Below are positions 1-48,364 of a stretch of 48,364 nucleotides of DNA, one piece after another (the stretch's first letter is position 1; every line of letters begins with the position of its first letter). The DNA is from a virus. The position numbers and the translations under genes are program-made. The stretch lies in the IMG/VR virus record IMGVR_UViG_3300042353_000511, positions 1-48,364 of that record; one strand, written 5' to 3'. The notes beneath the pieces were generated by a model, which was not told the DNA's origin, ran no database searches, and worked only from the letters and a program-made list of their open reading frames with translations.

Positions 1-272
1 GGCCGGCTGGCGGTCTCAGTCTCCAGGTGTGCCAGACCTTCGGCACCTTCGGCCGGCTGGCGGTCTCGGTCTCCAGGTGTGCCAGCCCTTCGGCCGGCTG
101 TCGGTCTCGATCTCCAGGTGTGCCAGCCCTTCGGCCGGCTGGCGGTCTCGATCTCCAGGTGTGCCAGACCTTCGGCCGGCTGGCGGTCTCGATCTCCAGG
201 TGTGCCAGCCCTTCGGCCGGCTGGCGGTCTCGATCTCCAGGTGTGCCAGCCCTTCGGCCGGCTGGCGGTCTC
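1..272. repeat. Tandem 41-bp direct repeats, about 6.5 copies
   Basis: Copies begin at 1, 51, 92, 133, 174, 215 and 256 (last partial). The first two are separated by a 9-base insertion at 42-50. Copies differ at only a few positions. Each unit holds GGCTGGC near its start and GCCAGCC (GCCAGAC in some copies) near its end, so neighbouring units can form a 7-bp stem closed by the 8-base loop CTTCGGCC. The 41-base period is not a multiple of three, so the array is open in several frames without being convincing as protein. The array touches the window edge and may extend further left. Confidence 0.95.
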
Positions 273-302
273 CCCCCGGAATCCCCCCCGATTCTTCACA
301 CT

Positions 303-327
303 GGGGGAGGGGGGTAGTTTGGGGGGG
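303..327 (+). other. G-rich tract with quadruplex potential
   Basis: Runs of five, six and seven G lie at 303-307, 309-314 and 321-327. The last run can be split by a one-base loop, giving four G-triplets. A C7 run lies just upstream near 285-291, so a C/G hairpin is the competing fold. The region 273-459 otherwise shows no gene. Confidence 0.5.
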
Positions 328-425
328 AGCGACCCTCGGGCAGACCGCATGTCCCTGCCCCCGATTCTGTGCGGCGGTGCAGCCAAATCGCTCGAAACGG
401 CCCCCGTCGGCGGTTTGGCAAAAAC

Positions 426-446
426 GCTACCCCGCTATACAGCGTG
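426..446 (+). promoter_or_regulatory. Putative promoter or operator upstream of the first HNH gene
   Basis: GCTACCCCGC at 426-435 is a copy of the motif that recurs at gene starts in this window. It overlaps an imperfect dyad in which CGCT and AGCG flank ATAC. A TTGGCA lies just upstream (416-421). It could be a promoter with the dyad as operator, but no single -35/-10 pair has ideal spacing. Confidence 0.35.
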
Positions 447-459
447 GTACACTGCCGTC

Positions 460-1713
460 ATGTGTTGCAGCACCAGCGGCTGCGACAGGGAAGTCAGGAA
501 GTGCGAGTGGTGCGGCAGCGAATTGCCGAATGAGTCTCCATCTCGCGGGCGACCGACCAAATACTGCTCCGGTGAATGCCGCAAGGCCGACAGGCCGCTG
601 CGTCGGCGGCGCCGTGAGTGTGCGAACTGTGGAGCGGCGGACGTCTCTGTCGGCCGGCGGTTCTGTACGGATGCCTGCAAGGAGCAGTGGGCGGCGACGC
701 CGTGTGCTTGCTTGGGCTGCGGCAGAGAGTTCGTCCGTTCGCCAGCGACGCCCCCTGCGAAATGGTGCAGCAAAGGGTGCCGCGAGGCGTCGAGGAGGCG
801 AAGGAAGAGAGATGCGCGGGTCTCGGCAAGTGCCCCCCGATCATGCAAGTGCTGTGGGGCGATCCTGCCCGACAGGCCGTGGCCGCTGCGGGGGCGAAGA
901 AAGGTGTATTGCTCAAAAAAGTGCCGTAACGCGGCTCCGACCGGATCGTGCGAGAGGTGTGGCGCCGCGATCGCCAAGGGCAAGTCGTACTGCTCCGACG
1001 AATGCCGGTGGCCCAACAGGAAAGGAGCCCACGCGAAATGTCGCGAGTGCAGCAAGGAGTTCCTGAAGCCGAAGTACCGTTCTGCGTTCTGCTCGACAGA
1101 ATGCTCTTCTCGATGGGGCGAGAGGCACATGGACAGAATGCGTCTCCTGCGAAGCATCGCCCACCCTCCTAAAGTCCTCTCCTGCCTCTGCTGTGCAAAG
1201 CCCTTCTCGCCCCGCCCAGGCGGCGGCCGAGTCGGAAAATACTGCTCGCGGAACTGCGCCTTTGAGGCAAGACGACTCCGGCTGCCAGTCACCCGGTTCA
1301 CCAAGCGGCACGGCACGCCGATCGAGAACCAACTCGCCGCGTGGTTTCACGCTTGGGGCAACGACGCCGACGACGTCGTCGCTGGCAAGAGGCAGCGATC
1401 CGGCCACAAGTATCGGTGCCAGAAGTTCGGAGTGCCCTACGAGAAGTTCTCGCTCAAGGGCATCCTCAAGCGAGACGGCTGGGAGTGCCAATGGTGCGGG
1501 TGCGAGTTATTGCGGAAGCTCACGGAGGACGAGAGCGGCAAGACGGACCCGCGCAGCCCCTGCGTCGACCACATCGTTCCGCTGTCTCTGGGCCCGCCCT
1601 GCCCCGGCCACGTCCCATCGAATGTGCAGGCTTCGTGCTATCGATGCAATCAGAAGAAGGGCAGTCTCATGCCAGACTCCTTTGCGGCCAGACTTGCCAA
1701 TAAGCTACCATGA
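460..1713 (+). CDS. HNH endonuclease with an array of zinc-knuckle repeats
   Basis: A 417-residue protein. The N-terminal three quarters carry about seven repeats of the form CxxC, then a basic stretch, then YCSxxC or FCxxxC (for example CEWCG...YCSGEC, CKCCG...YCSKKC, CCAKPF...YCSRNC), which look like small treble-clef zinc sites. The C-terminal 110 residues hold an HNH fold: CQWCG, then CVDHIVPLS, then ASCYRCNQKKG. Phage HNH proteins next to terminase often help cut DNA during packaging, and this gene ends 7 bases before the small terminase, so that role is plausible. The open frame extends upstream into the 41-bp repeats. I place the start at the ATG at 460 because the upstream part is only translated repeat. 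The many zinc repeats are more than a normal HNH protein has. Confidence 0.8.
   Translation: MCCSTSGCDREVRKCEWCGSELPNESPSRGRPTKYCSGECRKADRPLRRRRRECANCGAADVSVGRRFCTDACKEQWAATPCACLGCGREFVRSPATPPAKWCSKGCREASRRRRKRDARVSASAPRSCKCCGAILPDRPWPLRGRRKVYCSKKCRNAAPTGSCERCGAAIAKGKSYCSDECRWPNRKGAHAKCRECSKEFLKPKYRSAFCSTECSSRWGERHMDRMRLLRSIAHPPKVLSCLCCAKPFSPRPGGGRVGKYCSRNCAFEARRLRLPVTRFTKRHGTPIENQLAAWFHAWGNDADDVVAGKRQRSGHKYRCQKFGVPYEKFSLKGILKRDGWECQWCGCELLRKLTEDESGKTDPRSPCVDHIVPLSLGPPCPGHVPSNVQASCYRCNQKKGSLMPDSFAARLANKLP
1683..1712 (+). promoter_or_regulatory. Putative promoter before terminase genes
   Basis: TTGCGG (1683-1688) and TACCAT (1707-1712) are 18 bases apart, inside the end of the HNH gene. The -10 is part of TAAGCTACCAT, a copy of the recurring motif. 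It lies 9 bases before the small terminase start. Confidence 0.35.
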
Positions 1714-1720
1714 AAGACAT

Positions 1721-2203
1721 ATGGCAAAAGGCCCCGCGCCGACCCCGAAGCACATCCTTCAGCTTCGCGGATCGAGGGAGGCCAAGTACCGCGAGGAGCT
1801 TGGCACCCCGGTATCAGAGTTGCCCGAACCGCCCGACTGGATGCGTCCAGCCGCGAAGGAGATGTTCCGCCTAGTCTGCGGATACACGCAGGGCATGGGG
1901 ACGCTAGCGGAAAGCGACACCCAAGTGATCGCGAGGTACGCGATCGTCTGGGAGAAGTGGTGGGCCGCAGAGCAGGAACTCGCCAAGACAGGCGAGTGCT
2001 GGCGGGAGGTTGTCGGCCCCGACGGGAGCCTGCGGTTCTGCCGACCGACCAAGTGGCAGTCGCAGAGCAACCACTGCCATGAGCAGTTGCGTCAGTTGGA
2101 AACGGTCCTCGGCCTGACGCCGGCGGATCGAACACGCCTCGGATATGGCGCGCAGAAGGTCATCCTCGACCCGATGGATGAGCTACTCACGAAGGGCGGC
2201 TGA
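1721..2203 (+). CDS. terS: Terminase small subunit, P27-like
   Basis: A 160-residue protein expected to bind phage DNA and start packaging with the large subunit encoded next. The N-terminus (PTPKHILQLRGSREAKYRE) has the Pro-Thr-Pro...LxLRGSxx pattern typical of P27-family small terminases, and the length is normal. The open frame continues upstream through the HNH gene. The ATG at 1721 is chosen because it begins the family-like N-terminus and follows the HNH stop closely. Basic N-terminus, helical middle. The assignment rests on family resemblance and on its place just before the large subunit. Confidence 0.82.
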   Translation: MAKGPAPTPKHILQLRGSREAKYREELGTPVSELPEPPDWMRPAAKEMFRLVCGYTQGMGTLAESDTQVIARYAIVWEKWWAAEQELAKTGECWREVVGPDGSLRFCRPTKWQSQSNHCHEQLRQLETVLGLTPADRTRLGYGAQKVILDPMDELLTKGG

Positions 2204-2218
2204 CGCCGACTTTCGCAA

Positions 2219-2233
2219 TTCGCGAATCGCGAA
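2219..2233. promoter_or_regulatory. 15-bp palindrome between small and large terminase
   Basis: Perfect inverted repeat with arms TTCGCGA and TCGCGAA around a single A, preceded by a related TTCGC at 2212-2216. It fills the short gap just before the large terminase ATG. It could be an operator, a terminase recognition (pac/cos-like) site, or a translational hairpin. The sequence alone does not decide. Confidence 0.55.
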
Positions 2234-2235
2234 CG

Positions 2236-3747
2236 ATGCAGCCATTCGTCGACATCCGGCGGTTCATTCCGCTCCTGAAGCACACCCGCGGCGACTTTGC
2301 CGGGCGGAACTTCCTGCTTGAGGCGTGGCAGGACTCCTACCTCAACGACCTCTTCAACACGAAGAACCCTGACGGCACTCGCCAATACAGGACTTCCCTG
2401 CTTGCCCTACCGCGGAAGAACGGCAAGTCTCAGATCGCAGCCGCGATCGGCTTGTACATGGCCTTCTGCGACGACGAGGGCGCCGAGGTGATCGTGGCGG
2501 CCGGCGACCGCTCCCAGGCGTCGATCCTCCACGACGCCGCCAAGCAATTGCTGGAGTCCTGCCCTGCCCTCGCCCGCAAGGCGAAGGTCTACCGCAACAG
2601 CATTGTCGTCCCGAGCCGCAACGCCAAGATGCTCTGCATCTCCAGCGAGGCCGGAACCAAGCACGGCTACAACCCGTCGTGCGCCCTGATCGACGAGTAC
2701 CACGTCTTCCCCGATCGGGAGCTTGTCGACGTCCTTGAGACCGGCATGGGCGCTCGAAAGCAGCCCCTCACGATCTACATCACCACGGCCGGCACCGATA
2801 TGCAGGGGCCTTGCTACAAGGACTGGAAGCGGGCCGAGAAGATTCGCGACGGCGCCCTCGTCGACCCGACGTTCCTGCCGTGCATCTTCGCCGCCGACCC
2901 TGCCGACGACCCGTTCGATGAGGCCACCTGGAAGAAGGCGAATCCGAACTACGGCGTCACGCTCAAGCCGGAATACTTCCACCAGTTCTCAGCCAAGGCG
3001 CAGCAGTCGCCGTCCGATGAGACGGTTTTCAGGACGCTCCACCTGAACCAGTGGATGTCCTCGACGACGAAGTGGTTGAAGGCCGGCGCCTTTGAGAACT
3101 GTGCCGAGCAGCCCCGGCCGGGCGGCGAGCGGATGTGCTACTGCGGCATCGACTTGGCCTCGACGTTCGACACCACCGCGTTCGTGGCGATCTGGCCCGA
3201 CGACGACGGAACCTACGACATCTACGCCCACTTCTTCATCCCCGAGGAGAACGCCGCCAAGCGCGCCAAGGAGGACCGCGTGCCCTACCTCGAATGGGCC
3301 AAGGCCGGATTTGTTACACTTACGGGAGGGGACGTGACTGACTACGACATCGTGCGGGACCACGTTCTAGCTTTCTGCGAGAAGAACGCAGTTAGGGGCG
3401 TGGCTATCGACCGATACAACGCCACGCACCTGACTACCCAGCTAGACAACGAGGGGGTCGTGATGAAGCCCTTCGGTCAAGGCTTTGTGTCGATGAACGC
3501 CCCGACGAAGCTCCTTGAAACCCTGGTAATTCAGGGGCGATTGCGACACGGCGGCAACCCGGTCCTTCAGTGGCAGGCGAGCAACGTCCAGGTGAAGACC
3601 GACGACGCGGGGAACGTGAAGCCGACGAAGAAAAACAGCAGTTCGACTGGCCGCATCGACGGCATGGTGGCCTTGATCATGGCCTTGGGCATCGCCTCGG
3701 GCGAGGCCAGGAACGAGCCCGACGAACCAATGCTCATGGTGTTCTGA
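2236..3747 (+). CDS. terL: Terminase large subunit, HK97-like
   Basis: The 503-residue packaging motor. It drives DNA into the prohead with ATP and cuts it. Visible ATPase motifs: Walker A-like PRKNGKS at about 59-65 and Walker B CALIDEYH at 149-156, the latter with its acidic pair. Nuclease motifs: GIDLAST (Asp306), GVAIDRYN (Asp392) and GRIDGMVAL (Asp475), matching the RNase H-like fold of HK97-type large terminases. Somewhat short at the N-terminus compared with many relatives, but all catalytic parts are present. The portal gene follows after two bases, the usual order. Confidence 0.95.
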   Translation: MQPFVDIRRFIPLLKHTRGDFAGRNFLLEAWQDSYLNDLFNTKNPDGTRQYRTSLLALPRKNGKSQIAAAIGLYMAFCDDEGAEVIVAAGDRSQASILHDAAKQLLESCPALARKAKVYRNSIVVPSRNAKMLCISSEAGTKHGYNPSCALIDEYHVFPDRELVDVLETGMGARKQPLTIYITTAGTDMQGPCYKDWKRAEKIRDGALVDPTFLPCIFAADPADDPFDEATWKKANPNYGVTLKPEYFHQFSAKAQQSPSDETVFRTLHLNQWMSSTTKWLKAGAFENCAEQPRPGGERMCYCGIDLASTFDTTAFVAIWPDDDGTYDIYAHFFIPEENAAKRAKEDRVPYLEWAKAGFVTLTGGDVTDYDIVRDHVLAFCEKNAVRGVAIDRYNATHLTTQLDNEGVVMKPFGQGFVSMNAPTKLLETLVIQGRLRHGGNPVLQWQASNVQVKTDDAGNVKPTKKNSSSTGRIDGMVALIMALGIASGEARNEPDEPMLMVF

Positions 3748-3749
3748 AG

Positions 3750-5396
3750 ATGGATCAAGCCGACGAAGCAGTCCTTGAAATCATCGAGAACCGGAGCAAT
3801 CTGGCCCGAATCTTTGAAGAGATTCGTGACACCCGACGGACGACGTCCGGCATTACTGTCAGCCCCGAGACGAGCCTGGAGTGCAGTGCCGTCCTCGCCT
3901 GCGTCAGGGTGCTGTCTGAGTCGATCGCCAGCCTGCCGATGAATCTCTACCGTCGCCTCCCCGGCGGCGGCAAGGAGATCGCCGAAGACCAGCACCTCCA
4001 CGAACTGCTGCACTACCAGACCAACGACTGGATGACGGCGTTTGAGTGGAAAGAGTGGATGATGAGCCAGTTGCTGCTGTGGGGCAACGCCTACAGCAAG
4101 ATCATTCCCGGCCCGAACGGCGCCGTCGACAAGCTGGAACCGCTCCATGCCTCGCGGATGACGGTCAAGCGGCTAGAGAACGGCAAGCTGCGGTACTACT
4201 ACCAAGTCCCGCCGACGCTCCTGAACCCGAGCCCAGACCCCGTCGAGTATCGGCAGGAGCAGATTTTTGTGATTCGCTGGCTCTCGTCCGATGGGGTGAC
4301 AGGCTATGTGCCTGTGACCCTCTCCCGCGAGGCCATCGGCCTTGCCAGGGCAGCGGAGATTCACTCCTCGGCATTCTTCGGGAACAACGCCCGCGGCGGC
4401 GCCGTCTTTGAGACCGACCAGCCCCACAAGCCCGAGGTGCTGCGGAGGTTCAAGGATCAGTGGAACGAGATGCTTCAGGGGCCGAAGAACGCATTCTCGA
4501 CCGTTGTGGTCCCGTATGGATTCAAGAAGCGGCCGGAGGAGATCAACAACGCTACCGCCCAGCTTCTTGAGACGCGAAGATTCAGCGTCGAGGAGTGTGC
4601 GCGAATCTACCGCGTTCCGGTCCACCTCCTCGGTGATATGTCGAACGTGCGCTACAACACGGTCGAGCAGTCGGCCATCGACTTCGTCACGTTCTCGCTC
4701 ATTCCGTGGTGCCGCCGCATCGAGATGGCCTGCCGCCGCGACCTCGTCGTGGACGACAAGACGTACTTCGTCGGCTTCGACCTCAATGCCCTGATGGCTG
4801 GCGACTACGAGGCGAAGGCGAAGCACGCCCGCGAGTTCTTCAACATGGGTGCGCTCGACGTCAACGAGCTTCGGGCCTCCATCGGGATGAACCCGCTGGA
4901 GGGCGAGGAGGGCAAGAAGCGATTCGTCCAGGTCAACATGGCCCTGCTTGAGGCGTTCACCGCCGCCAACCCGACAGGCCAGAAGCTCACCGACCTGCTC
5001 AAGCCCGAGCCGGCCAAAGAACCGGCCATCCCCGGCGAGAAGCCGGCCGAACCGGCCGAGGAGCAGCCCGAGCCGCCGGCCAAAGAGCCGGCCAAGCGTT
5101 CGGCGCCAGACCTGTTTGAGGTCTTGTTCATGACCAACGTCCGTCGGCTCGCCGGCCTGGAGATCGACGGCATCTTCGACCGCCGCGGCAAGCCGGAGAA
5201 GGTCGTCGCCTGGATCGACCAGATGGGCGAGCGGATGAAGTCCGAGCTACGCGACTGTGCGGAAGCTACCGGGCGAGACATCGCAGAGTTTTCGGCCAAT
5301 TGGGTAGCCCGCTCGCGAGAAATCCTGCTGGAGTGCCAGCGGAGTGGCCAGAAGTACGAATCAGTCCAGTCGGAGTGGTGCGACAAGCACCTGTAA
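3750..5396 (+). CDS. Portal protein, HK97 family
   Basis: A 548-residue protein forming the ring through which DNA enters and leaves the head. Family signs are SAVLACVRVLSESIASLPMNLYRR near residue 45, then LLLWGNAYSKI, the MSNVRYNTVEQ segment and DVNELRASIGMNP. The open frame runs upstream inside the large terminase. The ATG at 3750 is preferred, two bases past that stop. After the portal core, about 30 residues rich in Pro, Glu and Ala form a linker (bases about 5005-5095), followed by an extra helical domain of about 90 residues not present in minimal HK97 portals. Followed by the ferritin-like gene after two bases. Confidence 0.93.
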   Translation: MDQADEAVLEIIENRSNLARIFEEIRDTRRTTSGITVSPETSLECSAVLACVRVLSESIASLPMNLYRRLPGGGKEIAEDQHLHELLHYQTNDWMTAFEWKEWMMSQLLLWGNAYSKIIPGPNGAVDKLEPLHASRMTVKRLENGKLRYYYQVPPTLLNPSPDPVEYRQEQIFVIRWLSSDGVTGYVPVTLSREAIGLARAAEIHSSAFFGNNARGGAVFETDQPHKPEVLRRFKDQWNEMLQGPKNAFSTVVVPYGFKKRPEEINNATAQLLETRRFSVEECARIYRVPVHLLGDMSNVRYNTVEQSAIDFVTFSLIPWCRRIEMACRRDLVVDDKTYFVGFDLNALMAGDYEAKAKHAREFFNMGALDVNELRASIGMNPLEGEEGKKRFVQVNMALLEAFTAANPTGQKLTDLLKPEPAKEPAIPGEKPAEPAEEQPEPPAKEPAKRSAPDLFEVLFMTNVRRLAGLEIDGIFDRRGKPEKVVAWIDQMGERMKSELRDCAEATGRDIAEFSANWVARSREILLECQRSGQKYESVQSEWCDKHL

Positions 5397-5398
5397 TC

Positions 5399-5890
5399 AT
5401 GCCAATCGCCCCTCTCTCAGGCCCAATCTCCTCGGTCGGCAACGTCGTGGACGCGCTCCATCTCTCGCGCAGCCTCCACATGACCGCCATCGAGCAGTAC
5501 CAAGACCAAGCCGTGCATTTCCGGCGATGGGGATACACGAAACTCGCCGACGCCTTTGACGCCGACGCCGAAGAGGAGCGCGGGCACCTCAAGCTCGTCA
5601 CCGCGCGGCTGGAGTTTTACGACGTCGAGCCGAAATGCGGCCACGCCGACTCCGAATGGCCGCGGCACGACTACGAAGGCGTCCTCGACTCCAACTACGC
5701 CCTTGAATATGGGGCCATGAACGCCGAGCGGGCGAACATCATCGTCGCCAGGAACGCCGGCGACGAGGTCACCGCCGAGATTTTCGCCGAGCTTCTCAAG
5801 GGGAGCGAGGCGTCTGTGTCCGACATCGAGGCCACGAAGAAGCAGATCGAGCAAATCGGCCTCGACAACTACCTCGCGAACAAGGTCTGA
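5399..5890 (+). CDS. Bacterioferritin-like four-helix protein
   Basis: A 163-residue protein resembling bacterioferritin along most of its length: MTAIEQY with a following WG in helix A, EEERGHLKLVTARL in helix B, YALEYGAMNAERA in helix C, and DIEATKKQIEQIGLDNYL at the end. From memory of the family, the helix B iron ligands (Glu60, His63) and the helix C glutamate (Glu103) are kept. The helix A glutamate is His27, and the helix D ExxH motif is degenerate (SEAS at 136-139). The heme methionine position is Arg61. Iron oxidation may therefore be weakened or lost. It sits between portal and protease with 2-base gaps, so it is expressed with the head genes. A role in the virion, in iron handling, or as a decoy is open. 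The fold assignment is fairly confident, the function is not. Confidence 0.78.
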   Translation: MPIAPLSGPISSVGNVVDALHLSRSLHMTAIEQYQDQAVHFRRWGYTKLADAFDADAEEERGHLKLVTARLEFYDVEPKCGHADSEWPRHDYEGVLDSNYALEYGAMNAERANIIVARNAGDEVTAEIFAELLKGSEASVSDIEATKKQIEQIGLDNYLANKV

Positions 5891-5892
5891 CC

Positions 5893-7503
5893 ATGGATAT
5901 CGAACGCCGGACAATCGACGCGGTCCCCGAAGTGGAGTTCCGCGAGGATTCCTCGACCGGAAAGCGGCTTCCTGTCCTTCGCGGCTACGCGGCCGTGTTC
6001 GACAGCGAGTCGAACAACCTCGGTGGCTTCGTCGAGGTCATCGACAAGCGGGCCTTCGACAGGGTTCTGAGCAAGAATCCCGACGTCTACGCCCTCTTCA
6101 ACCACGATCGCAGCCTCATCCTGGGCAATACGAGCAACGGGACGCTGAAATTGTCGGTCGATGACTACGGTCTGCGCTACGAAGCGTACCCCGACGACAC
6201 TTCCGTCGCTCGCGACGTCACGACATGGGTGCAAAACCGCACCGTGAAGGCGTCGAGCTTCGCTTTTGCCGTCGACCGGGCCGCGCCGAACGGCGGCGAG
6301 TCGTGGGACAAGGGTCCGCGGGGCCTTCGGAAGCGGACGGTCACCGATATCGCGCTGCTCGACGACGTTTCCGTAGTGACTCGGCCTGCGTATGACGCCT
6401 CCAGCGTCGTCGTGAGCCGTCGAGCCATGGAAATGGCCGTTGGTGAGGCGTACCGGCCCAACCAAACGATGTCGAACGCGGCAAAACGGGGCCTGAAGGC
6501 CGCCGCGAACGACAATCAGGTCGATCCGATGCTGATTTCGATCGCCGAACGCATCGCCGACCGCCAAATCGTCGTCGTCGAGGACGTTTCTCGCCTCTCG
6601 GAGGTGATGGAGCGGTGCGCGGCGGCGAAAAACGCCGGTTGGACGGGCACTCTCCCCTGGATCGAGTGGCAACTGGCCGGCGGCGACAGCGGCGAGAAGT
6701 GGATTCAGCGCCGGACGGAAGAACTCGGCATTGAGGCCCGAAAAGCCATCGCCGACATCGACTTCACGCCCCCCGAAGGCGTGCGGAAAGAGGCCGCGAA
6801 GGGCTTGGAGTGGCGGCGGGAGTTCAATCGAGGCGGAACGGCGATCGGCGTCGCCAGAGCCCGCGATCTGAGCAACGGCGCGAAGGTCAGCCCCAGCACC
6901 GCCAAGCGGATGAAGGCGTACTTCGACCGCCATGAGGTCGACAAGAAGGGCCAAGGCTGGTCGCAGGGCGAAGACGGCTTTCCCTCTCCGGGTCGGGTCG
7001 CCTGGGCTCTGTGGGGTGGCGATCCTGGCAGATCATGGGCCAACAGCCTCGTCGAGCAGATGAATGCTGGCGGCGAGCGCGCCGCTGCGTACCCCGAAGA
7101 CGACGACGAAACACTCAAGAGCTACGAGGACACCGACATGACCGAACGAGACATGGCCTTGACCAACGCCTACCGCGACATCGGAACGAAGATGGGCGAT
7201 TGGACCGAGGAGGACTGCTATTACCTCGACGAGAAGACTGGCAAGATCATGTGCCGCTCGACGAAGGATGAATCCGAGGGCGCGAAGTCAGCCATGAGCG
7301 CGATGGACAACCTCAACGCGGCGCCGAATGAAGGTGAGCAGCGTGAGGCCGCAGTTGTTGAGGAACCTGCAACAACTGAACCGCCGGCCCCGCTCGCACC
7401 GACGCAAAAGCAGCGCGACGATGCCGAGGCGATCGCGGCCATCGCAGCGCTTGACGCAGTCGTGCTGGAGACTCACTTGCACGACAGTAGCGCAACAACG
7501 TAG
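5893..7503 (+). CDS. HK97-type prohead protease with C-terminal extension
   Basis: A 536-residue protein. Residues 1-170 are the S78-like serine protease that trims scaffold and capsid protein during head maturation. RGYAAVFD leads in, the catalytic His is likely His71 (FNHD), and the Ser is likely Ser121 or Ser122 (KASSFAF). Residues about 285-390 form a second domain (FTPPEGVRKEAAKGLEWRRE, then SPSTAKRMKAYFDRHEVDK, then WALWGGDPGRSW) seen fused to proteases in other phages. I know no firm function for it. The last 120 residues are acidic and low in complexity and could act as internal scaffold. Starts 2 bases after the ferritin-like gene. Confidence 0.87.
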   Translation: MDIERRTIDAVPEVEFREDSSTGKRLPVLRGYAAVFDSESNNLGGFVEVIDKRAFDRVLSKNPDVYALFNHDRSLILGNTSNGTLKLSVDDYGLRYEAYPDDTSVARDVTTWVQNRTVKASSFAFAVDRAAPNGGESWDKGPRGLRKRTVTDIALLDDVSVVTRPAYDASSVVVSRRAMEMAVGEAYRPNQTMSNAAKRGLKAAANDNQVDPMLISIAERIADRQIVVVEDVSRLSEVMERCAAAKNAGWTGTLPWIEWQLAGGDSGEKWIQRRTEELGIEARKAIADIDFTPPEGVRKEAAKGLEWRREFNRGGTAIGVARARDLSNGAKVSPSTAKRMKAYFDRHEVDKKGQGWSQGEDGFPSPGRVAWALWGGDPGRSWANSLVEQMNAGGERAAAYPEDDDETLKSYEDTDMTERDMALTNAYRDIGTKMGDWTEEDCYYLDEKTGKIMCRSTKDESEGAKSAMSAMDNLNAAPNEGEQREAAVVEEPATTEPPAPLAPTQKQRDDAEAIAAIAALDAVVLETHLHDSSATT

Positions 7504-7580
7504 GTTGAAAGTATCAGACATTGATGCTCCGCGACGGACGTTGCGGAGAGCAGTGCGAGTGACTTGAGGACTCAGGTCGC

Positions 7581-7614
7581 GGCGCGCTAGCGGGCAAATC
7601 ACCCGCCAGCCGCC
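7581..7614 (+). promoter_or_regulatory. Stem-loop in the major capsid leader
   Basis: A 12-bp imperfect stem: GGCG/CGCC, GCT/AGC and GCGGG/CCCGC around the loop CAAATCA. It lies in the 154-base gap between protease and capsid genes and has no T-run after it. It may be an RNA stabiliser or processing site raising capsid mRNA, rather than an intrinsic terminator. Confidence 0.55.
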
Positions 7615-7657
7615 GCACACCCGCGTTGGCTGGCTCACAATCAGGAGCAAGCCGACC

Positions 7658-9061
7658 ATGTCCAAGAACCTCAAGAGCCTCCAGAACCGCGCTGCTGCCG
7701 TCGCGAACCAGATGCGGGCGCTGTCGAACCTCACCGACCGCACTCCCGAGCAGGACGCGGAACTCAAGACGCTCGTCGGGCAGTCTGGCGAAATCCGTCA
7801 GCTTCTCGCTTTCGAGGACAACATCGCCAAGGCCGAGGCCGAGCTTCGCTCGACCATCGATCAGGCCGCTCCCGCTGCTGCGACCGCCCCCGCCGCCCCT
7901 GTCGTGCAGGAGCCGGCGACGAAGGAGCTTCGGGCCAAGAAGACCCTCGCTGACCTGGAGATTCGGGGCGTTCACGTCCCCCACCACACCCAGCTTCGGG
8001 CCTTCAACGAGCGCCCCGAGGACGTCGAGACCGCCTACCGCTGCGGCCGGTGGCTCAAGGCCCACGTCTTCAAGAACGCCGACGACATCCAGTGGTGCAA
8101 GGACCACAACGTCGAGGCCCGTGCCCTCGGTGAGAACACCAACTCGGCCGGTGGCGCCCTCGTCCCCGAGGAGTTCGCTGCTCGCGTGATCCGGCTCGTC
8201 GAGACCTACGGCACCTTCGCCGCGTCGAGCGTCGAGAAGGTGACGATGAACCGCGACACCATGATCATCCCGAAGCGGGTGACTGGCACCACGGCCTACT
8301 TCATCGGCGAAGGCGTCGCCTCCACCGAGAGCCAGCCCAGCTACAGCAACGTGCAGTTGGTCGCCAAGAAGCTCGCCGTCTCCACGCGGATGTCTTCGGA
8401 GGTTGTCGAGGACAGCCTGATCTCGATGGCAGACGCAGTCGCCGCGGAGTTCGCTACTTCGCTTGCATTTCAAATCGACGGCTGCGGATGGATCGGAGAC
8501 GGAAGCTCCTCCTACGGCGGCATCTTCGGGATCGTCAACAAGCTCGCGAGCAACGCCTCCCCGGCGGCCCTCCAGACCGCTATCGCCGGCCACGTCTCGT
8601 TCGAGACGCTGACCATCGACGACTTCCTCAAGCTCATCGGCAAGCTCCCGCTGTACGCCCGCCAGGGCGCCCGGTTCTACATCTCCCCGGCCGGCTACGC
8701 GGCCTCGATGGCTCGCCTCCGCTACGCCTCGGGCGGTAACACCGTGGCCGACCTCGGCGGCGGTGTGACCGAGACCTTCCTCGGCTACCCAGTCGAGCAG
8801 GTCCACGTCATGAACAGCACCCTCGGCTCCGACCCCTCGCAGGTCAAGGTGCTGTTCGGCAACCTCGGGCTGTCCTCGATCTACGCTCGCCGCCGGGACT
8901 TCTCGGTGCGGATGTACGACCAAGTCTACGCCACGACCGATCAGTTGCTCCTCCAGGGCACGATGCGGTTCGACATCGTCCATCACACCCTCGGCACGAA
9001 AGACCCGGCCGGGACCGACATCGCCGGCCCCGTGATCGCCCTCAAGACCGCCGCGTCTTGA
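7658..9061 (+). CDS. Major capsid protein, HK97 fold
   Basis: A 467-residue shell protein. The first 115 residues are helical and charged, matching the delta-domain scaffold removed by the protease. The capsid fold then begins near NSAGGALVPEEFAARVIRLVE, continues through AYFIGEGVASTESQPSYSNV and KLAVSTRMSSEVVEDS, and ends with TTDQLLLQGTMRFDIV. These are standard HK97-fold landmarks. A ribosome site (AGGAG) precedes the ATG at 7658. The 154-base leader containing a stem-loop suggests separate control of this abundant protein. Confidence 0.94.
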   Translation: MSKNLKSLQNRAAAVANQMRALSNLTDRTPEQDAELKTLVGQSGEIRQLLAFEDNIAKAEAELRSTIDQAAPAAATAPAAPVVQEPATKELRAKKTLADLEIRGVHVPHHTQLRAFNERPEDVETAYRCGRWLKAHVFKNADDIQWCKDHNVEARALGENTNSAGGALVPEEFAARVIRLVETYGTFAASSVEKVTMNRDTMIIPKRVTGTTAYFIGEGVASTESQPSYSNVQLVAKKLAVSTRMSSEVVEDSLISMADAVAAEFATSLAFQIDGCGWIGDGSSSYGGIFGIVNKLASNASPAALQTAIAGHVSFETLTIDDFLKLIGKLPLYARQGARFYISPAGYAASMARLRYASGGNTVADLGGGVTETFLGYPVEQVHVMNSTLGSDPSQVKVLFGNLGLSSIYARRRDFSVRMYDQVYATTDQLLLQGTMRFDIVHHTLGTKDPAGTDIAGPVIALKTAAS

Positions 9062-9106
9062 GCCTGAAACTACCCCACTAGACCTCTCACAGGAGCAACC
9101 AGCGCT

Positions 9107-9529
9107 ATGATCCACACGCAGATGGAAAAGATCGTCGCCGCGGTCCCGGCCTCGGTCGGCAGTTCGGCAGTGACCCTGACCGTCGACGCCCTCGGGTACG
9201 ACCAAGTCAGCTTCGTGGCGGTCCGGGCCGCCAACGCGGCCACGACCTTCGCCTCGGTCCTGAAGGTCGAGCAGTCCAGCGACGACTCGACCTACGTCGC
9301 CGTCCCCGGTTTCACCGGCGGAACGGACTTCACGATCGCCCAGGCGACGACCGTCACCGCCGTGGCCTACAAGCTGGACGTCGATGCCAAGGCGCTCCGG
9401 CGCTACCTGAAGCTGACGGTCACTCCGTCGGCCTCGATCAACATGGTGGCCTCGGCTCGTCTGTCGCGTGGCGAGAACGCCCCGACGACCGCGAGCGAGG
9501 CTGGCTGCATCGGTTGGGTGGTTGGCTGA
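9107..9529 (+). CDS. Small head protein, possible capsid decoration
   Basis: A 140-residue protein rich in Val, Ala and Thr with strand-like stretches and few charges. I do not recognise a family. It lies directly after the capsid gene, where decoration or fibre-like head proteins are common. A recurring GCTACC-like element (ACTACCCCAC at 9069) and AGGAG precede the ATG. Similar small beta-rich proteins occur at 11181, 19605 and 21837, so this may be one of a set of virion surface modules. Confidence 0.6.
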   Translation: MIHTQMEKIVAAVPASVGSSAVTLTVDALGYDQVSFVAVRAANAATTFASVLKVEQSSDDSTYVAVPGFTGGTDFTIAQATTVTAVAYKLDVDAKALRRYLKLTVTPSASINMVASARLSRGENAPTTASEAGCIGWVVG

Positions 9530-9579
9530 TCTCATGCGGGACGGCCATTGACGGCCGGCAAGGCGCAGGGAAGCGCGCC

Positions 9580-9597
9580 CGCTCCTTATTTGGAGCG
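9580..9597 (+). promoter_or_regulatory. Hairpin hiding the glycosyltransferase ribosome site
   Basis: CGCTCC and GGAGCG form a 6-bp stem around TTATTT. The GGAG that should act as ribosome site for the ATG at 9603 lies in the stem, so translation may depend on opening it. The rest of the gap 9530-9579 has short GC-rich inverted repeats only. Confidence 0.5.
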
Positions 9598-9602
9598 TCA
9601 AA

Positions 9603-10328
9603 ATGCTGGTTCGCGTCGGAAACACAGAAGCCGAAGTGAAGGTCGCCGCGGTCATGTCCATGCCGCGGCTGGGCTTCACGGACAACTTCTTCTGCGTGGC
9701 GTCGGCCCTGGCGCCACACGGCATCTCGCCGGTCAAGGTCACGGGAGCCTACTGGGGGCAGAGCCTCCAGATGGCCATCGAGTCGGTCGTCGAGGACGCC
9801 GACTGGGTGCTGACCATCGACTACGACACGATCTTCAGCGCGAAGACCGTCGAGGCCCTGCTCACGCTCGCGATGTGGAGCGGAGTCGACGCGATCGCCC
9901 CTCTCCAGGTGAAGCGGGAGGCCAACGCGGTCATGTTCGCCCTGGCGGGCTCGACGCCGGACGAGCAGACGCAGGTCGGCGACGACTGGTTCAAGAAGCC
10001 GGTGCAGCCGGTCGAGACCGCGCACTTCGGCCTGACGTTCCTTCGGGCCTCGGCCCTGAAGGCCACGCCGCGGCCGTGGTTCGTCGAGACGGCCAACGAG
10101 AAGGGTACTTTCGATGGCGGCCACATGGACTCCGACATCGCATTCTGGAAACAGTTCCGCAAGAGCGGGCACAAGCTGGGGCTGGCGACGCACGTCAGCG
10201 TCGGCCACGCCGAACTGATGATCACTTGGCCGTCGCGGCAGGTGGCCGACTGCAAGGTTCTCCAGCACACGACGGACTATTGGAAGCACGGCCAGAAGGC
10301 ACCAGAGAAGGCTTGGGGGCAGGTATGA
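9603..10328 (+). CDS. GT-A type glycosyltransferase
   Basis: A 241-residue protein with a glycosyltransferase family 2-like pattern: variable N-terminal strand with VAAVMSMPRLGF, then WVLTIDYDTIF holding the metal-binding DxD (Asp73, Asp75), and a later acidic motif DGGHMDSDIAFW. It would move a sugar from a nucleotide-sugar donor to an unknown acceptor. It stands inside the head-to-connector gene order and overlaps the next gene by ATGA, so it is made with virion proteins. Modifying capsid or tail proteins is a reasonable guess. The window also codes for two GDP-fucose synthesis enzymes, but no sequence evidence here links donor and enzyme. Confidence 0.75.
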   Translation: MLVRVGNTEAEVKVAAVMSMPRLGFTDNFFCVASALAPHGISPVKVTGAYWGQSLQMAIESVVEDADWVLTIDYDTIFSAKTVEALLTLAMWSGVDAIAPLQVKREANAVMFALAGSTPDEQTQVGDDWFKKPVQPVETAHFGLTFLRASALKATPRPWFVETANEKGTFDGGHMDSDIAFWKQFRKSGHKLGLATHVSVGHAELMITWPSRQVADCKVLQHTTDYWKHGQKAPEKAWGQV

Positions 10329-10498
10329 AGATTCGCATCCTCATCGGATTCGACGGCTACGAGGCCGGTCAGGTGTTCCCCGACTGGCCTGCGGGCATGT
10401 GCGAGTCGTTGATCGGGCGGCGGATGATCGAGGAAGTCAAGGACGAGCCGGCACCGGCGCCCGAGCCGAAGCCGGTTGTGGCCGGCAAGAGGAAGTAG
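10325..10498 (+). CDS. Small conserved-type virion-region protein
   Basis: A 57-residue protein, coupled by ATGA overlap with the glycosyltransferase. The N-terminal half (RILIGFDGYEAGQVFPDWP) looks folded, followed by a Pro/Ala/Glu/Lys tail. Short proteins of this look are common just before the connector gene in phages. No function known to me. Confidence 0.65.
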   Translation: MKIRILIGFDGYEAGQVFPDWPAGMCESLIGRRMIEEVKDEPAPAPEPKPVVAGKRK

Positions 10499-10501
10499 CT
10501 C

Positions 10502-11143
10502 ATGGACTACATCGTCTTCGGGACGCCGCAGCGGCCAACCCCGACGATCACGCCATTCCGAAGCCTCGTCCGCATCTCGCAGCCGGCGGTCGAGCCGGTG
10601 TCGCTCGCCGAGGCGAAGGTGCAGGCCCGCGTCGACACCGAGGCCGACGACGCCTACATCCAGGCGTTGATCGCCGTCGCGCGGCAGTACGTCGAGGACA
10701 TCCTCGATATCACCCTCCTTACGACCGTCTGGGAGACGTCCTACGACCTCTTCCCGGTCTGGGCGATCGTCCTGCCTAGACCGATGCTCCAGGCGGCCAA
10801 CATCACTGTGACCTATCGCCTTGGGGACGGCTTGACGTCCACCAAGAGCAGCGCGGCCGGAGACTTCAGGGTCGACACCCGCACGGTCCCCGGCCGCATC
10901 TATCCCAACTGGTCGGACACATGGCCCGGCGTCCGCGGCGACGAGAACAGCGTCGTCATCAACTACACCGCCGGCTTCGGCGACGACGGGTCGAGCGTGC
11001 CGCCGGTCTACAAGCACCTGATCATGGTTCTGGTCGCGCATTGGTATGACACGCGGCAGATCGTGGCGCCGGGCACCTACGGGACGATCCCGAAGACGTT
11101 CGACACGCTGCTGGCCGTGGCTGATCTGGGGGTATTTAGGTAG
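10502..11143 (+). CDS. Head-tail connector (gp6-like adaptor)
   Basis: A 213-residue protein. PVSLAEAKVQARVDTEADDAYI followed by LIAVARQYVEDI is the classic start of HK97 gp6-like adaptor proteins, which form a ring under the portal. The later PPVYKHLIMVLVAHWYDTR segment fits the helical C-terminal part. Starts 3 bases after the previous stop. The short gap to the next gene (11144-11180) shows nothing. Confidence 0.85.
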   Translation: MDYIVFGTPQRPTPTITPFRSLVRISQPAVEPVSLAEAKVQARVDTEADDAYIQALIAVARQYVEDILDITLLTTVWETSYDLFPVWAIVLPRPMLQAANITVTYRLGDGLTSTKSSAAGDFRVDTRTVPGRIYPNWSDTWPGVRGDENSVVINYTAGFGDDGSSVPPVYKHLIMVLVAHWYDTRQIVAPGTYGTIPKTFDTLLAVADLGVFR

Positions 11144-11180
11144 TAGCGGGCTGGAATTAGGTAGCAAACTAGGTATTCCG

Positions 11181-11513
11181 ATGACACTTCGCTCCAAACT
11201 CGACGTCGATCTCGTCTGCCATGACGCCGGCACGGCGACGTTTGTCGTCAACAGCGTCTCCGACCACTTCCTCATTGAGCCGAACGTCATTCAGTACATC
11301 GGATCAGCGACCGTGGGCACGTCGGCGATCTCGATCTCCGGCCCGACGGTACTGTCGACTTTGGTCGTCAAGAACGAGGGGGCGCAGCCCCTGCGGCTCG
11401 CTGGGGCGATCGACGTCTCCGCGGGCCGCGTGGCGGTCCTGCCGGTCACGGCGACGGTCACGGTGGCCTCGGTGAGCGGCCAGGGCTCCTACACGGCGTT
11501 GTGGGTGGGCTGA
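11181..11513 (+). CDS. Small beta-rich structural protein
   Basis: A 110-residue protein with alternating Val, Ser and Thr strands (TFVVNSVSD, STLVVKNEG). Not recognised. It resembles in style the proteins at 9107 and 19605, including the phrase LRLAGAIDVSAG compared with MRLAGGVSFQA in the latter, so they may be distant relatives. Overlaps the next gene by TGATG, which points to coupled translation within the connector block. Confidence 0.6.
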   Translation: MTLRSKLDVDLVCHDAGTATFVVNSVSDHFLIEPNVIQYIGSATVGTSAISISGPTVLSTLVVKNEGAQPLRLAGAIDVSAGRVAVLPVTATVTVASVSGQGSYTALWVG

Positions 11514-11830
11514 TGATTCATGCCGGCATGATGCGAGAGCGGGTGCTTCTCCAGAAGCCGGCGACGAACCGGACGGGCATGGGGTCTGCGAATCTGGAGT
11601 GGGAGGACGTCTCGGAGGTGTGGGCCAGCGTCTTGGGGCTTTCGTCCCGCGAAATCCTCCAGGCCATGCAGGCCAACGCCATCGTGAGTCACAAGGTCCG
11701 CATCCGGTTCTACCCCGGCATCGAACACACATGGCGGATGGTGTGGCGGGGCCGCGTGATGGAGATTTCGAGCATCGTCGAGCGTGAAGTTCGGGCGATC
11801 CATGAGATTCTGGCGAAGGAGGTGACGTGA
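11513..11830 (+). CDS. Head-tail joining (head closure) protein
   Basis: A 105-residue protein matching the short head-closure family: AGMMRERVLLQKP at the start, EWEDVSEVWASVLGLSSREI in the middle, and a C-terminal HTWRMVWRGRVMEISSI strand pair. It seals the connector and docks the tail. The ATG at 11513 overlaps the previous stop. An earlier in-frame start at 11501 is possible but less natural. Confidence 0.85.
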   Translation: MIHAGMMRERVLLQKPATNRTGMGSANLEWEDVSEVWASVLGLSSREILQAMQANAIVSHKVRIRFYPGIEHTWRMVWRGRVMEISSIVEREVRAIHEILAKEVT

Positions 11831-12612
11831 TGGCTGTCGGCCTCCCGTCGATCACTCAGAACAACCCGACGCCCCGCGACATCGGCGGCTCGACGGGCTT
11901 GGAGCAGGTCGGCCAGTTCGTAACCATCCGCACGTCGGGCGTCCGCGAGCTTGTTGACCGGCTGAACTCACTCGTCACCGCTGTCGAGGCCAACGAGACG
12001 CTGCGGAAGATCGTCCGCAAGGCTTCGCGGATCGTCATGGAAGAGTACAAGGCCATGGCCGAGCGCCATGAGGCCACCGGCAACCTCGCCAAGTCGGTTA
12101 CGGTCTTCCGCCGGTCCTATAACAACGGGCGCGGCGGCAAGGCCGCAGTCGACATCATCGGCCCTCGGCAGACCGGCCGAAGCGCCTCTCGGCAGGGTGC
12201 GGAATCGGGCAATCACGCATGGTTGGTGGAGTTCGGCAGCGGCCCGCGACGCCCTGGAACGCAGGGCCGACGGACCTACGTCAACGTCCACCAGTCGATC
12301 AACGGGCGAATGAAGCTGCACCCCGGCAAGTCGATGAACGACGACCAGTTCAAGAACGCCGGTCGCGGTTACTACTTCCTCATGGGCAGCTTGCGTGAGC
12401 GCGCAGGTGCCGGCGGGACGCCTGGGTACTCTCGCGATTTTGCCGTAAACGGCAACGGTAAGCAGCATCCGATCACTCTCCGGCCCGGCGAGACCATCGC
12501 TCCAATGCCCGCCCTACACATCATGTCGGACGTCATCACGGCCTGTAGCGGGGAAGTCTTGATGTCCTTGGAGATCGGCCTGATCAACGCCATCAACGCG
12601 AGGCTCAATTGA
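11830..12612 (+). CDS. HK97 gp10-like neck or tail protein
   Basis: A 260-residue protein. VRELVDRLNSL, then ATGNLAKSVTVFRR, then AWLVEFGSGPRRP are the features of HK97 gp10-like proteins at the head-tail junction. It is longer than usual. An inserted region (about 150-230) contains a Gly-rich stretch. The ATG at 11830 overlaps the preceding stop (ATGA), and the end overlaps the next gene by a TTGA junction. Confidence 0.8.
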   Translation: MAVGLPSITQNNPTPRDIGGSTGLEQVGQFVTIRTSGVRELVDRLNSLVTAVEANETLRKIVRKASRIVMEEYKAMAERHEATGNLAKSVTVFRRSYNNGRGGKAAVDIIGPRQTGRSASRQGAESGNHAWLVEFGSGPRRPGTQGRRTYVNVHQSINGRMKLHPGKSMNDDQFKNAGRGYYFLMGSLRERAGAGGTPGYSRDFAVNGNGKQHPITLRPGETIAPMPALHIMSDVITACSGEVLMSLEIGLINAINARLN

Positions 12613-13034
12613 TCATCTCGCCGGAACGTCACATTCACCTTCGCCTGACGGCGTCCCCGCGGGTCGCGCGGCTCGTCGGATTCGGCGTCTATTCGATCGC
12701 CGTCCCGAAGGACGCCACGTTCCCGCTCATTGTCTACAAGCGGGCGAGCATCGGCCGCGAGACGTCACTCAGCGGCCCGATCTATGTGCCGGAAGTGAGC
12801 CTTCAGTTCGGTTGCTGGGCGCGCGACTATGACTCCGCGCGAGAGCTTGGCGACGAGGTTCGTCTGCTCCTCGATGGATACATCGGCACCCTCGCAAACG
12901 CTACAATACAAGATATGAGGCTGATTTCGGAGGTGGACGACTTCCTTGAACCAACGGTTCAAGGGTCGCAGCTTCCGGCAGCCTACGAAATACGGCAGAT
13001 GTACCGAGTCCGGTGGCAAGACGCCGCAGTCTGA
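12609..13034 (+). CDS. Tail terminator (DUF3168-like)
   Basis: A 141-residue protein that would cap the tail tube and meet the head. The pattern of a short helical start, FPLIVYKRAS, a central strand with SLQFGCWARDYDSARELGDEV, and the final AAYEIRQMYRVRWQ matches this family. The start is TTG at 12609, overlapping the upstream stop. A copy of the GCTACAAT motif lies inside the gene at 12900 and could be a promoter for the tube genes. Confidence 0.8.
   Translation: MIISPERHIHLRLTASPRVARLVGFGVYSIAVPKDATFPLIVYKRASIGRETSLSGPIYVPEVSLQFGCWARDYDSARELGDEVRLLLDGYIGTLANATIQDMRLISEVDDFLEPTVQGSQLPAAYEIRQMYRVRWQDAAV
12900..12920 (+). promoter_or_regulatory. GCTACAAT motif inside the tail terminator gene
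   Basis: GCTACAAT followed by ACAAGATATGA closely matches the sequence at 25557-25577 and resembles 1704-1724. TACAAT is a good -10 box with an extended GC before it. No clear -35 is seen. It lies about 155 bases before the first tube gene. Confidence 0.35.
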
Positions 13035-13055
13035 ACCAGCAAGGAGGCTTCTTCG

Positions 13056-13391
13056 ATGGCAGGCATTTCCGCACAGGGTCTGACGTGTTCTTTCGGCGGC
13101 ACCGTCCTGACGGTGACGAGCGTTCAGGTCAGCGACCAACAGGACTTGATCGATGGCAGTCATCTCGGAATCGCCCCGAACGGCCGCAAGGAGTTCGTCG
13201 GTGGGTTCGCAACCAACCGCGAGGTGTCTGTCGACGTCATCTCGACGACCGTCCTCACGGCCGGCACGTCTGGGGTGCTTTCGATCACCGGGCCGATGGT
13301 GTTCTCGGGCAACTCGACCATCACCTCGGCGAGTACCGGCGGCTCCGTCGGCGATCTCATCAAGGGCAGCGTCGTGTTCAAGGTTGCCTGA
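13056..13391 (+). CDS. Tail tube-like protein 1
   Basis: A 111-residue protein made of Gly/Ser/Thr-rich strands. It begins MAGISAQG, as its neighbour begins MAGVTAQG. The two share the layout strand, KEFVGG or NDPANTT loop, strand, STITSAS or ILESAST, and GD(L/V)(I/V)(K/R)GS(V/L)(V/N)F near the end. The place just before the tail chaperones is where the major tail tube gene stands in siphoviruses. A strong AAGGAGG precedes the ATG, fitting high expression. Whether one or both proteins build the tube is unknown. Confidence 0.7.
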   Translation: MAGISAQGLTCSFGGTVLTVTSVQVSDQQDLIDGSHLGIAPNGRKEFVGGFATNREVSVDVISTTVLTAGTSGVLSITGPMVFSGNSTITSASTGGSVGDLIKGSVVFKVA

Positions 13392-13408
13392 CGACGGGAG
13401 TGTGAAGC

Positions 13409-13780
13409 ATGGCCGGCGTTACAGCGCAAGGCGCCACGTTCACATTCAACGGGGCGGTGGCGATCATTACCGGGCTGTCGATCAATACGCCGAAGGCGGA
13501 AATTGTCGACATGACCGGGATCAACGATCCCGCGAATACGACGGTCATGATGCCTACGGGAGCCATAAGCCCTGGCAGCGTGACCGTCGACTATGTCCAC
13601 ATCGCCGGGGGCCTCGACCCCCAGGCGGTGATCGGCGTTCGGGGGCCGCTTGTCTTCGGCTCGCCGGGGTACAGCGTCACCCGGAACGCCATTCTTGAAT
13701 CAGCCAGCACGGAAGTCAGGTCTGGCGATGTCGTGCGAGGTTCCCTGAACTTCGTGATGACAGATTACTACGGTCCCTGA
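13409..13780 (+). CDS. Tail tube-like protein 2, paralogue of 13056
   Basis: A 123-residue protein similar in start, end and strand pattern to the preceding gene, so a tandem duplication is likely. Differences are largest in the middle. It may be a second tube subunit or a tube-associated protein. Preceded by a weaker ribosome site, followed after 13 bases by the tail chaperone gene. Confidence 0.68.
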   Translation: MAGVTAQGATFTFNGAVAIITGLSINTPKAEIVDMTGINDPANTTVMMPTGAISPGSVTVDYVHIAGGLDPQAVIGVRGPLVFGSPGYSVTRNAILESASTEVRSGDVVRGSLNFVMTDYYGP

Positions 13781-13793
13781 ACGAGGTTTTCTC

Positions 13794-14168
13794 ATGGCCG
13801 GTCTCTCTGCCAGTCAGATCATTTCCGCCGACGACGCCAAGATCGAGGCGATCGAGGTGCCCGAGTGGGGCGGCACGGTGTACGTCAAGACGCTCCGCGG
13901 GACCGATCGCGACGCCTTTGAGGAGTCGCTGTCGAAGGAGAAGGACAAGCCCTTCCGGTCGCGATTCCTGGTGATGACGCTCTGCGACGAGCGTGGATCG
14001 CTGCTGTTCAAGCCCGAGCAGGTCGCCGCCCTCGGCGAGAAGTCGAGCCTCGTCCTCAACCGCGTGTTCGACGCGGCCTGGGCGATCAACTACTTCACGC
14101 CGGAGAAGGTCGAGGAGTTGGGAAAAGATTCGCCGAGCGGCCAGAGCGACGCTTCTACTTCCGCCTAG
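13794..14168 (+). CDS. Tail assembly chaperone, short form (gpG-like)
   Basis: A 124-residue protein. It starts with MAGLSASQIISADDAKIEA and has TVYVKTLRGTDRDAFEESL, the usual N-terminal form of tail chaperones that escort the tape measure. It ends in a Ser-rich tail that reads as random sequence after the GGGAAAA slip site at 14120-14126, as expected when the zero frame simply runs out after a frameshift site. Confidence 0.82.
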   Translation: MAGLSASQIISADDAKIEAIEVPEWGGTVYVKTLRGTDRDAFEESLSKEKDKPFRSRFLVMTLCDERGSLLFKPEQVAALGEKSSLVLNRVFDAAWAINYFTPEKVEELGKDSPSGQSDASTSA

Positions 14169-14461
14169 CTCTGTCTCTCGGCAAGACGGTCAAACAGCTA
14201 CTTGCGGAGACCGACTCGCAGGAGCTTATGGAGTGGTGGGCATTCGACCAGCGATGGCCGTTGCCCGACCACTGGCAGCAGACGGCGCGGTTGTGTCGGA
14301 TCGTGATGTGTTCCTCGGGGAACTACAAGCGAGGCGACATCCCCGACGAGGCGACGTTCATTCCAGCGGCACGGAAGTTGGAGCAGACTCAGGATCAGAT
14401 CATCGCTGAACTGATGAAGCTCAATAGGAAGCCCGGCGACGACATCAACGAGAACGTGTGA
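13794..14461 (+). CDS. Tail assembly chaperone, -1 frameshift product (gpGT-like)
   Basis: The long form is read in frame from 13794 to the heptamer G GGA AAA (14120-14126), then in the -1 frame to the stop at 14459-14461, giving 222 residues. The second part reads RFYFRLALSLGKTVKQLL then LMEWWAFDQRWP, the well-known pattern of lambda gpT/DUF4035-like chaperone extensions. The zero frame has no ATG-led gene for it until 14228, which would miss this conserved part. A canonical heptamer exactly at the right place plus conserved protein on both sides makes the call strong. Confidence 0.85.
14120..14126 (+). promoter_or_regulatory. Programmed -1 ribosomal frameshift site GGGAAAA
   Basis: Fits X XXY YYZ with zero-frame codons GGA AAA. 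After the slip the reading continues through the chaperone extension. The zero frame stops at 14166-14168. Confidence 0.85.
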
Positions 14462-17400
14462 TGGGCTACCTCGGTAAAATCTCCGCCGTCGTCTCGGTCA
14501 ACACCGGGGATTTTGCTGCCAAGCTGAACCGCTGCAAGGGCGACGTCGAAGGATTCGCTTCGTCCACGAAGGCTTCCCTGGCGAACGCATCGCGGGATGC
14601 CGGGAAGTCCTTCGGCAGCATCTATACGCAGGTGCAGAAGCTGGAGCGGGCGCTAAAGGCCGCCTCGGCGCTTGATTTCACCGGCCTCAAGGGCTTTGAT
14701 GGCAAGGGCCTCAAAGAGGCTTCTGACCAGATGCGTCAGATGCACGAAATTGCATCGCAGCTTTCGGCGCCGCTGGCGAAGACCGTGGCCGAAGTCGACG
14801 CAATGTCGCACGCGATCAAGTCGACCCTGCACTACGCCATGGAGCAGGCGCAGGGCGATGTCCAGATGCTTCAGACGAAGATGGAGACGGTCGGGAGCGT
14901 CGCCGCGAAGGAGTTTGGCAAGGCCGAGGAGAAGGTCAGGAGCTTTGCCGCCGCCGCGAAGCTGGCGGCCGAGGCGACGCAGGGCGCGTCGTCGATGGGC
15001 GGCGGCGGGAGCTTCCGGTTCCAGAGGCCGGGCCTGAGCGACGAGTTCAAGCGAGGCGGGCAGTTGTACGGTAAGGTCGACGCCCTGCCAGCCGGGCGAG
15101 TGACCAGCGAACTCGTCAAGCTCATCGACTTGCAGAAAGCTGCCGCGGCCAACGCAGTGAAGCTCACCACGGCGATGGCGGCGTCGCCAAGCGAGGCCGC
15201 CGCTTACGGCCTTGAAGCGACCCAGAAGGCTCTAACGGACATCAACGACTCGATCGAAAAGGTCATCCAGTCGTATGCGGCGATGGATGCCGCCGAGGCC
15301 GCTGCGGGCGCGTCGGCCGCCGCCGCTGCCGCGAAGCGAGCCGAGGCCGACGCGAAGTGGGCGACGCTCGGGCCGGCGGGAGAGCGGGCGAGAAGCACCG
15401 CCCCAATGTTTGAATCCCTCGGGGCGAACGTCAAGCGATCCGCTGACGAGCGAGAAGCGAGGGAAGCGGCAGAGCGGGAGAAGAGAGCCGCACAGTGGGC
15501 AGGGCTGGGGGCTGCCGGAAAGGCGGCGAGTGGCACTTCCCCGATGTTTGAAAAACTTGGCGTCCTTGCGTTCAAGCAGAAAGAGGAAGCCGAAAAGCGG
15601 GCCGCTGCCGACAAAGCGAAGTTTGACGCCCAGGCAAAGTCTGAAGCCCAATCGCTTCTTCGTTTGGAGCAGTCTCGGCTCCAGGTGATGACGGGCGAGG
15701 CTCAGTCGGTGTCCCAGCTTGCGTCCCAGTATGCCAGCGTTCTGTCCCGCGTTGAAAAGCTCTCCGCAGCCCAGCGGGCGTCCGTCAAGGCCGTAGTGGA
15801 CGCCAACGCGGGGATGGTCGAGTACGCGATCTCGTCAGGGACCGACGCCGACGTCTCTGGGGTTCTGGCCGAGGTCAAGGCCATTGAGTCGGCGGTTGAT
15901 GCCGCCGAAGACCTCGACGCGAAGCAGAAGGCAGCCAAGAAGAGCGCCGACGACCTTCTTGGTCTCCAGCAGGGCTACGCCCAGTCGTTGTCTGGGCAGT
16001 CTCAGAACATCGCGCAGTTGCGATCGACATATGACGGGCTCATCTCCCGGTTTGAAAAGCTGTCGGCAGCACAACGCGCGACGTTGGCGGCCGGCGGGTT
16101 CTCGATCAGTGCGGACAAGGTCCAGCAGACCCTTTCCAGCGGCGATGATTCCAAAGTAGCGGGCACGCAGACGGCCGTGATGTCGATGGAGTCCGCGCTT
16201 GCAACCGTGGAAGACCTCGACGCGAAGCAGAAGGCCGCCAAGAAAAGCTCCGACGACCTTCGCGACTCGCTCTCCAAGATCGGTGACTCGATTGGAACGC
16301 CAGCCGCACCGATCGATCAGGCCCGCGAGGCGATCGACCGCATGAACGCGGCGATCGAGAAGGTCAAAGACCCCGCCGCGAAGGCAAAGGCCGCCGCGGC
16401 GGCTGCCGCAATCAGAAAAGATATCGAGGCCGAGGTTGCGGTCTCGGCGGCAACCGGGAGCGCGCCGGCCGGCAGCGTCATTTCGGGGACCGCGGCGAAA
16501 GCCACAAGCCTTGCTGACGCGACCGAGGCGATGAATAAGCGCAAGACCGCCACTGATCTTTTCGGCCCCGCAATCGGGTCGTCTGAGCGAAAGATCGACG
16601 GCCTCAAGACGAAGGTGGTCGCGCTACACGGAGAGTTTGACAAGCTCTCTCAACCGCTCCAGAAACTCCTCGGCGGTGCGATGACGAAGTTGCGAGATGA
16701 CCTCGCAAACCTCACGCCGGCGTCGTCTGCCGCGGAGGTGAAGAAGGTCGCCACGGAGTACGGGAAACTTGAGCAGTACATCAAGAGGCTCAATCAGTCG
16801 GCATCGTTCAAAGGCTCGTTCGGAGACTTTCTGAACGATTCGTCCGTCAAGTATTTCCAAGCGCAGCTTCAAACGGTCCAGACGCAGATGGCCGCGGTGG
16901 GCGCCGAGGCGAAAGGCCCGGTTGCCGACGCAATCAAGAAGTACCGCAGCGAACTGTCCGCCGCGGCGCGAGCGGGCACCCTCGGAACTGACGCAACTCG
17001 GCAGAAGATGAAGGGCCTTGTCCAAGACATCGCCAACGCGGCTGTCGAGTCGGGGAAACTGTCGAAGGCACAAGCGAAGGCGTTTGTCGGCGGCGTTATG
17101 AGGTCGGGCGATATCGGCAGAGGTGGTGCTGACAAGGCGGCCCTCGCGCTCAACCAAGCAGCCTACGCAGTCGACGATTTCATGTCCTCGACCGGCGGCG
17201 TCGAGCAGAAGATTCGGGCGATCAGCAATAACGTATCTCAACTCGGGTTTGTGCTTGGCGGCACGAAGGGGCTCTTCGTGGCTCTTGGCGTGACGATCGC
17301 CGCACAAGCAGCCGTCGCGTTCTACAAGTTTGTCAGCGGCGGAAAGACAGCCGAAGACACGACCAAAGCCCTGAATGATGCACTCGACAAGCAGAAGAAC

Positions 17401-19596
17401 ACGGTCACTGAGCTTTCAAGCTCATACCGCGAACTTGCCAAGTCCATGTCGATGTCGTCGGCAGCACAGAAGGGCGTCGACAATGCCGGCGTGCTGGGCG
17501 CTGTTGCGAAGGGGAACTACGAAAACCGAATGTCGCGGCTGACCGGAGTGAACTCGGCCGTCGTGTCTGAGCGAGCGATGTCTGTGGCAATCCAGAGAGC
17601 CACGGAGTCTTCATCCCTCACGACCAACGCCGGGACGTTGATCTACCGAAATGAGAGGCTAAAGCAGTCGCAGACAAGGGAGCGGCTCGCCGAAGCAGGC
17701 GCTCGCCGAACGCCAGCGGGGAGGATTGAAGACCTTCAGGCAATGCGTGACAGGAGGTCCGCAATTGTCACCAGCATGAACGACGACTTTGCGGCGAAAG
17801 TGGACGAGTCGCTGGGGCTTGACCCCCGGTTTAGCGGGGCATTTAACCGCCTGTCGAAGGAACTGGAAGTCCTTGAGGAACAGATCCGCGCAACTGAAGG
17901 TGTCATCAACGATTGGGCTGACAGCCTGGGGATGTCCTCGGTAGCCGCCGCACAGACGATAAAGCTACGCATTGAGACCGCGGGCCAGCTTCTCGCCTCG
18001 GCGATTGAGGCTGGAGTCCCTGGAGCTAGGTCATTCCAAAACCAATTGGACTCGCTCTCGTCCGAGCTTTCCGGGGCGTTGAATGACCTTGCCAACGCAT
18101 CGGAGCAGACCGGCGAACGCAGGGGCATGGAATCGTCCGACGCAAGAGGTCGTGTGAAGGCCGTCTTCGACAGGACCGCCGATCTCATCGCCGAAACTCT
18201 TTCGTACCGGATCAACGCCGCATTCGCGCGCGCGGGATCAAAGGACGCCTTGGGGCAGATGGCCGGGAATGCGAGGTTCGCGGGCAACAGAGCCGTACTT
18301 GTTGGCGCCGCGGCAAGAAAAGATGTCGCAGACGCCCAGCTTGGAGTCAGGACAACTCAGCTATCGACGGCTACGGCCGAAGCCAACCGAATCCAGTCGG
18401 AGGGCAGGAAGCGAGTCGGCGATGCTGAGCAAGACCTCCTCAACGCACAGAATCAGACGTACATCAAAGGCGACGAGGCAGCGAAGGCTAGGATCGCCAA
18501 AGAAATCGAATCTGCTCGCATCGAAGTGGAGTCGCAGAAGAAGGCAGCAAACGCAGCGAACCAAGCGGCCAGTGCGGACGTAGCCGCGGCGACGGCTGCG
18601 CGAGACAAGGCACAGTCGGACGCCCAAGCAGCCGACGCTGTCGACAAGCTCGCCGCTGCCGCCGCGCAGGCAGCGCTCGACATGGAGCAGTTCCTCGGAC
18701 GCACTCGGAAGATCGGCGAAGGCGGCCTCTCTGCATCCGAACAGTCCGCCGACATCCGCCAGCAGATGTTCATGCGTCGCCCGACTGAAGCCAACCGAGC
18801 GGCTCGCGACGAAGCAGAGAGGCAATTGATCGTTGATCGCGAGCGTGTCGCTAGAGCGAACTCGCAGCTTGATCAGCGACGAGCGCAGGCTGAGATGGAC
18901 CCTGTAGTACTCAAGGCGAACGATCTCATTGCCGGTGCCCAGGAGGAGCTTGCGAGGCTCCAAGCAGAGGCGGCGACGAATGGCGTCGCGGTCGATCCCG
19001 CTAGGGTCCGACAGTTGCAGGACGTCGAGGCGGCGGCTCGCGCCGACCGCGACCGTCGCGTCTTCGACATGACCGGAAAAGAGCGTGAGGCGCAGGAGCA
19101 GGCGGCCAGGGAGATGGAAGGGCGACGCAAGCAGGCCGAAATGGATCAGCGGGCCGGCGAGTCGAGGGCCGCCGAACGTGACCGCGTCCGGCAGGGTCGC
19201 GAGGACGCAATGACCAGCCGTGAGCGTCGAGTCCTTGAGGCAGCCCGGTCGTCGGAGAACATGGCCGCCGCAGCCGGCGAGTTCGCCGACCCCGTCGCGA
19301 GGACGGCGTTCATCCAGAAATACTTTGACAATCAAGCGGAGGAGATGCGCAAGGCAGGCCCCCTCGGACAAGCCCAAGACGAGCGATTCAACGCGCAGAT
19401 GGCTGGCCCGTCGCGGCAGGCCCTGAACGCATCGGACATCACCACCTCGGACGGCGCCAAGGAACTCAATCGCCTTCTCCGCGGCGAGGACTCTTCTCGG
19501 GACGTCAATTTCGCAGAGATGAAGCAGCAAACAGAACTGCTCCAGATAATCGCCGAAGGAATCAAGGCGGCAACTGGTGTAGCGGTCCAATTCTAG
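14461..19596 (+). CDS. Tail tape measure protein
   Basis: A 1,711-residue protein, by far the longest in the window, just after the chaperones, which is the fixed place of the tape measure. Mostly long Ala/Lys/Glu-rich coiled coil with one hydrophobic stretch (VLGGTKGLFVALGVTIAAQA, near residue 940) typical of tape measures. By the usual rule of about 0.15 nm per residue it would set a tail near 250 nm (inference). The ATG at 14461 shares its A with the chaperone stop. Contains two internal duplications, listed separately. No peptidase or lysozyme domain seen. Confidence 0.93.
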   Translation: MGYLGKISAVVSVNTGDFAAKLNRCKGDVEGFASSTKASLANASRDAGKSFGSIYTQVQKLERALKAASALDFTGLKGFDGKGLKEASDQMRQMHEIASQLSAPLAKTVAEVDAMSHAIKSTLHYAMEQAQGDVQMLQTKMETVGSVAAKEFGKAEEKVRSFAAAAKLAAEATQGASSMGGGGSFRFQRPGLSDEFKRGGQLYGKVDALPAGRVTSELVKLIDLQKAAAANAVKLTTAMAASPSEAAAYGLEATQKALTDINDSIEKVIQSYAAMDAAEAAAGASAAAAAAKRAEADAKWATLGPAGERARSTAPMFESLGANVKRSADEREAREAAEREKRAAQWAGLGAAGKAASGTSPMFEKLGVLAFKQKEEAEKRAAADKAKFDAQAKSEAQSLLRLEQSRLQVMTGEAQSVSQLASQYASVLSRVEKLSAAQRASVKAVVDANAGMVEYAISSGTDADVSGVLAEVKAIESAVDAAEDLDAKQKAAKKSADDLLGLQQGYAQSLSGQSQNIAQLRSTYDGLISRFEKLSAAQRATLAAGGFSISADKVQQTLSSGDDSKVAGTQTAVMSMESALATVEDLDAKQKAAKKSSDDLRDSLSKIGDSIGTPAAPIDQAREAIDRMNAAIEKVKDPAAKAKAAAAAAAIRKDIEAEVAVSAATGSAPAGSVISGTAAKATSLADATEAMNKRKTATDLFGPAIGSSERKIDGLKTKVVALHGEFDKLSQPLQKLLGGAMTKLRDDLANLTPASSAAEVKKVATEYGKLEQYIKRLNQSASFKGSFGDFLNDSSVKYFQAQLQTVQTQMAAVGAEAKGPVADAIKKYRSELSAAARAGTLGTDATRQKMKGLVQDIANAAVESGKLSKAQAKAFVGGVMRSGDIGRGGADKAALALNQAAYAVDDFMSSTGGVEQKIRAISNNVSQLGFVLGGTKGLFVALGVTIAAQAAVAFYKFVSGGKTAEDTTKALNDALDKQKNTVTELSSSYRELAKSMSMSSAAQKGVDNAGVLGAVAKGNYENRMSRLTGVNSAVVSERAMSVAIQRATESSSLTTNAGTLIYRNERLKQSQTRERLAEAGARRTPAGRIEDLQAMRDRRSAIVTSMNDDFAAKVDESLGLDPRFSGAFNRLSKELEVLEEQIRATEGVINDWADSLGMSSVAAAQTIKLRIETAGQLLASAIEAGVPGARSFQNQLDSLSSELSGALNDLANASEQTGERRGMESSDARGRVKAVFDRTADLIAETLSYRINAAFARAGSKDALGQMAGNARFAGNRAVLVGAAARKDVADAQLGVRTTQLSTATAEANRIQSEGRKRVGDAEQDLLNAQNQTYIKGDEAAKARIAKEIESARIEVESQKKAANAANQAASADVAAATAARDKAQSDAQAADAVDKLAAAAAQAALDMEQFLGRTRKIGEGGLSASEQSADIRQQMFMRRPTEANRAARDEAERQLIVDRERVARANSQLDQRRAQAEMDPVVLKANDLIAGAQEELARLQAEAATNGVAVDPARVRQLQDVEAAARADRDRRVFDMTGKEREAQEQAAREMEGRRKQAEMDQRAGESRAAERDRVRQGREDAMTSRERRVLEAARSSENMAAAAGEFADPVARTAFIQKYFDNQAEEMRKAGPLGQAQDERFNAQMAGPSRQALNASDITTSDGAKELNRLLRGEDSSRDVNFAEMKQQTELLQIIAEGIKAATGVAVQF
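15358..15561 (+). repeat. Repeated 22-residue segment in the tape measure
   Basis: Two copies, 15358-15423 and 15496-15561, coding W-A-(T/G)-L-G-x-A-G followed by (A/T)(S/A)PMFE(S/K)LG. They are separated by a charged spacer. A likely internal duplication within the tape measure. Confidence 0.75.
15658..16257 (+). repeat. Tandem duplication of about 100 residues in the tape measure
   Basis: Copies at about 15658-15957 and 15958-16257 share YxxxxSRxEKLSAAQRA and, at their ends, EDLDAKQKAAKKSxDDL. Direct head-to-tail duplication, which would lengthen the tail by a fixed step. Confidence 0.8.
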
Positions 19597-19604
19597 GAGC
19601 AGAC

Positions 19605-19973
19605 ATGGCAGACCTCACCATCGGAACATCGATCATCGTCAGCAAGGGGAGCCTTTCGGCAAACCTCTACTCCGCAAACGTCACGGCCACGATGAGTCAG
19701 TCGGGGCTCAAGACGACCGTCTACACGCTCTCGTCGACTGCGGTGTCGCTCTCGACGGCGAACCTGTCCTCGGTCGGTATAGCCCAATTCTGGAACATCT
19801 CCGGGGACACAAACGCTACCGTACTAGTGTCTTCGGTGAGCGGGGCGAGCGTTGTGGGGTTTGCCGCCCCCCGGCCGGGAGAGCCGGCACTCATGCGGCT
19901 CGCGGGCGGCGTCAGCTTCCAAGCCACGGGCCACACCGCCGCGATCCTTCGCGTCGACATCACTGAGGGCTGA
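19605..19973 (+). CDS. Small beta-rich tail-region protein
   Basis: A 122-residue protein rich in Ser, Thr, Val and Ala. Strands such as STAVSLSTANLSSVG and ATVLVSSVSGASVVGF suggest a beta sandwich. Not recognised. AGGAG precedes the ATG, nine bases after the tape measure. Similar in style to the proteins at 11181 and 21837. Confidence 0.65.
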   Translation: MADLTIGTSIIVSKGSLSANLYSANVTATMSQSGLKTTVYTLSSTAVSLSTANLSSVGIAQFWNISGDTNATVLVSSVSGASVVGFAAPRPGEPALMRLAGGVSFQATGHTAAILRVDITEG

Positions 19974-19976
19974 TCG

Positions 19977-21074
19977 ATGCCGAAGTACGCAACAGAACTG
20001 ACGCAAGGGCAGGCGTTCTCGCGAACGGCGCAAGATAGCGGTACGAGCGATACGGCGCAGAGGGTGTACAAGGTCGTACTGATGCACCCGGCCGAGGTGT
20101 TCAATCCTCAGACGTACACCGGAACCTACATAGGCAGTAGGCACCCAACAAACCTGAACCTTGTCTGCACGTCGTTTGACGCAAAGTTTGAAGGTGACAG
20201 CCGGATGGTGGCGGTCGTCACGTTCAACTACCAATCCTATGCGTCGGCCTCCGCATCCGGGGGGAGAGTAGACCCGAAGACTGTCACCCCAGCAGCCCGC
20301 CCAGCCAACTGGACTACCGACGTTTCGCTCGTAGAAATCCCAGCGCCGACGTGGAGAGCCGCTTCCATCAGCACAGGCAAAAGCGCCGGCAGTTGGAAAG
20401 TTCCGGTCAATCCGGCCGGCGACCGATACGAGGGCGTGACAAAACTGGTCCCGACGACAACCATTCGTATTGATCAGCTTGAGGCCAACGACCCTCTCTT
20501 AAACAACCAGTGGGTCGGGTACATCAATAGTGAGCCATTCCAGATTGGGAGCCTCGGAATCCTTCGGCACACGCTCCTGCTTCGCGGAATCAGCAGCAAG
20601 CCGCACGTCGAGACATTCGGTGACCAGACTTTCCGTGGCTGGATGGCGACTTACGAGTTTTCTCATCGCGAGAACTACACGAAAATCAACGACGCTGTGG
20701 ATTGCAGCCCAGGGTGGGACAAGCTTCAGATTGTCGAGGGCTACAACGTGATGAATGTCGCAGGCGCGGAGAACAGGGCAGATGTTGACTCCGACGGATT
20801 AGCGCTTGAACACGCGAATTACGAAGTCGTCGTACCCCGGAAGATCGTCGCAGCCTTGGTTGGCAAGAAGTCGAAGGCCATGGTCGCCATTCCGTCAGTC
20901 GACGCGAGGGGCGGAATGTTCCAGCGCCCGGCATCCTCGCCGATTGCGTTGAACTCCGACGGCACGCCGCGGCTGATCGACCCCAACGTGGCAGGCGCAC
21001 TTGATCCGACGATCCTTCGATACCAAGTCCAGAACGAAATTGATTTCGCCATCCTGAATCTCAGGCTAACGTAG
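19977..21074 (+). CDS. Tail or baseplate protein, unrecognised
   Basis: A 365-residue protein in the position normally held by the distal tail and baseplate proteins. It has mixed strands and aromatic residues (for example FRGWMATYEFSHRENYTKI and WDKLQIVEGYNVMNV), and a Ser/Ala-rich segment near residue 90. I see no family signature. A structural tail-tip role is inferred from position only. Starts 3 bases after the previous stop. Confidence 0.65.
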   Translation: MPKYATELTQGQAFSRTAQDSGTSDTAQRVYKVVLMHPAEVFNPQTYTGTYIGSRHPTNLNLVCTSFDAKFEGDSRMVAVVTFNYQSYASASASGGRVDPKTVTPAARPANWTTDVSLVEIPAPTWRAASISTGKSAGSWKVPVNPAGDRYEGVTKLVPTTTIRIDQLEANDPLLNNQWVGYINSEPFQIGSLGILRHTLLLRGISSKPHVETFGDQTFRGWMATYEFSHRENYTKINDAVDCSPGWDKLQIVEGYNVMNVAGAENRADVDSDGLALEHANYEVVVPRKIVAALVGKKSKAMVAIPSVDARGGMFQRPASSPIALNSDGTPRLIDPNVAGALDPTILRYQVQNEIDFAILNLRLT

Positions 21075-21077
21075 ACT

Positions 21078-21833
21078 ATGTCAGACCGATACGTCCTCAC
21101 CGGCGGCCTGCTGAACAAGCTGCGGGACACCGTCCGCACTGTCGACGGCATGACCGGCGGCGAGGAAGAACCAACGAGGGTCACGTTCTCCGAGGCGGCC
21201 TACGCCAATCGCCCCGTCCGCATCGGCACCTTCGGCACCGCGGCCTGGAGCATCAACTCCTCCAACACCGTGACCCTGACGAACGTCGGCGTGACGGGGT
21301 ACACGGTGCTGGCGACGAATGTGTTCGGCACGATCACCGCCATGGGGTCGACTCTCGCAGGGACCACGCGGCCGTGCGCCGTCGCGAAGGACGGGACCGC
21401 GTGGTATTTGATCCAGCCCGTGCCGTCGACAGGTGGCGCGAAGGCCGGGACATTTACCGGCGGGTGGGGTTTGGGCTCAGACAAAGAGGTGACTTCCATC
21501 GTGACAGGAGAGGTGATCAACGTCACGAACCTGATTTACTCGATCCCCGACACCGGCGAAACCATGTCATGTGTCGTTGTCCAAGAGGGTACGGAGTGGC
21601 AACTGGCGAACGTGCAGCACATGGGCACGTCAGTTCTTACGAAGGTCGCCATTGAGGGTTCGGCGCTCGTTTTCAGTCGTGCGGCGATCCAAGTCATCGG
21701 GCAGACCTCGTCGCCGACGTCGTTCCCGCTCTCGACGTGCAATACATATTCTGGGTCGACGGTCGCGCCTACTTCGGTGGCGGGGCCAAGCGGAGTCTCG
21801 TCGTTCTCGTCCACGTCTTTCTTTCTGGGGTGA
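21078..21833 (+). CDS. Tail-region protein, unrecognised
   Basis: A 251-residue protein. The first 30 residues (RYVLTGGLLNKLRDTVRTVDGM) look helical. The rest is Gly/Ser/Thr/Val-rich and ends in a Ser-rich tail. The look is that of a tail-tip or fibre component. Starts 3 bases after the previous stop. Confidence 0.62.
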   Translation: MSDRYVLTGGLLNKLRDTVRTVDGMTGGEEEPTRVTFSEAAYANRPVRIGTFGTAAWSINSSNTVTLTNVGVTGYTVLATNVFGTITAMGSTLAGTTRPCAVAKDGTAWYLIQPVPSTGGAKAGTFTGGWGLGSDKEVTSIVTGEVINVTNLIYSIPDTGETMSCVVVQEGTEWQLANVQHMGTSVLTKVAIEGSALVFSRAAIQVIGQTSSPTSFPLSTCNTYSGSTVAPTSVAGPSGVSSFSSTSFFLG

Positions 21834-21836
21834 ATC

Positions 21837-22166
21837 ATGCCGGAAGGCTTTAAGATGGTCGCCAAGACCTTGACGGCAACCACACCGATAACGATTGCCA
21901 CCATGGGGACGGCAAGCGTGGCCGTTTTTCGCGGCGTCACCTTCTGCAACACCAACACTTCTACGTCCGCCGCCTACGATCTGCTCATCATCCCCAACGG
22001 ACTTACCGCGTCTGTCTACATGGTCAAGGGGGCGTCTCTCGCCTCCCAAGCTACAGGGCAGCCACTCAACAGCACTCTCGTCCTCAACTCGGGCGACACG
22101 CTTCAAGCAAGGTCGAGCGTCTCAAACGCGATAGACGTGACCGCTTCCTACCTAGAGTCATACTGA
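21837..22166 (+). CDS. Small beta-rich structural protein
   Basis: A 109-residue protein with ATTPITIATMG and AYDLLIIPNGLTASVYMVKG strands. Not recognised. Resembles small virion proteins carrying a single beta sandwich. The stop shares its last base with the next ATG, so translation is coupled. Confidence 0.6.
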   Translation: MPEGFKMVAKTLTATTPITIATMGTASVAVFRGVTFCNTNTSTSAAYDLLIIPNGLTASVYMVKGASLASQATGQPLNSTLVLNSGDTLQARSSVSNAIDVTASYLESY

Positions 22167-22528
22167 TGGCGTTCATATGGAACGGCGACTTCTTGATGGC
22201 GGACGGCGGGTTTGCCATTTCAAACGACTGCTGCTGCAAGTTCTACACCTGCTACTGCTATGTGCGCGCGAATAACTACGGATCGCAGATAGTAGAGCGG
22301 CGAATCGTCAGGTATCGCGCTCCCGAGTGGGACGATGCCGAACAGAAGTGGGTTTTTCCTGACGGCCAGCCGTGCGTACCACCAGGGGCTCAATGCACGG
22401 TCACTTACACTGGCATCTTAGTCACTAACTGCGGTTGCGCCGTCGGCTACGGCGGATCGTCTGTGTCGTGGAGCAGAATGGACTGCCTCCAGCCATCTAC
22501 CTGCCCAACAATACTCCCACCTCCATGA
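22166..22528 (+). CDS. Cysteine-rich small protein
   Basis: A 120-residue protein with 12 cysteines, dense at the start (DCCCKFYTCYCY) and again near the end (NCGCAV, DCLQPSTC). Not recognised. The cysteines could bind metal or form disulfides in a tail-tip protein outside the cell. No signal peptide. It overlaps the next gene, which is also cysteine-bearing, by ATGA. Confidence 0.65.
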   Translation: MAFIWNGDFLMADGGFAISNDCCCKFYTCYCYVRANNYGSQIVERRIVRYRAPEWDDAEQKWVFPDGQPCVPPGAQCTVTYTGILVTNCGCAVGYGGSSVSWSRMDCLQPSTCPTILPPP

Positions 22529-22974
22529 TTCTCGTCAACATCCTCGCTATCCGAGACGCCGCCAAGTACCGGCCCAGCGGGTACGAAGAGGAGATGCTCT
22601 CGGCCGGTGTCATCGATGGCGACTACGTCCAGATCGCGGACGACGCCTACGACGCCCTGTTCCTGAAGTACATCGGCAGCATTCGGCCGTGCGGGCCGGG
22701 CTGCCAACTCAAGCGGATTCTGGAGGCATGGGGGTTCGTTGCCCAGCCGGGCTGCAAGTGCGAAGCCCGCGCGGTCATCATGGACGACTGGGGGGCAGAC
22801 GAATGCTCCACGCCAGATCGGATGAAGGAAATCTGCGGCTGGCTCAAGGAGGAGGCCGACGCCAGAGGACTCCCCTTCGTGTCTGCCGGCGCTGCCGTGG
22901 GGGTCAGGAGAGCAATCAAGCTCGCCAGGAAGAACGCCAAGGCAGTCGCTGCCGTCCAATCCCCCCCATCCTGA
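22525..22974 (+). CDS. Protein with conserved-looking GCxCxxR...WG...C motif
   Basis: A 149-residue protein. The N-terminal part reads VNILAIRDAAKYRPSG. The middle holds CGPGCQLKRILEAWGF, then PGCKCEARAVIMDDWG with a cysteine after ADE, which looks like a metal site or a compact redox motif. The C-terminal helix is basic. I have seen this cysteine/Trp-Gly pattern in phage proteins but know no function. Last gene of the tail block, followed by a promoter-like motif. Confidence 0.65.
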   Translation: MILVNILAIRDAAKYRPSGYEEEMLSAGVIDGDYVQIADDAYDALFLKYIGSIRPCGPGCQLKRILEAWGFVAQPGCKCEARAVIMDDWGADECSTPDRMKEICGWLKEEADARGLPFVSAGAAVGVRRAIKLARKNAKAVAAVQSPPS

Positions 22975-22995
22975 CACCACCCAAGCAGGGCATGG

Positions 22996-23011
22996 TAAGC
23001 TACCGGCCATG
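22996..23011 (+). promoter_or_regulatory. TAAGCTACC motif before the nucleotide-metabolism block
   Basis: TAAGCTACC at 22996-23004 leads straight into the ATG at 23009. CTGACA lies 19 bases before it, a long spacing. If this is a promoter, the message would be nearly leaderless for the first ATG. Confidence 0.35.
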
Positions 23012-23209
23012 ACATCGCCGCCGGAAAAACGATTCGACGTCGGGGAGGCCGAGGAGGTCTTCGACAGCGATGTCGACGGCCTGCCGAATATGCCGCCCCA
23101 GGACGACATCGGCTGGCTGCGGACCCCAAAGAGGCCCACCCATGAAGACAAAGCCGCCAAGGCTCCTCGATCGCCTCAAGGTGGAACTCGCAAGCCCCGC
23201 AAGACCTAG
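23009..23209 (+). CDS. Small charged protein, unrecognised
   Basis: A 66-residue protein, acidic at the start (EAEEVFDSDVD) and basic at the end (KAPRSPQGGTRKPRKT). It follows a motif copy and overlaps the next gene by 68 bases in another frame. Looks disordered. A real gene is likely because it begins the new block, but support is modest. Confidence 0.5.
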   Translation: MTSPPEKRFDVGEAEEVFDSDVDGLPNMPPQDDIGWLRTPKRPTHEDKAAKAPRSPQGGTRKPRKT

Positions 23210-23399
23210 GTTCCGGTGGCTGTTGGACCTGCCCGAAGACGTGCGGACTGACCTTGAGGAGGCCAAACGGCTATGGCGCGACGGGACGTACAAGGTCACG
23301 GCAAACCGGATGGCAAAGAAGCTGATCGCGGCTCTGGCAGAGTTGGGCGTGGACCCGCTCCCCGGCCGGACGACCGTCCACGACTGGCTGGAAAGCTGA
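23142..23399 (+). CDS. Small helix-turn-helix-like protein
   Basis: An 85-residue protein. VRTDLEEAKRLWRDG then TANRMAKKLIAAL and TTVHDWLES have the spacing of a DNA-binding helix-turn-helix, in which the last segment would be the recognition helix. It ends at a CTGA junction with the metallophosphoesterase, so both are made together. It may recruit that enzyme to DNA (inference). Confidence 0.6.
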   Translation: MKTKPPRLLDRLKVELASPARPRFRWLLDLPEDVRTDLEEAKRLWRDGTYKVTANRMAKKLIAALAELGVDPLPGRTTVHDWLES

Positions 23400-24535
23400 T
23401 CGCCGACGACCCGTCGATCCTCGGGCCGCCGCAGATCACGACGAAGATCGAGGGCGACCAGACGATCGTCCACTCGGCCAGCCACGGCATCAAGACCGTG
23501 GACGACCTCCTCCGGCACATCGAGGCCGACCTGACGAAGTACGAGGTCGCCTACAGCGAGGCGACCGTCTGGGAATCCCCCTGCGGTGACGCCAAGGTGC
23601 CGCTCTATCGCGTCTGGGTGCGACTCAGGCCCCGCGGCGGCCCCGGCGTCCTCGACGCTGTGAAGGCCATGCTCGACGGCGCCGCGGCCTCCATGGCCCG
23701 CAAGGCACGAAAGCCGCACCGCGAGCGGGCCGGCGGCGCGTGGCAGGTGTTGGTTGTGGCCGACGTCCACCTCGCCAAGCTGGCCTGGACGCCCTCGACC
23801 GGCGAAGCCGACTACGACCTCGACATCGCGACCCGCATTTTGGGCGACACGTCCCACGAACTTGTTGCCAGCGGCGACAAGTTGTTTCGACCCGCCCGTC
23901 GAACAGTGGCCTTCTGCGGAGACCTGTTCCATTTTGACACGCCCCGTGGCACGACGAGCAGCGGCAACACCTACCTCGACCGCGACTCCCGCATCCAGAA
24001 GATGCTCGACACGGGCACCGACGCCCTCCTCGACATCGTGGCCCACTCGGCCGAGACCTGCCAGACCGACGTCGTCCTGGTGGCCGGGAATCACGACGAG
24101 GCTCTGTCGTGGGCGTTCCACAAGATGCTCTCGCTCCAGTTCGCCAGGGACGAGCGGGTCACGATCGCCAAGAGCTACACGCCCCGCACCTACGCCCATC
24201 ACGGCGGGACTCTGCTCGGGTTTTCCCATGGCGACAAGGCCAAGAAGAAGCTCCCGCAACTGATGGCCTACGAGCGTCCGGCCCTGTGGGCACAGTGCCC
24301 CTACCGCGAGTTCCACACCGGCCACTTCCATTCCCAGGCGGCCGAGTGGCAGCGGCCCATCGAGACGATTGACTCGGTGCTTGTCCGTACCGCACCAGCG
24401 ATCTGTCCAGCGGACGAATGGCATTCCAGCCACGGCTTCGTCGGAAGCCGCCGGGCGATGGAGACGTTTTTCTACAGTCACCGCGGCGGGCTCGACGGGA
24501 TGCTCGTCGCCGGCCCAGAGGAGGAGGGGAAATGA
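23396..24535 (+). CDS. Calcineurin-like metallophosphoesterase
   Basis: A phosphoesterase of about 379 residues with the five metal motifs in order: DVH in VVADVHLAKL, GDLFHFD, GNHDEAL, HGDKAKK and GHFH in HTGHFHSQ. Such enzymes cut DNA ends or phosphodiesters, and phage relatives occur in DNA metabolism blocks. The start is unsure. No ATG suits, since the ATG at 23273 overlaps the HTH gene by 127 bases and adds odd sequence. I mark CTG at 23396, which overlaps the previous stop as CTGA, mirroring the many ATGA, GTGA and TTGA junctions here. GTG at 23498 is the alternative. The N-terminal 100 residues are a separate unknown domain. Confidence 0.82.
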   Translation: MIADDPSILGPPQITTKIEGDQTIVHSASHGIKTVDDLLRHIEADLTKYEVAYSEATVWESPCGDAKVPLYRVWVRLRPRGGPGVLDAVKAMLDGAAASMARKARKPHRERAGGAWQVLVVADVHLAKLAWTPSTGEADYDLDIATRILGDTSHELVASGDKLFRPARRTVAFCGDLFHFDTPRGTTSSGNTYLDRDSRIQKMLDTGTDALLDIVAHSAETCQTDVVLVAGNHDEALSWAFHKMLSLQFARDERVTIAKSYTPRTYAHHGGTLLGFSHGDKAKKKLPQLMAYERPALWAQCPYREFHTGHFHSQAAEWQRPIETIDSVLVRTAPAICPADEWHSSHGFVGSRRAMETFFYSHRGGLDGMLVAGPEEEGK

Positions 24536-25020
24536 GCGAGGTCGAATACCTGCGGCGAGCGGTTGAGTTCGGGATGGAGCATTCCGACGACCCGCGGACG
24601 AAGGTTGGCGCGATGATCGTCGCCATCAACAAGAGGGGCGGCTCGATCCTTGGGGCCAACAGACTGCCACGGGGCGTTGAGGCAAACGCCGCCAGGGTGT
24701 CTCGGGAGCATAAGGACAGGTACATCGAGCATGCGGAAAGAGATGTGATCTACGGCGCCGTCCGGTGCGGCGTCGATACCAACGGCTCCGTCATGTACGC
24801 CCCCTGGTTCTGCTGCTGCCACTGCGCCAGAGCGATCATCGGGGCAGGTGTCCGCGAGGTTGTCGGACTGATGAGTCTCCACTCCATGACCCCTGCCAGA
24901 TGGTCGGCCGACATCGCCGCTGCGCACCAGATGCTTGAGGAGGCCGGCGTCGGGATGCGTTGGATCACGGCGAAACTGGGGACGACGATCCTGTTCGACG
25001 GCAAGGAGATCGAGATATGA
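24532..25020 (+). CDS. dCMP deaminase-like zinc enzyme
   Basis: A 162-residue protein of the cytidine/dCMP deaminase family. Zinc and catalytic motif HAE at 67-69, and a CxxC at Cys95-Cys98 (PWFCCCHCA). It would turn dCMP to dUMP for dTTP supply. The extra cysteines beside the CxxC are unusual. Overlaps both neighbours by ATGA, next to the dNMP kinase, so a small nucleotide-supply operon is likely. Confidence 0.85.
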   Translation: MSEVEYLRRAVEFGMEHSDDPRTKVGAMIVAINKRGGSILGANRLPRGVEANAARVSREHKDRYIEHAERDVIYGAVRCGVDTNGSVMYAPWFCCCHCARAIIGAGVREVVGLMSLHSMTPARWSADIAAAHQMLEEAGVGMRWITAKLGTTILFDGKEIEI

Positions 25021-25622
25021 GTGGGCTCATTGTGGTTGGCATTACCGGGGCGGCCGGGGCCGGCAAGGGGACCGTGGCCTCGATGCTCGGCTGGGACGAG
25101 GTGTCGTTCGCCGACCCGCTCTACGACATGGTCTCGACGATGACGGGGTACTCCGTCGGGCAACTCAAGGACCGCCAGTTCAAAGAGCAGGTGATCCCCT
25201 GGCTGGGGAAGTCGACGCGGCAGCTTCTCCAGACTCTCGGGACCGACTGGGGCAGGAACACGGTCGCGAAGGACGTCTGGCTCAAGATCGGCGCCCGTCG
25301 CATCCGTGGCGTCCAGTTCATGGGGGGCTCCCGCGTCGCCGTCCCCGACGTCCGGTTCGACGACGAGGCCGACCTGATCCACGAAGAGTTCGGCGGGGTC
25401 ATCTGGGAAGTCACTCGCCCCGGCGCGGCCACCTGCGTCGGCCACGTCTCCGAGGCCGGGATCAGCCGCCGCCTGATCGACCGGACCCTCGTCAACGCGG
25501 GCACTCTCGACGAGTTCCGCGAGGTCGTCCAAGCCGCCGCCGCCTCTCTCGCGAATGCTACAATGAAAGATATCGCGGGGGGTAGCGAATATGACCGACG
25601 AATCCAAGGCGGTGTGGGCTGA
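25017..25622 (+). CDS. Deoxynucleoside monophosphate kinase
   Basis: A 201-residue protein. GITGAAGAGKGT at residues 8-19 is a P-loop. FADPLYDMV and QLLQTLGTDWGR are typical of phage dNMP kinases of the T4 gene 1 type, which phosphorylate dNMPs. Coupled by ATGA to the deaminase. Its last 32 bases overlap the next gene, and a copy of the GCTACAAT motif lies near its end. Confidence 0.85.
   Translation: MSGLIVVGITGAAGAGKGTVASMLGWDEVSFADPLYDMVSTMTGYSVGQLKDRQFKEQVIPWLGKSTRQLLQTLGTDWGRNTVAKDVWLKIGARRIRGVQFMGGSRVAVPDVRFDDEADLIHEEFGGVIWEVTRPGAATCVGHVSEAGISRRLIDRTLVNAGTLDEFREVVQAAAASLANATMKDIAGGSEYDRRIQGGVG
25557..25577 (+). promoter_or_regulatory. GCTACAAT motif before the holin-like gene
   Basis: GCTACAAT then GAAAGATATCG lies 27 bases before the ATG at 25591, inside the kinase gene. 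Nearly the same sequence occurs at 12900. TACAAT serves well as a -10 box. No good -35 box is seen. Confidence 0.4.
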
Positions 25623-25890
25623 CTCCCTGCTCAAAGTAGGGACGCATCTTGGCGTACCCGTACTGATCCTGGCGGCCTTCCTATGGATGGCCCGCGAGGC
25701 CGGCTTCGCGATGTATTCGGGGGCCGTCATCCCGATTGTCGAGGCACACACCCGGTTCCTTGAGTCGACCGAGTCGACGCTCAAGGAGATCGGCACGACG
25801 CAGAAGCAGCAGGCCGAGACGATGCAAGAGATCGTCGTCGGCCAGCGAGAACTCGCGACCATCATCGAGGCGCACAAAGGGGGAAACTGA
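25591..25890 (+). CDS. Holin-like one-pass membrane protein
   Basis: A 99-residue protein with one membrane segment at about 16-36 (VGTHLGVPVLILAAFLWMA) and then a long helix with Gln/Glu/Thr pattern suited to a coiled coil. Size and layout resemble small phage holins or spanin-like proteins. No endolysin gene is next to it, so the lysis role is an inference from shape only. Confidence 0.55.
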   Translation: MTDESKAVWADSLLKVGTHLGVPVLILAAFLWMAREAGFAMYSGAVIPIVEAHTRFLESTESTLKEIGTTQKQQAETMQEIVVGQRELATIIEAHKGGN

Positions 25891-26213
25891 TGGCTACGGC
25901 ATCCGACGCCCCTGATGTTCTCAATCTCTCCTGGCGACGCGGCGACGAGTTCGGCAAGACGATCGTCTACACCGAAGACCTGACCGGCGCCACCGCCCTG
26001 ACGACGATCTACAGCCTCCGCACCGGGGCGGCCGTCACGACCATGCCCACGGTGATCACCGCCGGCCCGACGGCCTCCAGCGTCGGCATCAGCCTGTCCG
26101 AGGTGCCGTCGGCCTCCCTGCTCCTCGGCACCTACGGCTGGCGGCAGATCGTCATCGCCACAGGGAGCGTGCAGCGGACGCGGATCGTCGGCCGCATCGA
26201 GGTGACGCCTTGA
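25890..26213 (+). CDS. Tail fibre or baseplate-associated protein
   Basis: A 107-residue protein. WRRGDEFGKTIVYTEDLTG and the final GTYGWRQIVIATGSVQRTRIVGRIEVTP resemble the N-terminal domain of phage BppU-like or fibre-attachment proteins. Coupled with the repeat-bearing fibre gene by a TTGA overlap, which supports a tail fibre role. Confidence 0.6.
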   Translation: MATASDAPDVLNLSWRRGDEFGKTIVYTEDLTGATALTTIYSLRTGAAVTTMPTVITAGPTASSVGISLSEVPSASLLLGTYGWRQIVIATGSVQRTRIVGRIEVTP

Positions 26214-27226
26214 GCATCAGCGTCACGAACACCAAGTCACCGATCACGGTCGTGGACGACAAGGTCACGATCAAGGTCACAGGCGGCTTCGGACCCCAGG
26301 GGCCTGCCGGAAGCAGCGAGAGCGGCGGCGGGGCTATCGCCTCGATCAATGGCCAGACCGGGACGATCACGATTGCCTACGCGGGCGGCGTGACGGCGGC
26401 AGGCGGAACGATCACGCTGGGGTACGTCTCGCCGCCGGTGACGAGCGTTGCGGGCCGGACGGGGGCGGTGACGCTCTCGACTTCCGACGTCAGCGGCCTG
26501 GGGTCGCTTGCGACGAAGTCGTCGCTGGGGAACATCACCAGCGCCGGGGCAGTCGGGACGGTGACTGGGCGGATTCTCATCACGGGCGCCGATGGTTTGG
26601 TCGTGACGTCGGCGGTGGGCGTGGGGCTGGTCCTTGAAGACGACTCAATTCGGCCCGACATTCCGTACATCAAATCGCAGCTTGCGGACGTGGCAAGCTC
26701 CGGCTCATACACCGATCTGACAAACAAGCCGACGATCCCCGTGACGTCAGTGGCCGGAAGGACCGGGGCCGTCACGCTGACGACCTCCGACGTCTCGGGC
26801 TACGCGGCGCCGCCGGTGACGAGCGTTGCCGGGCGAACTGGGGCGGTGACGCTCTCGACCTCGGACGTCAGCGGATTCGCTGCCGCGGCGTCGTCTGCTG
26901 CTCCCGTGCAATCCGTGGCCGGCAGGACTGGGGCTGTCACGCTGACCACCTCGGACGTCTCTGGCTACGCGGCACCGCCCGTCACAAGCGTGGCCGGTCG
27001 CACTGGTGCCGTGACAATCGCCGCAGCGGACGTGTCGGGGCTCGGGACGCTTGCCACTCAGTCGAGCGTGGATTATTCGTCGCTCACCGGGACGCCTTCG
27101 ACCTTCGCGCCATCCGCCCACGTTCACAGCGGCTCCGACATCACGACCGGCACTCTCGATAACGCTCGACTACAGGCCCGCGCTCGTGTGTCCGCAAACT
27201 TGTTCTCTTGGTCATCCTTCCGATAG
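26210..27226 (+). CDS. Tail fibre protein with VAGRTGAVT repeats
   Basis: A 338-residue protein. It begins with a short domain and a collagen-like GFGPQGPAG, then carries five copies of V(T/Q)SVAGRTGAVT followed by STSDVSG-like residues, and ends with HVHSGSDITTGTLDNARL, a common fibre motif. Such repeats form trimeric shafts. Starts at TTG 26210, overlapping the previous stop. The following genes probably supply the tip. Confidence 0.85.
   Translation: MSISVTNTKSPITVVDDKVTIKVTGGFGPQGPAGSSESGGGAIASINGQTGTITIAYAGGVTAAGGTITLGYVSPPVTSVAGRTGAVTLSTSDVSGLGSLATKSSLGNITSAGAVGTVTGRILITGADGLVVTSAVGVGLVLEDDSIRPDIPYIKSQLADVASSGSYTDLTNKPTIPVTSVAGRTGAVTLTTSDVSGYAAPPVTSVAGRTGAVTLSTSDVSGFAAAASSAAPVQSVAGRTGAVTLTTSDVSGYAAPPVTSVAGRTGAVTIAAADVSGLGTLATQSSVDYSSLTGTPSTFAPSAHVHSGSDITTGTLDNARLQARARVSANLFSWSSFR
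26438..27050 (+). repeat. Tail-fibre shaft repeats
   Basis: Five units starting near 26438, 26741, 26816, 26906 and 26981. The last four are spaced 75 or 90 bases apart. They code the V-S-V-A-G-R-T-G-A-V-T motif. DNA identity between units is high, so recombination between copies could change fibre length. Confidence 0.8.
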
Positions 27227-27235
27227 GAGTTTTTC

Positions 27236-27619
27236 ATGGCAACCGACCCTGCTTTCGCGGTCACCCCGCGAATCGGTTCCGTGGCAATCGCCACGGCCGA
27301 AACGTCGCTGACTTCGCCAACCAACTTCGGCACGCTGATTACAGCGGTCGCCGCCGGAACGCGAGTTGCTGAAATCGTGGTGAAGGCTGCAGCCACGACC
27401 GCCGCCAGCATCGTGCGAGTTTTTCTTCACGACGGGACGACGTATTGGCTACTGGACGAGATCGTGGTCGCCGCGGCGACTAGCAGCAACACTGGAGCCA
27501 CGACTCGCGTCAGCACTGTGTATCAAAATCTGGTTCTGCCCAACGCTTCGTGGAGTATTCGCGTCACCACCAGCATTGCGCAAGCCACTCATGTCACTGC
27601 TCTCGGTGCTGACCTCTGA
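27236..27619 (+). CDS. Small fibre-region protein
   Basis: A 127-residue protein with repeated Ala/Thr/Val strands (RVAEIVVKAAATTAASIVRVFLHD) and no recognised family. A good AGGAG stands before the ATG. Between shaft and lectin-domain genes, so probably a fibre or fibre-tip component. Confidence 0.62.
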   Translation: MATDPAFAVTPRIGSVAIATAETSLTSPTNFGTLITAVAAGTRVAEIVVKAAATTAASIVRVFLHDGTTYWLLDEIVVAAATSSNTGATTRVSTVYQNLVLPNASWSIRVTTSIAQATHVTALGADL

Positions 27620-28380
27620 TGAATCAAGGGGTCATTCCAATCTCGCGCCAATTTGCCGTGATGCCTCGCGGTTTGCTCGGATACCAGACTCCGGTTCCGA
27701 CAACGTACCCGCTTGCATCAAGCGACGGCAATATCACGAATGGATTGGTCGCGTGGTGGAAGTTGGATGAGGCCAGCGGAGGTGTCGCCGCTGACTCCAG
27801 CGGCAACGGACTCAACGGCACTTTGGTGAGTGGGCATAGGTTCCAAAACACCCCTGGTGCTGTCGGGAATTGCCTTACTGGAATGACCACGCTTAGACCT
27901 GTAACTGTCGCAAATAACGCCTTGCTAAACTTTACTGGCGACTTCACGATTTGCTACTGGGCTCTTCCCAGTGCTATTGATGCCGGTGGTGCGGGGCTTA
28001 CAATCACCAAGAACACAAACAACGCAATCGGGCAATGGAACTTGAGTCTGCGCTCAACGGGCTATAACGGGTTTTATTTTCGACCTGGAACCGGTGGAAG
28101 CGACGCGATTCCGTTAAGAAGTCAAATTGCTTTAATACACAATGGGTACTGGCACCACATTTGCGCGACCAGGGTCGGGGCAGTAATACGGCTCTATCTC
28201 GATGGCGTGCGAGTGCCATCAAGCGGAGGCGGGTATGCCGACTTTTCTGGTAACACGCAGACTCTTCGGTTGGTTGGTACGGGAGCAATGGACGACGCGA
28301 GATTGTACGACCGTGCGTTGTCCGACACCGAAGTCAGGGCTCTTTTTGAGTATCGAGGAACAAAATACTGGGAGCCTTGA
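27619..28380 (+). CDS. LamG/concanavalin A-like tail-tip protein
   Basis: A 253-residue protein. Residues from about 50 form a laminin G-like jelly roll: [47 protein letters not shown], and [16 protein letters not shown] at the end. Such domains bind sugars, so this is a likely receptor-binding part of the fibre. The gene has visibly more A and T than its neighbours, as if acquired recently. Its stop overlaps a 12-codon frame and then the GDP-mannose dehydratase gene. Confidence 0.85.
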
Positions 28381-28418
28381 TGCCGGAGCCAGAGCCGATG
28401 CCGTGGGTGAATCCATGA
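28380..28418 (+). CDS. 12-codon linking frame ([12 protein letters not shown])
   Basis: The ATG at 28380 overlaps the LamG stop (TGATG), and the TGA at 28416-28418 overlaps the ATG at 28415 of the next gene (ATGA). It can carry ribosomes across the 34-base gap and so couple the two genes. Whether the peptide itself matters is unknown. Confidence 0.4.
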
Positions 28419-29374
28419 AACGCGCACTGATCACCGGCATCACCGGCCAGGACGGCAGCTACCTCGCCGAACTCCTGCTCGCCAAGGGATACGAGGTTCA
28501 CGGGATCATTCGTCGCTCAAGCACGTTCTCCACGGGCCGGATCGAGCATCTGTACGACCGCCTCCAACTCCATTACGGAGACGTGACCGATGGCTCGTCG
28601 CTCTGCCGGCTGGTGCGGACGATCCAACCGGACGAGGTCTACAACCTTGCCGCCCAGAGCCACGTCCGCGTGAGCTTCGACCAGCCCAGCTACACCGCCG
28701 CCGCCACCGGGCTTGGGACGCTGGCCCTGCTGGAGGCTGTGCGTGACGTCGCCCCGGCCGCCAGGGTCTATCAGGCGTCGTCGAGCGAGCAGTTCGGCAA
28801 TGAGCCGGCGCCGCAGTCGGAGGCGACGGCGTTTCGGCCCAGGAGCCCCTACGCCTGCGCGAAGGTGTTCGCTCACCACATCGCGGTCAACTACCGCGAG
28901 AGCTACGGCCTTCACGTTTCCTGCGGCATCCTCTTCAACCACGAAAGCCCCCGGAGGGGCGAGACGTTCGTGACCCGGAAGATCGCCCAGGCCGTCGCCA
29001 AGATCGCCGCCGGCCGGCAGGAAAAGCTCGCCCTCGGGAATCTCGACGCCCAGCGCGACTGGGGCTTCGCGGGCGACTACGTCGAGGCAATGTGGCTCAT
29101 GCTCCAGCAGGAGCGGCCCGACGACTACGTCATCGCCACCGGAGAGACGCACTCCGTCCGAGAGTTCCTCGACATCGCCTGCGAACGGGTGGGCCTCAAC
29201 CCTGCGGCGATCGTGACTCACGACCCGCGGTACGACCGGCCCGCCGAGGTCGACTGCCTCTTGGGGGACGCGAGCAAGGCCCGTCAAGCCCTCGGCTGGT
29301 CGCCCCGCGTCGGCTTCCGTGACCTCGTCCACATGATGGTCGATGACGAGGTGCGCCGGTGTTCGGCTTCCTGA
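28415..29374 (+). CDS. gmd: GDP-mannose 4,6-dehydratase
   Basis: A 319-residue extended short-chain dehydrogenase that converts GDP-D-mannose to GDP-4-keto-6-deoxymannose. NADP-binding [16 protein letters not shown] at the start, [30 protein letters not shown], the catalytic S-S-E in ASSSEQFG, and YACAK (YxxxK) are all present, as is [14 protein letters not shown]. The open frame reaches upstream, but the ATG at 28415 begins the family N-terminus. With the GDP-L-fucose synthase at 44842 the phage holds both steps to GDP-L-fucose. It directly follows the lectin-like fibre gene. Confidence 0.93.
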
Positions 29375-29715
29375 AGCGACTCGTCGCCCGACGCGAGGCT
29401 ACCCCGCAAGACGGCCCCTACGGGCGGTCTGGGAAGTGGCCCCGCGTGCGGGCGACGCATCTGGAACGTGAGCCGCGGTGCATTGCCTGCGGCCGGGACA
29501 AGGACTTGGAGGTGCATCATGTGGTGCCCTACCACCTGGACCCGTCGAGGGAATTGGACGCCAGCAATCTGGTCACACTTTGCGCTGACCCTTGCCACCT
29601 CGTTTTTGGGCACTGCCTTTCTTGGCGGCGGTGGAACCCTTCGGTGCGGGAGGACTGCGCTGCTTTTGCGAAGCGGCTCGCGGCGGCGAAGGCAGCCGAG
29701 GAAGCCGCTCGGTAG
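29359..29715 (+). CDS. Small HNH endonuclease
   Basis: A 118-residue protein. [22 protein letters not shown], then [15 protein letters not shown], is a compact HNH nuclease with zinc cysteines and the HH pair. Starts at GTG 29359, overlapping the end of the dehydratase gene by 16 bases. Its 3' end overlaps a leftward gene by 143 bases. May be a free-standing homing-type nuclease or a host-DNA nuclease. Confidence 0.82.
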
Positions 29716-29947
29716 AGTCGCCGTCCATTGTGAGCGTGACGATCTGGTATCCGGCCTTCCAGTATTCGCTCATCCCAAACCTGTCGACCGCAAGCCACGC
29801 GGCCAATGTGGCCTCGATCGACGGCACCTTCATCCGCATCACCCCCTGATGCTCCCGGCACCCGTCGCAAATCTCAAACGCCTTGTGCTTCTTCTTGCAC
29901 CCGTCGAACTTGTTGAACCCGATCTCGACCGTCCATCGCTTCCTCAT
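29573..29947 (-). CDS. Small leftward gene, unrecognised
   Basis: A 124-residue protein. RKRWTVEIGFNKFDGCKKKHKAFEICDGC and EATLAAWLAVDRFGMSEYW look folded, with a CxxC that may bind zinc. The last 35 residues are Lys/Ala/Ser-rich and lie antisense to the HNH gene. The ATG at 29947 has GGAGG at proper distance, and a good leftward promoter stands just upstream, so I prefer it over the longer frame. Belongs to the small reversed cassette beside the integrase. Confidence 0.62.
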   Translation of the reverse strand: MRKRWTVEIGFNKFDGCKKKHKAFEICDGCREHQGVMRMKVPSIEATLAAWLAVDRFGMSEYWKAGYQIVTLTMDGDSTERLPRLPSPPRAASQKQRSPPAPKGSTAAKKGSAQKRGGKGQRKV

Positions 29948-29982
29948 TCGATCGCCTCCCGTGCGTGTTGTTGATTGTGCCG

Positions 29983-30010
29983 ATGGTATACGGCTGTACA
30001 GGTGAGTCAA
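29983..30010 (-). promoter_or_regulatory. Leftward sigma-70-like promoter
   Basis: Read leftward: TTGACT (30010-30005), 16 bases, TACCAT (29988-29983). The spacer holds an imperfect dyad (GTATAC...GTACAG on the top strand) that could bind a repressor. It drives the gene starting at 29947. Confidence 0.6.
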
Positions 30011-30020
30011 GAAAAAGGAG

Positions 30021-30263
30021 CTAGCTAGCTGTCATCTCCGCGATTTCCGCCTCTTCGGCGGGGGACAGGAGGTGAACAGAGGCCACCTCGGCGAGCGTGG
30101 ACATCTCCGGCCGCTCGACTTGCCAGATGGCTTCGTCGATGGCCTGGGGGGCCGTGCAAGCCTGAACCACGCAAAGCTCCGAGTCGATCACGGTGTCGGG
30201 CTCCTCAGACACCGGGTCTCGCCAGCCAATCAGCACTGCGTACCTGCGGATCGCCGGCCCCAT
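30021..30263 (-). CDS. Small leftward gene, unrecognised
   Basis: An 80-residue protein. RRYAVLIGWRDPVSEEPDT then ACTAPQAIDEAIWQVERPEM, acidic towards the end. Not recognised. The ATG at 30263 is chosen over the longer frame because GGAGGG stands four bases before it. A leftward promoter lies upstream at 30321-30350. Confidence 0.6.
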   Translation of the reverse strand: MGPAIRRYAVLIGWRDPVSEEPDTVIDSELCVVQACTAPQAIDEAIWQVERPEMSTLAEVASVHLLSPAEEAEIAEMTAS

Positions 30264-30320
30264 GGTTCCCTCCATTTCGCCAAGGTGTCCGAGGTGGCAG
30301 TGCTGCAACCTCCGGCGAGA

Positions 30321-30350
30321 ACTCTAGGGGATCGACTGCAATGAGGTCAA
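30321..30350 (-). promoter_or_regulatory. Leftward sigma-70-like promoter
   Basis: Read leftward: TTGACC (30350-30345), 18 bases, TAGAGT (30326-30321). It lies at the very end of the next leftward gene and drives the gene starting at 30263. Confidence 0.55.
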
Positions 30351-30625
30351 GAGGGGCGCTTGCGCTTCGTGCCGCCGGGCTTTTTCTCGCCTCGCTTGCG
30401 ACCCGCGCACCACGCCATGCCCGATGCTGCGGTCGCTTCCGCCGTGTGTCGGTAGACGAGCCAGATGAGGCCGTCAACTTGCTGCCCCTCGATCCGACCA
30501 CCAAGGGACATTCCGGTCTCGGGGTCGAGGTGCTGCCGGAGGATTTTTGACACCACCGAACGGCTGCATCCGAGGAGCTTGACGGCCGCAGTGATCGTGA
30601 TCAGTTCGCCGCGTTCATCCTTCAT
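30347..30625 (-). CDS. Leftward helix-turn-helix protein
   Basis: A 92-residue protein. LITITAAVKLLGCSRSVVSKILRQ near the start is a clear helix-turn-helix of the kind seen in excisionases and small regulators, and the C-terminus is strongly basic (RKRGEKKPGGTKRKR). The ATG at 30625 is preferred. A longer frame starts at 30688. Facing away from the integrase, it is the best candidate here for a lysogeny regulator or excisionase. Confidence 0.68.
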   Translation of the reverse strand: MKDERGELITITAAVKLLGCSRSVVSKILRQHLDPETGMSLGGRIEGQQVDGLIWLVYRHTAEATAASGMAWCAGRKRGEKKPGGTKRKRPS

Positions 30626-30802
30626 GCCCCGCCTCGCGCAAACGTCTGGAAAACCAGTGCGATTTGCTTCGTGGGGCGAGGGAGTCAATGATCCCTTTGT
30701 CCCACCAGTAGAGTGGAGACGGAGGGGATCACGCCCCTACTAGACATCAGCAGGTGGACCGATTAAACACATGGCATGGACGCCACTCAGGAGACCCATG
30801 TC
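30626..30802. other. Divergent intergenic region between leftward cassette and integrase
   Basis: 177 bases with small dyads: CCAC/GTGG around CAGTAGA and AGGGG/CCCCT around ATCACG. This is where an attachment site or divergent control region would be expected, but I see no core that proves an attP site and no convincing promoter. Confidence 0.4.
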
Positions 30803-31672
30803 ATGTTGCTTCGCGAACTGCTCGACAAGGAATACGCGATCGTCCGAGGGCTGCGGCCCAAGGCTGTCTATCAAGTTCGGCTCACACTCTCCCGTTGGTC
30901 CGATTTTCTCGGGCGAGGACCGACTACAGCGGATTTGACGAATCTGCGGGTGATGGAGTTTCTCCACCACCGGAAATCAGTCGTCAGCCTCGGGACGGTC
31001 CTCAAGGATCGCAACGGCATCTGCGGCCTCTGGAACTACGCCGCCAAGCAAGACCGAACGCTACCGTTCCCGACATTGCCCCCCATGAGCCCCATCAAGC
31101 GGGCGCCGCGCGCCTACACGATCGAGGACATCTCCAAGGTCATCCGGGTCGCCAAGGCCCTCCCAGGCGACGTCATGGGCGTCCAGCGGGGGCTGTGGTG
31201 GGCGACGATCTTTCGGACGGCCTTTGAGACGGCCGAACGCCACGGCGCCCTGGCGGCTCTGCGGTGGAGCGAGGTCGACCTCCCCGGCCGGCTGATCACC
31301 TTCCTGGCCGAGGGGCGGAAGGGCGGCGGCCAGGACATCCAGCGGGAGATCAGCGGTGAACTGGCGTCGTGGCTCGACGAGATGCGAAGGGAGCCGGGCG
31401 ACCTCGTCTGGCCGTGGAAGGGCGTCGAGTCGAGCCAGTGGCAGGAACTCGGCCGAATCTGCACCCTCGCGCAGGTCGTGAATCGAGGATTTCACGGGTT
31501 TCGCAAGAGCAACGCCTCCTATTTGACCGCGGCCAGAGGGGTCGGGGCGGCATCCGAACAGCTAGGACATTCATCGAGTTCGGTTACGCTACGGCACTAT
31601 GTCGACAGGTCCATCGCGAAGCCGAAAGAGACGGCAATCGACCTGCTTCCGCCGCTCAATTTGGGGGAATAG
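30803..31672 (+). CDS. int: Tyrosine-family integrase
   Basis: A 289-residue site-specific recombinase. The N-terminal core-binding part holds RPKAVYQVRLTLSRWSDFLG. The catalytic domain has all six active residues: Arg145 (ETAERHG), Lys173, His231 and Arg234 (HGFR), His256 (LGH) and Tyr266 (LRHY). It would insert and, with a helper, excise the prophage. ATG 30803 follows AGGAG at a 9-base distance. ATG 30776 is the longer option. Presence of this gene makes the phage temperate. Confidence 0.92.
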   Translation: MLLRELLDKEYAIVRGLRPKAVYQVRLTLSRWSDFLGRGPTTADLTNLRVMEFLHHRKSVVSLGTVLKDRNGICGLWNYAAKQDRTLPFPTLPPMSPIKRAPRAYTIEDISKVIRVAKALPGDVMGVQRGLWWATIFRTAFETAERHGALAALRWSEVDLPGRLITFLAEGRKGGGQDIQREISGELASWLDEMRREPGDLVWPWKGVESSQWQELGRICTLAQVVNRGFHGFRKSNASYLTAARGVGAASEQLGHSSSSVTLRHYVDRSIAKPKETAIDLLPPLNLGE

Positions 31673-31696
31673 GCAAAATAGCCATTGATTCTGGCC

Positions 31697-31738
31697 TAGC
31701 TACCCCGCATGATGGGGGCGTACCCCGGAGGGACGTCC
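31697..31738 (+). promoter_or_regulatory. TAGCTACCCCGC motif before the HTH gene
   Basis: A copy of the recurring motif, followed by GGGG-CGTA-CCCC, a small hairpin, and GGAGGG as ribosome site for the ATG at 31739. No -35 with good spacing is seen. Confidence 0.35.
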
Positions 31739-32338
31739 ATGGCAAAAAAGGGAATGGCCGACATCGCGCTCGGCAGTTACGAGGCGGCGTGCATCACAGG
31801 AACGCAGTGGTCGAGGCCGGCGAAGCTCGCGAAAGACGGCAAACTGGTCTACAGGCCGCTGGAGTCGGGCTGGTCGCTGGAGAAGAAGAACGAGTTTTTC
31901 CTCTACTCGCTGCGTGACTGCGACGAGAACTACCGCGACTACCTAGAGGCTGTCGCGACCGGATCACTCCCCGGTCGGCGACGGTCGGAGGAGTGCATCG
32001 CGCAGCGTGAGCCGATGCTCGCGCGGCTCCGAGAAGTCGAGCAGATTCTGTACGACGATGCGATCGGGACGTCCGAAGCGGCGACGATCCTCGGCGTACA
32101 CATCACCATGGTCAATCGCATGGTGAGAGACGGGAAACTGCGGGCTCGCAAGGCATTCAACGACCGTCACGGCGAGGGCAAGGGCTCGGTCTACATCGTC
32201 AGTCGGCGGGCCTGCGAGGAGAATCGGCACAAGTACGCTGCGCTGGAGGCGTCGGGGACGAAGACCGGGATGAAGCGGAACCCCGGAAAACGGACTGTCG
32301 CTCGGACTGTGGCGCCGAAACCGTCGAAGAAGCGATGA
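31739..32338 (+). CDS. Helix-turn-helix protein, possible regulator or excisionase
   Basis: A 199-residue protein. The middle part IGTSEAATILGVHITMVNRMVRDGKLRARK is a MerR/excisionase-like winged helix-turn-helix. The N-terminal 85 residues are unknown and the C-terminus is basic (KRNPGKRTVARTV). GGAGGG precedes the ATG. First gene after the integrase, so it may control lysogeny or early genes. Confidence 0.68.
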   Translation: MAKKGMADIALGSYEAACITGTQWSRPAKLAKDGKLVYRPLESGWSLEKKNEFFLYSLRDCDENYRDYLEAVATGSLPGRRRSEECIAQREPMLARLREVEQILYDDAIGTSEAATILGVHITMVNRMVRDGKLRARKAFNDRHGEGKGSVYIVSRRACEENRHKYAALEASGTKTGMKRNPGKRTVARTVAPKPSKKR

Positions 32339-32342
32339 TGTC

Positions 32343-32371
32343 TTGACGGGTAGCGAACAGTCGGCTACCCT
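32343..32371 (+). promoter_or_regulatory. Putative promoter before the SNF2 helicase gene
   Basis: TTGACG (32343-32348), 17 bases, TACCCT (32366-32371), in the gap 32339-32398. The -10 is part of GCTACCC, the recurring motif. Confidence 0.5.
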
Positions 32372-32398
32372 GCCCCCTGCACACACAGGGAGGCAGGG

Positions 32399-33817
32399 AT
32401 GTCGACACTTTGGGGACACCAGCGGGAAGCGATCATGTACGCCCGCACGCGGCTGTATGTGATCCTCCACCTCGGCATGGGCTGCGGGAAAACCCGCACC
32501 GCTATCGAGATCATCAGGGAGGTGCTGCTGGGGAAGCTCTCCGGCGGTCGAGTTCTCATCTGCTGCCCGAAGGCCGTCTGCGCAGCCTGGGCGAAGCAGT
32601 TCACGCTCTGGATGCCCGAGATGCGGGTGCTGATCCTTGACGCCGACGTCGGGACCGCGGCCGACAAAGAGAAGGCTCTCAAGGCCGCCCTCGCCGACAC
32701 CTCGCCCCTGGCGGTCGTCATCAATTACGAATCGGCGTGGCGGGTCGCCGCGATCGAGAAGACGAAGTGGGACATCCTCGTCTATGACGAGGTCCACCGG
32801 CTCAAGGCCCCGTCGGGCAAGACGAGCCGCTGGGCGTCTCGCATGGGGACCAAAAACCCCGAGGCGAAGCGGATCGCCTTGTCGGGGACGCTCATCAGCC
32901 ACAGCCCCCTCGATGCCTTCGGCGTCTACCGGGCCGTCGAGGCTCCCGATTGCCCGACGTTCGGCCAGACCTATGGTGCGTTCAAGGGGAAGTATTGCGT
33001 CACCAACCCGCACGTCCCCGGCATGGTCGTCCGCTTCATCAATCAACCGGAGATGCAGAAGAAGATCGCCGACACGACCTTCTACCGGCGATCGGAGGAT
33101 GTCCTCGACCTCCCGCCGATCATGCACGAAGACCTCTGTTTTGAATTGGGTCCGGCCGAAAAAAACGTGTACCGCGACCTAGAAACAGATTTCTGTGCCC
33201 TGTTGCGCGACAAAACGATTACGCCGAAGAACGCCATGGTCGGCGCGCTCCGGCTGCTTCAGTGCTGCGGCGGGTACATCACACCGGACGGGGAGAAGAC
33301 CGGGGTGGCGATCTCCGAGGACACGCCGTCGAAGGCGGCCCGGTTCGCCGAGTGGCTGGAAGACGTCGAGCCCCGCGAACCGCTGGTGATCTTCTGCCGC
33401 TTCCGCGCCGACATCGAAGCGGCTCGAAAGGCGCTTGAGGCGGATGGCCGCACCGTCAGTGAGCTATCAGGTAAGATGAACGATCTGGCCCAATGGCAGG
33501 CCGGCAAAACCGATGCACTCGTCGCCCAAATCCAGTCTGGCGGCATTGGCATCGATCTCACGCGAGCCCGGCTCTGTGTTTTCTACTCTATCGGGCACTC
33601 GCTTTCTGAATGGCTACAGGCTATCGCGCGCCTGCACCGCCCCGGCCAGACTCGGCACACCCACATCTACTCGCTGATCGCTACGCTACCCCACAATCGC
33701 ATGACCGTTGAGGGCAGGGTCTACGCTGCCCTTCGTGACCGTAAGGATGTAGTCAATGAACTCGTCAGCCTCTACCGAGACTTCGACCCTCGCCGACCTG
33801 TCGGATCGGCTCACTGA
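32399..33817 (+). CDS. SNF2-type DNA helicase/ATPase
   Basis: A 472-residue superfamily 2 protein. Walker A GMGCGKT at 26-32, DEVH at 130-133, SGT in IALSGTLISH, and the C-terminal motifs VIFCRF, QSGGIGIDL and QAIARLHRPGQ. Phage members of this family help replication or recombination by moving along double-stranded DNA. First gene of the replication block, after its own promoter. Overlaps the next gene by 62 bases. Confidence 0.92.
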   Translation: MSTLWGHQREAIMYARTRLYVILHLGMGCGKTRTAIEIIREVLLGKLSGGRVLICCPKAVCAAWAKQFTLWMPEMRVLILDADVGTAADKEKALKAALADTSPLAVVINYESAWRVAAIEKTKWDILVYDEVHRLKAPSGKTSRWASRMGTKNPEAKRIALSGTLISHSPLDAFGVYRAVEAPDCPTFGQTYGAFKGKYCVTNPHVPGMVVRFINQPEMQKKIADTTFYRRSEDVLDLPPIMHEDLCFELGPAEKNVYRDLETDFCALLRDKTITPKNAMVGALRLLQCCGGYITPDGEKTGVAISEDTPSKAARFAEWLEDVEPREPLVIFCRFRADIEAARKALEADGRTVSELSGKMNDLAQWQAGKTDALVAQIQSGGIGIDLTRARLCVFYSIGHSLSEWLQAIARLHRPGQTRHTHIYSLIATLPHNRMTVEGRVYAALRDRKDVVNELVSLYRDFDPRRPVGSAH

Positions 33818-34214
33818 GGTGCAGTCGATCTCCGATGAAATCGACGGCCTGGAAGAACAGATCAAGGCGCTCAAGAAGCGTCGGACTCACCTTGAGTCCC
33901 TGTGCGTCGAAGACCTCCTGACGTCGAAGACCGAACGCATCGGCGCCGCCGGTCGGATGTGGCGTGTCGACTGGGAACACTCGATGTCGTCCACCGAGGC
34001 CCGCAAGGAAGACCTGATCGCCGCGGCCGAGGCGTATGGCATTCCGCCCGACGCCATCACTCAGGTCAACACACAGAAGCTCAAGTCGCTCATCAAGGAG
34101 ATTGCAGAAAAACAAGGCCGCGACGTCCGCGAGAAGTGGACGGCCGGCACTGCGCTGGAAGGTTTGGCTGGGGAGTACGTTGCTCCTCGGCTTCGTTCGG
34201 TGAAGGCGGGCTGA
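33756..34214 (+). CDS. Coiled-coil replication-block protein
   Basis: A 152-residue protein. The first half is a coiled coil (EIDGLEEQIKALKKRRTHLES), followed by IGAAGRMWRVDWEHSMSS and a helical rest. The layout recalls Gam-like DNA-end protectors, but the match is too weak to name it. It lies between helicase and another unknown gene. AAGGA stands before the ATG. Confidence 0.65.
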   Translation: MNSSASTETSTLADLSDRLTEVQSISDEIDGLEEQIKALKKRRTHLESLCVEDLLTSKTERIGAAGRMWRVDWEHSMSSTEARKEDLIAAAEAYGIPPDAITQVNTQKLKSLIKEIAEKQGRDVREKWTAGTALEGLAGEYVAPRLRSVKAG

Positions 34215-34238
34215 ATCCCGCGTATCTAAGAGGTTTCA

Positions 34239-35009
34239 ATGACTACTGCACTTGCAAATACGTCCACCCCGTTTGCCGGCCTCACGCCCGGCTCGCGGCA
34301 GATGGCGATCATCGCGGCGAACCTGGAGGGCGAGGGCATCTCCGAGATGGACCTGACGAAGGTCAGGACGCCGGCGGGCGGCGGCACGACCTGGGAGATC
34401 GACAACCAGGGCAACACCGAGACGTCACAGGAGATCGTCGGCATCCTCGTCGCGATCGGGAAGCGGGGCCTGCTGTGGCCCTACGATGAGATCGGCGAGG
34501 AGCCGCCGGTGATCGTGACGAATGACCTCGTCACCGGCTACCGCGTGTCCGACAAGCTCGGGGGCATCGACGCAACGGCTCTCGACCAGTATCGGATCGG
34601 CGACCGCCGCTACGACTGGGCGGCGCTCTCCGAGGGGCCGGAGTTCGGCCCGAAGTCGGGCAAGGGCGGCGTCGGCAAGCGGGTGAAGGAGAGCAGGACG
34701 CTCGCCATCCTCCGCGACGGCGACGTCTGGCCGGTGCTGATCTCGATCGGTCCCGGCAGCCTGGGGACTTTCATGCCGTTCCTCAAGAAGCTCCCCTGCT
34801 TCCACTACGAGGCCGTCATCGGTCTCAAGCTCCAGAAGGAGAAGTCCAAGTCGGGTGTCACCTACTCCATGATCGTCCCCCGCCTCGCCGGTCAACTGAC
34901 CGAGGAGCAGGGCGAGTTCGTGCGGAAGATGTACACCGAGCCGATGAAGCGGACCTTCTCGGCTCTGCCCAACGGCGCGGTGGCTGCCAGCGCTGTCGAC
35001 GCTGAGTGA
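34239..35009 (+). CDS. Replication-block protein, unrecognised
   Basis: A 256-residue protein. It has EIDNQGNTETSQEIVGILVAI, a KRGLLWPYDE stretch, GSLGTFMPFLKKLPCFHYEA and IVPRLAGQLTEEQGEFVRKM. This looks like a class of phage proteins found next to recombination or primase genes, possibly a single-stranded DNA-binding analogue. I cannot name it with certainty. The block ends with a strong terminator downstream. Confidence 0.65.
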   Translation: MTTALANTSTPFAGLTPGSRQMAIIAANLEGEGISEMDLTKVRTPAGGGTTWEIDNQGNTETSQEIVGILVAIGKRGLLWPYDEIGEEPPVIVTNDLVTGYRVSDKLGGIDATALDQYRIGDRRYDWAALSEGPEFGPKSGKGGVGKRVKESRTLAILRDGDVWPVLISIGPGSLGTFMPFLKKLPCFHYEAVIGLKLQKEKSKSGVTYSMIVPRLAGQLTEEQGEFVRKMYTEPMKRTFSALPNGAVAASAVDAE

Positions 35010-35151
35010 TTAGCTGCCGTGCCGGCGGCGCTCAACCGACGTAAGGTCGGCCGGTCGCCCAGGCGTACAGTGGCGTGGTAACGACGCAAGCCGTCGGCGT
35101 GTGGACTCCAGGGTTTCCCTTTCCCCCTCGGTAGTCGCGTCGGCGCATATG
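35010..35151 (+). ncRNA. Possible structured RNA before terminator
   Basis: 142 bases with no gene. Stems such as CCGAC/GTCGG (near 35038-35052), GCGT/ACGC around GGTAACG, and CGACG/CGTCG precede the intrinsic terminator at 35152. It may be a trailer, a small RNA or a leader of the HNH gene. No known RNA family is recognised and no promoter is evident. Confidence 0.35.
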
Positions 35152-35194
35152 CCCCTGCGGGCCGGTGAAAGCCGGCTCGCAGGGGATTTCTTTG
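35152..35194 (+). terminator. Strong intrinsic terminator
   Basis: A 15-bp stem (CCCCTGCG/CGCAGGGG outside, GGCCGGT/GCCGGCT inside with two G-T pairs) closed by a GAAA tetraloop at 35167-35170, followed by ATTTCTTT. It separates the helicase block from the HNH and primase genes. If not total, it could serve as an attenuator. Confidence 0.85.
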
Positions 35195-35218
35195 GCTACT
35201 ACACAAGAGGAGATGAGT

Positions 35219-35995
35219 GTGGCTACTCGAAAATCAATACCGCCCGTGGTCAGGTTTGAGGTGTTCCAGAGAGACAACTTCCGCTGCATCTACTGCGGGG
35301 CAACGAAGGAGGAGACGAAGCTCGTCGTCGATCATGTCATTCCCGTCAGGGACGGTGGCACGAACGACATGGGCAACCTCGCAACGGCTTGCCAACCATG
35401 CAATGCGGGCAAGGCGGCCAGGAGCGTCATTCTTCCCGCCGAGGGGGAGGTTGTCGGGCGAGGGAGGGCAAAGCTGGCCGCGAGGTGGCTTCCACATCTC
35501 AGGCACGCTTTCGTGAACGTCGAGCCGGCAGAGGCTCCCTACGAAAAACATTTCACAACGTGGTCGCCATCGAAACGTGGCGGTGAAGAAATTGCGTCCG
35601 ACCATGTCGTTAGGTTCATGCCGAACTTCACGGCAAGGACGGTGCGATCTAGGGGCTGGCGAGGGGAAGCCGTGACGATTTCCTTTTTTCCGCACAAACC
35701 GATTGGAGGTTTCTCGGAGGCTCAAGAGTCAGAGATTATCGCGGCCGTCATCAGCGGGTACGACACCGACGCCGTGATCGTCATTGGTGAGCCTGATGAC
35801 TTCTTCGCCATCTGCGTTCACTACCGATACAAGGGGTGCCCGATCGGGTATTTCCTTGATGACTTTCTGTTCCCAGAGGCCGACTGGGAATGCGACTGGT
35901 ATCCAGACGAGTGCTTCGACTTCGTCGATCCTCGCGAGGGCCACTGGAACAGGCTCCACACGTTTAACAGGGAGGACAAGACATATGGCTTTTGA
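35219..35995 (+). CDS. HNH endonuclease with C-terminal unknown domain
   Basis: A 258-residue protein. The N-terminal HNH reads RFEVFQRDNFRCIYCG, then LVVDHVIPVRDGGTND, then LATACQPCNAGK, with the full catalytic core and zinc cysteines. About 170 further residues (for example VTISFFPHKPIGGF and an acidic, Trp- and Cys-bearing end) belong to no family I know. GTG at 35219 is chosen because AGAGGAG lies 6 bases before it. ATG 35213 would be too close. It stands directly after a terminator and overlaps the primase gene, like a mobile nuclease gene between functional blocks. Confidence 0.82.
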   Translation: MATRKSIPPVVRFEVFQRDNFRCIYCGATKEETKLVVDHVIPVRDGGTNDMGNLATACQPCNAGKAARSVILPAEGEVVGRGRAKLAARWLPHLRHAFVNVEPAEAPYEKHFTTWSPSKRGGEEIASDHVVRFMPNFTARTVRSRGWRGEAVTISFFPHKPIGGFSEAQESEIIAAVISGYDTDAVIVIGEPDDFFAICVHYRYKGCPIGYFLDDFLFPEADWECDWYPDECFDFVDPREGHWNRLHTFNREDKTYGF

Positions 35996-37784
35996 GTTTG
36001 ATCCAGACGTCATGTTCAAGCTCTGTGCGATGTACCTTTTCAAGGGCCTTCGCATCGTGAGGGTCCATGGGATTCTTCCAGACGGCACATGCACATGCGG
36101 GAAGGCAGGATGCACGCCGGGCAAGCACCCGATCGACCAAAAGTGGGCAACGAAGTATGCGAGGGACGAGGACGACGTCCTTCGGTGGCTGGAGTCGCCG
36201 CTGCCCTTCAACGTCGGCGTTGTTCTTGGTCCACAGGGCGGCGTCATTGACAGCGAAGACGACGACATTCGCGCTAAGGTGTTCCGAGAATCCATTGGAA
36301 TGTCTGACCTCGTCACACCGACATGGACGAGCGGGAAGTCGACCCACCAACTGACTCAGTGGGACGATCGACTTCAGGGCGACACCGGGGTCGTTTATCC
36401 CGGTGGCCTTGAGGTCAGGACGGGCGCCGGGAAGAAGATGACTCAGAGCGTCCTGCCCCCGTCGTGGCATTACAGTGGAGCCCAATACAGATGGAAGCCG
36501 GGTCTTTCTCCAGACGAAGTTCCTGTTGCCGAAACTCCGCGGGAATTGATTGCAGTTATCTACAACGGGGCTGGGGAAAAGAAAACTGTCGATCCGCCCA
36601 AGAACTACACCGAACCGCCAGCCACGAACTTTGTTTTCGGTGACGTCCGTCAGGGGGGCCGGCACAGGGCAATCCTTCGTTTTGTGTGGTGGAAGTGCAT
36701 CACTACGAGGAACCCCAATCACGCAAAACAGCGGAGCGTCCTGATTCGTGAGGTTACACGGTGGAACGAGGAGAACTGCAAGCCCCCGGAGGAGGAGAGT
36801 GCGGTGCTTAAAATCATCACCGACTGCCTTGACTCCTACCGCAAGAAGGAGATCGCCGGGTGGACGCCGAGCGATGTCGACGAAGAGGATGAGGCCATTG
36901 AGAGAGAAGCGGCCTCTATCGAGGAGGCGGTCAAAAAGAAGGAGTTGTCTGGATTCTCCGTCTCTGCTCGCCGTGGCTACGAGCTTCATGGTCTACAGAA
37001 GGTCACTCATGGCAAAGTCGAGACTTACGCCGAGGGCAACTGGTCGATTGAGATGATTCACTCCGATCCGCCGGAGGTGTGCCTCATCGTACCGATGTGG
37101 CGGGATCGGCCATGCCGCGGGCGGATCAACATGACGCTCGAAACATTCCGGTCCCCGAACAAAGTCGCTGCGCTTGTGTTTTCCGCAACTCGGGGAGTCC
37201 TCCTCGACGGAGACTCAAAGAAGTGGACGTCGATCTGGAAGGGCTACGACGCAAGCAGCAAGACTGGCGGGGAGTCGATCCCTGGGCTTATGGAGAGGCT
37301 GCTTGAGAAAAAAGAGAGCCAGGGGACCGACATCACGGTCGGCACCTCAAGCCTCCGGTATGCACAGCTTGCAGGATTCGTCCTTCAGGTTTTCAGGAGA
37401 GCCACCAAGCCCCGCGATGAAACCAAGCCGGAGCCCAACGAGTCTGGACGACCGTGCTGGGTGACCCCCGAAGAGCTTTGGTTCCAGTGGGGGAAGATAT
37501 GGGACGACATTGGCCGTTCGCACGATGTTGTCCCTGGAGAGCGGTCACGGGTCCGGTCACGGATGCTCGCCATGGTGCGAGGGGACGACGGGAAGGCCGT
37601 AACCGACTTCGTCCACCGCAGGCACTCGTTTGCCACCGGAAGGCTGGAGTTCGTGGTGTTCACAAAGCCGTGGCTCGACGCACTTGAGAGTCTGGCGGCC
37701 GGAGAAGAGACCATCGTCAGAGATACCACCCTCTCCTCCTCCGACGCAGAAGACCCGCCAGAGTCGGAGGAGCAGGCGGCGTGA
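35985..37784 (+). CDS. Prim-pol type primase/polymerase
   Basis: A 599-residue protein. The N-terminus has the bifunctional primase-polymerase pattern: GTCTCGKAGCTPGKHPIDQKW, then NVGVVLGPQGGVIDSEDDD with the metal-binding acidic residues, then LEVRTGAGKKMTQSVLPPS. The middle and C-terminal parts look like a primase C-terminal region, but I see no Walker A helicase motif, so unwinding would fall to the separate helicases. GGAGG precedes the ATG at 35985, which overlaps the HNH gene. Base composition is somewhat lower in GC than neighbours. Confidence 0.82.
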   Translation: MAFEFDPDVMFKLCAMYLFKGLRIVRVHGILPDGTCTCGKAGCTPGKHPIDQKWATKYARDEDDVLRWLESPLPFNVGVVLGPQGGVIDSEDDDIRAKVFRESIGMSDLVTPTWTSGKSTHQLTQWDDRLQGDTGVVYPGGLEVRTGAGKKMTQSVLPPSWHYSGAQYRWKPGLSPDEVPVAETPRELIAVIYNGAGEKKTVDPPKNYTEPPATNFVFGDVRQGGRHRAILRFVWWKCITTRNPNHAKQRSVLIREVTRWNEENCKPPEEESAVLKIITDCLDSYRKKEIAGWTPSDVDEEDEAIEREAASIEEAVKKKELSGFSVSARRGYELHGLQKVTHGKVETYAEGNWSIEMIHSDPPEVCLIVPMWRDRPCRGRINMTLETFRSPNKVAALVFSATRGVLLDGDSKKWTSIWKGYDASSKTGGESIPGLMERLLEKKESQGTDITVGTSSLRYAQLAGFVLQVFRRATKPRDETKPEPNESGRPCWVTPEELWFQWGKIWDDIGRSHDVVPGERSRVRSRMLAMVRGDDGKAVTDFVHRRHSFATGRLEFVVFTKPWLDALESLAAGEETIVRDTTLSSSDAEDPPESEEQAA

Positions 37785-37999
37785 TCGATTCCCCTATATA
37801 CGGGGCTGGCGAGGGCGATCGCGTTTGGAAACTGGCTTTTTGACGCCGTCATCACCGTCAGTGGCGCAAGTCCATTGGGGCAAAGGGGTTACGGTGACGG
37901 CCAATTTGAAGCGACTTTCCGGCGCGACCGTCACTTCGGTCGCAAGTTGTTGTCTTCACTGCATTTACGACTGACGGCCGATTTACCAAGGAGGTTCGG
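37785..37999 (+). promoter_or_regulatory. Structured leader of the UvrD-type helicase gene
   Basis: 215 bases without a gene. CCCC/GGGG hairpin around 37792-37806. A long imperfect stem where GCCG plus TCACCGT (near 37844-37858) pairs with ACGGTGACGGC near 37890-37901. A perfect 7-bp stem GCGACCG/CGGTCGC at 37924-37943, followed by a T-rich run. AAGGAGG stands before the ATG at 38000. The last stem may be a weak terminator, and together they look like an attenuator-type leader. Confidence 0.5.
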
Positions 38000-39661
38000 A
38001 TGAGCGATTTGAAGATCAAGGAAGTCATCGGCGGCGCCGGGACGGGGAAGACCACGATGATGGTGGGCGTCCTCTGCAAAGCCCTGGAGAGACCCGAGGT
38101 GGGCGGCAACCCGTTTGCCCTGGGGTTTTCCAGCTTCACCCGTGCGGCCCGTGGAGAGGCCGCCAAGAGGGCTGGCGCGGCATGGGGCATGGACCCCTCG
38201 GTGCTGGAGCGTGAGGGGTGGTTTCGCACGGCTCACTCGGTGGCATACCGGCAGCTTGGCATCCAGCGGGGCGAGGTGATCGGCGGCGGAAAGGCCGACG
38301 ACAAGTGGGTCTCCGAGGCCCTCGGGTCCGACGTGTCGTCGGCGTTCGACGACGAGGAGGAGGGCGGGATCAGGCTCTACGCCGGCGACCCCGTCGCCGC
38401 GGCGGCCCTGAACTACTGGAGCCTCGCCAGGAGCCTTGTGTGCCCCCTGCGGGAGGTGGTCGATGCCGATCAGAATCCCGAGGCGCCTCCGGCCGACGAG
38501 GTCATCAAGCGAATCGAGATGTACGAGCAGGCCAAGCGGCTGGAGGGTCGGATCGACTTCACCGATATGCTGGGCCGGTTCGTCGGCCTGCGGTTTGACC
38601 CGGCGACCGGGCCGATCGAGGCGACCCCCGAGGGGGCCGTGCCCGACGACGTCGTCGGGTGGATTTTCGACGAGGCGCAGGACGCGAGCAAGCTGCTCGA
38701 CATGGCCTGCCGCCGGCTTGTGACCGGAGATTCGTGCAAGTGGGCATGGCTTGTCGGCGACCCGTTTCAGGCCATCCACAGTTGGGCGGGGGCGGATGCC
38801 CGGCACTTTCTGTCATGGGGGACGCAGGACCGAAGCATCATGCCGCGGTCGTACCGCTGCGCCCCGCCGATCATGGCCCTGGGCGAGAGGTGCCTCCAGC
38901 GACTCCCTGAATACTGGGATCGAGGGATCGCCCCGGCCGACCACGACGGCGTCGTCGAGGAGTCGGAGAACTACGAGGACGATCTGGCCGACATCGACCC
39001 GAGGGAAGAGACTCTGGTGATCGCGAGGACGAACCGCCATGTGAAAAACATCGCGGCGATCCTCGACGACATCGGCATTCCGTTCAGACGGACGAAGTCC
39101 AGAGGGGAGACGCTCAATCGGGATTTGGGCATGGCGGGGCTCTGGAAGCTCCAGCACGGCCAGGGCGCGTCGGCAGAGGAGTGGACACAGGCCATCGATT
39201 TGCTACCATCCAAGACTTTGGACGGCCGGACGTGGCTGACCCGAGGCAGCAAGTCGGCCTGGAACAAAGGGCTCAAGGAGCAGTTCGACTACATCTTCCC
39301 CGAGGATGTCGAGCGGCTTGGGGCTACAAACCACCTTCAGGACGCGATCAAGTCTGGTGCCTGGGGCGGCTTGTGCGACGGCGGGACGAAGTGGGTGAAT
39401 GCCGCCAAGCGATGGGGGATCGAGGTCGTCGAGAAGCCGCAGGTGAAGATCGGAACGATCCACTCGGTCAAGGGGATGGAGGCGTCGAAGGTCATCGTGC
39501 TGACGAGCGTCGGCCGCCGGACTCGCGAGAGCGAGGAGTCTGACGAGCGTCGGTTTGCCGAAGAGCGAAGGATCGAGTACGTCGCCTGCACGCGGGCGAA
39601 ACACAAGTTGGTCGTGGCGCATGACCCGAGGGAACGGTATAGAATGGAGTTGCCTGTATGA
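38000..39661 (+). CDS. UvrD/PcrA-type superfamily 1 helicase
   Basis: A 553-residue ATP-driven DNA unwinding enzyme. Walker A GGAGTGKTT at 11-19, IFDEAQDAS (motif II), WLVGDPFQAIHSW (motif III), RSYRC (motif IV), IGTIHSVKGMEASKVIV (motif V) and EYVACTRAKHKL (motif VI). All core motifs are present. Shorter than cellular UvrD, with reduced 1B/2B regions. Downstream small genes start at its ATGA junction. A GCTACCAT motif lies inside near 39202. Confidence 0.92.
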   Translation: MSDLKIKEVIGGAGTGKTTMMVGVLCKALERPEVGGNPFALGFSSFTRAARGEAAKRAGAAWGMDPSVLEREGWFRTAHSVAYRQLGIQRGEVIGGGKADDKWVSEALGSDVSSAFDDEEEGGIRLYAGDPVAAAALNYWSLARSLVCPLREVVDADQNPEAPPADEVIKRIEMYEQAKRLEGRIDFTDMLGRFVGLRFDPATGPIEATPEGAVPDDVVGWIFDEAQDASKLLDMACRRLVTGDSCKWAWLVGDPFQAIHSWAGADARHFLSWGTQDRSIMPRSYRCAPPIMALGERCLQRLPEYWDRGIAPADHDGVVEESENYEDDLADIDPREETLVIARTNRHVKNIAAILDDIGIPFRRTKSRGETLNRDLGMAGLWKLQHGQGASAEEWTQAIDLLPSKTLDGRTWLTRGSKSAWNKGLKEQFDYIFPEDVERLGATNHLQDAIKSGAWGGLCDGGTKWVNAAKRWGIEVVEKPQVKIGTIHSVKGMEASKVIVLTSVGRRTRESEESDERRFAEERRIEYVACTRAKHKLVVAHDPRERYRMELPV

Positions 39662-39888
39662 GCGGACTGCCTGTGGATTTTGTGAACAGTAGGTACGCAA
39701 GGGCGAAGGGAATGACGCTTTTTGGCGTCGAGTTCATCATGATGAACGGCGCGGAACTTGTCGCGGCGGCGGTGTATCTCGCGGAGCGGCTCTCCGTATG
39801 GGAGGGGAATCAGTCGCCGTCGCTTTGCACCCCGCCGAAGATGCCAGCCACCAGTTTCGTGATCACCGTTACCGGAGGGGAGCAATGA
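39658..39888 (+). CDS. Small protein, unrecognised
   Basis: A 76-residue protein coupled by ATGA to the helicase. FGVEFIMMNGAELVAAAVYLAERLSV is a helical stretch. No family recognised. First of a run of tightly packed short genes. Confidence 0.55.
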   Translation: MSGLPVDFVNSRYARAKGMTLFGVEFIMMNGAELVAAAVYLAERLSVWEGNQSPSLCTPPKMPATSFVITVTGGEQ

Positions 39889-40100
39889 GCTTCCAGTGGT
39901 CCATCACCCTTGGCGTAAGAGCCGAAACCGTTTCTTACCGCCCCCCGCCCGGTTTGGCGGATGCCCCAAGCCCATATCGCCGAGAGCGAGTCGTCGAAGT
40001 CAAGGTCGATGACACCGCCGCCTATGACGACTTGGATTGCCTTCGGGCGTTCGGCGAGTCCGTTCGGGAGGCAATCGAGCATCTGGAGAAGAGATCATGA
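39885..40100 (+). CDS. Small protein, unrecognised
   Basis: A 71-residue protein, ATGA-coupled at both ends. Middle part Pro-rich (SYRPPPGLADAPSPYRR), C-terminal part helical and acidic. No function seen. Confidence 0.55.
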   Translation: MSFQWSITLGVRAETVSYRPPPGLADAPSPYRRERVVEVKVDDTAAYDDLDCLRAFGESVREAIEHLEKRS

Positions 40101-40564
40101 CCGAAACCCTCTTCGACATCGCCCCCGACGAGCCGCAGCGCAAGCGATCCGCTCGCCCTGCGGCGACCGACGCGCCGCAGGTCGCGCCCGCCCCCCTGCC
40201 CCGCCGGCCGTCGGCGGCGATCAAGCCGATTGGCGAGATCGAGGGCGAGCCCTGCACCTGCAAGGCTTTCGGGGAGGTCTGCAACACGACCCTCTGGGAC
40301 ATTTTCTATGAGGACAAGGGCGACTGGCTGGTCGGCTGTTGGGCGTGCGGGGCCGTGAAGTGGACGCCGGTCGTTATGGGCCATCTGCCCGACCGCTCGA
40401 CGTTCATCGTCCGCGGCGGGCGTTTTGACGGCATGACCTTCGATCAGATCGCCCAGGAGCCGCGAGGGCTCGACACGATCAAACTCTATGCCGGAGATGC
40501 AAAGCGGCAGATGCTTTGTAACGAGGCGAAGAAGTGGCTTGACGCAAATCCAGGTCGCGGATAA
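40097..40564 (+). CDS. Protein with putative zinc site
   Basis: A 155-residue protein. The first 45 residues are basic and Pro/Ala-rich. Then CTCKAFGEVCNTT and VGCWACGAVKW suggest a zinc-binding fold with two cysteine pairs, and GGRFDGMTFDQIAQEPRGLD follows. The last part resembles short Lon- or exonuclease-associated regions seen in phages, but I cannot name it. Its end carries the promoter of the csrA gene. Confidence 0.6.
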   Translation: MTETLFDIAPDEPQRKRSARPAATDAPQVAPAPLPRRPSAAIKPIGEIEGEPCTCKAFGEVCNTTLWDIFYEDKGDWLVGCWACGAVKWTPVVMGHLPDRSTFIVRGGRFDGMTFDQIAQEPRGLDTIKLYAGDAKRQMLCNEAKKWLDANPGRG

Positions 40565-40567
40565 GCT
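40539..40567 (+). promoter_or_regulatory. Promoter of the csrA-led operon
   Basis: TTGACG (40539-40544), 17 bases, TAAGCT (40562-40567), continuing as TAAGCTACGCCGCACG, one of the best copies of the recurring motif. The CsrA-type gene starts 28 bases later. Confidence 0.65.
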
Positions 40568-40595
40568 ACGCCGCACGGCATTGGAGGCCGATCGA

Positions 40596-40769
40596 ATGTC
40601 AACGCTTGTGATTTCCCGAAGGATCGGCGAAGGCGTCAAGATCGGCGACGACATCTTCATTCGTCTCGCCAGAGCGAAGCGCGACGGCGCGTTTCGTCTC
40701 GTCATCGAGGCGCCCCGGTGCGTCAAGATTCTCCGCGAGGAGCTTGTCGGCACGGAGGCGAAGAAGTGA
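40596..40769 (+). CDS. csrA: CsrA-type RNA-binding translation regulator
   Basis: A 57-residue protein matching CsrA/RsmA end to end: TLVISRRIGEGVKIGDDIFI, then RLVIEAPRCVKILREEL. Residues known to contact GGA motifs in RNA are kept: the Leu and Arg-Arg of the first strand, the Arg in FRLVI, and the Arg in LREEL. It would bind GGA sites near ribosome binding sites as a dimer and block or stabilise mRNAs, host or phage. Its own ribosome site is GGAGG (40583-40587), so self-control is possible. Driven by its own promoter and coupled to a membrane protein gene by GTGA. Confidence 0.92.
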   Translation: MSTLVISRRIGEGVKIGDDIFIRLARAKRDGAFRLVIEAPRCVKILREELVGTEAKK

Positions 40770-40954
40770 TTCACCGCCACCGAGATGCCATCGCTGTCTG
40801 GGGGATGCTCGCCCTCTTCGGCTACATCCTCGTTGCCCAGTCGGTCTTTGCCCTCCGGCACCCGTGGGCCACCGACACCGAGCGATTCTTGTACTTCGGC
40901 CGAGCGATGGTGTTCGGCAAGGTCGATTACTCTGATGCGAGACCAAGGGAATGA
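40766..40954 (+). CDS. Small one-pass membrane protein
   Basis: A 62-residue protein with one membrane segment at about 9-30 (AIAVWGMLALFGYILVAQSV) and a short polar tail. GTG start at 40766, overlapping the csrA stop. No family recognised. Together with csrA it may alter the host cell during lysogeny, but this is only inferred from gene order. Confidence 0.62.
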   Translation: MIHRHRDAIAVWGMLALFGYILVAQSVFALRHPWATDTERFLYFGRAMVFGKVDYSDARPRE

Positions 40955-41229
40955 GTCTGCTTTGCTTCATGGACGAAGAACCAATCGCTACTACGCTCGA
41001 CACCGAGGTGAGAGATTTCCTGTCGAAGCTCCCCGCCGGCGGAAACCGCGTTGGGTGCAATTACATCTGGTTCGCCTTTGAGCATCACCGCGCCGAGCCC
41101 TGCTCCCTGGAGGAGTTTGAGGCTGCGGTGGCGAGAGTCGCCCCGACCTCGACGGTCTACGGACGCCTGTTCGTCGAGGGCGTCGATGCGGCGGAAGTAA
41201 GACGTGTTTACCTTGAGGTCTTCCGGTGA
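40951..41229 (+). CDS. Small protein, unrecognised
   Basis: A 92-residue protein: DTEVRDFLSKLPAGGNRVG, then IWFAFEHHRAEPCSLEEFEAAV. It has the look of a small regulatory or DNA-binding helical protein but no clear motif. ATGA-coupled with the membrane protein before it and GTGA-coupled with the Tat-signal protein after it. Confidence 0.55.
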   Translation: MSLLCFMDEEPIATTLDTEVRDFLSKLPAGGNRVGCNYIWFAFEHHRAEPCSLEEFEAAVARVAPTSTVYGRLFVEGVDAAEVRRVYLEVFR

Positions 41230-41732
41230 GCGAACGCCAATCCCGTCGATCATTCCTTGGCCTTCTCTCCGCTGTCTCGGCGGCCCTAGCATCCGGCGTG
41301 CGCTTGCCCGGCGCTGAAGGATCAAAGGCCGCCGAGACGGCGCCGGTACAGCCATGGTCGGACGACGAGGCGATGATGCTCGACGCCCCGCCGGTGGCGC
41401 CGCCCGACCGGACGCCTGCCGGCCTGCTCGCCATGCTGCGGGAGATGCTGCCCCAGTGCGTCGCGGTGGCGTGGGAGCAGAACATCATCGTAGGCGAGTT
41501 GCTTGAGACGATCGTGACGTACCGGCTCGACCCCGAGGCGGCCAAGAGCAGCCGGAATCCCCTGGGCCTCGACCTCGATCGCATCGAGAAGGGCTGGCCG
41601 TCGTCGGTGACGGTCCACGACACCGCGATGATGGATGGCATCCAGCCCCTCGGCGATTACCGCTCCGGCGGTTACCACCGTGAGTTTGCGATCCCTCGGC
41701 CGAACCGAGAACTCGTTATCACCTGGAGGTAG
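41226..41732 (+). CDS. Exported protein with twin-arginine signal (1)
   Basis: A 168-residue protein. SRRSFLGLLSAVSAALASGV at residues 6-25 is a textbook Tat signal: SRRxFL followed by a hydrophobic stretch. The exact cleavage site is not clear. The mature part starts acidic and carries REMLPQCVAVAWEQNIIVGELLETI and a final HREFAIPRPNRELVITWR. No family is recognised. GTG start. It would be exported folded through the Tat pathway, for which this same gene run also codes a TatA subunit. Confidence 0.7.
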   Translation: MSERQSRRSFLGLLSAVSAALASGVRLPGAEGSKAAETAPVQPWSDDEAMMLDAPPVAPPDRTPAGLLAMLREMLPQCVAVAWEQNIIVGELLETIVTYRLDPEAAKSSRNPLGLDLDRIEKGWPSSVTVHDTAMMDGIQPLGDYRSGGYHREFAIPRPNRELVITWR

Positions 41733-41734
41733 GG

Positions 41735-41965
41735 ATGAGCAGCAATCCGCCAGAAGTAATCGTGACCCGCGAGATATTTGACGCCCTAAGTTCAGGCCGC
41801 AGCGACTGGCACCACACAGTCACGCCGGGGGACGCGATGGTCGACGTCATCTACTACGAGAACGACGTCCGCAAGAGCTACATCAGCATCAGCATCGACG
41901 CCGCCGAGGCGTTTGCGGCTGCGATCGTGGCGTGTGCGAACGAGATGAGGGCCGCGGGCGCATGA
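41735..41965 (+). CDS. Small protein between two exported proteins
   Basis: A 76-residue protein: VIYYENDVRKSYISISIDAAEAFAAAIVACANEMRAAG. No signal peptide, no membrane segment, no known family. It starts 2 bases after the previous stop and ends in an ATGA overlap with the next Tat-signal protein, so it is part of the same transcript. Confidence 0.55.
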   Translation: MSSNPPEVIVTREIFDALSSGRSDWHHTVTPGDAMVDVIYYENDVRKSYISISIDAAEAFAAAIVACANEMRAAGA

Positions 41966-42555
41966 CCATCTCCCGTCGATCATTCTTCACGGCCGTCGCC
42001 GGGGCTATCGCGGGCGCCGTGGCGTCGAAGGCCCTGGTCGTCGAGCCAGCGTCGCCGGTGATGGCCGCACCGCCGATGGACCGCAAGGCGTCGACGTTCG
42101 CTGAGTTCTGCCGCCAGTATCTTCCCGAGCAGGAGATTGCGCCTTGGCAAGAGGACATTCTGCCGAAGTTTCAAGCCGCAAGGCTCACCGCAAAAGTCAA
42201 GATTCCGGCGTGCCTCCTTGAAGACTCGATGATCGACTTCCGAGATCGGCTTTCTGCGGAGTTTGGACGCGACTTGGCCGAGCGGTTCGACCGCGAGTGC
42301 TGGGCGACATTCGCCGTGCCCGAGAGTCACACGAAGCTGAACATCGAGTCGCTCAAGGCGGTGATGGAATCGCTGCCGAAGTACAGCCGCGGATTCATCG
42401 CGATCAATGACGTTCGGGCATTTGAGGGGCTCAATCCAATCCCCGTGACGACGCTCCCGCCCGGCTGGGAGATGCGGCAATACGCCCCGTACCAAGCCGC
42501 CGACGGCCAGCCGGCTGTCGACCCACAAGAGTGGCTCTCGCTCGCTCGCGGTTGA
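41962..42555 (+). CDS. Exported protein with twin-arginine signal (2)
   Basis: A 197-residue protein. ISRRSFFTAVAGAIAGAVAS at residues 3-22 is a Tat signal, with a possible cleavage after PVMA near residue 35. The mature part has FAEFCRQYLPEQEIAPWQEDI, then ERFDRECWATFAVPESH, then INDVRAFEGLNPIPVT. No family recognised with confidence. Separated from the TatA gene only by a promoter. Two cysteines remain in the mature domain. Confidence 0.7.
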   Translation: MTISRRSFFTAVAGAIAGAVASKALVVEPASPVMAAPPMDRKASTFAEFCRQYLPEQEIAPWQEDILPKFQAARLTAKVKIPACLLEDSMIDFRDRLSAEFGRDLAERFDRECWATFAVPESHTKLNIESLKAVMESLPKYSRGFIAINDVRAFEGLNPIPVTTLPPGWEMRQYAPYQAADGQPAVDPQEWLSLARG

Positions 42556-42568
42556 TTCGACTTCTCGC

Positions 42569-42597
42569 TTGACGACCAAAAGACACCCCGCTAGACT
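42569..42597 (+). promoter_or_regulatory. Promoter of the tatA gene
   Basis: TTGACG (42569-42574), exactly 17 bases, TAGACT (42592-42597). The best sigma-70-like promoter in the window. It starts the message about 35 bases before the TatA ATG. Confidence 0.75.
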
Positions 42598-42639
42598 CCA
42601 CGCCACGTCATTGTTCGATCCCCCATGAAGGAGGTTCCC

Positions 42640-42843
42640 ATGCTCTTCGCGTTTTTCGGTGTCGGTACAATCGAAATGGTGATCATCGGTGCCGTGTCGG
42701 TGATGCTCTTCGGCGGTCGCTTGCCGAAGGTCGCTCGATCCATCGGCCAGTCGATCGTCGAGTTCAAGCGCGGTTTCTTGGAGGTCGAGGCCGAGTGCGC
42801 CGAGATCAACAAGGTCATCGAGTCGAAGGAGGTGCGGGCATGA
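42640..42843 (+). CDS. tatA: TatA/E-type twin-arginine translocase subunit
   Basis: A 67-residue membrane protein. Order of parts matches TatA: short N-terminus, one membrane helix at 8-24 (VGTIEMVIIGAVSVMLF), the FG hinge at 24-25, then the amphipathic helix LPKVARSIGQSIVEFKRG at 28-45 with its conserved LP, G and FK positions, then an acidic tail. TatA forms the pore-like complex that moves folded proteins across the membrane. It is short, but complete. AAGGAGG lies 5 bases before ATG 42640. Its own strong promoter precedes it, and genes for three Tat-signal proteins stand nearby at 41226, 41962 and 44408. Confidence 0.88.
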   Translation: MLFAFFGVGTIEMVIIGAVSVMLFGGRLPKVARSIGQSIVEFKRGFLEVEAECAEINKVIESKEVRA

Positions 42844-43070
42844 TCATCGCCCCTCCTCCCCCCCCGCCGGTGCAGCCGCCAGCCATCGTGCAGACGGTCG
42901 ACGCTGACGGCCAGTCTCAGCAGCAGGGCGCCGGCTCGCCGCCGCCGGCCGCGAAGAAGAAGTCCAAGCAGCGGTCTCGTCGACTGACTGCGGAGCAGAA
43001 GAAGTCGAACCGCAAGAAGCGTGCGTACAACGCCCGGCGAGCAGCCCGGCAAAACAACGGGGGGAAGTGA
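42840..43070 (+). CDS. Proline-rich then basic small protein
   Basis: A 76-residue protein. A run of prolines near the start, Gln-rich middle, and a strongly basic C-terminus (KKKSKQRSRRLTAEQKKSNRKK). Looks disordered and nucleic-acid binding. ATGA-coupled to tatA and to the next gene. No family recognised. Confidence 0.58.
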   Translation: MIIAPPPPPPVQPPAIVQTVDADGQSQQQGAGSPPPAAKKKSKQRSRRLTAEQKKSNRKKRAYNARRAARQNNGGK

Positions 43071-44053
43071 TGAGCGAAGCAGACAACGGCAACGAACTCA
43101 ATCAGGTCCAGGGTGTGCTGACCGAGTTCTCTCGGGTCGAGGCTGGGCTGGCGGCGCTCCGCGAGAAGCACGCCAACACGGTATACGAGGTGTCGACGAC
43201 CGTCGGGCTCGACGCGGCGAAGGCCGCCAGGGCAGAGATTCGCGAGCCTCGGTACGCCGTCGAGAACGTCCGCAAGGCCGCAAAGGCCCCGCTGGTCGCT
43301 CTCGGCAAGCGGATCGACGCCGAGGCGGCGCGGATCACGACTGAGATCATGGCGATCGAGGCTCCGATCGACGACCAAATCAAGGCCGAAGAGGCCCGTC
43401 GGGTGGCCGACCGTGAGGCCAAGAAGGCCGCGGAAGTCGAGCGAGTCCGGCAGGAAGCTGCTGCCAAGCTCAAGGAAGAGGAGGATCGTCTGGCCGCCGA
43501 GCGAGCCGCTCTGAAAGTCGAGCAGGACCGTCTCGCTGCGGAGCGTGCGAAGGCCGAGTCCGAGGCCGCTGCTGAACGGGCGGCGCTTCGTGCCGAGCAG
43601 GCGAAGGTCGCTGCCCAACGCGCAGCCATCGAGGCGGAAGCAGCCGCGGCGAAGAAGAAAGCCGACGCCGAGGCTGCTGCCCAACGCGCAGCCATTGAGG
43701 CGGAAGCTGCCGCGGCGAAGAAGAAAGCGGACGCCGAGGCTGCGGCCCAGCGCGCCGCCATTGAGGCGGAGGCCGCAGCCGCCAGGAAAAAGGCCGATGC
43801 CGAGCGTGAAGCTCTTCGCGTCGAGCAGGAAAAGGCCGCCGCTCTTGAGGCGGCCCGCATCAAGGCCGAGGAGGACGAGCGGAAGGCCGAGGCGGAAGCC
43901 CAGGCCCGAGAGTTCGCCGAGGGCCTCCCGCCTTTCGATGAGGTCGTCGGACTGATCGAGGAGGCGTTCGGTGTCGAGCGGGACACGGCGATTGCGATGA
44001 TTCTGCACTACGCCGAGACGTACAAGCTGAGTGCGGAGACGGTGGCCGTATAG
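43070..44053 (+). CDS. Long coiled-coil protein with Ala/Lys/Glu repeats
   Basis: A 327-residue protein. An N-terminal domain of 110 residues leads into a long coiled coil (about 110-300) with tandem 22-residue units, and ends with FAEGLPPFDEVVGLIEEAF. TolA-like in composition but lacking a membrane anchor. Phage proteins of this shape are often near recombination or SSB-type genes. Function unknown. Coupled by ATGA to the basic small protein. Its stop is followed by the tRNA-like element. Confidence 0.7.
   Translation: MSEADNGNELNQVQGVLTEFSRVEAGLAALREKHANTVYEVSTTVGLDAAKAARAEIREPRYAVENVRKAAKAPLVALGKRIDAEAARITTEIMAIEAPIDDQIKAEEARRVADREAKKAAEVERVRQEAAAKLKEEEDRLAAERAALKVEQDRLAAERAKAESEAAAERAALRAEQAKVAAQRAAIEAEAAAAKKKADAEAAAQRAAIEAEAAAAKKKADAEAAAQRAAIEAEAAAARKKADAEREALRVEQEKAAALEAARIKAEEDERKAEAEAQAREFAEGLPPFDEVVGLIEEAFGVERDTAIAMILHYAETYKLSAETVAV
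43610..43807 (+). repeat. Three tandem 66-bp repeats in the coiled-coil gene
   Basis: Units of 22 codons begin at 43610, 43676 and 43742, coding AAQRAAIEAEAAAA(K/R)KKADAE with a final A (R in the last copy). The DNA copies are nearly identical, a sign of recent slippage. Confidence 0.85.
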
Positions 44054-44071
44054 CCACCCCGCACGCCATCA

Positions 44072-44161
44072 GGCCCCGTAGTTTGCATCCGGCGGACGTC
44101 ACCGGAGACGGGAAAACGCGGCAACCGCGCCGTAACGCGAGTTCGACCCTCGCCGGGGCCA
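44072..44161 (+). ncRNA. tRNA-like element with degenerate anticodon arm
   Basis: The 90-base segment folds as a cloverleaf. Acceptor GGCCCCG/CGGGGCC (7 bp, with A as discriminator at 44161), T8-A9, D-stem GTTT/AAAC, and a T-arm GCGAG-TTCGACC-CTCGC with the invariant TTC-R-A. The D-loop is 29 bases, three times normal, and contains its own TCCGG/CCGGA hairpin. The anticodon arm is reduced to CGGC/GCCG with a 6-base loop AACCGC lacking U33. No 3' CCA is encoded. It therefore cannot be read as a standard decoding tRNA. It may be a decayed tRNA, a decoy or an RNA-processing signal. The ATG of the next gene is 3 bases downstream. A motif copy (TATAGCCACCCCGC at 44049) is upstream. Confidence 0.6.
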
Positions 44162-44163
44162 TT

Positions 44164-44418
44164 ATGAATCCGATCACCAAGCACGTCAAAGCCAACGCCC
44201 GTCTGCGTCGAAAGATCGACCGGCTTGAGGACCGCATCGCGACCATCAAGTCGACCACGGCCAATCTCGTCACGCTCGCCGATTTCAACGGCTTTGGGGA
44301 TCACCCGATCGCCGTGCGGGCGGCGGCAGAGATCGGCTGGGTGCGGATGACGCCGGAGCAGCGGGATCAACTGGCCGAGCAACTCAAGGCCCTCCACGGA
44401 GAGACCCATGCGTCGTAG
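44164..44418 (+). CDS. Small helical protein, unrecognised
   Basis: An 84-residue basic protein beginning HVKANARLRRKIDRLEDRIATIK, a short coiled coil. ATG 44164 is three bases past the tRNA-like element, leaving only GC-rich sequence as a weak ribosome site, which is unusual. Overlaps the next gene by 11 bases. No known family. Confidence 0.52.
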   Translation: MNPITKHVKANARLRRKIDRLEDRIATIKSTTANLVTLADFNGFGDHPIAVRAAAEIGWVRMTPEQRDQLAEQLKALHGETHAS

Positions 44419-44827
44419 AGACTGGCTGAAATCCCTCGCCGTTCTGGCCGTTGTCCCGATGATCGGCGTCCGCAAGGCCGTCGCGTCGTCAGAATCCGTG
44501 CCGGAGACCCTGCCTGCTGTTGCGCCGCCGACGCCGCCGGCAGAAATGGTTACGGGTCCGTGTCGCCAGTGTCGCTTTGCCTCGATGCTTGGCGGGCCGT
44601 TTCACGGCGAGTCCGCGTGGGTCGGCGGCCCGCCAGTCTTCACGCTGTCGTCGAACTTCGTCATTCACTACTACAGGCTTTTCACTCTTGTTTCGACTAG
44701 TGGAGAGCCTCGGGAGGCGTGGGTCCACTGCGGAGAAGACGGTGACGGCCCGACGCCAGCAGCGAGGCACGAACTCAACCGCTGGGCGGCTTGGGCTGGG
44801 TCTGGCTCCTTGATGATTGCTCACTAA
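44408..44827 (+). CDS. Exported protein with twin-arginine signal (3)
   Basis: A 139-residue protein. MRRRDWLKSLAVLAVVPMIG is a Tat signal of the RRxWLK kind, with a probable cleavage after AVA near residue 26. The mature part is small, with a CRQCRF pair that may bind metal and FHGESAWVGGPPVFTLSSN. Not recognised. Third Tat-signal protein within 3.6 kb, on the far side of the tatA gene. Confidence 0.7.
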   Translation: MRRRDWLKSLAVLAVVPMIGVRKAVASSESVPETLPAVAPPTPPAEMVTGPCRQCRFASMLGGPFHGESAWVGGPPVFTLSSNFVIHYYRLFTLVSTSGEPREAWVHCGEDGDGPTPAARHELNRWAAWAGSGSLMIAH

Positions 44828-44841
44828 ACCAGGAGCCTCAC

Positions 44842-45792
44842 ATGACCAGCCTCAAGGACAAGCGAATCCTCGTCACGGGTGGCACGGGTTTCCTCGGGCA
44901 GGCGGTCGTCAGGCGTCTGCGGGCCGTGGCGCCGCTGGCGGATGTGGCGGCGGCGAGCAGGCGAGACTGCAACTTCACCGACGCCTACCAGACCGCCCGG
45001 TTCTTCCACCGCAACCCCGCCGACGTCATCATCCACCTCGCCGCGAACGTCGGCGGCATCGGTAAGAACCAAGCCGAGCCGGCGTGGATCATGCACGACA
45101 ACCTCGCGATGGGCGTGAACGTCGTGAATGCGGCCTGCGAGCAGGGGGCCAAGCTCGTCTACGTCGGCACGACCTGCTCCTACCCCCGCGACCTGCCGAT
45201 GCCGTATACCGAAACGGGTCTGTGGGACGGCTACCCCGAGGCGACGAATGCCCCCTACGGCATCGCCAAGAAGGCCATCGGGGAGTTCGTCATCGCCTGT
45301 CACCGCCAGCATGGCCTCAAGGCCGCGTACCTCCTGCCGGCGAATCTCTACGGCCCAGGCGACAACTTCGACCCGGCGACCAGCCACGTCATCCCGGCGA
45401 TGATTCGACGGTTCGTCGAGGCGAAGGAGCGAGGGGAGCCGGAGGTGACTTGCTGGGGGACCGGCAATGCAAGCCGCGAGTTCCTGTACGTCGATGACGC
45501 AGCCGACGCGATCGTAAGAGCGGCCGAGGTCGTCGACACGCCGGAGCCGATCAATTTGGCTGGGGCGGCGACGATGTCGATCCGCCTGCTGGCGAACCTC
45601 ATTGCCAGAATCGTTGGGTACACGGGCTCTATTAAGTGGGACGCCTCCAAACCCGACGGCCAACCGGCCAGGATGCTCGACGGGGCAAGGGCGTGGGAAC
45701 GACTCAACTGGGGGCCGAAGACCGCGATTCAGGATGGTCTTGAATCGACGATTAGGTGGTATTCTGAATATAGGAGTCGACGCAATGGCTAA
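44842..45792 (+). CDS. fcl: GDP-L-fucose synthase
   Basis: A 316-residue epimerase/reductase that finishes GDP-L-fucose from the product of GDP-mannose dehydratase. RILVTGGTGFLGQAVV binds NADPH, then VIIHLAANVGGI, the Ser and Tyr-Lys pair in GTTCSYPRD and YGIAKKAIGEF, and SREFLYVDDAADAI. All standard parts are present. Lies 15 kb from the dehydratase gene, among unrelated small genes, so the two were probably gained or kept separately. AGGAG before the ATG. Confidence 0.92.
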   Translation: MTSLKDKRILVTGGTGFLGQAVVRRLRAVAPLADVAAASRRDCNFTDAYQTARFFHRNPADVIIHLAANVGGIGKNQAEPAWIMHDNLAMGVNVVNAACEQGAKLVYVGTTCSYPRDLPMPYTETGLWDGYPEATNAPYGIAKKAIGEFVIACHRQHGLKAAYLLPANLYGPGDNFDPATSHVIPAMIRRFVEAKERGEPEVTCWGTGNASREFLYVDDAADAIVRAAEVVDTPEPINLAGAATMSIRLLANLIARIVGYTGSIKWDASKPDGQPARMLDGARAWERLNWGPKTAIQDGLESTIRWYSEYRSRRNG

Positions 45793-46009
45793 GAAGAAGA
45801 CGACCCTGATCGCGGTTCGCGAGAAGATCAAGAAGCCGAAGGCGGTGAAGTTAGGTTTCGAGTACGCAGAGGCGTGGGTCGACAAGACGAGGCTTCGCGG
45901 CGAGCGACGTCTGGTGACGATCAGCCTGGAAAGCCGGGAATCGTCGGACCTCCGCAGGATCGCTGAGTTCTGTAAGCAGGCGGCCGATTGGATGGATGAC
46001 GACAAATGA
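45785..46009 (+). CDS. Small basic protein
   Basis: A 74-residue protein: AKKKTTLIAVREKIKKPKAV, then ERRLVTISLESRESSDLRRIAEF. Basic N-terminus, helical C-terminus. Overlaps the fucose synthase gene by 8 bases. No family recognised. Confidence 0.55.
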   Translation: MAKKKTTLIAVREKIKKPKAVKLGFEYAEAWVDKTRLRGERRLVTISLESRESSDLRRIAEFCKQAADWMDDDK

Positions 46010-46182
46010 GCTACGAAGAGGGCGAGGGGTACGTTCTCGGGCCGTCTCCGATTGCCGTTGATGGGGTCGTCATTGTCTTGGTGGTCTTCGTCCCCATGTT
46101 GATCTGCGGCTGCTTTTTCGGTCTAGGCTACTGCACTGGACATACGGCGGCGACGGCCGCGATTCACAAGGAGTCTTCGTGA
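46006..46182 (+). CDS. Small one-pass membrane protein
   Basis: A 58-residue protein with one membrane segment near 20-42 (VVIVLVVFVPMLICGCFFGL) containing two cysteines. ATGA-coupled to the gene before and GTGA-coupled to phoH after, which is why I accept this very short gene. Function unknown. Confidence 0.58.
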   Translation: MSYEEGEGYVLGPSPIAVDGVVIVLVVFVPMLICGCFFGLGYCTGHTAATAAIHKESS

Positions 46183-46853
46183 CCCGCAAAGCCGACAAGC
46201 CCCAGCGCAAGAAGCCCGCCCCGCCCCCTGCCCCGGAGGGCTACACGGCCCGGTCGAAGTCGCAGGCCACGGCGATGGACGTCATCTCCCGCTCGACGAT
46301 CACGTTTGTCCTCGGGCCGGCGGGCACCGGAAAGACGCATCTCTCCAGCGGCTATGCCGTTCAGCGGCTCCTGGCTGGCGAGATCGAGAACATCATCATC
46401 TGCCGGCCGAGCGTTGCGACCGAGGAGCTTGGCTACCTGCCCGGCAACGCCGAGGAGAAGGTGGCTCCCTATCTCGTCCCCTTCTTCGACGCTCTTGAGC
46501 GGATTGCCGGGCGGCAAGGGACGCAGCGAGACCTTGTCACGAAGGCCGTCAAGATCGCCCCGCTTGCGTATCTTCGTGGCAGAACTTTTCGGCGCAGCGT
46601 GATGATCCTCGACGAGGCGCAGAACACGACCTACGCCCAACTGAAGCTCTTTATGACGCGCATCGGCGCCGGCTCCCAGGTGATCATCAACGGCGACACC
46701 GACCAGAGCGACCTGCCGACTTCCTCGCAGCGTCTTGAGGAAGTGGCTGATCGGCTGAAGGCCGTCCCCGGCGTCTCGGTCTACTGGTTCACCGATGCCG
46801 ACATCGTCCGGCACTCGATCATCGGCCCGATTCTTCGCGGGCTTGCCAAGTAG
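46179..46853 (+). CDS. phoH: PhoH-family ATPase
   Basis: A 224-residue P-loop ATPase. Walker A GPAGTGKT at 46-53, Walker B VMILDEAQN at 141-149, and TSSQ plus GDTDQSDL in the sensor region. PhoH proteins are common in phages. They are thought to act on RNA in stress or phosphate limitation, but the role is not settled. GTG start coupled to the membrane protein gene. Confidence 0.92.
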   Translation: MTRKADKPQRKKPAPPPAPEGYTARSKSQATAMDVISRSTITFVLGPAGTGKTHLSSGYAVQRLLAGEIENIIICRPSVATEELGYLPGNAEEKVAPYLVPFFDALERIAGRQGTQRDLVTKAVKIAPLAYLRGRTFRRSVMILDEAQNTTYAQLKLFMTRIGAGSQVIINGDTDQSDLPTSSQRLEEVADRLKAVPGVSVYWFTDADIVRHSIIGPILRGLAK

Positions 46854-46871
46854 TCGGTCGGTCGATAAGCT
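46843..46871 (+). promoter_or_regulatory. Promoter of the terminal small-gene block
   Basis: TTGCCA (46843-46848), 17 bases, TAAGCT (46866-46871), continuing as TAAGCTACCCCGCACG, the fullest copy of the recurring motif. Ribosome site and ATG 46900 follow. Confidence 0.65.
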
Positions 46872-46899
46872 ACCCCGCACGACACCAGGGAGGGTAGCG

Positions 46900-47166
46900 A
46901 TGACCCCGGCCGACGAAATCCGCGAGCAGCTTGCCGAGGCGAATCCTGACGCCCTCTACGCCGACGGCTTGGAGCAGGCGCTGATCGGCTACACGATCAA
47001 CACGCACCACGCCCATGTGGCCGTCTACTCCGCGCGGAAGTGCGTCGAGGTTCTTGTCGAGCGTGACGGCATGACGCCCGAGGAAGCAGATGAGTACCTG
47101 GAGTTCAACACCTACTGTTGCTACGTCGGGCCGAATGGTCCGCTGTTTGTGGGAGGGGAGCAATGA
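46900..47166 (+). CDS. Small protein, unrecognised
   Basis: An 88-residue protein: MTPADEIREQLAEANPDALY, then FNTYCCYVGPNGPLF. The pattern of short enzyme-like core with two cysteines near the end is unknown to me. First gene after its own promoter, ATGA-coupled to the next. Confidence 0.58.
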   Translation: MTPADEIREQLAEANPDALYADGLEQALIGYTINTHHAHVAVYSARKCVEVLVERDGMTPEEADEYLEFNTYCCYVGPNGPLFVGGEQ

Positions 47167-47447
47167 GTCACATCCCGTGGATTCCGATTGTCGAGCGAGC
47201 CCCTGAAGCCTTTCAGGAAGTCATCGTCAGCCAGACTGACGATGACGGAGAACTCGACAACTACGCAGCGACCTACGTCCCCGGTTGCGAACACTACCCG
47301 CCGCAGTGGATGTCCCTTATCTGCAACGAACCTGCGATTCGCTACTGGGCTCCTGCGGCGTCAGACGTCCGCGCCACCGACTTCTGGCTCCCGATCCCAG
47401 CGGAACACCCGCAGCACAACGTCGTGAATGGGGGCTACCCCGCATGA
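47163..47447 (+). CDS. DUF551-like small protein
   Basis: A 94-residue protein: IPWIPIVERAPEAFQEVIV, then ATDFWLPIPAEHPQ. WIP...P...VLV-like starts and the TxWxPLP end recall DUF551 phage proteins, function unknown. Coupled to both neighbours by short overlaps. Confidence 0.62.
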   Translation: MSHIPWIPIVERAPEAFQEVIVSQTDDDGELDNYAATYVPGCEHYPPQWMSLICNEPAIRYWAPAASDVRATDFWLPIPAEHPQHNVVNGGYPA

Positions 47448-47716
47448 CCATCCAAGAGTTCCTCGACACCTACCTGCCGACGCGATTGCCGAAAGCTGGT
47501 GACCGTCAACTGGCTTGGGCCGGCTGGATCGCGAACCTCTACCTCGCGGTCACAGGAAACGAGATGACGCTTGCCGAGGTGTGGGCAGCGATGGAGACGG
47601 CGGGATACGAGGACAAGTCTGGGATGTTTGCTGTGTCGAAGGCAGAGCTTGGTCGCGTGGATCGTCGGTTCTCCGAGAAGATGGTCCGCAATCGAAAGGA
47701 CGGCAAAGGTGTATGA
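47444..47716 (+). CDS. Small helical protein, unrecognised
   Basis: A 90-residue protein: IQEFLDTYLPTRLPKAGDRQLAW and MTLAEVWAAMETAGY, helical, with a basic end. No known family. ATGA-coupled at both ends. Confidence 0.55.
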   Translation: MTIQEFLDTYLPTRLPKAGDRQLAWAGWIANLYLAVTGNEMTLAEVWAAMETAGYEDKSGMFAVSKAELGRVDRRFSEKMVRNRKDGKGV

Positions 47717-47952
47717 GCGTCGTCCCGGCAAACCTCGCCGCGGAGCTTCACCCAGGCCCGCCGACTGAGTACGTCGGCGTGGCGCTCTACGGCGGCCCGC
47801 AGGACGGGCTTCCTGTGCCCGTCGTCCCCAGTGTCTATCTCCGCGGCGTCTGTCATGCAGCCGGATTCACCGGGGCCTACGAACTGTCTGGTTTCTATCG
47901 CGCGGGCAACTTCGACTACGCGATCTATGAGTGGAAGGGAGTGAAGAGATGA
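47713..47952 (+). CDS. Small protein, unrecognised
   Basis: A 79-residue protein: VGVALYGGPQDGLPVPV, then YELSGFYRAGNFDYAIYEWKG. A compact beta-rich look. No family. Coupled to the methyltransferase gene by an ATGA overlap. Confidence 0.55.
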   Translation: MSVVPANLAAELHPGPPTEYVGVALYGGPQDGLPVPVVPSVYLRGVCHAAGFTGAYELSGFYRAGNFDYAIYEWKGVKR

Positions 47953-48364
47953 TTCTAACCGGCGACTGCCTCCACGTCCTCCGCGGCCTCGGCGACTACG
48001 ACCTCATCGTCACCGACCCGCCCTACAACATCGGCGTCGACTACGGCTCCGGCAAGAAGGCCGATCGACGCAAAGACTACGTTGAGTGGTGCCGCGAGTG
48101 GATTCGGCTTGCCGCTCACGCCCTCAAGCCGAACGGAGCGATGTGGATCATCTGCGGCCAGGAGTACGGCGCCCACATCGACATCGCCATGCAGGACGCC
48201 GGCCTGACGATGCGGAGCCGGATCACTTGGCACGAAACCTTCGGCGTCCAGTGCAGCAACAAGTTCGCCCGCACCAGCCGCCCGATCTTTCACGCAGTCA
48301 AGAACCCGAAGCGGTTCACGTTCAACCGGGAGGCCGTCACGGTCCCCTCGGCCCGACAGACCAA
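47949..48364 (+). CDS. DNA methyltransferase, 5' part (cut by the window edge)
   Basis: 138 codons of a DNA N6-adenine or N4-cytosine methyltransferase. DYDLIVTDPPYNIG carries the catalytic DPPY near residues 23-26, followed by WIRLAAHALKPNGAMWIICG and ITWHETFGVQ. Because the DPPY motif comes first, this is a beta-type enzyme, and the cofactor-binding motif should lie past the window edge. It may protect phage DNA from restriction. Confidence 0.88.
   Translation, partial: MILTGDCLHVLRGLGDYDLIVTDPPYNIGVDYGSGKKADRRKDYVEWCREWIRLAAHALKPNGAMWIICGQEYGAHIDIAMQDAGLTMRSRITWHETFGVQCSNKFARTSRPIFHAVKNPKRFTFNREAVTVPSARQT

Follow-up and report, generated by a model that had tools for sequence, protein, structure and literature searches.

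A phage tatA gene in the company of twin-arginine signal genes: a candidate phage-borne Tat export module

A phage contig recorded in IMG/VR, here called the window and taken as the whole stretch of 48,364 bases that was analysed, carries a gene for TatA next to genes for small proteins with twin-arginine (RR) signals, and the two kinds of gene are found together throughout its tatA-bearing relatives. The reading that we consider probable, though well short of certain, is that they form a phage-borne Tat export module, in which TatA joins the host translocon and retunes or raises the export of RR-bearing phage proteins. The phage would supply a TatA of Planctomycetota type to a TatC-containing translocon of the host, host TatC being the presumed partner because TatC was not found in the phages, and this TatA would raise or retune Tat export for the phage cargo. 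The small RR-signal proteins would cross the cytoplasmic membrane in a folded state, during infection or lysogeny, and would then act outside the cytoplasm on a changing partner, e.g., an envelope component or competing phages, which would give them a role at the envelope or in superinfection exclusion.

The phage TatA and its probable host

The tatA gene (42640..42843, plus strand) encodes a protein of 67 amino acids that begins MLFAFFGVGTIEMVIIGAVSVMLFGGRLPKVARSIGQSIVEFKRGF. The preliminary description of this DNA had proposed a phage TatA with a membrane helix, an FG hinge and an amphipathic helix, and a profile search bears this out: the protein passes the Pfam model PF02416 (TatA_B_E; 35.6 bits, cut-off 21). 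Its best match in NCBIfam is TIGR01411 (tatAE), where it stays below the cut-off (39.2 bits against 53.9), and the TatB model gives 22.8 bits. The membrane helix contains Glu12, the hinge is formed by F24 and G25, and the amphipathic helix carries F42 and K43. Across nine aligned phage copies E12, F24, G25, L28, P29, G36, F42 and K43 are kept, such that the features by which membership in the family was judged (a polar residue in the membrane helix, the FG hinge and the FK motif) are all invariant. The FK pair corresponds to F39/K40 of E. coli TatA, which is reported to be highly conserved and important for translocation (PMC13186574). While the aligned copies are 65-99% identical to that of the window, the copy in the record G009 reaches 46%. 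Phage tatA is under purifying selection, with dN/dS values of 0.04-0.24 among the phage copies once the near-identical pair of the window lineage (G000) and its closest relative (G001) is set aside. On this evidence, 42640-42843 encodes a genuine TatA.

An alternative in-frame start exists at 42625 (MKEVPMLF), but the start at 42640 is favoured because a ribosome binding site (AAGGAGG, read from the sequence) lies at about 42628..42634 on the plus strand. TatC (PF00902) is absent from 13 tatA-positive records, some of which are fragments, and for this reason we class the protein of the window as a TatA and do not speak of a complete Tat system.

With respect to the host, all phage copies except that of G009 form one clade (100/100) among Planctomycetota sequences in a TatA tree built on 69 columns, the deeper forks of which are weak. 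This ancestry points to Planctomycetota as the probable hosts of the tatA-positive phages. In 23 of 24 loci the cellular copies nearest to the phage TatA belong to Planctomycetota, and 307 of 392 Planctomycetota genomes contain a match to it. A capsid search of 392 Planctomycetota genomes found no close provirus for host assignment; the best results were 27-34% matches in four genomes only.

The gene set of the window comprises terminase, portal, capsid, tape measure, integrase and helicase, the portal, tape measure and helicase being named by sequence and context. Furthermore, the window contains, at 28412-29374 and 44842-45792, a GDP-mannose 4,6-dehydratase (PF16363, 454.8 bits) and a GDP-fucose synthase-like protein of the epimerase family (PF01370, 187.6 bits), which may allow the phage to produce an activated deoxysugar for glycans of the surface. 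Together with the integrase, these GDP-fucose genes would fit a phage that alters the host surface during lysogeny. A lipid desaturase domain protein (PF10520, 136.3 bits) is encoded in G001 (L091:1029-1550) and has a clear relative in G004 (36849-37373); both phages are tatA-positive, and a change of host membrane lipids is possible. The record opens (1-300) with short repeated copies of a GGCCGGCTGGCGGTCTCNGTCTCCAGGTGTGCC-like unit, which may represent a genuine array or the edge of the assembly.

Twin-arginine signal genes around tatA

Three plus-strand genes of the window encode proteins with N-termini of the twin-arginine type. The first (41226..41732; SRRSFLG, 168 amino acids) belongs to a family that we call A, and the second (41962..42555; SRRSFFT, 197 amino acids), which lies directly upstream of tatA and has a variable mature part, to family C; the third is found at 44408..44827 (RRRDWLK, 139 amino acids). 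All three had been proposed as Tat-signal proteins, and as far as the N-termini are concerned the proposal stands. The curated Tat-signal model TIGR01409, however, is passed by the protein at 41226 alone (19.5 bits, cut-off 16.7); it has no match at E 0.1 to those at 41962 and 44408, which satisfy only the rule of an RR followed by a hydrophobic stretch, a rule of our own making that also underlies the RR counts given below. The gene at 44408 has a weak coding score (5.2), yet both its start and its signal are retained in G001. No known Tat cargo matches the mature parts of the RR proteins.

A csrA-like regulator gene (40596..40769, plus strand; PF02599, 49 bits, cut-off 27) serves as a conserved marker on the upstream side of the tatA module; almost every relative has it beside the tatA region. 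Directly at the other side, overlapping the end of tatA, a 76-amino-acid proline-rich basic protein is encoded (42840..43070, plus strand), which is kept in G001 and G002 by gene order. It is followed at 43070-44053 by a gene for a 327-amino-acid protein in which coiled-coil units of AAAQRAAIEAEAAAAKKKADAEA recur; the N-terminal part of this protein gives a match to phrog_17928, and G001 has an unrelated gene at this position. A scan with the protein encoded at 40097 matched G001 only.

The proposal that tatA stands under its own strong promoter would hold, at best, for a narrower set of phages. A putative sigma-70-like promoter (TTGACG-17-TAGACT, 9/12 consensus match) lies upstream of tatA at 42569..42597 on the plus strand. 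It is the sole plus-strand match of this kind within 40000-45000, the number expected by chance in 5 kb being 0.4 for both strands combined, and its sequence is kept in G001. However, an RR gene abuts or overlaps tatA in G003, G004, G007 and G008, so that an own tatA promoter is no general feature and the putative match is confined to the closest pair.

Scans of viral contigs yielded nine further TatA-encoding records; a tenth came with the aligned copies, and two more were found via the helicase gene. Eleven of these belong to the tatA clade of the window and one, G009, to a separate clade. A further candidate, L011, was ruled out as a TatA by the Pfam model. Every tatA-positive record has an RR-signal gene. 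In order to compare phages with and without tatA, the helicase gene was taken as the anchor and 6 kb or more of sequence downstream of it was required, the tatA-positive set including records found via tatA itself. RR-signal genes were present in 10/10 tatA-positive lineages as compared to 6/37 tatA-negative loci (p = 1.5e-6), families B or C, whose genes immediately precede tatA, in nine of ten versus none of 37 (p = 7e-9), and matches to the curated TIGR01409 on whole records in 8/12 versus 4/37 (p = 4e-4), though all these p-values overstate independence, since the phages share ancestry and the module is mobile.

The signals are also enriched within genomes: 22 of the 597 genes in eight tatA-positive phages satisfy the RR rule, where 200 shuffles of the N-termini gave an expectation of 1.8 and a maximum of 7. 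At least two of these genes probably lack a true signal: they encode proteins of the MSEPKIRRKFK... type, with KFK after the RR, which were removed from the family lists and kept in the raw count of 22. The background in tatA-negative relatives is 3 of 460 genes. Among 18 neighbours of tatA, the probability of finding three or more RR genes is about 2e-4, and the adjoining genes represent three unrelated protein families, namely B, C and the protein of G009. G009 (L010), a viral record without relation to the others, is AT-rich (37.7% GC); its region C1:23771-24469 holds a tatA of its own and, directly after it, an RR-signal gene (MINRRNFFG), so that the arrangement seems to have been captured here separately.

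Thus, the expectation that relatives keep tatA and signal genes together was borne out, both by their co-occurrence and by their adjacency in several records. A relative with tatA and no Tat-signal gene, which would have counted against it, was looked for, and no such record was found among those with tatA; G005 and G006 lack an RR gene as direct neighbour of tatA, and in both a family A gene is found at a distance of about 4.5 kb. Family A also occurs in six tatA-negative phages, and therefore this cargo does not strictly depend on the phage TatA and presumably can be served by host TatA alone. The phage TatA is thus better seen as an enhancer than as a requirement.

These data bear on the question whether TatA may act by itself. 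TatA has been reported to weaken membranes (PMC13186574), and the phage protein is short and comes without TatC, such that it could be a holin-like membrane weakener that depolarises or permeabilises the membrane, with the RR genes as unrelated neighbours. We regard this as unlikely, although it is the alternative to which we give most weight: tatA and RR genes strongly co-occur, the FK motif required for translocation (PMC13186574) is invariant, and tatA sits in the csrA region beside RR genes rather than beside a recognised lysis gene. No lysis gene was identified among the few G001 candidates scanned, so that this last argument weakens the holin-like explanation by the position of tatA only.

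Constant signals, changing cargo and a mobile module

The RR signal is found in 18/18 listed members of family A and in all eight of family B, the member lists including some copies of the same record. In both families the signal is kept at low overall identity, and an unsignalled version of either was not found among the genes searched. Family C occurs only in tatA-positive phages, and a search of viral contigs yielded no further members.

The turnover of the cargo is most apparent between G000 and G001, where most genes are 90-100% identical and tatA is 99% identical. The protein at 41962 is only 25% identical to its G001 allele, with the start of the signal preserved, and that at 44408 is 35% identical to its counterpart, again with a preserved signal start and a different mature part. 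Other genes diverge between the two phages as well, notably the tape measure (21%); the cargo of the window lineage is thus variable, though it is not the sole variable gene. Turnover of the cargo with constant signals and a constant TatA is as expected for proteins that act outside the cytoplasm on a changing partner.

A different possibility is that the phage TatA, as a poisoned or competing subunit, jams the Tat export of the host, e.g., to block the display of host proteins or the entry of other phages, while the RR proteins serve as decoys that saturate TatC. TatA variants can indeed be dominant negative (PMC13186574), and the cargoes are small and numerous. We nevertheless find jamming improbable, and rank it behind the holin-like explanation, because all tested essential positions of TatA are intact, and because RR signals conserved at low identity in front of distinct mature domains would be needless for decoys.

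The mature part of the family C protein contains an unexpected element. Residues 70-115 of the window member (42169..42306, plus strand) are homologous to the HK97-type major capsid protein (capsid profile 11.3 bits, single-test E 6e-6), and when all genes of the loci were searched with a profile of the family C mature part, major capsid proteins were the only matches (best 2e-6). The G001 member passes PF05065 (30.0 bits, cut-off 24.2) with a match to positions 59-118 of 280 only, which falls short of the full capsid domain; family C cargo therefore contains a capsid-like segment without being a capsid protein. Portal-like pieces are suggestive only, the segment in question scoring 21.1 bits with the Pfam portal model (cut-off 39.1), and a terminase-like segment in 41962 that had been suspected by eye gave a negative bit score. 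The fold prediction for family C is unusable (pLDDT 35). Family A is predicted with moderate confidence (pLDDT 63) as a small alpha/beta domain, for which BFVD and PDB hold no significant match.

It could be speculated that the module is a weapon of phage against phage, in which Tat-signal proteins partly built from structural fragments (capsid, perhaps portal) bind the assembly proteins of competitors or imitate these at the envelope, being exported via a TatA-boosted translocon and diversified by rapid exchange. Of all the readings considered here this one seems to us the least likely.

The tatA module is recurrent among the relatives, and the helicase tree requires seven gains or losses of tatA. 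Mobility is best seen in G007 and G036, which have near-identical helicases and differ by a block replacement of the whole stretch from csrA to the MSKKKP gene, the version in G007 holding family B and tatA. In G036 (L238:12343-13319), queuosine precursor enzyme-like genes (QueD/QueE-like by eye) stand in their place.

This patchy distribution and the location of tatA where other genes swap in would also be compatible with hitch-hiking, i.e., with tatA and RR genes being captured host genes in a variable region that are linked by shared transfer and have no joint function. Against this stand the purifying selection on tatA, the association with RR genes (p = 1.5e-6 or lower), the three unrelated RR families next to tatA, and signals that are invariant at low overall identity; furthermore, no decay of tatA or of the signals was seen in the relatives. 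We therefore give hitch-hiking little credence, somewhat less than we give to jamming, and favour a joint function of tatA and the RR genes in export.

Relation to known systems

TatA is an old protein family, and host genes in phages are a known phenomenon. What is unusual, judging from the gene content, is the combination of a translocase subunit with its presumed cargo, and it suggests that phages may boost or redirect protein export of the host. The window TatA has no match in PHROGs, and a search of 50,697 GenBank phage records with it or with a generic TatA consensus gave nothing significant, one match being at chance level. In the open-access literature, the scope of our search, no report of a phage-borne TatA or other Tat subunit was found. 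If the proposed export module exists, phages can take over the export of folded proteins and thereby place variable proteins outside the cytoplasm. It would also be a tractable system, as it consists of one 67-residue protein with known essential residues, has defined cargoes, and offers a natural pair of phages of which only one has the module.

Phages also have genes for changing the envelope or for keeping out superinfecting phages, and these encode small proteins that are placed in or across the membrane. To our knowledge, these are not Tat-dependent and do not come with a translocase subunit of the phage.

The phage protein resembles the bacterial TatA/TatE proteins (PF02416, Planctomycetota type) in its membrane helix, conserved Glu, FG hinge and amphipathic helix with FK. 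It differs from them in being phage-encoded, with about 60-67 amino acids, unaccompanied by tatC or tatB, below the cut-off of TIGR01411, and part of a csrA-linked module with RR genes. Likewise, the candidate cargoes share with the Tat substrates described by TIGR01409 the RR motif, an uncharged hydrophobic stretch and a basic residue before the mature part, whereas their mature parts find no match among known Tat cargoes and, in the case of 41962, include a segment derived from a capsid protein.
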